Shown here piece after piece: positions 1 through 33,572 of a DNA stretch of 33,572 bases. Under the pieces are notes generated by a model that worked only from the letters and a program-made list of their open reading frames with translations, was not told the DNA's origin and did no database searches. Position 1 is the first letter of the stretch. Every line of letters starts with the position of its first letter. Source of the DNA: Desulfomonilaceae bacterium (lineage in GTDB: Bacteria; Desulfobacterota; Desulfomonilia; Desulfomonilales; Desulfomonilaceae); assembly GCA_031082285.1 (NCBI GenBank), contig JAVHLK010000015.1, positions 35,777-69,348 on the forward strand, in the 5' to 3' direction. The position numbers and the translations under genes were made by a program.

Positions 1-352
1 AGCCCAGGTGGACTTTCATGATCAGTTGTGATCGCCCCGATCATGGGGGTTTATGATTTCCGCGATAAGTTGGTATGTTCTCGAGTCACGCCCGGATGAT
101 CTCGGGCAGTAGCCCCGGGAGTGGCGCATCACGTCACGCAATGAGGAAATCGTCGGCAGCGGACCTCTCGTCGGACCGACTATTCGGCTTTGAGGGGTGA
201 CCCCGACATCCCGATCCGGTTCGGTTATGAGAGAAGATGTGATCCGTGCCGACGGGCGTCCCAATTTCTTCTTGTTTCATGTGATACCTTGTGTTGACAT
301 ATAGCGGCGTCAGTGCTGCGGAACCTGACTGGAAAGGTACGGAGGACCCGGA
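1..352. other. Non-coding stretch upstream of the EFR1 gene
   Basis: No convincing coding frame, RNA gene or strong promoter is visible. Positions 11-53 hold one copy of a dispersed repeat whose inverted partner lies at 10259-10300. A TTGACA hexamer occurs at 294-299 but has no good -10 at 16-18 bp, so it is not called as a promoter. The last bases carry the ribosome binding site of the next gene. Confidence 0.5.
11..53 (+). repeat. Dispersed repeat, copy A
   Basis: The 9-bp block gactttcat (11-19) and the 16-bp block cgatcatgggggttta (38-53) are both found, in the same order and about 17 bp apart, on the opposite strand at 10259-10300. Copy A has 18 bp between the blocks and copy B has 17. 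Weaker similarity may continue on both sides. The copies are diverged, which suggests an old dispersed non-coding repeat rather than a recent insertion. Confidence 0.6.
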
Positions 353-1153
353 ATGAGTGTTACCTCGCTGAAATTGGCGTATTTTTCACCAACCGGTACG
401 ACGAGAAAGGTTCTCGAAGCCATCGCTGAAGGCATAGGCATCGAGCCTGTCGAGCATCTCAGTATGACCTCGCCTGATGCAGCAGAGAAATCCGTCGGCA
501 ACTTCACTGATGAACTGGTTGTAATCGGCGCTCCGGTATATGCGGGCAGATTGCCCGAGGTGGCCGTGAAGCGATTCCGGCGGTTTCGAGCCCGCGATAC
601 GCGGGCGGTTCTCGTCGTGGTCTTCGGTAATCGTGATTATGAGGATGCCCTTCTTGAGTTGTTCAATCTATCGAAGGATCTGGGCTTTGTTCCCATTGCA
701 GCGGCCGCTTTCATAGGAGAGCATTCGTTCAGCACGCCGGATGTGCCCATTGCCCCCGGAAGGCCGGACAAGGCGGACTTGGACCAGGCCGTCGCGTTTG
801 GGTTGACCGTCAAACATAGAATAGAGGACCTTGCATCGCCTGACTCGTCGGTTCCTCTGCAGGTCCCGGGCAGTTTTCCCTACAAGGACGGCATGCCCTC
901 CATTGAAGGAGCGGCGAGGACTCTGGTCGATATCTGTACTACGTGTGGTACGTGTGCCGATGTTTGTCCGACAGGGTCGATCACGGTGAACACTGTGGTG
1001 GAGACCGATCCCAATCTGTGTATCAAATGCTGTGCCTGTGTGAAGGAATGCCCCACACAGGCGCGAATCATGGATAATCCGATTATTACGAAGATCGCTG
1101 TCTGGTTGAACGAAAACTACAGCCGGCGCAAGGAGCCGGAGATATTTCCATGA
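353..1153 (+). CDS. EFR1-family flavodoxin/ferredoxin protein (2x[4Fe-4S])
   Basis: This 266-residue protein combines a flavodoxin-like N-terminus with a C-terminal bacterial ferredoxin domain. The motif SPTGTTRK near residue 12 is the typical FMN phosphate-binding loop. Two CxxCxxCxxxCP clusters follow, with cysteines at 195/198/201/205 and 223/226/229/233, expected to hold two [4Fe-4S] clusters. Cys227 is extra. Such proteins are cytoplasmic electron carriers in anaerobes; the redox partner cannot be told from here. The start is well supported by GGAGG seven bases before the ATG. The gene stands alone and converges on the prenyltransferase gene. The family call is confident; the physiological role is unknown. 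Confidence 0.88.
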   Translation: MSVTSLKLAYFSPTGTTRKVLEAIAEGIGIEPVEHLSMTSPDAAEKSVGNFTDELVVIGAPVYAGRLPEVAVKRFRRFRARDTRAVLVVVFGNRDYEDALLELFNLSKDLGFVPIAAAAFIGEHSFSTPDVPIAPGRPDKADLDQAVAFGLTVKHRIEDLASPDSSVPLQVPGSFPYKDGMPSIEGAARTLVDICTTCGTCADVCPTGSITVNTVVETDPNLCIKCCACVKECPTQARIMDNPIITKIAVWLNENYSRRKEPEIFP

Positions 1154-1186
1154 TGTGGTGTTATTGAGCAAGCTGATGGGGTAGGT

Positions 1187-1255
1187 CTTGCTTCTTGAAT
1201 CAGGTTGGAGCACCGCACCCTGACTGCTTTGTACGTTGCTGATTCAAGAAGCAAG
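1187..1255. repeat. 17-bp inverted repeat between convergent genes
   Basis: The arm cttgcttcttgaatcag at 1187-1203 is exactly complementary to 1239-1255, with a 35-base spacer. Similarity extends outward (aggt at 1183-1186 against acct at 1257-1260) after one extra base. It lies between two convergent genes (EFR1 ending at 1153, prenyltransferase ending at 1424). It could act as a two-way terminator hairpin, but neither side has a clear T-tract. Its wording resembles short mobile palindromes mobilised by REP-associated transposases; that is only an impression. Confidence 0.6.
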
Positions 1256-1423
1256 AACCTGCCCCGATCCCGTGATGGGACCGGAATACAGCTCCGTTGT
1301 CGGCGTAGATTTTTCTGGGAAGCCTCCGCGTCGAAACGGCTCCTTCCAGAGCAACAAGAAACGATTTTACCTATTCCGAGAGAAAGAATTCCCCCGTGCG
1401 GAACGTGCGCTCAATCGGTCTCG

Positions 1424-2314
1424 TCAGAACCATGCGACGGTCAAGATCATAATCAGCCCCACTCCCAGGTAAAACATCCTCACGATCCCGCCTCTGTCGT
1501 GGAGATCCTTCCAGTCTTCGGTTGACGCGATCATTTTGTCTATTCTTACGGCAAGGATTACGGCTACGAACGAGATGAGAACCGGCGGCCGGATCTGTCC
1601 GAACAGCACCAGAGCGAGTACCGAGAGGAGCGTCGCGGTTACGAAGAACCTCATCCCCCAGATTGCCGCGGGCTGTCCCAACCGGACGGCCACGGTTCGT
1701 TTTCCCACCGCTCGGTCCTCCTTGATATCGGGAAGAGACTGGTAGTAGAGGATCATTGCCACCATGAGTCCAATGGGTACGGAAAGCCACAGAGCGCGCG
1801 GCACGAAGTGACCGGCAACCGCGGCGGCGGTCCCCGCGACCATCACCGGTCCCATGTTGATGCCCACAAACAACTCGCCGAGTCCCAAGTATCCGTAGCG
1901 GATGGGGGGAGCGGTGTAGAAGAGGCTGGACAGGAAGGAGAACAGGATGAGGGGAATGAGCCACAGCACCTGGGAGTCCCAGACGACCCAGACGCCGCAC
2001 GCCAAAGCAATCCCGTAGAAGACCGCCATTGCGGTGCGAAGCTGCCCGAGCGAGATCTTGCCCTCTTGAATGACTCGACTGCCGCCGATGGATTCCCCCG
2101 CGTCCGCGCCCGAAAGGTGGTCAAAGTAGTCATTGGCAAGGTTGGTGCACAGGTGAACCAGGAAGCATGCGAACAACACGGCAAGCCATCGGAGCGGGTT
2201 CCAGCTCCCGTCCTTGTAGGCGGTGACTCCGCCCAGAACAAGAGGGATCAAGGTCGCCACAAAAAAAGGTACTCGACTGGCTTGAACCCATGCGTTCACG
2301 GTCTCCTTGTTCAT
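1424..2314 (-). CDS. menA: UbiA-family prenyltransferase (MenA-like)
   Basis: This 296-residue integral membrane protein is a UbiA-superfamily aromatic prenyltransferase. The two Asp-rich motifs that bind Mg-prenyl diphosphate are visible: NDYFD at 61-65 and DIKED at 196-200, the latter followed by GKRT. Between and after them lie about eight hydrophobic helices. The pattern NDYFDHLSGAD is most like MenA, which prenylates 1,4-dihydroxy-2-naphthoate in menaquinone synthesis; MqnP of the futalosine route is a related alternative. I chose the internal ATG at 2314 because the extra 27 upstream residues are Pro/Arg-rich and unlike the family; GAGGG lies nine bases upstream. It follows the ABC importer genes on the same strand and may be the last gene of that operon. 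The family is sure, the exact substrate less so. Confidence 0.85.
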   Translation of the reverse strand: MNKETVNAWVQASRVPFFVATLIPLVLGGVTAYKDGSWNPLRWLAVLFACFLVHLCTNLANDYFDHLSGADAGESIGGSRVIQEGKISLGQLRTAMAVFYGIALACGVWVVWDSQVLWLIPLILFSFLSSLFYTAPPIRYGYLGLGELFVGINMGPVMVAGTAAAVAGHFVPRALWLSVPIGLMVAMILYYQSLPDIKEDRAVGKRTVAVRLGQPAAIWGMRFFVTATLLSVLALVLFGQIRPPVLISFVAVILAVRIDKMIASTEDWKDLHDRGGIVRMFYLGVGLIMILTVAWF

Positions 2315-2628
2315 GGGACGAATCCCTCGTGGATGGAGATCGGCCCGAGGGTGAGGGGGGGCTCGGACAACGAAATGCGCCCGGCTGGAGGGCAAAGCTC
2401 GGAGATGTCCTTAGGAGGCGGAAAGTCGTGAATAGAATCCGCCCCGTGGCTGCACGATTCAGGGGGGGCGGAAAGGGTTCCGTGCGCGGCATGCACGATT
2501 GTTCGACCGATAGGGGTCTTTGCCGGCTCGATCTCGGCCCGGAGTCTCGTCTTCTCGGCGAAATCAGCGGCAACGGGTTCGGTATGGCTCCAATGGTCGG
2601 TCTGCGGCTTCCTCAAAGCTGGTTCCAT
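2311..2628 (-). CDS. Possible small ORF between permease and menA
   Basis: This 105-codon frame exactly fills the gap between the ABC permease and the prenyltransferase. It overlaps the permease end by 16 bases, and its TGA overlaps the menA ATG in an ATGA arrangement, as in translationally coupled genes. The predicted product is rich in Pro, Ser, His and Glu, poor in large hydrophobic residues, and matches nothing I recognise. No Shine-Dalgarno sequence precedes its ATG. It may equally be an accidental open frame. The tight fit at both ends is the only reason to list it. Confidence 0.25.
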   Translation of the reverse strand: MEPALRKPQTDHWSHTEPVAADFAEKTRLRAEIEPAKTPIGRTIVHAAHGTLSAPPESCSHGADSIHDFPPPKDISELCPPAGRISLSEPPLTLGPISIHEGFVP

Positions 2629-3353
2629 CTGCAGAAAATTCTCTCCAGAATGTCGAATGCCTCATACAATACCACGCCCATGACCGCCAGGACGACGATA
2701 CCGACGAAAATTTGTGGAACATCCGCGCGTCCCCACGCGTCGAGAATGTAGAAACCCATACCGTAGCGTGTTCCAATGGATTCCACGAAAAAGAGGACCG
2801 CGACCACGGTACCCGTTGCGATGCGCAGAGCCGTGAATACGGAAGGCAAACATGACGGCCATATGACGTGGGCAAAAAGGTGCCTCCTGGTTCCTCCCAG
2901 ACTGTACAGGGAATACCTGGCCGAGCGACTGACCCCGCGGGCCGCATCACGCGTGGTGATCAGCAACTGAAAGAAGAGGATGATCGACAACATGACGATC
3001 TTTCCCCAGTCTCCAAGTCCAAAGAACAGGAGCACTAAAGGCAGGAATACGATTTTGGGTACGGGGTAGGTCAAGTAGATGAGTGGCTTGGCAATCCTGT
3101 CGGCCCGCGGACTGGAACCGAGAAACAGCCCCAAGGGAACCGCGGTGACAAAGGCTAAGGAGAGCGCGGCGACGATGCGAAGGGAAGATGCACCCACATT
3201 TGTCCAGAATCGGCCGGTTCCCGCCTCTGAGACAAGCTTGAGAAGGACCGTAACCGGTCCTGCAACGATTGCCTCGCCCGAACACCACGACGAAATCTGC
3301 CACGCCGTGAGCAGCGCGGCGATGCCCCAGATGTAACCCAGTTTGGACTTCAT
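2613..3353 (-). CDS. ABC transporter permease, SsuC/TauC-like
   Basis: This 246-residue membrane protein is the permease of a nitrate/sulfonate/taurine-type ABC importer (BPD_transp_1). It has about six hydrophobic segments and, in the second half, the EAA-type cytoplasmic loop that contacts the ATPase (around ARYSLYSLGGTRRHLFAHVIWP). The start at 3353 was chosen because its ATG overlaps the TGA of the ATPase gene by four bases; a longer frame to 3431 adds only residues lying inside the ATPase gene. It would work with the ATPase and periplasmic binding protein encoded just upstream. The transported compound cannot be read from the sequence. Confidence 0.88.
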   Translation of the reverse strand: MKSKLGYIWGIAALLTAWQISSWCSGEAIVAGPVTVLLKLVSEAGTGRFWTNVGASSLRIVAALSLAFVTAVPLGLFLGSSPRADRIAKPLIYLTYPVPKIVFLPLVLLFFGLGDWGKIVMLSIILFFQLLITTRDAARGVSRSARYSLYSLGGTRRHLFAHVIWPSCLPSVFTALRIATGTVVAVLFFVESIGTRYGMGFYILDAWGRADVPQIFVGIVVLAVMGVVLYEAFDILERIFCRWNQL

Positions 3354-4096
3354 GCATGCTGCTCCAACTGCCGGCGCACCTGCCGGGAGATCTCGTAAAA
3401 CTCGTCCGATCCACGGTAATACGGGCTGCACGCGTTGGGGTTCTCAACGCACCCAAGGACGGTCCCGGGAGTCCCTCCCATCACGAGAATGCGGTGCCCC
3501 AGGCGAACGGCTTCCTGTATGTTGTGGGTTACCAGCGCCATGCCGAATTTTCGCTTGCGCCACGTCGTCGCGACGAGATCCTGGAGCCGTTCCCGAGTAA
3601 TCGTATCCAGCGCGGCAAAGGGTTCGTCCAGGAGAAGCAGGGAAGGGTTCAATACGAGCGCACGTGCCAGTGCCACTCTCTGTTTCTGGCCGCCGGAGAG
3701 TTGCTGGGGATAGACATCCGCTTTTTCGGCAATGTCCAGCTCGGCCAACAGCCGTTCCACATCCCGGCGATCGATCCGCTCGCCCCTGATTCGCAGTCCC
3801 AACTCCACATTCCGGCGAACCGTCTTCCATGGAAACAAGCCGTAATCCTGGAGTACCAGGGCGATTTCCCGACGAGGCTGCGTCAGCGGGATTCCTCTGA
3901 ACCACAGAGAGCCTTCCGTGGGCTTCTCGAGGCCGGCCATCAAGAGGAGCAGCGTTGACTTGCCGCATCCTGAAGGCCCCACCAATGCCAGTGCCTGCGC
4001 CTCAGGCAATGAGATGTCGCAGGACGTCAACGCGTGGATGGGGACCGTTCTCCGTCTGATAGGTCTTGGAGAGATTGCGGCCGCCGACAAGTTCAT
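3350..4096 (-). CDS. ABC transporter ATP-binding protein, SsuB/TauB-like
   Basis: This 248-residue cytoplasmic ATPase energises the importer. It has Walker A GPSGCGKST at 40-48, the Q-loop Gln near 85, the signature LSGGQKQR at 135-142, Walker B LLLLDEP ending near 161, and the switch His in VTHNIQEA. The insert FPWKTVRRNVELGL after the Q-loop is typical of the SsuB/TauB/NrtD subfamily. The ATG overlaps the TGA of the binding-protein gene, and its own stop overlaps the permease start, so all three are translationally coupled. The subfamily imports small oxyanions, sulfonates or pyrimidine-like compounds; the true substrate is unknown. Confidence 0.92.
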   Translation of the reverse strand: MNLSAAAISPRPIRRRTVPIHALTSCDISLPEAQALALVGPSGCGKSTLLLLMAGLEKPTEGSLWFRGIPLTQPRREIALVLQDYGLFPWKTVRRNVELGLRIRGERIDRRDVERLLAELDIAEKADVYPQQLSGGQKQRVALARALVLNPSLLLLDEPFAALDTITRERLQDLVATTWRKRKFGMALVTHNIQEAVRLGHRILVMGGTPGTVLGCVENPNACSPYYRGSDEFYEISRQVRRQLEQHA

Positions 4097-5046
4097 GGGA
4101 CGTAGTGTGCATCCACAACCTGTTCATAGGTAAGGGCGGGTTTGACCACGCCTCGCTTTCTCAGCCACTGGATCACGGTCATTACGGATTCCTTATCGGG
4201 GGCATGAAGGTCGGGGAAGCGAGGCACCGGGTATGCGGCCTGGAGAGGAGGCGGGAGCCTGACGTGCTCCACCATGATAGGCCGCATGGAATCGGGTTGT
4301 TCGTTGATGAGACGATTGGCCTGGTTTACCGCGGCGAGGAATGCCTTCACTTCTTTCGGATGCTCTTTCATGAAGGGTCCCAAGAAGTACAGTACGGTCT
4401 GACTGCTCGTCAGACCCGCGTCGTCGACAAGGAGGATCGCTCCCTTGGCCACCGCAGCGGTGACCAGAGGTTCGGGGAGAGTTGCGGCCTCCACCTGACC
4501 GGACAAGAGCATCTGCATGCGCATGCCGATGTTCTTTGTTTCGACGGACTCGATCTTGTCCTCCGGGACTCCGCCGGACTTGAGGAGTTCCTGGGTAACG
4601 TAGTCGATGACCGAGTTGGACGACACCGCGACCGGCACCCCCGCGAGATCCTTGACGGACTTGAGCGCGCTGTTCGGTTTTGCGAGCACGCCGAACATGC
4701 GGCGGTCGCTCTTGGTATCGTAGTTGGTTGCAACCATGTAGACGTCTCTGCCGTTTCCACGGAGAACCGTTGGTGTTACCAAGTCGCCGAAGCACCCGTC
4801 AATACTGCCGGCGACCAGCGCGATGTCCTTTTCCGCGGCAGTGTTGAAGGGAACGAGTTCAACCTTCACTCCCGCCTTTTCGAACAGACCCTTGTCTTCG
4901 GCTACGAAAAGAGAGAGTGCTTGAAGCACGGGAAGGACGCCGAAACGGATCTTCACCGGTTCCCCGGAGCTTGCCCGGACACTGCAAATCGAGACGGATA
5001 CGACAAGCGCCGCCACAATCATAATACCGACCCTACGATTCCACAT
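4093..5046 (-). CDS. ABC transporter periplasmic substrate-binding protein (SsuA/NMT1-like)
   Basis: This 317-residue protein is the solute-binding subunit of the importer. A signal peptide is clear: basic MWNRR, a hydrophobic stretch to about residue 22, then a likely cleavage after VRA. The mature part begins with KIRFGVLPVLQALSLFVAEDKGLF, the usual start of NMT1/SsuA-like type II binding proteins. The ligand-pocket segment around SNSVIDYVTQELLKSGGV also fits. GGAG lies seven bases before the ATG. Its stop overlaps the ATPase start. Ligand candidates by family are alkanesulfonates, thiamine precursors or aromatic acids; I cannot choose between them. Confidence 0.88.
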   Translation of the reverse strand: MWNRRVGIMIVAALVVSVSICSVRASSGEPVKIRFGVLPVLQALSLFVAEDKGLFEKAGVKVELVPFNTAAEKDIALVAGSIDGCFGDLVTPTVLRGNGRDVYMVATNYDTKSDRRMFGVLAKPNSALKSVKDLAGVPVAVSSNSVIDYVTQELLKSGGVPEDKIESVETKNIGMRMQMLLSGQVEAATLPEPLVTAAVAKGAILLVDDAGLTSSQTVLYFLGPFMKEHPKEVKAFLAAVNQANRLINEQPDSMRPIMVEHVRLPPPLQAAYPVPRFPDLHAPDKESVMTVIQWLRKRGVVKPALTYEQVVDAHYVP

Positions 5047-5091
5047 CGCACTACTCCGATCGTTTTCTCGTCGAGCCGTCGAGCCGGCTCG

Positions 5092-5781
5092 TCACGTACA
5101 TGCACGAAACTTCTCGGCGTCCCGAGGCACTTCCATGCCCCGGCTTACCAGTTCCAGGAACGTTTCGATCCACCTGTCCAGCTCCGCCCCGTCGCCCCGG
5201 TACAGACCAAGTCCGGACGCCATGAACTCGGTGTAATACGCGCGCAACAAGGTTTCCATGAGCGAGTTGACCAGGAAAGCCACCCGTTCCACATCCAGGT
5301 CCGATCTGATTTCACCGCGGCCGATCGCGTCGCGAATCAAGTCGGCCATGAATTCGTCGCTGAGTTTGTGAAGCTGGAGCATGCGCTCCACCCCAAAGGG
5401 AGTTTCGCCGGACTGAATGAGGTGGAAGTAAATCCTTGCCAGAAGGGGGTGATTGTCGATGAACTCGAACCCGGCCCGGATCAGTCTTGACAGGCGATCG
5501 AAAAACGACATGTTGTTAGTATCTTCTCGAACCTGCTTCAAGTAATTTTTGACCTCGATGACGGCCATTTCCACCACTCCGTCGAAGAGATCCCGTTTTG
5601 TTCGGAAATACTGAAACAAACTCCCCTTACTGATACGGGCCACCTTGACCACGCTGTTCATCGATGCGTTTCGGTAGCCTTTGGATGCAAATTCGCGGAC
5701 CGCGGCTCTAAAGACCTTGTCTCGTTTTTCAGGGGCTAGGCTTCTGAAGAGTCTGGTTCCGGTGATCGGCGAGGTGCTCAT
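5092..5781 (-). CDS. TetR/AcrR-family transcriptional regulator
   Basis: This 229-residue regulator has a TetR-type N-terminal helix-turn-helix: DKVFRAAVREFASKGYRNAS, then MNSVVKVARISKGSLFQYF, the canonical recognition helix region ending in the xxLFxYF motif. The C-terminal region (about 75-215) is helical and variable, as expected for ligand binding and dimerisation. It lies 45 bases upstream of the binding-protein gene on the same strand, so it probably leads the transporter operon. A pair of TGACC/GGTCA palindromes 58-87 bases upstream of its start is the likely binding site, implying autoregulation. The effector is unknown. Confidence 0.9.
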   Translation of the reverse strand: MSTSPITGTRLFRSLAPEKRDKVFRAAVREFASKGYRNASMNSVVKVARISKGSLFQYFRTKRDLFDGVVEMAVIEVKNYLKQVREDTNNMSFFDRLSRLIRAGFEFIDNHPLLARIYFHLIQSGETPFGVERMLQLHKLSDEFMADLIRDAIGRGEIRSDLDVERVAFLVNSLMETLLRAYYTEFMASGLGLYRGDGAELDRWIETFLELVSRGMEVPRDAEKFRACT

Positions 5782-5839
5782 AGCGTATTGACCCAGGCAT
5801 GAGTGTATTCTTGGCGCGTCACCGACGTACCGCGTGCAG

Positions 5840-5868
5840 TGACCGGCCGGTCAATGACCACTCGGTCA
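5840..5868. promoter_or_regulatory. Tandem TetR-type operator
   Basis: Positions 5840-5853 read TGACCGGCCGGTCA, a perfect 14-bp palindrome. Positions 5855-5868 read TGACCACTCGGTCA, with the same TGACC and GGTCA half-sites. The centres are 15 bp apart. Such paired sites in front of a TetR-family gene (start 5781) strongly suggest the regulator's own operator. The sites are seen directly; the binding is inferred. Confidence 0.7.
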
Positions 5869-6301
5869 TCCTAATCAATATTCCCCTCCGGGTCAACAAC
5901 CGACCCACTAAACACATACCTATTTCCTTCCACAGCGGATGCCGACCCTGCACGCGGAACTGTACGAACAGTGAAGCGCCTTGGCCGTTCTGCCGGTAAT
6001 CTTGTATCCCGCCCGCGGAGTTTGGACGGTCCCGCGTCACCGGCACGGAACTCGTGCCCGGGTACACGGGAGCGTGCAGGAGCCCCAAGCGGTTCGAGTG
6101 CTTCGAACATCCCGCGACGGTCTTATGCGGCACCGGCTGCCGGACGCATTGACAGGCATTGGAGAAACTTGTACAACGCGTGATGCGACGTGCTCTTGGT
6201 ACGCCTTGTCCCCGCGTGCGTCCCGATATGTCACCGAGGGGAACAGTACTGCCCGGCAACGCTCCATAGGCGGTCACGTTGCGAAAATACGGTGACGTAT
6301 G

Positions 6302-6557
6302 CTTAGCACAGGATTTCCTAAGTGCTCTGTGGCCTAAGTACGGTAGCGTTTACGAGCACCGTCTCCCCGGCCTTCGCCGGGGAGACGGTAGGCATCCCGC
6401 GCAGAACGCGTGTCCCTAACCTTTCGAGATTGCCATCCCGCGTTCCGCGCGGGACCCTCGCAATGACAACCTCGATGCCGGCATGGCGAGGAGTGAAACG
6501 ACGAAGCAATCTCAACGCTCAAGATTCGTAACCGAATATGTGAAATCCTGTGCTAAG
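6302..6557. mobile_element. MITE-like element with 16-bp terminal inverted repeats
   Basis: The arm cttagcacaggatttc at 6302-6317 is exactly complementary to 6542-6557, enclosing 256 bp without a gene. Inside are a perfect 14-bp-stem hairpin (6358-6389), a 23-bp block whose inverted copy is at 22313-22335, and an outer pair gagattgc (6426-6433) / gcaatctc (6506-6513) that resembles a short palindromic repeat widespread in anaerobe genomes. No obvious target duplication is seen in the flanks. A related end, with cttag then four bases then ggatttcctaa, occurs at 10242-10261. A non-autonomous element is the simplest reading. Confidence 0.5.
6358..6389. repeat. Perfect 14-bp hairpin
   Basis: The arm accgtctccccggc (6358-6371) pairs fully with 6376-6389 around a four-base loop (cttc). 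The very stable stem lies inside the inverted-repeat element and has no T-tract, so it looks like part of the repeat rather than a terminator. Confidence 0.65.
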
Positions 6558-6617
6558 TAGTCGATGTGACACATACTGTCGAATTTCCTGAGCCGTCTCC
6601 CGGGCACGGAGGTTTGC

Positions 6618-9173
6618 ATGAGACTGCGTCATTTGCTGGTTCGTCCCGACCTTCCCGAAGAGCTGGAGATTCTCAAGACCATCGGGATGAATCTATGGTT
6701 CACGTGGAACCCTGAAGTGAGCCGCCTCTTTCAAGCTCTCGACCAGGATCTCTGGGACGAAACGGGCCACAATCCGATCTTGCTTCTTGCCAATCTCTCC
6801 GAACAGAGGAAGCGTGAGATCGTGCAAGACGTGGCGCTCATGGACCGGGTTCGAGAGGTGGAGCGTTCCTTTGACAAGTACATCATGGACCGGGGCGAAT
6901 ACAGTTTTAAGTTGGAAAGGCCCATCGACTACCGCATCGCGTACTTCAGCATGGAGTACGGTCTCGGTGAATGTCTTCCCATCTACTCGGGGGGGCTCGG
7001 CATACTTTCGGGCGATCACTTAAAGAGCGCGTCGAACCTCTCTCTTCCGCTCATCGGAATAGGCCTGCTTTATCAGAAAGGCTACTGCAGGCAATACTTG
7101 AATGTGGACGGGTGGCAGCAGGAATCATACCCGGAAAACGATTTCTACAATTTGCCGATTTCGCCTGTTCTCGACGGTACGGGAAAACAAGCGGAACTCG
7201 AGCTCATGCTGGGCAACCGGAACGTGAAGATCCTCATATGGAAGATTCAGGTGGGTCGGATCCCGCTGTACCTTCTGGACACGAACCATCGATCCAATAG
7301 CGATGAGGACAGGATGATCACCGCCGAATTGTACGGCGGCGACAACGAGATGCGGATCAAGCAGGAGATCATCTTGGGAATCGGGGGAGCGCGTGCGATT
7401 CATTTTCTCGGTTTTTGGCCCTTTGTCTACCACTTGAACGAGGGGCATGCGGCCTTTGCCGCGTTGGAGCGTGTGCGGCAAAACATGACCACCTATCGAG
7501 CCCCCTTCGATGTGGCCATGGAGTCGGTTGCCGCGTCGACCGTGTTTACCACTCATACCCCGGTACCTGCAGGAATCGATCTGTTTCCCCCGGATTTGGT
7601 ACGCAAGTACTTCACGGGATATATGGAATCGCTCGGTCTGAGCGTCAAGGACCTCCTTGCTCTTGGACGCGAGGACCCTCATGACGAATCGTCTCCCCTG
7701 TCTATGGCGGTATTGGCTTTGCGACTTTCACGAGGAGTCAACGCGGTGAGCGAACTCCACAGCAGAGAATCCAAGAAGATGTGGAGGAATATTTGGCACG
7801 ACGTGGAAGAGGAGGACATACCGATCGGGTACGTGACCAACGGCGTCCACATCCCGTCGTACGTATCCAAGGAGATGGCGGACCTCTTCGTGCGTTATTT
7901 GGGGGACGGATGGATAGAAGATCCGGACAATAAGAAGATTTGGTCGCGCATTCACAATATCCCTCACGACGAACTATGGACGGTCCATGAAACGCGGCGC
8001 GAGCGACTGGTCGCGTTCTGTCGCCGACGTCTTTTCAGACAAACCACGGCCGTCGGCGAGTCGATCCTTGATGCAATGCGCTTCCGAGAGTATCTCAACC
8101 CGGAGGCCCTGACGATCGGATTCGCCCGACGATTCGCTCCGTACAAGAGGGCCAACCTGCTGTTCCAAGACCCCGAAAGGCTTCTGCGGCTGGTTTCGGA
8201 CAAACGTCACCCCGTCCAATTCATATTCGCGGGCAAGGCACATCCGAAGGATCAGCTCGGCAAAGAGCTGATCAAGATGGTAGTGCACCAATCCCGCATG
8301 GAGGGCTTCCAACGTAAGCTCGTCTTTCTCGAGGACTACGACATAAACGTCGCCCGCTATCTCGTTCAAGGGGTGGACGTGTGGCTCAATACCCCGAGGC
8401 GTCCCATGGAAGCGTGCGGAACCTCCGGCATGAAAGCCGCGGCCAACGGCGTGCTCAATTTGAGCGTTCTTGACGGCTGGTGGCCGGAAGCGTACGACAC
8501 ATCCAACGGGTGGGCAATCGGCGGAGGTCGGGATTACGTCGACCAGGAGTACCAGGACAAGGTCGAGGCGGAAGAGACGTTTGACATCCTGGAAAAAGAG
8601 GTCATGCCGCTCTTTTTTGACCGGGGACCGGACGGGCTGCCCCACCGATGGATCGAGATGATGAAGAACAGCATGGCTTCCATCTGCGTACACTTCAATT
8701 CGCACCGGATGGTGGAGGAATACTTGGAGGACTACTACCTGACCGCGGGGCTCGCGCATCAAATCCTGGGGGAAAACCGGCTCGTACGTGCAAGGGCCCT
8801 GAGGGACTGGAAGCAGAAGGTCCGTTCCCTATGGAAGGACGTGAAGATTCTCGAGGTGTCTCTTCCCAGGGGAGACCGTGTCGCTCTTGGGGAGGACCTG
8901 GAAGTCACGGCTGCCATACGGCTCGGAGGACTTTCGGACCGCGAGGTGGTCGTGGATCTGTGTCACGGACCGGTCGGTCAAGACCCCGACAAGATAATTG
9001 ACAGACATACGACCGTCATGGCGAGCAACGGCGGCGGTTCGGACGGGGTGCTTCATTTCAAGGGCACCGTGCATTGTCAGGAGACGGGAGTGTATGCGTA
9101 CAGGATCCGCGTCCTGCCTTTCCATCCGTACCTCATGAATCCCCTGTCCATGAATCTGGTGGCGTGGGACTGA
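6618..9173 (+). CDS. glgP: Alpha-glucan phosphorylase (GT35)
   Basis: This 851-residue enzyme releases glucose-1-phosphate from glycogen or maltodextrin using pyridoxal phosphate and phosphate. It belongs to the shorter bacterial/archaeal branch that carries an N-terminal DUF3417 domain (about residues 1-110, with NLWFTWNPEVSRLFQALD). The catalytic core includes YFSMEYGLGECLPIYSGGLG, HLNEGHAAF, and the PLP site GTSGMKAAANG, where Lys606 forms the Schiff base. The C-terminal 100 residues form a beta-rich extension seen in this branch. GGAGG lies five bases before the ATG. It stands alone, with no other glycogen gene nearby. Confidence 0.93.
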   Translation: MRLRHLLVRPDLPEELEILKTIGMNLWFTWNPEVSRLFQALDQDLWDETGHNPILLLANLSEQRKREIVQDVALMDRVREVERSFDKYIMDRGEYSFKLERPIDYRIAYFSMEYGLGECLPIYSGGLGILSGDHLKSASNLSLPLIGIGLLYQKGYCRQYLNVDGWQQESYPENDFYNLPISPVLDGTGKQAELELMLGNRNVKILIWKIQVGRIPLYLLDTNHRSNSDEDRMITAELYGGDNEMRIKQEIILGIGGARAIHFLGFWPFVYHLNEGHAAFAALERVRQNMTTYRAPFDVAMESVAASTVFTTHTPVPAGIDLFPPDLVRKYFTGYMESLGLSVKDLLALGREDPHDESSPLSMAVLALRLSRGVNAVSELHSRESKKMWRNIWHDVEEEDIPIGYVTNGVHIPSYVSKEMADLFVRYLGDGWIEDPDNKKIWSRIHNIPHDELWTVHETRRERLVAFCRRRLFRQTTAVGESILDAMRFREYLNPEALTIGFARRFAPYKRANLLFQDPERLLRLVSDKRHPVQFIFAGKAHPKDQLGKELIKMVVHQSRMEGFQRKLVFLEDYDINVARYLVQGVDVWLNTPRRPMEACGTSGMKAAANGVLNLSVLDGWWPEAYDTSNGWAIGGGRDYVDQEYQDKVEAEETFDILEKEVMPLFFDRGPDGLPHRWIEMMKNSMASICVHFNSHRMVEEYLEDYYLTAGLAHQILGENRLVRARALRDWKQKVRSLWKDVKILEVSLPRGDRVALGEDLEVTAAIRLGGLSDREVVVDLCHGPVGQDPDKIIDRHTTVMASNGGGSDGVLHFKGTVHCQETGVYAYRIRVLPFHPYLMNPLSMNLVAWD

Positions 9174-9241
9174 GGGTACGATTCGGCACGCGGCCGCTCA
9201 TGTACGGTCCTGCGTTCTCGAGGGATGGGGCAATCGCATCG

Positions 9242-9913
9242 TCAGGCGTCCCCGTCCAGGAGGTGAATGAACTTCTTCAACTCAATGAGGTTGTTTCGCG
9301 TGATTCTGGTGACCTGAAATCCCGCCAAGAATGTCCCGTTCGCCGAATCCGACCCGGTCCACCGACAGATTGCCTCAAACTCTATCGGCACCACCTCTCC
9401 GCATGGGTCCCCAAGGATCACGAGGTCCATTACGTCGTCGACCGAGGCTCCGAGTCCTTCCGTGCTTACCCCCATCAGCGTGATGTCGCGGACGTTGCCG
9501 TGCAATTCCGGATGGATCGCGTTGTAAATCGGCGCGTCGAAGTCGACGCGGTAACGGGAATAGTTGCGTGTGCTCCTTTCAGGCGAGTCGGTGCAGGGAA
9601 AGTAGAAATCGCCGAAGATCTCGTCCTCACTGACCGCGTTCACGTCCGCCAGGACGCTGAGGAGTTCCTCCAACGCTTCGGGCGTGAGAACGTACTTCTC
9701 GGTGAGGCGGGATCGGCTCATTCCCGAACGTATGTCCTCAACCATATCTTGGACCCGGATCTCGTCTGTGTGCCACGAATGTCCCCCCGGAGATGATAGT
9801 GAAGCCAGTATACCATCGTTTGTGTCGTAAAACGAAGATGAAAACTCGGCATCGATGTATGCGCGTTGACTAATTTGCGGGCGGCCGATTGTCACCGAAC
9901 GCATACGCCTCAT
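9242..9913 (-). CDS. PilZ-domain protein with N-terminal helix-turn-helix-like domain
   Basis: This 223-residue protein probably responds to cyclic di-GMP. The C-terminal half has the PilZ signature: RxxxR at 116-120 (RNYSR) and DITLMG at 143-148, a DxSxxG motif with Thr in place of Ser. Residues 53-97 (DIRSGMSRSRLTEKYVLTPEALEEL region) form a small helical module often found before PilZ in deltaproteobacteria, and it is shared with the protein at 21819-22226. The ATG at 9904 is an alternative start with GAGG close upstream. The gene converges on glgP and diverges from the small Cys-rich ORF. Its target process is unknown. Confidence 0.75.
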   Translation of the reverse strand: MRRMRSVTIGRPQISQRAYIDAEFSSSFYDTNDGILASLSSPGGHSWHTDEIRVQDMVEDIRSGMSRSRLTEKYVLTPEALEELLSVLADVNAVSEDEIFGDFYFPCTDSPERSTRNYSRYRVDFDAPIYNAIHPELHGNVRDITLMGVSTEGLGASVDDVMDLVILGDPCGEVVPIEFEAICRWTGSDSANGTFLAGFQVTRITRNNLIELKKFIHLLDGDA

Positions 9914-9945
9914 AGAAAATCGCGGTCGAACCGGCGGACGAGGTA

Positions 9946-9972
9946 TGGTATATTCTCCGAGATACGGAGAAT
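9946..9972 (+). promoter_or_regulatory. Extended -10 overlapped by a palindrome
   Basis: TGGTATATT at 9946-9954 reads as an extended -10 for the small ORF at 9988; no good -35 is seen. An 8-bp inverted repeat with a five-base spacer (attctccg at 9952-9959, cggagaat at 9965-9972) overlaps it and ends before the ribosome binding site. The layout would suit a repressor operator or a 5' hairpin. Confidence 0.4.
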
Positions 9973-9987
9973 GGTGCGGAGTGCATG

Positions 9988-10209
9988 ATGAAACAGATCG
10001 GCTTAATTCTGGGGCTGTCGGTTTGGTTGGTGATCAGCCCCGTTAGTGTTTCCTCCCAAAGCGACTGGATGGACGGCAAGGTCTATTGCTGCCTCCGTTC
10101 CTGCTCGTGAGTGAAAAAGAAACCGCAGTGCCGAAGGATCAAGGAGTCGGAGTGCCGGAGGCTCCGCGGTGAGGTGGTGGTCGACTGCCTCATGTGTGAG
10201 GAAAATTAG
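9988..10209 (+). CDS. Small exported Cys-rich protein with in-frame TGA
   Basis: The frame starts at 9988 (GGAG six bases upstream) and codes for a clear signal peptide (MKQIGLILGLSVWLVI, then a polar stretch), followed by WMDGKVYCCLRSCS. A TGA stands at codon 41 (10108-10110). The same frame then continues for 32 codons to TAG at 10207-10209 with six-to-eight-residue Cys spacing: PQC, SEC, VVDCLMC. The even Cys pattern on both sides suggests one protein. Options are a nonsense mutation (pseudogene), sequencing error, UGA readthrough, or selenocysteine. No convincing bacterial SECIS hairpin is visible right after the TGA; only a short stem near 10153-10165. If TGA is a true stop, the product is a 40-residue exported peptide. 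The family is unknown. Confidence 0.5.
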
Positions 10210-10258
10210 CGTGTGTATTTGTTACCTTGCTCGGTGGCATCCTTAGTCCGGGATTTCC

Positions 10259-10300
10259 TAAACCCCCATGATCGAGCGAGCACGAAGGACTATGAAAGTC
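10259..10300 (-). repeat. Dispersed repeat, copy B (inverted)
   Basis: The 16-bp and 9-bp blocks match 38-53 and 11-19 on the other strand. The adjoining cttag-N4-ggatttcctaa at 10242-10261 matches the left end of the inverted-repeat element at 6302, so two repeat types abut or belong to one larger family. Confidence 0.55.
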
Positions 10301-10331
10301 TCATGGTGGGCCATGCGTCTCGCCGGTCAAT

Positions 10332-10350
10332 GACGGGCAAGATGCCCGTC
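10332..10350. repeat. Short palindromic repeat hairpin
   Basis: gacgggca at 10332-10339 pairs exactly with tgcccgtc at 10343-10350 around a three-base loop. The wording, and the cagagcctgggaacgag downstream, resembles short palindromic repeats seen in many environmental genomes. There is no T-tract. Confidence 0.45.
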
Positions 10351-10581
10351 CGACCAAGACAGGGCAGAGCCTGGGAACGAGAAGGAAGAGGGCGCGCGTA
10401 CACACGACCGTCACGTGGCGTGATGAGCCGTGCTTCCATACGACAAATTGAATCGACCGCTCCCTGGAACCGTCCCGCTTCTCCTCCCCTCGCGACCGGC
10501 GGCCAATCCCGCAGGACGACGGACTGACCGGGCGAAAATCGAACCGAGGGCGGCCGTTGACCGCCAACTGCCCGGACGATC

Positions 10582-10776
10582 CTATGGCGCCTTCGTGATC
10601 TTGTTGGATCGAATGCAACGCGTACAGACTTTCGCTCTCTTCACCTGTCCGGTCGGTGCAAGAATACGGACTTTCTGCAGGTTGGGATACGAAATCTTCT
10701 TGGTTCGATTGTGGGCGTGGCTTACGTTGTATCCTCTCAACGGTCGCTTGCCGCATATTTCACACACTCGGGCCAT
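10582..10776 (-). CDS. rpmB: 50S ribosomal protein L28
   Basis: This 64-residue protein is L28 of the large ribosomal subunit. It begins [20 protein letters not shown], the usual L28 opening, and ends with [12 protein letters not shown]. The cysteine pairs at 5/8 and 51/54 mark the zinc-binding (C+) form. Length is normal for bacterial L28. AAGGAG lies nine bases upstream of the ATG. It is the last gene of a minus-strand run behind DUF1844 and the DnaJ-family gene. Confidence 0.96.
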
Positions 10777-10795
10777 TCAACCATACTCCTTCGTT

Positions 10796-10891
10796 CTACT
10801 CCAAAGCGCCCGTTTGGCGACTCTTTGGTTTGTTTTCCGTCATCCTGCCGGCACGAACCACATTCTTGCAATGTACGCAAATAGACCACAT
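10796..10891 (-). CDS. Possible 31-residue CxxC micro-protein
   Basis: A short frame between DUF1844 and rpmB reads MWSICVHCKNVVRAGRMTEN and ends 19 bases before the L28 start. GAGG lies six bases before this ATG; a longer form would start at 10903. The single CxxC with following basic residues suggests half of a zinc ribbon. I do not recognise a family. It may be only leader sequence of rpmB. Confidence 0.3.
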   Translation of the reverse strand: MWSICVHCKNVVRAGRMTENKPKSRQTGALE

Positions 10892-10960
10892 CTTCCGCCT
10901 CATGATCGGTATTGGGCCCAAAGAGTGGTCATGCGCCGTCGGCGACGGGTTTGGTCCATA

Positions 10961-11410
10961 TCATTTAGAAGCTTCCACGAAAGCCATTCTCAGCTGAAAC
11001 AACGTTTCTGACAAGACTTTTTTTTCCGCCTCGGTAAGATTCCCGCGGGTCTTCTCCTCCAACAAACTTATAAGGTCGATCGTCTGACGGGCCGCTTGAA
11101 GATCCTTCCTCGGTTCCTCTTCTTCGGAAAGCTTGATCAGCCCGAGCTGAAACAGCGCGGTATTGGCCATGCTGAGAATGAAGGTCGAGAAATCCAACGG
11201 GGGCGGGGGTTGTTGTTGCCGGTTGCCGGATTCCCGTTCGCTCTCCGAAGGCTTGCTCGCCTCGTCCACGGTCGAACCGAGAAGTTCTTCGACTCGTTGC
11301 TCCTTGTCCGATGGTGACTCGGCCTGCTCGTCCTCTCTCTTCTCTCCTCCCGTAGTGAATCTGCGCTTATCGGATACCTTGAACTCTTCTTTCCGTTCAG
11401 ACTCTTCCAT
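10961..11410 (-). CDS. DUF1844 domain protein
   Basis: This 149-residue protein has a charged, low-complexity N-terminal half (residues 1-70, rich in Glu, Lys, Ser, and a QQQPPPP run) and a conserved C-terminal DUF1844 domain. The domain reads DFSTFILSMANTALFQLGLI, then ARQTIDLISLLEEKTRGNLTEAE and ends LRMAFVE. The function is unknown; the first helix is hydrophobic and could bind a membrane or partner. GGGAG precedes the ATG by seven bases. In many deltaproteobacteria and related phyla it sits among housekeeping genes, as here beside rpmB and chaperone genes. Confidence 0.85.
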   Translation of the reverse strand: MEESERKEEFKVSDKRRFTTGGEKREDEQAESPSDKEQRVEELLGSTVDEASKPSESERESGNRQQQPPPPLDFSTFILSMANTALFQLGLIKLSEEEEPRKDLQAARQTIDLISLLEEKTRGNLTEAEKKVLSETLFQLRMAFVEASK

Positions 11411-11444
11411 ACCGTTACTCCCTCACCATGAAAAGTGGCGGCCG

Positions 11445-12400
11445 CTAACGCCCCTCCCTGGGATGGAAGGGATTTCGCCGCTCGAATTCCGACACAAGTT
11501 CCCGAGAAGCGGCATCAATGGCATCGGGTACGGCTATGTGGACGGTCACGAGGAAGTCGCCTCTCTCGTTTCGCTTGAGGTCGGGAAACCCCTTTCCCTT
11601 AAATCGAAAACTTGTCCCTGATTGCGTGCCCGGAGGTACCTTCAATGCGAGGCGTCCGTCCGGACCCGGAAGCTCCACACGCGCGCCCAATACCGCTTCT
11701 CCAAAGGTAATAGGCAACGTTAGATGAATGTCTCTGCCCTCTCTCCGAAAATACGCGTGAGGGGTAACCCGCACGTTGAGATACAAATCGCCGCGACCTT
11801 GCCCCCGTGGAGACCGGGGGACCCTTGGCCTGGCACTCGCACTCGCGATCCCGTGTCGACTCCCGCGGGGATTCGAACCTCAATTCTCCTATCAAGGATT
11901 CGCAGCTCTGCGGACATTCCATGGTATGCCTGCTCAAAGTCCACCGTCAAGTTGTACTCGACGTCCCGGCCGGCCTGAGGTTGACGTCTCCCGCCGCGAC
12001 CGGGGCCCGATCTCACAAACTCGGAAAACACGTCGTCGAAGAAGCTGTGTCCCGAGCCTCCGGAATAATTACCGAAATTGAACGTGTAGCTGTTGTTTCC
12101 GTACCGGAAACCTTCAAAAGGATTGCGGCCGCCGGAAGATCCAAATCCCTGAAAATTCGCGTCGACGCCCTCGTGACCGTACAAGTCGAATCGACGTCTC
12201 TTCTCAGGGTCGTGGAGGATCTCGTACGCTTCGGATATCTCTTTGAACCGGGCCTCAGAGTCCTTGCTGTTGGGATTCATGTCCGGGTGATACTGCCGGG
12301 CCAGCTTCCGGTAGGACTTCTTGATCTCTGCATCGGATGCGGACCGGCTCACTCCCAGCACTCCGTATGGGTCACGCTTTGCCATTTTCGCTCGATTCAT
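11445..12400 (-). pseudogene. DnaJ/CbpA-family co-chaperone, frameshifted
   Basis: Two frames together give one DnaJ-family protein (CbpA/DnaJ type without the zinc domain). The first (12400 downward) has a J domain [19 protein letters not shown] with HPD at 38-40, a Gly/Phe-rich linker, and the start of the C-terminal substrate-binding domain. Near 11791-11805 the frame changes: after PGLHGGK the expected [15 protein letters not shown] continues one base off, as if one G had been lost from an aaggt/aagggt run. The second frame runs to 11445. Either the gene is broken or the sequence has a one-base error; the protein quality on both sides favours an error or a very recent mutation. The start at 12385 is an alternative. 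It follows hsp20 on the same strand. Confidence 0.8.
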
Positions 12401-12590
12401 CAACCTCTCGACACCATCGGGTCGGCCACATCCCGTTCACGGCGAAATCAATCCCGCACCGTGTGCACCCGCCCCGTCACACGTCCCTCATTTTGTTCCG
12501 CCGTTCCTGCCCGAAGCACGCACACGCGCCCACCCGGATCTCTTCCAGGCAGGTCGGCACGTCAAGCAACTTCAACGTGTTCCCGTCACT

Positions 12591-13034
12591 TCACTGAGAA
12601 AGACACACAACCGATATGCTTCGTTCACGGACCTCATCGGATTTCGGCAGGTTTACTTCAAGCATGCCGTCCTCGTACTTGGCCTCGGAGCGATCCATAT
12701 CCACCGGTCCGGGCAGCGTGAACGTCCGTTCGAACATCCCATGGACCCTCTCGATGCTGTGATATGCGGCGATGGCGGGTTCCGATTCGAGTGCTCGCTC
12801 GCCGTATATCCTCACAAGGTTGCCTCGTACTTCGATATTGATGTTGTCTCGTCCCACCCCGGGTAACTCGGCTCGGAGAACATAGGCGTCGGGCGTCTCA
12901 AGAATATCCGCCACCGGACTCCAGCAAGCCTGACGCCTCGCAAGCGACTCCCTGGCGCTCGCGTCGATGAGCCGACTAACCCTCTCCTGAAAGTTTAAGA
13001 GATCCCGTAACGGGTCCCAGCGATTAAGAGTCAT
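12591..13034 (-). CDS. Hsp20/alpha-crystallin small heat-shock protein
   Basis: This 147-residue small heat-shock protein binds unfolding proteins without ATP and normally forms large oligomers. After MTLNRWDPLRDLLNFQERVS, the family-typical N-terminus, the alpha-crystallin domain runs from about residue 45 to 140: ADILETPDAYVLRAELPGV, then the conserved GxFxRxFxLP-like region MFERTFTLPGPVD and AKYEDGMLEVNLPK. I chose the ATG at 13034 because the longer frame only adds unlike residues. It heads the dnaJ-like/DUF1844/rpmB series. A perfect inverted repeat upstream (13059-13076) may control it. Confidence 0.92.
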   Translation of the reverse strand: MTLNRWDPLRDLLNFQERVSRLIDASARESLARRQACWSPVADILETPDAYVLRAELPGVGRDNINIEVRGNLVRIYGERALESEPAIAAYHSIERVHGMFERTFTLPGPVDMDRSEAKYEDGMLEVNLPKSDEVRERSISVVCLSQ

Positions 13035-13058
13035 TCGCCCTATGCTCCGGGTTGAAAA

Positions 13059-13076
13059 ATTGCAATGTGTTGCAAT
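13059..13076. promoter_or_regulatory. Inverted repeat upstream of hsp20
   Basis: attgcaa (13059-13065) and ttgcaat (13070-13076) form a perfect 7-4-7 inverted repeat, 25-42 bases upstream of the hsp20 start. It is not CIRCE or HAIR by sequence. A repressor operator is plausible; the regulator is unknown. Confidence 0.4.
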
Positions 13077-13179
13077 CATTTAGCGAAAATCTTCGACCAA
13101 AGAGTAAGTCTTTTTGGTTCGCGAGTCAAGCTCAAACCCCCAAGGTGCGAAAGCGTTCGGGTACCTACGCCGCTGACGG

Positions 13180-14181
13180 TCAGCGCTTTTCTCCCGCGGC
13201 CAGGAACCCTTCCTTCTTGAGCTTGTTCACGAGCACCCATCCCTTGCCTCTCGGTGCAGCGATGGTGTGGGCACGATTCTTGCCCGAGACCTTGGCGGGA
13301 AACCGCCCCGCTGAAGGCTTAATCTTGGGGTTGAGTTTGAGAATTTCCCGAGGAGGCGTTCCGGTCATCCGCGCGATATCGGCAATGGGAAGATCCTTCG
13401 TCAAGACCAGGCCGGTCACCTGGTCAAAGGTCAGCGGAGCGGGTTTCTTGAATGTCAGTCCATAGTACGGCCCGTGCGTCCCGATTATCGTGAGGGCTAT
13501 CCAGCGAGGGATCAGGATCTCGGGATTGTCGTCGAACGGAATGTCCCAAAACGATTTCGAGTTCCACCGTTGCATCCGGGTGTCCACGCTCTCGGGAGAC
13601 GCCATGTACGCCGCCGCAGCCATCAGCCAGCTCTTGGTCCCCAGTTTCTCCCTGACGCGCTTTATGGTCGCGGCAAAGCACCTTGTGGCAAGGTCCACGT
13701 CCAACCTGTCGTCGAATGACTCATTGGATACCATGTCCAGACCGGATTCCGAAGAGCACGGCTTTTCCAGCGCCCACATTCCGGCTTCGTACCTTCTCAC
13801 CCCGCCCCTTTTCATGCGAGACATGATGGGAGCCAACCATACGAATTCCCGAGGGATGCCTTCTTTCTCAAAAATTTCCTCGAGAATCCAAGCCTGTCTG
13901 CTTTCCTCGGTCAACCAGAGCGTGACGACGCTGCGGGCGTCGAGCAAGAGAAAGTTCAACTGAAATTGAATTCGATTCCGTACATCCTCCCTGTGAAGAG
14001 GAACGACCTCGCCGGCAAACATGAAAGGCTTGTCCATAATCGACGCCGGCAAAGAATGTCTCGGATCGACCCGTTCGGGCTTCTTGGTGGGACCCGCGAC
14101 CGCCGAGGAGATCGCGGTCCCCCCGAGGGCCCAGAGGCTAAAGGCTACGAACAGGACAAGGCAGACAAGGACCCTCGGCAT
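13180..14181 (-). CDS. Secreted MltD-like lytic transglycosylase homologue, probably inactive
   Basis: This 333-residue exported protein (signal peptide residues 1-30, hydrophobic VLVCLVLFVAFSLWALGG) resembles the SLT/MltD family. GIPREFVWLAPIMSRMKRGG (108-127) lines up with the catalytic segment GLPxELxxLPxxESxxxP, but the catalytic Glu is replaced by Met120. Later AAAAYMASPESVDTRMQRW matches the AAYNxGxxxV segment, and FWDIPF...ILIPRWIALTIIGTHGPYYG matches the downstream helices. The C-terminus (about 260-325) looks like a LysM-type wall-binding module. I chose the ATG at 14181 because GGAG stands six bases before it. It follows the TPR gene. Probable role: wall binding or scaffolding rather than glycan cleavage. 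Confidence 0.7.
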   Translation of the reverse strand: MPRVLVCLVLFVAFSLWALGGTAISSAVAGPTKKPERVDPRHSLPASIMDKPFMFAGEVVPLHREDVRNRIQFQLNFLLLDARSVVTLWLTEESRQAWILEEIFEKEGIPREFVWLAPIMSRMKRGGVRRYEAGMWALEKPCSSESGLDMVSNESFDDRLDVDLATRCFAATIKRVREKLGTKSWLMAAAAYMASPESVDTRMQRWNSKSFWDIPFDDNPEILIPRWIALTIIGTHGPYYGLTFKKPAPLTFDQVTGLVLTKDLPIADIARMTGTPPREILKLNPKIKPSAGRFPAKVSGKNRAHTIAAPRGKGWVLVNKLKKEGFLAAGEKR

Positions 14182-14245
14182 GTGTCGCTCCGGCATTGGA
14201 ACGATTTTTGCCGGTTGAGGATGCATACTAGACCCGCGGAATCGC

Positions 14246-15988
14246 TCATCTGTCCGGTCGTGATTGGATCTCTTTTTCAAGCCGTTCAAGTTTTTCCTTC
14301 ACAACGAGGTTGTCGGGATTAATTTCGAGAGACCTTTTGTACGCCTCGACCGCCTGCTCTCGACGGCTCTTGACCAGCAGTACGTCACCAAGGTGCTCGG
14401 CTATAATGGGATCCGACTTGACTTTTTCCGAAGCCTTTTGCAGGTATTCCAAAGCCACATCGTTTTCGCCTTTCAGGTGCATGATCCACGCCAATGAATC
14501 GAGTATGTAGCCGTCATCGGGCTTCAGTTCCAGCGCCTTACGTATCAGCTTCTCTGCTCGGGCCAGGTCCTTTCCCGCAACAGCCAAGGTGTATCCCATG
14601 AAATTCAGGGCACTTGCGTCTTCGGGATTCAACTCGATTATCCTCTCCATCTCCTGCAGACCGCGTGAGCGGCGACCGCTTTTCTCCAGGACGTTGCCCA
14701 AGGAGTAGCGAATCCGAACGTTCTTGGGTTCCAATTCCAGAGCCTTGTTGTACATCTCTATGGCTTCCGAGTACCGGTGGAGTTCATCGAGGATGGAGCC
14801 TTTGATGTGAAGGACATCCGCATCCTTCGGATCCGCTTCGGCCGCCTCGTTTATGTATCTGACGGACTTTCCGTAATCCTTCTCCTTCAACATCATGATG
14901 GCCAACATGATCCTGGAGTTGACGAAGCTGGGCTCACCCTTTCGTATTTGAACGAATTCCTTTTCCGCTTCATCGAGCTTTCCCTGCTCTCTGAGAATCC
15001 TTCCCAGGTGGAACCGCACCTGATCCCATCCCGGCTTTGTTTTCAAAATATTGTTGAGGAGTTGGCCGGCCTTTTCGTACTGCTTCTGTTCCGCGAGAAT
15101 GAGGGCCATGTTGATCTGTATTCGCAGGTTTGACGGCGCCAGCTTGGCCAGATCTTCGAACACTTCGTACGACTCTTCGTACTTCTTTTGGTTCGCGAGC
15201 ACCTGACCGAGGCTCAATCTCGCGTTCACGTTGAACGGGTCGAGTTTGACCGCTTCACGGAAATGCGTTTCGGCATCCGGCAAGTTCTTCCGCACGAGGT
15301 GGATGGAGCCGAGTTCGTAATGGGCTTGAGCGGCGCTGTCGCCGTCCTGGTCCAAGAGTTTGGTGAATATCTCAACGGCCTTGTCATACTTCTCGTTTTC
15401 TACCAGGACCTTGCCCAGGTAAAAGTATCCTTCCCTCTCCCGTGGAAACTCCTTGATCATCCTCTCGAAAGTTTTCTCGGCTTCATCGTACAGCTTTTGG
15501 GACGCCTGAAGAGAACCCAGGAATACATAGAGGTCCCTGTCCCCCGGCTTGAGGTCTAATGCTCGGCTGTAAGACTCCGCCGCACGAGCCCGGTCGCCCG
15601 TCACCGCATAAATCTTTCCGAGCAGGGTGTGGGCCTCTTCATAGTCCGGCTCAAATACGATGGCGGCCCTGGCCATGATAAGCGCGTCCGCGATCTTTCT
15701 CTTCCGGGCCAGAATTGTCGCGACGCGTGTGTTGAGGTACGCGGATGACGGATCCAGTTCCAATGCCTTGCGGTAGTAATCCAAAACGGCTTCGGCATCG
15801 CCCATGGCCTGAGACTGCTCGGCCATGAGAAAGAACAGCCCGGGATCGCGGTCAAGATCCGGACGGGAGATGGTCCGTGGGTCCGGATGAAGCATTTGAG
15901 ACGGCGCTGCAATCGCGGGTGCGGCCATGAGAGTGAATACGAGGGTCGCGAGCATGCTGCAGACCACTGTTTGAGGCTTCTTGATCAT
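14246..15988 (-). CDS. Exported tetratricopeptide-repeat protein
   Basis: This 580-residue protein has a signal peptide (MIKKPQTVVCSMLATLVFTL, cleavage near AIAAP) and then a nearly continuous array of TPR repeats from about residue 45 to 570. Repeat cores such as AxxxYxxALELDP are visible many times, for instance DYYRKALELDPSSAY and EMYNKALELEPKNVR. It probably scaffolds protein assemblies in the periplasm or at the outer membrane; TPR proteins of this kind are often linked to exopolysaccharide export or secretion, but nothing here fixes that. AGGG precedes the ATG. It is followed after a short gap by the MltD-like gene and they are likely cotranscribed. Confidence 0.85.
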   Translation of the reverse strand: MIKKPQTVVCSMLATLVFTLMAAPAIAAPSQMLHPDPRTISRPDLDRDPGLFFLMAEQSQAMGDAEAVLDYYRKALELDPSSAYLNTRVATILARKRKIADALIMARAAIVFEPDYEEAHTLLGKIYAVTGDRARAAESYSRALDLKPGDRDLYVFLGSLQASQKLYDEAEKTFERMIKEFPREREGYFYLGKVLVENEKYDKAVEIFTKLLDQDGDSAAQAHYELGSIHLVRKNLPDAETHFREAVKLDPFNVNARLSLGQVLANQKKYEESYEVFEDLAKLAPSNLRIQINMALILAEQKQYEKAGQLLNNILKTKPGWDQVRFHLGRILREQGKLDEAEKEFVQIRKGEPSFVNSRIMLAIMMLKEKDYGKSVRYINEAAEADPKDADVLHIKGSILDELHRYSEAIEMYNKALELEPKNVRIRYSLGNVLEKSGRRSRGLQEMERIIELNPEDASALNFMGYTLAVAGKDLARAEKLIRKALELKPDDGYILDSLAWIMHLKGENDVALEYLQKASEKVKSDPIIAEHLGDVLLVKSRREQAVEAYKRSLEINPDNLVVKEKLERLEKEIQSRPDR

Positions 15989-16182
15989 GGAAAAACCCTG
16001 CCTTCACCGGATCCGGCCGTGCGACCGGTCGAAAGGTGAAATGATACCGGACCATGCATCCGCAATGGGAGATAGGTTCCAATACCGGTTTACGTAATGA
16101 GGGAACGTGCCGGTCTTTGAAGGAGCGGGACGCGGCCGTGCCTGCGTGTTCGTGAGCGCTTCGTCTTCGGCGCGTTCCGGGT

Positions 16183-16854
16183 TCATTGACGGCCCGCGCC
16201 GCGAAGCTCGTCAATTACTTCCTTGTAGTTCGGACTCCCGAAAACCGCGCTTCCCGCGACAAATACGTCGGCACCGCTGAGCGCAATGTCCGGCGCGGTC
16301 TTGGGACTGACCCCTCCGTCAATCTCGATCAGGATGTCGTAACCCGACGCGTCGATCATGGCCCGGAGTTCGCGCACCTTCGGGAGCATTGTCGGAATAA
16401 ATGACTGACCGCCGAACCCGGGACTGACGGTCATGATCATGACGACGTCGAGTTCCGCCAACACGTGCTTCACCGCTTCCAACCCTGTGGAAGGATTGAG
16501 TGCCGCACCGGCCTTCATTCCCAGGTCCCGAATCCGTGTGAGCGTTCGGTGCAGATGATGAGTCGCTTCCGGATGAACCGTGAGGATGTCCGCGCCGGCC
16601 TCGTGGAAACCCTCGAGATAGTAGTCCGGATCGGATATCATCAAATGGACGTCCAGCGGGATGCCGGCAACCCTCTTGGCGGCCGCGACGATCATTGGTC
16701 CGATGGTGATGTTGGGCACGAAATGCCCGTCCATGACGTCTATGTGGAGCCAGTCCGCACCGGCATCCTCAACGGCTCGGATCTCTTCGCCCAACCGGGT
16801 GAAGTCGGCCGACAGAATGGACGGTGAAATCAACAGATTCTTGTTCGTTTCCAT
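16183..16854 (-). CDS. rpe: Ribulose-phosphate 3-epimerase
   Basis: This 223-residue TIM-barrel enzyme interconverts ribulose-5-phosphate and xylulose-5-phosphate in the pentose phosphate pathway. Key motifs are complete: SPSILSADF (10-18) with the conserved Ser and Asp, HIDVMDGHFVPNITIGP (from 37) with metal-binding His and catalytic Asp, DVHLMI, VSPGFGGQ, and IEIDGG with the second catalytic Asp. The length is normal. GAGG precedes the ATG by seven bases. It lies between the TPR gene and the amrS-mpl pair, all on the minus strand. Confidence 0.95.
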   Translation of the reverse strand: METNKNLLISPSILSADFTRLGEEIRAVEDAGADWLHIDVMDGHFVPNITIGPMIVAAAKRVAGIPLDVHLMISDPDYYLEGFHEAGADILTVHPEATHHLHRTLTRIRDLGMKAGAALNPSTGLEAVKHVLAELDVVMIMTVSPGFGGQSFIPTMLPKVRELRAMIDASGYDILIEIDGGVSPKTAPDIALSGADVFVAGSAVFGSPNYKEVIDELRGAGRQ

Positions 16855-16936
16855 ACAAGTTCCTCAATCACTTCCAGGTCCGTCCGGAGCGCTCCATAAC
16901 ACACCGGCCCACGAGGCCCGTCGCCGGCGGGAACCG

Positions 16937-17950
16937 CTATATCTCAATGCCGTGAACCTTGTGTCCGCACGCGGGACAATGCCCGTCCTTGACTGCGTTG
17001 CCGGCTACGCGGTAACCAAGCCGGTCGATGAGAACATGTGAGCATGCAGGACAATAGGTCTTTTCACCCGAATTATACGGGACATTCCCCGAATATACGT
17101 ACTCAAGCCCTTCATCAAGGCCTATCCGTCTTACCCGTCTGATCGCTTCCACCTCGGTGGGTGGAAGGTCTTGTTCCTTATACTGGGGATAGAAGCGGCT
17201 CACATGCCATGGAGTTTCCTTTCCCAGCTCGGTTCGAATGAAGCGGGCCAGGTCTCGTATCTCGTCAAGGTCGTCGTTCAGCGTTGGGATCAGGAGGGTC
17301 GTCACTTCCAGCCAGATTCCCAACTGCTTCATATATCGTAGAGAATCCAGAACTCCTTCGCGTTTGGCCTTGCAGTAGTGGGTGTAAAATCGATCGTTGA
17401 ATGCCTTCAAGTCCACATTCGCGGCGTCGAGGAGCCCTGCTGCGTCATCGAGCATCTCGCGGGTCATGTATCCGTTAGTCACAAACACATTGAGAAGCCC
17501 ATGACGCCGGCCTTCCACCATGGTGGCCCGCGCAAGCTCGTAGAAAATCGTCGGCTCGGTATACGTGTATGCAATGCTCCTGCAACCTTGCTGAACCGCG
17601 GCCCTGACGATCTCTTCGGGAGAGAGAGCCTCTCCAACGATTCGTCCGCTCTCGCGAGGCATCTGAGAGATCGAATAGTTTTGACAGAACGAACATTGGA
17701 AATTGCATCCCACAGTGGCTATGGAAAACGACGTGCTGCCCGGGGCGACATGAAACAGCGGTTTCTTTTCGATGGGATCGACCGCGGTTGAAACGACCCT
17801 GTCGTACACCAGGGTGTAGAGCGTACCATCCACGTTCTCTCGAACCGCGCAGATCCCCCGTTTGCCTTCGTCTATCTTGCAGCCGTGGCGGCACAGATGA
17901 CACTTGACCCGACCGGACTCCAGCTTTTCGTAGAGCATCGCTTCTTTCAT
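16937..17950 (-). CDS. amrS: AmmeMemoRadiSam system radical SAM enzyme (AmrS)
   Basis: This 337-residue protein is a radical SAM enzyme of the AmmeMemoRadiSam family. The [4Fe-4S]-SAM motif CNFQCSFC has Cys at 82, 86 and 89. It is preceded by the family-typical Cys-rich N-terminus (Cys17, 20, 24, 34) and followed by SYIAYTYTEPTIFYE-like sequence. Two CPAC pairs at the C-terminus likely bind zinc. The reaction is unproven; partners AmrA and AmrB are not in this window. The ATG overlaps the mpl stop by four bases and GGAG lies eight bases upstream, inside mpl, so the two are translationally coupled. Confidence 0.9.
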   Translation of the reverse strand: MKEAMLYEKLESGRVKCHLCRHGCKIDEGKRGICAVRENVDGTLYTLVYDRVVSTAVDPIEKKPLFHVAPGSTSFSIATVGCNFQCSFCQNYSISQMPRESGRIVGEALSPEEIVRAAVQQGCRSIAYTYTEPTIFYELARATMVEGRRHGLLNVFVTNGYMTREMLDDAAGLLDAANVDLKAFNDRFYTHYCKAKREGVLDSLRYMKQLGIWLEVTTLLIPTLNDDLDEIRDLARFIRTELGKETPWHVSRFYPQYKEQDLPPTEVEAIRRVRRIGLDEGLEYVYSGNVPYNSGEKTYCPACSHVLIDRLGYRVAGNAVKDGHCPACGHKVHGIEI

Positions 17951-19404
17951 GACGAGCGCTCCTTGAAGGCGTCCAACAATCGCAAGGCAATGTTGTCAAA
18001 GCTGCCGTTGGACATGATAAGCACGATGTCCCCCGATCGAAGCTCGCGGGTCAGGAATCGCACAATGTCGTCGGTTCCCTCGAATGCGTAGGCCGTCTTC
18101 CCCAGTCGATTCAGATCCGACGCGAGGCGCCGCGAACTGAATCTGTCTCCTTCAGGGAACTTCTCAGGGTCGCGGGGCTCTCGAAGAACAATAAGGTCCG
18201 CGTCATGAAACGCAGACACGTAGAGCTCTTGAAAGAATGCTCTCCTGCTCGTGTTGGTGCGCGGCTCGAAAACAGCCGTAATTCGAGAGTCGGGAAAGCG
18301 CGATCGCACGCCCCGGCACGTTTCCCGCACTTCCGTGGGATGATGCGCAAAATCATCGATTACAAGGATCCCGGCCGCCTCTCCCACCACTTCCTGCCGG
18401 CGGCGAACTCCTTGAAACGACTCCAATGCGTCCATGGCGCTTTGTGGTTCCACTCCCACGCGTTCCGCCGCGGCGATCGCCGCAACGGCATTTGATATGT
18501 TATGAACGCCGAAGAGCGGTATTGTTCCCGCAGCCGCCTGTCGTCCATGCCGCAGAATCGTGGTTTTCATGCCGAGCGGAGTAACGTCTATGTCGCATGC
18601 GCACCATTCCATGCCAGGATCGAGGCCGTACGTTGCCGTGTTGCCGTTGAAACCCGAAATGACCTCTTTGACCGATGCATGTTCCGCGCACGCGATGATG
18701 CGGCCGCCGGCCGGCACGAGACGAACAAATGCTCGGAATTGATCTTGAATCTGATCCAGAGAATCGTAAATGTCCGCGTGGTCGAATTCACATGAGGTCA
18801 CGATCGCGACATCTGGAATATAATGTAAGAATTTTGGGCGCTTATCGAAATAGGCCGTGTCGTACTCGTCGCCCTCCAGCACGAAGTGCCTGCCTTGTCC
18901 GAGCCGGTAATTCGCCTCAAACCCACCGACCAGTCCCCCGATCATGAACCCGGGATCCAGATTCTCTTTGTAGAGGATCCAGGCAAGCATTGCGCTCACG
19001 GTGGTCTTGCCGTGGGTACCCGTGACAACGATACGACTCTTGTCCCGGATGAAATATCCGTTCAGTGCCTCCGGCATTGACGCGTAGGGAATACCCGATC
19101 GTTCCAGAGCCTCCGCCTCAGGATTGGTTCGACGGATAACGTTTCCCACGACGACCAGATCCGGTGTGGGAATCAGATTCTCAGGGGCGTACTTCTCCGA
19201 TACCTTTATCCCCAGTTGCTTCAGGAAATCGCTCATGGGAGGATACACGCCCATGTCCGATCCGGTAACCGTACATCCGACCTGATGGAACATTGCGGCA
19301 AGAGATCCCATGCCGGTGCCGCAGATCCCCATCAAGTGTACGTGGTTGGGCCGCTCCGGCAAGGAAGAGTCGTTCAGACGGCTGTTTTCCAGTACATGTC
19401 TCAT
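17947..19404 (-). CDS. mpl: UDP-N-acetylmuramate:L-Ala-gamma-D-Glu-meso-DAP ligase (Mpl)
   Basis: This 485-residue Mur ligase reattaches the recycled tripeptide L-Ala-gamma-D-Glu-meso-DAP to UDP-MurNAc, saving peptidoglycan fragments. The N-terminal Rossmann start HVHLMGICGTGMGSLA (21-36) is Mpl/MurC type, the ATP site is GTHGKTT at 129-135, and the Mpl-type run FVLEGDEYDTAYFDKRPKFL follows. The central DDFAHHPTEV motif marks the C-terminal ligase domain. Length is slightly above the usual 450-460. It overlaps amrS by four bases. Its presence implies DAP-type peptidoglycan and wall recycling. Confidence 0.93.
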   Translation of the reverse strand: MRHVLENSRLNDSSLPERPNHVHLMGICGTGMGSLAAMFHQVGCTVTGSDMGVYPPMSDFLKQLGIKVSEKYAPENLIPTPDLVVVGNVIRRTNPEAEALERSGIPYASMPEALNGYFIRDKSRIVVTGTHGKTTVSAMLAWILYKENLDPGFMIGGLVGGFEANYRLGQGRHFVLEGDEYDTAYFDKRPKFLHYIPDVAIVTSCEFDHADIYDSLDQIQDQFRAFVRLVPAGGRIIACAEHASVKEVISGFNGNTATYGLDPGMEWCACDIDVTPLGMKTTILRHGRQAAAGTIPLFGVHNISNAVAAIAAAERVGVEPQSAMDALESFQGVRRRQEVVGEAAGILVIDDFAHHPTEVRETCRGVRSRFPDSRITAVFEPRTNTSRRAFFQELYVSAFHDADLIVLREPRDPEKFPEGDRFSSRRLASDLNRLGKTAYAFEGTDDIVRFLTRELRSGDIVLIMSNGSFDNIALRLLDAFKERSS

Positions 19405-19413
19405 AGGCCCGAG

Positions 19414-19442
19414 TTGCTATCATTCCACTGCGGTTATGTCAA
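19414..19442 (-). promoter_or_regulatory. Possible mpl promoter
   Basis: On the minus strand a perfect -35 TTGACA (19442-19437) is followed 17 bp later by a weak -10 TAGCAA (19419-19414). A transcript from here would begin almost at the mpl ATG (19404), implying a leaderless or very short leader. The -10 is poor, so this is tentative. Confidence 0.3.
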
Positions 19443-19530
19443 GCTCAAGAAAACACAAAGAGTTTCGGATTCGGCCAAGGAAGGTCGGACTGCCGTCGAC
19501 ACCAAGGAAAGCGGGGAACCCGCATTGGTA

Positions 19531-19716
19531 CTAACTGTCCGACGGCGCATAATAGCAGCGCTTGGGAGACACGATCATCCCCTTTTTCTTCAGTGAATTG
19601 ATGATCGTGGATACTTCCTTGGATTCCAAGTCCAATGTCTTGGCAATATCTCCCGGCCTCACCGGCTTTCCCGCCTTCTTCATCGCCTCGAGAATTGTCC
19701 TTTCCTTTTCTTCCAT
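19531..19716 (-). CDS. Small winged-helix DNA-binding protein
   Basis: This 61-residue protein is a single winged-helix domain. Helices MEEKERTILEAMKKAGKPVR, PGDIAKTLDLESKEVSTIIN and SLKKKGMIVSP are followed by a beta wing KRCYYAPS. The second-to-third helix layout (PGDIAKTL then EVSTIINSLKKKG) is that of MarR/ArsR-like helix-turn-helix proteins. It is too short to have a ligand domain. The ATG at 19716 was chosen because AGGAG precedes it by eight bases. It could be a minimal repressor. It is divergent from the GNAT gene at 19927 and sits behind the start of mpl; its targets are unknown. Confidence 0.8.
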   Translation of the reverse strand: MEEKERTILEAMKKAGKPVRPGDIAKTLDLESKEVSTIINSLKKKGMIVSPKRCYYAPSDS

Positions 19717-19926
19717 GTGCGTGTCTCCTTTACACACAAGAGTTCTCACGGCATGCCGCGGTAACGTTCTCCCTTCACAAACGCATTGTACGTGCCTGCA
19801 GGTTGCCTTGCAAGTTCAAAGGAGGGGAAATGGCAGCGGTCCGCATCGAATGATTCGTTGCGGGGTTTGTCCGTCTCTGGTAATAGTTGCTTATTTTACC
19901 GCGCGTCAGTGCCGAGGAGACACTTC

Positions 19927-20493
19927 ATGTTTGAAGAATACCCCAAAGAGATCATGTCCAAGGATGGAACTCCCATACTCATCCGCCCGTTGGTCAAAGA
20001 AGACGAACAAGCCCTCACGGCATTCTTTTCCAGGATTCCGGAGGAAGAGAGGTGGTTCCTGCGGGACAATATCGCCGACCCCGACATCATGCGGGAATGG
20101 ATCGGGAACCTGGATTTCACGCGGGTCCTGCCTTTGGTCGCGGTCAAGGAAGACGACAACACCATCATTGCCAACGTCAGACTGCATCGCCGCCCTTCGG
20201 AATGCCTTTCCCACATTGCCCATCTACGGATCGTGGTGGACCCGGCTTTTCGTAATCAACGAATCGGTTCCTGGATGCTGCTTGATACGGTCAGGCTCGC
20301 GATGACCATGGGAATCGAGAAGTTGGTGGCGGAATTTGTGGCCGGAGTCGAAGAGGCGGCCGTCCACGCGGCTCGCAAACTGGACTTCTACGAGGAAGCG
20401 GTGCTCAAGGACTATGTCAAGGATCGACGAGGAGGGTACCGGGACCTCATCATCATGGTCAAGAATATTCATCGTGAATGGAGCGACTTTTGA
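19927..20493 (+). CDS. GNAT-family N-acetyltransferase
   Basis: This 188-residue protein is a GNAT acetyltransferase. The acetyl-CoA pyrophosphate loop is VDPAFRNQRIGSWML (motif A, about 103-117), preceded by the beta strand HIAHLRIV and followed by a helix. The N-terminus reads IMSKDGTPILIRPLVKEDEQAL, typical of GNAT proteins that modify other proteins. GAGGAG lies seven bases before the ATG at 19927; the upstream extension is not protein-like. It overlaps the next GNAT gene by 16 bases, so they are cotranslated. The substrate is unknown, perhaps a protein lysine given its neighbour. Confidence 0.85.
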   Translation: MFEEYPKEIMSKDGTPILIRPLVKEDEQALTAFFSRIPEEERWFLRDNIADPDIMREWIGNLDFTRVLPLVAVKEDDNTIIANVRLHRRPSECLSHIAHLRIVVDPAFRNQRIGSWMLLDTVRLAMTMGIEKLVAEFVAGVEEAAVHAARKLDFYEEAVLKDYVKDRRGGYRDLIIMVKNIHREWSDF

Positions 20494-21155
20494 CCGCACG
20501 GATCGAAACGGACGTTACCTCTCAATCGGGCTGTCGCGTCGTACCGCTCATGCTGCCTCACGTAGGTCTTTCGATCCATCTGAACTGCCCGCCGGGCTTT
20601 TTCGCCGACCTCTCACTGGATTCCGGTCTGGGCCGTTTCGCACATTACTCGTCGATCATTCAGAAATTCGACGTGTTTGAGAAGATCGCATCGGGGAAGG
20701 ATGGAAAAGTCGCATTGGCCATCCTTGAACCTCGTACGGTGGTCGCGTACGCGGCATGTTGGTACCCGAGCACGTCCGAACGATGGAGCAAGCTTGGCGA
20801 ACTCATGTACGAAATGGGCGCCATTGAAGTGAGTCGCAACTTCCGCCACATGGGCATCGCGCAAACCATCATCAACCATATTATGGAGGAAGAGTTCTTC
20901 GAACATAAGATCGCATATATGAACGGGTTCTCCTGGCATTGGGACCTTGACGGCAGTCACCTCACCATAGATCAATATCGAAATCTGATGATCCAACTCC
21001 TCAGCAAACACGGATTCAAAGAATACTACACCAACGAGCCCAACATCGCGCTGAGAGAAGAGAACATCTTCATGGCCCGCGTCGGCGAAGGGGTCTCGTC
21101 GGACGACCGGAAGCGGTTCAGAAACCTGCGGTTCGGCATTGTCGACAAGAAGTGA
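20478..21155 (+). CDS. AcuA-like protein acetyltransferase (GNAT)
   Basis: This 225-residue GNAT protein resembles AcuA, which acetylates and shuts off acetyl-CoA synthetase. Motif A reads GAIEVSRNFRHMGIAQTIIN, with R/Q-x-x-G-x-A binding acetyl-CoA. The downstream FSWHWDLDGSHLTIDQYRN and late MARVGEGVSSDDRKRFRNL are the parts I recognise as AcuA-like. Length fits (AcuA is about 210). It overlaps the preceding GNAT gene by 16 bases. No acetyl-CoA synthetase gene or acuC deacetylase is in the window. The GNAT call is sure; the AcuA link is from recall of motifs and less sure. Confidence 0.72.
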   Translation: MERLLTARIETDVTSQSGCRVVPLMLPHVGLSIHLNCPPGFFADLSLDSGLGRFAHYSSIIQKFDVFEKIASGKDGKVALAILEPRTVVAYAACWYPSTSERWSKLGELMYEMGAIEVSRNFRHMGIAQTIINHIMEEEFFEHKIAYMNGFSWHWDLDGSHLTIDQYRNLMIQLLSKHGFKEYYTNEPNIALREENIFMARVGEGVSSDDRKRFRNLRFGIVDKK

Positions 21156-21223
21156 GGGCGTACTCGAAGAAAACCAAGCGCAGAGCACGTCGGCCACGGA
21201 GAACTTGACCGGCTGATGCTCGA

Positions 21224-21733
21224 ATGATAACCAAACGGCGCATGCACATGAGTAATCCCGGACGAGATTCGAACTCCCGCACTCGACAGTGGGAACTGGA
21301 GGCTTTGCTGGAAACCGCTCGAAGGGTCAAAGCCAACGCCTCGGTCCCGCTCAGTCGCTTCAGCGTGGGCGCCGCCGTCCTTACCGCGGCCGGTCGAGTC
21401 TATGAAGGCTGCAACACCGAGTCTCTCATACCCGTGCTCGGAGTCTGTGCAGAGCGAAACGCGATGAATCACGCGATTATTCACGGCGACAGCGGCTTCA
21501 TCGCCGTGGCGGTGGTTTCGGACCTCAATGCCCCCCTCCTTCCCTGCGGGACGTGCCTGCAATATCTGCAGGAATTTGCCCGACAGGCCGACCGAGACAT
21601 CCTCATTATTGCCGAAGGTCGCTCCGGCGACAGAATTATCACCAGCCTGCATGAACTCTTCAAAGGCGGCTTTCCGGCCGAGACTTCGGTCAAGGACATT
21701 CAAGAGTCCTTCCGTTGGTCCACCGAGGAGTGA
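21224..21733 (+). CDS. cdd: Cytidine deaminase
   Basis: This 169-residue zinc enzyme deaminates cytidine or deoxycytidine to uridine or deoxyuridine. The substrate segment FSVGAAV and CNTES (63-67) is followed by the zinc and catalytic motif CAERNA (Cys75, Glu77) and PCGTC (Cys108, Cys111), the full set for the homotetrameric type. It is longer than the usual 130-140 because of about 20 polar residues at the N-terminus and 25 at the C-terminus. Three ATGs (21224, 21242, 21248) are possible; none has a good ribosome binding site, so the start is uncertain. It follows the acetyltransferase pair. Confidence 0.9.
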   Translation: MITKRRMHMSNPGRDSNSRTRQWELEALLETARRVKANASVPLSRFSVGAAVLTAAGRVYEGCNTESLIPVLGVCAERNAMNHAIIHGDSGFIAVAVVSDLNAPLLPCGTCLQYLQEFARQADRDILIIAEGRSGDRIITSLHELFKGGFPAETSVKDIQESFRWSTEE

Positions 21734-21759
21734 CCGCAGCGTTCCTTGCCGTTATTTAC

Positions 21760-21789
21760 TTGCAATATCAAACAATTTTCTGGTATAAT
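21760..21789 (+). promoter_or_regulatory. Sigma70-type promoter
   Basis: TTGCAA at 21760-21765 and TATAAT at 21784-21789 are 18 bp apart, with TGG just before the -10 (extended -10). The surrounding stretch is AT-rich against a GC-rich background. It would drive the zinc-ribbon gene at 21819. Confidence 0.6.
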
Positions 21790-21818
21790 TAAAGTAACTT
21801 ATTACTGTGGAGTGGTCC

Positions 21819-22226
21819 ATGAGAAAGCTCCTGAGAGTTACCAAGGTTACTCGCGTCTTGAAGGTCGCGGACGTCTTGCGAGACGTCCTGTCGGACCGGA
21901 GTGACGAAGATATACTCGAGAAGCACGATCTGACCTGGAGACAACTGGAGAAGGTCTACACGAAGCTGTTTTACGGCGGCTACCTGAGTAAGGCCGAACT
22001 GGCGCGACGAGTGGAACTGCGTCGCGGGCGAGACGCTTCGCACATTCCCTTCGTGGACCTGGAAAGCTCGGACATGCTGTATGAATGTGAGATCTGTGGA
22101 TTTTCGTCCTGCCTCCACTTCAGCTCCTGCCCTCGTTGCCGTCAAGTCAATCTTCGCAGACTCACCAGAAGTTCGCGCCGCGTGGTCGTCCCTTCAAGTA
22201 GTCCCATGCACTACGCAGGTACGTGA
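21819..22226 (+). CDS. Helical-domain plus zinc-ribbon protein
   Basis: This 135-residue protein has two parts. Residues 14-65 (VADVLRDVLSDRSDEDILEK, then HDLTWRQLEKVYTKLFYGG) form a small helical module also present in the PilZ protein at 9242-9913. The C-terminal part has CEICG and CPRC, which would bind one zinc (YECEICGFSSCLHFSSCPRC). A basic tail follows. I chose the ATG at 21819 because GGAG precedes it by six bases; a GTG at 21807 would overlap that site. A strong promoter lies just upstream, so it is probably its own unit. The family is seen in deltaproteobacteria but its function is unknown; a role in transcription or signalling is a guess. Confidence 0.72.
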   Translation: MRKLLRVTKVTRVLKVADVLRDVLSDRSDEDILEKHDLTWRQLEKVYTKLFYGGYLSKAELARRVELRRGRDASHIPFVDLESSDMLYECEICGFSSCLHFSSCPRCRQVNLRRLTRSSRRVVVPSSSPMHYAGT

Positions 22227-22532
22227 TGTGTCTGATTGATGGGCCGGCATATAATCCGACGGAAGGTGTTACGGTGTCACGCGGTGAAAATTGCGGGAAG
22301 CTTCGACTGTAGGGGTCCCGCGCGGAACGCGGGATGTCCGCCCGCTTTGCGTGGTTCGCCAATGTGAGGGTAGACACTGGGGTCTACCCCCTATCAACCG
22401 TGGCTGGGTGCGACACCGGTAGTACGAACCCGCGAATTTCAGAGCTCGTCACGGTAGTTCCACACACGCGATCTCCATTGCCATCCGGGTGGAATTGTCG
22501 TACATTAATAATGGGATAGACTTGGAGGACAC
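22227..22532. other. Non-coding stretch upstream of nrdJ
   Basis: No gene is visible. It carries the second copy of the 23-bp GC-rich palindromic block (22313-22335). I looked for a cobalamin riboswitch and an NrdR box, both plausible for a B12-dependent ribonucleotide reductase, and found neither convincingly. Confidence 0.5.
22313..22335. repeat. 23-bp palindromic repeat shared with 6435-6457
   Basis: These 23 bp are the exact reverse complement of 6435-6457, inside the inverted-repeat element. The block folds as tcccgcg - five bases - cgcggga. The two copies are 15.9 kb apart in opposite orientation. A short dispersed palindrome family is the simplest reading. Confidence 0.65.
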
Positions 22533-25256
22533 GTGACCGATCAAACCAGCCGTTCAGTGGATATTGCCGATGCCGCAGGTCCCGCGGACGGGCTGCGATT
22601 TGCACGGTACTTCACCGTCCCGGATCGCGATCCGCTGGACATGCCGGCATGGGAGCGGCGCTCGGCGACCATTCGCAACGATGAGGGCAAAGTCGTGTTC
22701 GAGCAGAGCGACGTGGAGGTACCGTCGTTCTGGAGTGACACCGCGGTCAATGTGGTTGTGTCCCGCTACTTCAGAGGCGAGCCGGGAACGCCTCAACGGG
22801 AGACCAGTATTCGAGACCTGGTGCTCCGGGTGGCCGAGACCGTAACCGGATGGGGCGGAGAACAAGGATATTTTGCTTCGGAAGAAGATGAGCGTGTCTT
22901 CCGAGATGAACTGGTCCATCTGCTCATTCACCAGAAAGCCTCCTTCAACAGTCCCGTATGGTTCAATGTGGGGATTGAGCCTGCGCCGCAATGCTCCGCG
23001 TGCTTCATCCTCAGCGTCGAAGATACGATGGAATCGATCCTCCAGTGGTATTCCCAGGAAGGCATCATCTTCAAAGGGGGATCGGGTTCCGGGGTCAATC
23101 TGTCCAAGTTGAGAGCGTCCAACGAACCGTTGCGGGGGGGCGGGACCGCGTCGGGACCGATCTCGTTCATGAAGGCCGCGGACGCATCGGCCGGCGTGAT
23201 CAAGTCGGGTGGAAAGACCCGTCGCGCGGCGAAGATGGCAATCCTGAATATAGATCATCCCGATATACTTGAATTCATTCAATCCAAGGCAGTGGAAGAG
23301 AGGAAGGCCGTCGCGCTCATACGGGCCGGATACGATGGATCGCTCGAGGGAGATGCGTATGCCACGGTGGCGTTTCAGAATTCCAACCATTCGGTCAGGG
23401 TGACGGACGAATATATGGAGGCCGAACAAAGGGACGGGCAGTGGCATACAAGATTTGTTCTCAGCGGCCGGCAGGCAGGGACGTACCGAGCGCGCGACCT
23501 GCTGCGGGAAATCGCCAAAGCTGCGCATACGTGCGGCGATCCGGGCATACAGTTCGACTCGATCATCAACCGGTGGCATACGTGCCCCAATACCGCGCCG
23601 ATTCGAGCTTCCAATCCGTGTTCCGAGTACATGCATGTCGATGATTCCGCGTGCAACCTTGCATCCCTCAAGCTGACCGCGTTCCTCGACGGGGACGACG
23701 GGTTCCTCGTGGACGACTTCCTCAACGCGGTGGATGTCATGATAACGGCACAGGACATTCTCGTGGACAAGGCCTCGTACCCGTCGTCCGCCATTGCCGG
23801 AAATTCCCGATCCATGCGTGCTCTCGGTCTCGGTTATGCGGATCTGGGCGCCATGATCATGGCTTTGGGCCTTCCCTACGACTCCGATGAGGGGAGGGCG
23901 TGGGCTTCCACGGTCACCGCCATAATGACCGGAGAGGCATATGTCCAGTCGGCTCGAATTGCAGCGACGAGGGGACCGTTCGGCGAATTTGAAAAGAACC
24001 GCGGCGCGATGCTGGGAGTCATCAGGGCGCATCGAAATCACGTGCGCCGGATATCCCCGGTCGGTGTTCCGGGAGAAGTGTTTGAGGAAGCCGTCAAGGT
24101 GTGGGATTCGGCTCTGAAATTGGGCGAAGAGTTCGGGTACGCGAACTGCCAGGTCACGGTCATTGCTCCAACGGGCACCACGGCGTTCATGATGGATTGC
24201 GACACTACCGGGGTGGAGCCTGAGCTGGCTCTCGTGAAACACAAGAAACTCATCGGTGGAGGGCATCTTCGGATCGTGAACCGTACCGCGGCACGAGCCC
24301 TGGAACACTTGGGGTATCCGCCGGTGGTGGTCCGGCACATTGTGTCGCGAATCGAGGAGACATCAACCATCGAAGGAATTGCCGAGGTCGATCCGAGCCA
24401 CCTGCCCGTATTCGATTGCGCGTTCAAACCGGTAAACGGTACGCGACAAATCTCCCCGGAAGGCCACGTGAAAATGATGGCCGCTGTACAGCCTTTCATT
24501 TCAGGCGCCATCTCAAAGACCGTGAACCTTCCCGGAGACACCACGGTCGAGGCGATCGAGCAGATCTATCGGCTCGCATGGCGCCTCGAGTTGAAGGCCA
24601 TCGCGGTGTATCGTGACGGATGCAAGGCCGTGCAACCGTTGGGCGTGGGCACGTCCGAGGCCGTCGGGCCGCTGCAGCCTGTTCGGCGTCGGCTCCCTGT
24701 CGACTGCACGAGCGTGCGGCACAAGTTCGAGGTCGCGGGTCAGAAGGGCTATATACACACCGGATTCTACGACGACGGCAAAGTGGGAGAGATCTTCATA
24801 CGCATGGCCAAAGAGGGGAGTACTATCTCAGGGCTTATGGACACGATCGCCACGTTGACCTCCATTGCCCTGCAGTACGGCGTCCCTCTGGAGGCTCTCG
24901 TCAGTAAGTTCAGTCACGTGAGATTTGAACCCTCGGGTTTCACCGGCAATCCCGAGATCCCCATTGCCAAGTCGTTGACGGATTACATCTTTCGGTATCT
25001 GGGTACGCGGTTTCTGGACAAAGAGCAGCAGGAGACCGCGGGACTGTTGCCGGCGACCGATCGACCCCACGGCACTTCCGCCGACTCGGCGTCCATGGAT
25101 CATTCCACAAGTGCAGGGAAGGCGTCCAGGGATGCCGGCCCGATCTTTCAGGGCCAGTCCGACGCGCCGTCGTGTCATGACTGCGGTTCCATTATGGTTC
25201 GGAGCGGGTCGTGTTATCACTGCCTCAACTGTGGGGCGACAAACGGCTGCTCGTGA
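22533..25256 (+). CDS. nrdJ: Adenosylcobalamin-dependent ribonucleotide reductase (class II)
   Basis: This 907-residue enzyme makes deoxyribonucleotides using adenosylcobalamin as the radical source, so it works without oxygen or iron-tyrosyl radical. FNSPVWFNVG and CSACFILSVEDTM near the N-terminus, the loop GGSGSGVNLSKLR, and NPCSEYM with Cys363 (thiyl) and Glu365 are the active-site elements. APTGTTAFMMDCDTTGVEP is the NrdJ-type nucleotide loop. The C-terminus has a zinc ribbon with CHDC (881/884) and CLNC (897/900) that carries the redox Cys tail. The start is GTG with GGAGG four bases upstream. It converges on the Rel gene, 42 bases away. Confidence 0.94.
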   Translation: MTDQTSRSVDIADAAGPADGLRFARYFTVPDRDPLDMPAWERRSATIRNDEGKVVFEQSDVEVPSFWSDTAVNVVVSRYFRGEPGTPQRETSIRDLVLRVAETVTGWGGEQGYFASEEDERVFRDELVHLLIHQKASFNSPVWFNVGIEPAPQCSACFILSVEDTMESILQWYSQEGIIFKGGSGSGVNLSKLRASNEPLRGGGTASGPISFMKAADASAGVIKSGGKTRRAAKMAILNIDHPDILEFIQSKAVEERKAVALIRAGYDGSLEGDAYATVAFQNSNHSVRVTDEYMEAEQRDGQWHTRFVLSGRQAGTYRARDLLREIAKAAHTCGDPGIQFDSIINRWHTCPNTAPIRASNPCSEYMHVDDSACNLASLKLTAFLDGDDGFLVDDFLNAVDVMITAQDILVDKASYPSSAIAGNSRSMRALGLGYADLGAMIMALGLPYDSDEGRAWASTVTAIMTGEAYVQSARIAATRGPFGEFEKNRGAMLGVIRAHRNHVRRISPVGVPGEVFEEAVKVWDSALKLGEEFGYANCQVTVIAPTGTTAFMMDCDTTGVEPELALVKHKKLIGGGHLRIVNRTAARALEHLGYPPVVVRHIVSRIEETSTIEGIAEVDPSHLPVFDCAFKPVNGTRQISPEGHVKMMAAVQPFISGAISKTVNLPGDTTVEAIEQIYRLAWRLELKAIAVYRDGCKAVQPLGVGTSEAVGPLQPVRRRLPVDCTSVRHKFEVAGQKGYIHTGFYDDGKVGEIFIRMAKEGSTISGLMDTIATLTSIALQYGVPLEALVSKFSHVRFEPSGFTGNPEIPIAKSLTDYIFRYLGTRFLDKEQQETAGLLPATDRPHGTSADSASMDHSTSAGKASRDAGPIFQGQSDAPSCHDCGSIMVRSGSCYHCLNCGATNGCS

Positions 25257-25298
25257 GAAATTCCCTTCGTAGTACACGGCAGATGCGGAGTTCGGCGA

Positions 25299-27467
25299 TC
25301 AGACCGTTCCGACGCGTTCCACCTTGTCCACCCCGGTGATGTTCTTCAAGGCGCTTATGATACGCGTCAGATGATCCACATTTCGGACATACACCGTGAA
25401 AATCCCGAGAGCAATTTGATCGGTCGGAGTCGTCACATTGCACTGAACGATGTCTGAGTCGTTCGTCGAGAACACCCCGCTTATGGTAGACAGCAGCCCG
25501 GTTCTGTTTTCCGCTTCAATGGAGAGTTTCACCATTCGCTTGACCTGCTGTTCCTCGTCCCAGCCGGCATCCACCACGCGTTTGGTGTCCGCGACAAGGA
25601 GATTCTGACAGTCCGATTTGTGTATGGTCACACCCCGCCCTCTGGTAATGAACCCGCGGATTGAATCCCCCGGTAATGGATTGCAGCATTTTCCGAAATT
25701 GACCATGACGTCGGACAACCCGTGGATCTTCACGCCGCTTTTGACTTCTCTCCGCGACCTCTTGATGACCTTCTCTTCGGCGAGCCAAGCCTTTGCCTTT
25801 TCGCGTTCCTGGGGCGGAACCAGTTTGGTGACGACTATTTTGGGAGAAAGCCTGCCGTACCCGATGGCCGCGTAGAGGTCGGCTTCGGTCTTGAATCCGT
25901 AATCTTCCGCGAGACTGAGGATGCTCCCGTCCCGTTCCGCCGGGCCCAGATCCAAATGCCACTTGCGCAGTTCCCTGTCCGAGCTGTCCCTGCCTATTTC
26001 AACGGCCCTCTCCCGCTCTTCGGAAAGGATGAAGTGGCGGATCTTTGTCCGAGCACGCCCCGTCTTCACGATCTTCAGCCAATCCTTGCTCGGCTTCTGA
26101 TGAACCGAGGTCATGACTTCAATGGTGTCGCCGTTCTGTAACTCGTATTTCAGCGGAACCAGTTTGCCGTTCACGCGTGCGCCCACACACCTGTGGCCGA
26201 CTTCCGAGTGTATTGAGTACGCGAAATCAAGAGGCGTCGATCCCTTGGGAAATTCTTTGACTTCACCCTTCGGCGTGAACACATAGACTTCGTCGGGATA
26301 CAGGTCCACGCGTACGTTCTCAAAAAACTCCCGAGGATCTTCAAGGTCCTGCTGCCACTCCATGACCTGACGGAGCCAATTCGCGACTTGCATCTCTTTG
26401 GGTTCCAGCGCCTTTCCTTCCTTATAGGACCAGTGCGCCGCGATTCCCTCTTCCGAGATGAGGTCCATCTCGTGAGTCCTGATCTGAATCTCTATCCGTC
26501 TCCCTTCGGGTCCTATGACGGTGGTGTGGAGAGACTGGTAGCCGTTGCCCTTCGGCATGGCAATGTAATCCTTGAACCTGCCCTGAACCGGATGCCACAG
26601 CTGGTGGATTACGCCCAACACGGCATAACAATCGCTCACCGAATCCAGCACGATACGAAAGGCCGTAAGGTCGTGGACCTGCTCGAACTCCAGGTGCTGC
26701 GTCAACATCTTCTCATGGATACTGTATATTTCCTTGTTTCTCCCCTTGGTGACCCCGCGCATCTTGTACTTGGAGAGGGTTTCCCGTATTTCCCACAAGA
26801 CGTGATTGACGTAATCTTCGGTCTCCCGGATCGATTCTTCCAAGCGTCTCTTGATGAACTCATAACGTTGGGGATCGAGGTAACTGAATGCGAGATCCTC
26901 CAGCTCCGTCTTGATCCAATAAATCCCAAGCCTGGCCGCCAAGGGAGCGTATACTTCTTTTGTCTCCAGCGCGATTCTCTTCTGCGCGGCGGGCGGCATG
27001 GGCCCCAGCGTGCGCATATTGTGGAGCCGGTCGGCAAGTTTCACGAGCAGAACGCGTATGTCCTGACTCATGGCCAGGATCATCTTACGAAAGTTTTCGG
27101 CCTGTCTCTCCTCCTTGGACTGAAATTCCATCTTGCTGATCTTGGTGACGCCATCCACCAATTTGGCGATTTCCTGACCGAAGTACCTCTCAATGTCGTC
27201 TACGGTCGTGAGGGTGTCCTCAACGGTATCGTGAAGGAACCCGGTCGCAACGGACGCTTCGTCCAGCTTCATGTGCGCCAGAATGTGGGCCACTGCGACC
27301 GGATGGATAAGGTACGGCTCTCCGGACCGACGGGTCTGGCCCAGGTGGACTTGTGCGGAATAGATGTAGGCCGCGCGTATGAGGTCGAGGTCCGCGTCGG
27401 GGTAGTAGGCCTTGACGCGCTCCTGGATTTCATTGAATCGAACCATCCTTTTAGAATTCTGTTCCAT
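25299..27467 (-). CDS. Bifunctional (p)ppGpp synthetase/hydrolase (Rel/SpoT)
   Basis: This 722-residue enzyme makes and breaks the stringent-response alarmone (p)ppGpp. The HD hydrolase domain is intact, with HLHD-type GFLHDTVEDT (HD at 79-80, ED at 83-84). The synthetase domain has GRFKDYIAMPKGNGYQSLHT; RFKD at 297-300 is the RxKD loop of bifunctional enzymes, not the ExDD of RelA. TGS (about 385-445) and a C-terminal ACT domain (about 650-722) follow. The ATG at 27467 was chosen because upstream residues are unlike the family; the ribosome binding site is weak and 27446 is an alternative. No other gene of the pathway is nearby. Confidence 0.94.
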   Translation of the reverse strand: MEQNSKRMVRFNEIQERVKAYYPDADLDLIRAAYIYSAQVHLGQTRRSGEPYLIHPVAVAHILAHMKLDEASVATGFLHDTVEDTLTTVDDIERYFGQEIAKLVDGVTKISKMEFQSKEERQAENFRKMILAMSQDIRVLLVKLADRLHNMRTLGPMPPAAQKRIALETKEVYAPLAARLGIYWIKTELEDLAFSYLDPQRYEFIKRRLEESIRETEDYVNHVLWEIRETLSKYKMRGVTKGRNKEIYSIHEKMLTQHLEFEQVHDLTAFRIVLDSVSDCYAVLGVIHQLWHPVQGRFKDYIAMPKGNGYQSLHTTVIGPEGRRIEIQIRTHEMDLISEEGIAAHWSYKEGKALEPKEMQVANWLRQVMEWQQDLEDPREFFENVRVDLYPDEVYVFTPKGEVKEFPKGSTPLDFAYSIHSEVGHRCVGARVNGKLVPLKYELQNGDTIEVMTSVHQKPSKDWLKIVKTGRARTKIRHFILSEERERAVEIGRDSSDRELRKWHLDLGPAERDGSILSLAEDYGFKTEADLYAAIGYGRLSPKIVVTKLVPPQEREKAKAWLAEEKVIKRSRREVKSGVKIHGLSDVMVNFGKCCNPLPGDSIRGFITRGRGVTIHKSDCQNLLVADTKRVVDAGWDEEQQVKRMVKLSIEAENRTGLLSTISGVFSTNDSDIVQCNVTTPTDQIALGIFTVYVRNVDHLTRIISALKNITGVDKVERVGTV

Positions 27468-27889
27468 TACTGCGACCGTGCCTCGATGTCCGAACCACAG
27501 TATGCCACAAAGCAGGCATTTCGCGATTTCGGAAGATAAGTACACCCGTACGTTGCCGCATTCCCCCGTGACGGAACGTGGAAATCCTTTTTCTTTTGCT
27601 GATGCGGCAAGGACGGTTTCATTCGGACGATACTCTCCGCTCTCCTGTTCCTGTCAGACTCTCTATTGAAATAATTCATCATCATTCCGGACCGGGCAAG
27701 CCCCCACATAACGCGTCACGTCTCAAGTGCTCGGCAATTCCAGCGTGACTCCGAAACGGTTGAGGGACTCCATTTCGTGGGATACCTTGGGAAACAGCGG
27801 GGCGGCGTGTACGAGGACCGGGTACACGCACGGCGTTCCGGGGATATGTAGCTCATCGTGACGGACTCGGCGGATCACGGACGGATTGG
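27468..27889. other. Non-coding stretch between rel and der
   Basis: Der ends at 27890 and Rel starts at 27467, both on the minus strand. I see no RNA gene or terminator with a T-tract. A 51-codon frame (27723-27878, minus) is listed separately as doubtful. The part next to Rel (27546-27690) is comparatively T-rich on the plus strand but has no clear promoter. Confidence 0.45.
27723..27878 (-). CDS. Doubtful 51-codon frame after der
   Basis: Starting from GTG at 27878, twelve bases past the der stop, a frame reads HDELHIPGTPCVYPVLVHAA and ends in FGVTLELPST. Its composition is protein-like, with alternating hydrophobic residues. No ribosome binding site is seen and I recognise no family. It could be a small gene, the tail of a lost gene, or chance. 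Confidence 0.2.
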   Translation of the reverse strand: MIRRVRHDELHIPGTPCVYPVLVHAAPLFPKVSHEMESLNRFGVTLELPST

Positions 27890-29272
27890 TCAACGCCGGA
27901 CTCCCTTCCGTGGTTCTCGACTCTCGGAATGTCCCGATCTCTTTCGAAAGGTCAGTACCAGCGGCGCACCCCCAAAGTCAAAAGCCTCTCGGATTCGGTT
28001 CTCCAAGAATCTCTTATAAGAGAAGTGGATTGACTCGGGATAGTTCGCGAAAAACATGAAGGTGGGCGGACCCGATCGCACTTGGGTGAGATAGTAAATC
28101 TTGATACGCTTGGTTTTTCGATGCATGCCCGGGGGGTTCTGCACGATCACCGACGCGAGGAATCGGTTCAGCTCGCCGGTGGAGACCCTTTTACGGTAGC
28201 ACGCGTACAGGTCGTCGATCACACCAAAGAGCTTCACCGCGCGAGTTCCCGTCAGTGCCGAGATTGTCAGAATCGGCGCGTGATCCAGGTACTTGAGCGC
28301 GATCCGAACCTTCTCTAAGTATTCCTTGATCGTGTTGGAGTCCTTGGGTACGAGGTCCCACTTGTTGAGAGCGAGTATAACCGCCCGTCCTTTCTCGTAT
28401 GCGTAGCCTGCGATTCGTGCGTCTTGTTCGGTGACGATTTCCTCGGCATCCAACATCACGACTGCAATGTGGGCTCTGTCGATGCTGCGAAAAGCCTTGA
28501 TCACACTGTATTTTTCGACCCGGTCGACAATTCGGGAACGGCGTCGCACTCCGGCCGTGTCGATGAATACGTACTCCTTCCCGTGGAATCGTACGACCGT
28601 GTCTATGGGGTCCCTTGTGGTACCGGGCTGGGGATTGGCAACAAGGCGTTCTTCCCCGAGCAGCAGGTTCACCAGAGTGGATTTTCCCACATTGGGGCGC
28701 CCCACGACGGCCACCCTCACGACCGGATCGCCTGAAACCCTCGTTTCATCCTCGGGCACGTCCCGGAGAGGTATGTCCTCGAGCAAGACGTCGAGGAAGT
28801 CGCCGGTTCCGTAACCCGTCATGGCGCTGATGGGAAAAATCCGATCGACGCCAAGGGAATAGAAATCTACGGCCTGGTCTTCGGTCTTCTCCGAGTCGAT
28901 CTTATTGACCGTGTAATAGACTTTCTTGTCCGTTTGTTGAAGTGCGCGCACGATCTCGTAGTCCGACGGCGTGACTCCCACCTTTCCATCGCCCAGGTAC
29001 ACGATGATGTCCGCCTGGTCTATCGCGACTTCGGTCTGGGTTCGCATCTGTGACAAAAGAATGTCGTCGCTGCTCGGCTCGAAGCCTCCCGTGTCGACGA
29101 TCACGAAGGACTTGTCCCGCACCTTCACGTCTTCGTAATGACGGTCGCGCGTCAAGCCCGGGGTGTCTTCAACCAAAGCCTTGCGCTTCCTTGCGAGCAG
29201 GTTGAACAAGGTTGATTTTCCCACATTGGGTCTTCCCACGAGCGCTACGAGCGTTTTGGATTTTCTTGCCAT
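27890..29272 (-). CDS. der: Ribosome-assembly GTPase Der (EngA)
   Basis: This 460-residue protein has two GTPase domains in tandem and a C-terminal KH-like domain, and helps mature the 50S subunit. Both P-loops read GRPNVGKST. Switch motifs include DTPGLTRD and DTGG in the first domain, DTAGVRRRSRI in the second, and the guanine-specificity motifs are NKID and NKWD. The C-terminal RNA-binding part ends in a basic tail. I chose the ATG at 29272 because MARKSKTLVALVGRPNVGKS is the usual opening; the 12 extra upstream residues (GTG start) run through an 18-bp palindrome. No clear ribosome binding site precedes the ATG. Confidence 0.95.
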   Translation of the reverse strand: MARKSKTLVALVGRPNVGKSTLFNLLARKRKALVEDTPGLTRDRHYEDVKVRDKSFVIVDTGGFEPSSDDILLSQMRTQTEVAIDQADIIVYLGDGKVGVTPSDYEIVRALQQTDKKVYYTVNKIDSEKTEDQAVDFYSLGVDRIFPISAMTGYGTGDFLDVLLEDIPLRDVPEDETRVSGDPVVRVAVVGRPNVGKSTLVNLLLGEERLVANPQPGTTRDPIDTVVRFHGKEYVFIDTAGVRRRSRIVDRVEKYSVIKAFRSIDRAHIAVVMLDAEEIVTEQDARIAGYAYEKGRAVILALNKWDLVPKDSNTIKEYLEKVRIALKYLDHAPILTISALTGTRAVKLFGVIDDLYACYRKRVSTGELNRFLASVIVQNPPGMHRKTKRIKIYYLTQVRSGPPTFMFFANYPESIHFSYKRFLENRIREAFDFGGAPLVLTFRKRSGHSESREPRKGVRR

Positions 29273-29274
29273 GG

Positions 29275-29292
29275 CGTGTGTTATAACACACG
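29275..29292. promoter_or_regulatory. 18-bp perfect palindrome before der
   Basis: CGTGTGTTATAACACACG at 29275-29292 is fully self-complementary and ends two bases from the der ATG (29272). As DNA it looks like an operator for a dimeric regulator; as RNA it would fold over or next to the start. Its position in the leader is unusual and argues for a control role. Confidence 0.5.
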
Positions 29293-29578
29293 GGAGCCTT
29301 CCGTTCACCCGGATTTAACACATCGAGCCGCGCGACCACGAATAAATCGCGCGAAATGTGGAACCGCGTGCCGTGACCTCGACGGCTTGCAGCGGGTTCC
29401 CGCTAAGACATCCCCGCGATCGCGCGTTCCCGGCGGGACCCGGTGCCCGGCCCGAGGCTCCGACTCATTGATGGGACGAGATGGAAAGCCGTCCCCGGAC
29501 GTAAACGGTTCCTCCAATATGAGTGTATGATCTTGTAATTTCACTCGCTTGATGGTATTCTCCACAACAGTTCCGGCC

Positions 29579-29584
29579 TATAAT
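29579..29584 (+). promoter_or_regulatory. Possible -10 element of lipoprotein gene
   Basis: TATAAT at 29579-29584 lies 22 bases before the ATG of the lipoprotein gene. No good -35 is found at 16-18 bp; TTGATG at 29549 is too far. A transcript from here would have a leader of roughly 15 bases. Confidence 0.3.
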
Positions 29585-29606
29585 TTCAAGGTAATGGAAT
29601 AAACTG

Positions 29607-30152
29607 ATGAAACGGCTTCTTGCAGTCTTCGCTGTGGCCCTGGTGGTTCTCCTCGCCGTGATTTCGGGATGCGTGCCGGGGATGAAAGCGGCAAAACCGT
29701 CTGTAGATCCCGAACAGGTGCCCGGGACCCAAGGGGCTGAGGTTCCGGAATCAGGCGCCCAACCGGGCAAGCTTTCGCCGGAGGAATTGGATAAAATGCT
29801 TCCGCCTCCTCCTCCCTCGTACAAACGTGACTCCCCCGCCGGCGCTCCAGCTCCTCCGGCAAGCCCCAGAGAGCTGAACGAAAAAGAGGAAATCAACGCG
29901 TCCGCTCTGGAATTTGCGAAAGGGATTCCCAATGTGAAGCACGTCAAGACATGTTATTCCAAAATGTTCGGCGGCTGGTACCTTCATCTGTACGTGACAA
30001 AGGGCAAGAAGATCGCTCTTCAGCACTACAGCTGGAACCCGGTTTCCAAAGAGTGGGATGTGAGTATGGCCGTGAAGGAACTGCCGCAGGACAATCTGGA
30101 GTACCATCTCAAGGGAGAGGTGGGAGACGAGCAATGTACTGTTCTTAAGTGA
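29607..30152 (+). CDS. Predicted lipoprotein of unknown function
   Basis: This 181-residue protein starts with a lipoprotein signal: KR then hydrophobic residues 5-19, and the lipobox VISGC with Cys22. Residues 30-95 are a low-complexity linker rich in Pro and Glu (PPPPPSYKRDSP). The C-terminal part (100-181) looks folded, with KHVKTCYSKMFGGWYLHLYV, alternating strands and Cys at about 115 and 177 that could form a disulfide. I recognise no family. It should be anchored to a membrane facing the periplasm. It converges on the hypothetical gene at 30191. Confidence 0.7.
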   Translation: MKRLLAVFAVALVVLLAVISGCVPGMKAAKPSVDPEQVPGTQGAEVPESGAQPGKLSPEELDKMLPPPPPSYKRDSPAGAPAPPASPRELNEKEEINASALEFAKGIPNVKHVKTCYSKMFGGWYLHLYVTKGKKIALQHYSWNPVSKEWDVSMAVKELPQDNLEYHLKGEVGDEQCTVLK

Positions 30153-30190
30153 GCAGGGGCCGGTGCCGTGAACACGCGCAACGGCGGCCT

Positions 30191-30724
30191 TCACTGCGCG
30201 TGCAGACCAATCTCCCCAAAAAGATCCGGATCGTTCAGTTTCCCCGCCTTCCTCAGTAATTCCACTATCCTCCGTTTCATGAAGGGCGACAGGTCGTCAC
30301 GGAACCGAACGGGCTGCGGTCTGCCCTCCAAATCCCACGGGTAGGTAAGGGTGAACGAGGTACAGACGGGCCAGACACGATAGGATGCTCCCACGGTGAT
30401 GAGATCTCGGATCTTTTCCCCGTGGTCGGAAGAGCGGTAACTCTCCACGACCCCCCAAAAAGCTTGGTCCCGCGTTTCTCTTCGGTCACGTGCCGCGTGA
30501 GGATGATGTCGATCGAATTCGCGGATGCGTTCCCCCAGATGCCGATCGACCGCCTTTCCTTTTTCATAGTGAAGGGAGAAGGCAAAATGGCCGATCTCCG
30601 TATTCGGATCTCCGGTCAACAGACCTGAGGCGACTGCCAGATCGACTACCCTCGCGTAGTAAATGTCGCACCTATCGCTCCAGGAGAGGGAATCGACAGG
30701 GTGCTCGCGAAATCGGAACCTCAT
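30191..30724 (-). CDS. Hypothetical protein
   Basis: This 177-residue protein has no signal peptide or membrane segment and is rich in Arg, His and Asp. Visible segments are SWSDRCDIYYARVVDLAVAS, DRHLGERIREFDRHH and FMKRRIVELLRKAGKLNDPD; the last looks like an amphipathic helix. I recognise no family and no motif. The ATG at 30724 lies five bases after the stop of the secreted protein gene, so they may be cotranscribed; a TTG at 30733 is possible. No strong ribosome binding site is visible. Confidence 0.6.
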   Translation of the reverse strand: MRFRFREHPVDSLSWSDRCDIYYARVVDLAVASGLLTGDPNTEIGHFAFSLHYEKGKAVDRHLGERIREFDRHHPHAARDRRETRDQAFWGVVESYRSSDHGEKIRDLITVGASYRVWPVCTSFTLTYPWDLEGRPQPVRFRDDLSPFMKRRIVELLRKAGKLNDPDLFGEIGLHAQ

Positions 30725-30729
30725 GGTCG

Positions 30730-31041
30730 TCAACGGTAGCGGGAATAGCTACGGCCTCCATTGGCGTCGATCCTGTCCATAATGGGGGAGACTATGGGGC
30801 AGGTGAAGGGACTCAGAATGGCCAGCGGTATGTCCAAGGCGTACGCCAGGCCGTCCTCGACGTACTCCAAGAAAGGTTTGGAGCCTTTGCAGATCACGCG
30901 ACACTTGTTCTTGGCGTCGTAGACTGATATCACGGCTTTTCCAATTGGTTTTGCCCCGCGGGGCAATCCGTCCGCAACAACGCTTGAAACAAAGAACAAC
31001 AACACGGCCGCCGCCACAAGGGCGCCATTGATGCATTTCAT
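30730..31041 (-). CDS. Small exported protein of unknown function
   Basis: This 103-residue protein has a signal peptide (MKCINGALVAAAVLLFFVSS, cleavage near VVADG). The mature part contains a basic segment with two cysteines (KNKCRVICKGSK), then a hydrophobic run LDIPLAILSPFTCPIVSPIM that might insert in a membrane or pack a core. I chose the ATG at 31041 because a near-perfect AGGAGGT precedes it by six bases. It is unlike any family I know. It is likely cotranscribed with the downstream gene and is divergent from prs. Confidence 0.7.
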   Translation of the reverse strand: MKCINGALVAAAVLLFFVSSVVADGLPRGAKPIGKAVISVYDAKNKCRVICKGSKPFLEYVEDGLAYALDIPLAILSPFTCPIVSPIMDRIDANGGRSYSRYR

Positions 31042-31152
31042 CGGTTGACCTCCTGACACATAACGGAACACCGTCAGTCTATCAGGAAGTTGCTCGAAAA
31101 TCAACTTGTTGGGCGGCTTCGGGCGTGACGCGGCGCCCGCGGAGAATTTTGG

Positions 31153-31181
31153 TTGACACACAAAGAGACTGAAACTAATAT
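31153..31181 (+). promoter_or_regulatory. Sigma70 promoter of prs-rplY
   Basis: A perfect -35 TTGACA (31153-31158) is followed 17 bp later by TAATAT (31176-31181). A second -10-like TATAAT at 31183-31188 would need a 24-bp spacer and is less likely. The stretch is AT-rich. It lies 45 bases before the prs start. Confidence 0.65.
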
Positions 31182-31226
31182 GTATAATTTAACGAAAAGA
31201 CAGGTCTCTGGGGCCGAGGAGCCTTT

Positions 31227-32171
31227 ATGAGGGTAGGACTCAAAATATTCGCGGGAAATTCCAACCTGGGTTTGGCCGAAGCCATCACACGATATATGGG
31301 CATCCCCCTTGGATCCGCAATGGTCGGTTCGTTCAGTGACGGAGAGATCCAGGTGGAGTTCAAGGAGAATGTCCGGGGCATGGATGTGTTCGTCGTCCAA
31401 TCGACGTGCCAGCCCGTCAACGACAATATGATCGAACTGCTGATCATGATCGACGCACTCAAGAGAGCCTCTGCGAGCCGTGTCACCGCGGTGATGCCCT
31501 ATTACGGCTACGCGCGCCAGGACCGTAAGGTGGCCAGCCGCGCTCCCATCACCGCCAAGCTGGTCGCGGACATCATTACCGCTGCCGGCGCGGACCGCGT
31601 CCTGACCATCGACCTCCACGCAGGTCAGATACAAGGATTCTTCGATATCCCGGTGGATCACCTGTACGCAGGTCCCATAATGGCCGAGGCTATGAAGGTG
31701 GAACACGACACGAGCCGCTTCACGGTGGTATCTCCGGATGCCGGAGGGGTCGAGCGCGCAAGGGCTTTTGCAAAAAGACTGGGAAGCAGTCTGGCAATTA
31801 TCGACAAGCGCCGTTCAAAGCCGAATGAATCGGAAGTGATGAACGTGATCGGGGATGTTGCCGACAGAGAGGCCGTGTTGCTTGACGATTTGGTGGACAC
31901 GGCGGGTACTCTCGTCAAGGGTGCGCATGCCCTCCAAAGAGCCGGCGCGAGTCATATCTATGCGTGTTGCACGCACCCGGTCCTGTCCGGGGATGCAGTG
32001 AGAAAGATCAACGAGTCACCTATCGAGAAGCTCTATATGACCGATACCATTCCGACCGCCGACAAGGTGAAGGAATGCCCGAAATTGCACGTGGAATCCG
32101 TCGCGCCGCTCCTCGGCGAAGCAATCAGCAGGATTCATCGCGAAGTGTCGGTCTCGGAGCTTTTCGTCTGA
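31227..32171 (+). CDS. prs: Ribose-phosphate pyrophosphokinase (PRPP synthetase)
   Basis: This 314-residue enzyme makes PRPP from ribose-5-phosphate and ATP, feeding purine, pyrimidine, His, Trp and NAD synthesis. FSDGEIQVEFKENVRGMDVF and YYGYARQDRK are the ATP and regulatory segments, His131 in DLHAGQIQGFFDIP is catalytic, and DDLVDTAGT (220-228) is the PRPP-binding loop. Length and motifs match class I enzymes. GAGGAG precedes the ATG. rplY follows 69 bases later, the common prs-rplY order, so they probably share the promoter upstream. Confidence 0.96.
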   Translation: MRVGLKIFAGNSNLGLAEAITRYMGIPLGSAMVGSFSDGEIQVEFKENVRGMDVFVVQSTCQPVNDNMIELLIMIDALKRASASRVTAVMPYYGYARQDRKVASRAPITAKLVADIITAAGADRVLTIDLHAGQIQGFFDIPVDHLYAGPIMAEAMKVEHDTSRFTVVSPDAGGVERARAFAKRLGSSLAIIDKRRSKPNESEVMNVIGDVADREAVLLDDLVDTAGTLVKGAHALQRAGASHIYACCTHPVLSGDAVRKINESPIEKLYMTDTIPTADKVKECPKLHVESVAPLLGEAISRIHREVSVSELFV

Positions 32172-32240
32172 TGCTCGTTATACAAGGCCGCCATCAGAGG
32201 TAGTGTCCATCAACCGATGGGGCCCTTGCCGGAGGAAAGT

Positions 32241-32891
32241 ATGAACAAAGTAGCGTTGAACGTGGAAAAACGATCTCAGACCGGGAAAGGACCGGCCCGT
32301 CGATTGAGGGCTGCGGGAAAGGCCCCCGCCGTGTTTTACGGAAAGAATATTGAGCCGATCAAGCTGAGCGTCGATGTTCACGAATTCGGAAAGATCATGG
32401 AAAAAGGCGGTCGCAACACCCTGTTTGACTTGCAGGTTCGCGAGAACGGGGGAACGGTCAACCATGTCGCGGTCTTGAAAGAGCGCCAGGTTAGGCCCGT
32501 CGATGGAGCCCTCATTCATGTGGATTTCCTCGAAGTCTTCATGGACGAGCCCATCCAGGTCAATGTCCAGATCGATTTTGTCGGCAAGTCCATCGGCGTC
32601 GAGAATGGGGGCCTGTTTCAGCCGGTAGTCAGAGAACTTCAGATCTCGTGCCTCCCCAACGACATTCCAACCACGTTGGAGATCGACATCTCGGACTTGG
32701 ATGTGGGGCACTCGATGAACGTAAGCCAGATGAAGATGCCAAAAGGCGTCACCCTTTTGCATGAGGATGATTTCGTCGTCGCGTCCGTCGTGGCGCCAAA
32801 GAGGCTCGAACTCGAAGAGGTTGAAGCCGAGGCTGAAGAAGCGGCCGAGGCCGCTGAAGCGGAAACCGCTGAGGCTGAAAAGAGCGAATAG
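32241..32891 (+). CDS. rplY: 50S ribosomal protein L25/general stress protein Ctc
   Basis: This 216-residue protein is the long (Ctc/TL5) form of L25 and binds 5S rRNA. The N-terminal L25 domain starts KRSQTGKGPARRLRAAGKAP (about 1-95) and is followed by the Ctc beta domain (about 100-185, PIQVNVQIDFVGKS to GVTLLHEDDFVV). The tail from about residue 190 is a low-complexity Glu/Ala stretch, common in this form. GGAGG lies five bases before the ATG. The usual downstream neighbour pth is not found in the remaining 680 bases. Confidence 0.95.
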   Translation: MNKVALNVEKRSQTGKGPARRLRAAGKAPAVFYGKNIEPIKLSVDVHEFGKIMEKGGRNTLFDLQVRENGGTVNHVAVLKERQVRPVDGALIHVDFLEVFMDEPIQVNVQIDFVGKSIGVENGGLFQPVVRELQISCLPNDIPTTLEIDISDLDVGHSMNVSQMKMPKGVTLLHEDDFVVASVVAPKRLELEEVEAEAEEAAEAAEAETAEAEKSE

Positions 32892-32921
32892 TTCGGGACC
32901 GATCCATGTCCCCACACGATA

Positions 32922-32958
32922 CGGGAACAGGTCTTACGGCAATCGCGATCTGTTCCCG
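32922..32958 (+). terminator. Hairpin downstream of rplY
   Basis: cgggaacaggtc (32922-32933) pairs with gatctgttcccg (32947-32958), with one G-T pair and a 13-base loop. A run of nine C follows instead of T, so it is not a classic intrinsic terminator; it may stop decay or help termination of prs-rplY. Confidence 0.4.
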
Positions 32959-33486
32959 CCCCCCCCCTTGCCGTCCCGGAACCGACACCGGGCACCCGGT
33001 TTCCGCCTTCACATTTCTACCTGCAGGATTTTCCCGCTACGTCCCCGCAATCGTGACGCGGTGTGCGAAAAAACACCCTGTTCGAAAAAGGATCCCCGGA
33101 CTCAGGAGCAGACCGGGGACGGAGGGTATGGTATGGTGGGGACAAAGAACCCGCGGGATACGCCGTGCGAAGTCTTGCCCTCGTGGTGAAAATCCGAGCT
33201 TGGTCTCGGAGCTTCCGGAGTAGACATAAGCCGTCGCCCGCCGATCATGGGACCGCCCGGAAGCGGCATGACGACCGCTCCCGGGGCCTCCGGAGGAGTG
33301 CATGCGCGGTGGCCTCTCGGTTCTGTGGAGACCCCGGCGGTCGATGAGGCTGAGTATGATGCGGCTTGCGGTCATTGAATGAGCAAGTTTCGTGCCAACA
33401 TCGCAACCGAGGAAGAGTCCGCAGGCACCGGGCGGAAACAGGGTTTGGATGAATGTGTATCAGTGGGGGGGGCCGCGATGTGTCAC

Positions 33487-33572
33487 ATGATCTTGGTGGA
33501 TACCTCAACACCTTGAGATCACCATCTATTTGGCCTGCAACAAAGTAGGCGCATGGTGTAAACTACTTGGAC
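33487..33572 (+). pseudogene. Possible decayed PIN-domain (VapC-like) toxin start
   Basis: From ATG at 33487 the frame reads MILVDTSTP, then TGA (33514-33516), then DHHL. MILVDTS followed at the same spacing by DHL is the usual start of VapC-type PIN toxins (MILVDTSxWxDHL), so the TGA falls near the Trp position. A second in-frame stop follows. The window ends at once and no antitoxin gene is clear upstream. It may be a gene remnant or chance. Confidence 0.25.

Follow-up and report, generated by a model that had tools for sequence, protein, structure and literature searches.

A small cysteine-rich frame on the forward strand of the DNA analysed here, a stretch of 33,572 nucleotides from a Desulfomonilaceae bacterium (hereafter the window), contains a TGA in its middle, which raises the question whether this codon ends the gene or is decoded, and as which residue. 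The translation of 9988-10209 reads MKQIGLILGLSVWLVISPVSVSSQSDWMDGKVYCCLRSCS, then the TGA at codon 41, then VKKKPQCRRIKESECRRLRGEVVVDCLMCEEN up to a terminal TAG at 10207-10209, so that translation confirms the TGA-interrupted frame reported in a preliminary description of the locus. The features of the region are the following.

9978-9981, plus strand: Shine-Dalgarno-like GGAG, 6 nt 5' of ATG 9988, by reading of the sequence
9988-10209, plus strand: candidate selenoprotein gene, 73 codons (codon 41 being TGA) and TAG, from translation and orthologue alignment
9988-10056, plus strand: signal-peptide-like N-terminus (Lys, hydrophobic core, SVSS), by sequence reading only
10108-10110, plus strand: in-frame TGA, codon 41, in C-S-U; TGA in 12 of 14 orthologues and TGC in two
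10111-10206, plus strand: conserved C-terminal half (PQC..SEC..GEVVVDCLMC), from the alignment, with dN well below dS in the tested pairs
10122-10170, plus strand: SECIS-like hairpin, basal stem ACCGC (10122-10126) with GCGGU (10166-10170), weak in the window sequence
6618-9170, further upstream: carbohydrate phosphorylase, from the Pfam scan
9245-9913, minus strand: divergent 223-aa frame, no Pfam match at E 0.001
10585-10776, minus strand: ribosomal protein L28, downstream, from the Pfam scan
10964-11410, minus strand: DUF1844 protein, downstream, from the Pfam scan

A second possible start, ATG 9985, lies in frame with ATG 9988. The minus strand of 9988-10209, read in frame, contains a stop, and the other minus-strand ORFs over this interval are of 69 and 36 aa.

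Orthologues across the TGA and selection on the second half

The two halves had been taken for a single cysteine-rich protein with a signal-like N-terminus, and the comparison of genomes bore this out. The 73-aa query, with X at codon 41, matched 13 further genomes of the same family among 99 genomes, at E 4.6e-9 or better; every match spanned codon 41, which places the two-part reading far beyond chance. The weaker rows of this search, down to E 1, were paralogues or noise. A search with the 14-row alignment A1, which read through stops, found the orthologue in 14 of the 18 genomes of the GTDB family, including that of the window. In G002, G006 and G010 we found Cys paralogues only and not the orthologue, and G001 gave no match at E 0.01. 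Completeness is 81-83% for G001, G002 and G010; G006 is listed as 100% complete, and the orthologue thus seems to be really absent there. In the phylum, six of 395 genomes matched at E 0.01. Four of these have the orthologue and belong to the family, one is G006 with its paralogue, and the last is G060, whose partial match (E 0.0018, 39 positions) does not resemble the family. Beyond the phylum, coverage consists of a one-pattern scan of 84,980 species, from which 10 relatives were kept out of 74 stretches; all are MAGs titled Desulfomonile, Syntrophaceae or Deltaproteobacteria and are very likely the same records as the family genomes. Plasmids searched by tblastn gave no convincing relative.

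The preliminary description had placed the TGA where a Cys would fit and had proposed to look for Cys or Sec at codon 41 in homologues; the outcome was in favour of one gene, since the aligned codon is TGA or TGC and nothing else. Seven of the TGA orthologues belong to genus g5 and the other five to one genus each, six genera in total, and the two TGC (Cys) forms, in G005 and G012, are both from genus g6. Wholesale reassignment of TGA was ruled out, because the terminal stop of these 14 genes is TGA in 10 (TAG in three, TAA in one). L013 (G009:C432) reads S-G-U-C, without the Cys of C-x-U, and the partner Cys of the Sec may there be on the other side.

To measure selection, 12 of the 91 possible pairs were chosen and compared over the 30 codons that follow the TGA. 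Six pairs with finite dS above 0.5 gave dS of 0.52-1.79 and dN of 0.09-0.44, and three closer pairs gave dS of 0.10-0.22 and dN of 0-0.04; dS was saturated in the three others. Judged by these rates, the post-TGA half is under purifying selection. A downstream pseudogene was rejected, as the changes after the TGA are mostly silent in the 12 pairs.

The hairpin 3' of the TGA and the decoding of codon 41

Bacteria insert selenocysteine at UGA by means of SelB, tRNA-Sec and a hairpin directly 3' of the codon. No good hairpin had been seen after the TGA in the preliminary description, and for the window sequence taken alone this stands: its hairpin has no stability advantage over synonymous recodings, 886 of 2000 being as stable, and the best of 35 sub-windows reached 20.5%, none being lower. 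The comparison of orthologues, however, showed that the TGA forms have a common hairpin starting 11 nt after the TGA (14 nt in L012, with its insert of one codon). At fixed alignment columns, the stem GCCGC/GCGGC or a variant of it forms five of five pairs in 10 TGA orthologues and four of five in L010 and L012, whereas the Cys orthologues keep three and two of the five. Synonymous recodings reach an equal number of stem pairs with a chance of 0.05-0.19 per sequence, so the weight of the basal stem lies in its recurrence, among sequences that are related. In the window copy, this 5-bp stem alone is clear.

Two pairs join third codon positions and show two-sided change, 18-66 (GC in nine sequences, GU in two, AU in one) and 21-63 (GC in eight, AU in four). 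The AU pairs are silent in the window at 18-66 and in L004 and L005 at 21-63; in L006 and L010, the change in the 3' codon of pair 21-63 also alters the residue. For a longer hairpin modelled on L007, 77.2% of cells pair, a value as high in 2 of 500 shuffles; 4 of 500 shuffles reached its covariation score, and 27 of 500 had as many cells changed on both sides. The pairs with two-sided change (84/500) and the further pair types (353/500) were not above the shuffles.

The free energy of each sequence was then compared with 2000 GC3-matched synonymous recodings, seven of the 12 TGA sequences in these hairpin tests being from the one genus g5. Eight of the 12, from five of the six genera, beat 95% of the recodings (11 to 79 of 2000 as stable). 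For the other TGA sequences, 107 (L003), 179 (L006), 218 (L005) and, in the window, 886 of the 2000 recodings were as stable, against 1333 and 1607 for the Cys orthologues, which beat only 33% and 20%. The first 57 nt after the TGA of two selD genes were matched in stability by 12 and 24 of 1000 recodings.

For bSECIS elements, PMC13188914 gives constraints with an energy limit of -7.5 kcal/mol. In a rule-based scan, eight of the 12 TGA orthologues reached this limit; the window narrowly missed it at -7.2 kcal/mol, as did L002 (-7.1), L010 (-6.5) and L005 (-4.7) by more, and the Cys forms gave -1.6 and -1.7 kcal/mol. The scan is unspecific: for the TGA orthologues, between 4 and 40 of 60 recodings pass as well. 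At most 4 of 60 recodings matched the native bSECIS hairpin in seven of the 12 sequences, but 19 to 34 did so in the remaining five. Rfam returned tRNAs and one sub-threshold snoRNA row and no SECIS match, and the two selD controls match none either. Taken together, the sequence comparisons support a SECIS element for the family, the predicted element being weak in the window copy.

A search for the selenocysteine machinery, also proposed in the preliminary description, showed it to be present. In the window's genome, the only one in which tRNA-Sec was sought, we found a tRNA-Sec (71.4 bits, anticodon TCA), and SelA, SelB and SelD were all over the cut-off; the SelD of this genome has itself one in-frame TGA. 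Over the 18 family genomes, SelA and SelB were over the cut-off in 18 and SelD in 16. Second SelB-like matches over the cut-off were noted at G005:C1:3562952-3564838 and G012:C38:821-2707, that is in the two Cys-form genomes, of one genus.

These data can be set against the other ways of reading the TGA. A sequencing error or a fresh nonsense mutation in the window's genome, both considered earlier, are excluded in practice by the identical TGA in 11 other genomes, of six genera when that of the window is counted, and their probability is negligible. If the TGA were a true stop, the product would be a 40-residue Cys-rich peptide and the downstream half a remnant or a chance frame. The standard table 11 does give a 41-aa ORF from ATG 9985, but the downstream half is conserved under purifying selection and holds four of the six Cys common to the uninterrupted paralogues described below, and we consider this reading very improbable. 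Programmed or leaky readthrough of the UGA by a near-cognate tRNA (Trp or other), without Sec, would likewise keep both halves under selection and would agree with the weak hairpin of the window. It is, however, hard to reconcile with a family in which the replacement of TGA is Cys, both Cys forms are without the hairpin and the Sec machinery is encoded; readthrough therefore appears improbable, if less so than a true stop. The selenocysteine reading is favoured by the hairpin of the TGA orthologues, absent from the Cys forms, together with the Sec machinery, and is further supported by the conserved UGA, the Cys replacement and the selection on the second half. Selenocysteine, which the preliminary description had not favoured, is thus the best supported reading, and the UGA at 10108 is, on this comparative evidence, very probably decoded as Sec.

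The protein, its paralogues and a possible redox function

Seven orthologues aligned with 15 paralogues share eight invariant positions: Cys 34, 35, 48, 56, 67 and 70, Gly 61 and Val 64 (window numbering). The members of the set are mini-proteins that begin with a signal-like N-terminus, most of them with six Cys, in the pattern CC...C...C...G.VV..C..C. The Cys-only paralogues of the same genomes thus resemble the window protein in their six Cys and signal-like N-terminus; they differ from it in having no in-frame stop and, mostly, in lacking the long loop between Cys2 and Cys3. This loop has 12 to 13 residues in the orthologues, with C-x-U or C-x-C (S-G-U in L013), whereas most paralogues have a short insert or none, in uninterrupted frames. 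The paralogue profile A5 gave seven matches in the window's genome, including this gene and a partial one on C107; the match on C307 has lost two of the six Cys. The same profile matched three of 297 phylum genomes, G000, G004 and, weakly, G118 (E 3.6e-4). One paralogue of the window's own genome, L046, carries C-T-C in place of C-S-U. Its coordinates are G000:C247:25775-25984, and selA (C247:16990-18345) is some 7.4 kb away.

A tree was built from 10 orthologues and 15 paralogues; it joined the Sec and Cys orthologues in one clade with support 99/99. The Cys pair stood within the Sec clade beside L013 with weak support (83/25), so that the tree does not fix the direction of the Sec/Cys change; L046 was placed outside the clade, on a branch so long that the position is unreliable. 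The AlphaFold2 model had a mean pLDDT of 68.7 and a pTM of 0.44, with pLDDT of 77-88 over residues 31-70. After two helices, of which the first is the signal, it shows a strand (31-36), a strand (47-52), a helix (53-58) and a strand (62-64), and the Sec is placed in the loop that joins the first two strands. Foldseek on the PDB with this model of mean pLDDT 68.7 returned 10 rows, the best at E 6.5, with no thioredoxin among them.

Sec adjacent to Cys is usually the sign of a redox site. We propose that the ribosome would make a 73-residue pre-protein in which tRNA-Sec, SelB and the downstream SECIS hairpin would put Sec at the UGA at 10108, and that the signal peptide would direct its export. 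The six conserved Cys probably form three disulfides that would hold the small scaffold, and the C-S-U in the loop after the first strand would probably form a reversible selenylsulfide. We give an extracytoplasmic thiol/selenol redox function about an even chance. The main alternative is that the C-S-U loop of the same selenoprotein binds a soft metal or a metalloid, mercury or arsenic for instance, and is not a redox couple. Dense thiols and a selenol in a small, probably exported protein would suit such a role, and the PMC13188914 table includes selenoproteins with a link to metals, among them MbdU and a putative mercuric transport protein. On the other side, the six scaffold Cys appear structural and are also found in paralogues that have no CxU loop, and a Pfam scan of four neighbouring genes in the window showed no metal gene. 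Binding of a metal or metalloid is possible, at a probability clearly below that of the redox role.

None of the 14 orthologues matched Pfam at E 0.1. NCBIfam gave two weak matches, of one member each (NF038029 lipoprotein, E 0.0065; NF040843, E 0.066), and the remaining orthologues had none at E 0.1. No chain of the PDB sequences matched at E up to 1, and the one paralogue scanned, L015, had no Pfam or NCBIfam match over the cut-off. PMC13188914 (2026) tabulates 119 prokaryotic selenoprotein families and subfamilies; judged by names and motifs, none of these is an exported mini-protein of this Cys pattern, and the CxU entries are a rhodanese form, a UshA-like one, ferredoxin-thioredoxin reductase and a thioredoxin-like one. 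By name, the closest entries in the table are the CC/Se motif (NF041239) and dual CXXC motif (NF041197) small proteins, small, Cys-bearing and without assigned role; however, a scan of the 14 orthologues against NCBIfam 20.0 at E 0.1 gave no match to either, in a release that may not hold both accessions. Mammalian SELENOF (Sep15), according to the abstract of PMC9304195, is an ER selenoprotein with Sec in CXU, in a secretory compartment as proposed here, but it has a thioredoxin-like domain, and the comparison concerns the way of working, with no sequence relation implied. We found no published account of the family in openly available main texts or profile libraries. This is probably a new, uncatalogued selenoprotein family of a well-known kind. 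As a whole, we lean slightly towards an exported, disulfide-held, non-thioredoxin selenium redox mini-protein, uncatalogued, with relatives that have multiplied in one anaerobe family and, in one genus, sulfur in place of selenium.

Annotation can readily miss such a family, because the standard table 11 stops the gene at the TGA and the conserved second half is lost. If the proposal is true, it adds a small, tractable selenoprotein, not thioredoxin-like in appearance, and a natural Sec/Cys pair on one scaffold with which to test what selenium buys in an exported protein. It would also put methods that predict bacterial SECIS elements to a demanding test, given that the hairpin of one well-supported member is weak.

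Genomic surroundings

The neighbourhoods of the window gene and 13 loci were compared over frames of at least 80 aa in flanks of 1.5 to 5 kb, some of them cut by contig ends. Some neighbours recur among the loci of genera g5 and g8, and one recurs at both g6 loci. No shared neighbour was found for the window or for the loci of G003, G008 and G009, and no partner was therefore inferred. Scans of 9880-10300 for promoters and terminators were negative. The divergent 223-aa frame begins 71 bases upstream of the alternative ATG 9985. The loci L002, L004, L008 and L009 (g5 and g8) have a tRNA gene on the strand opposite to the selenoprotein gene and roughly 200 bases upstream of it.
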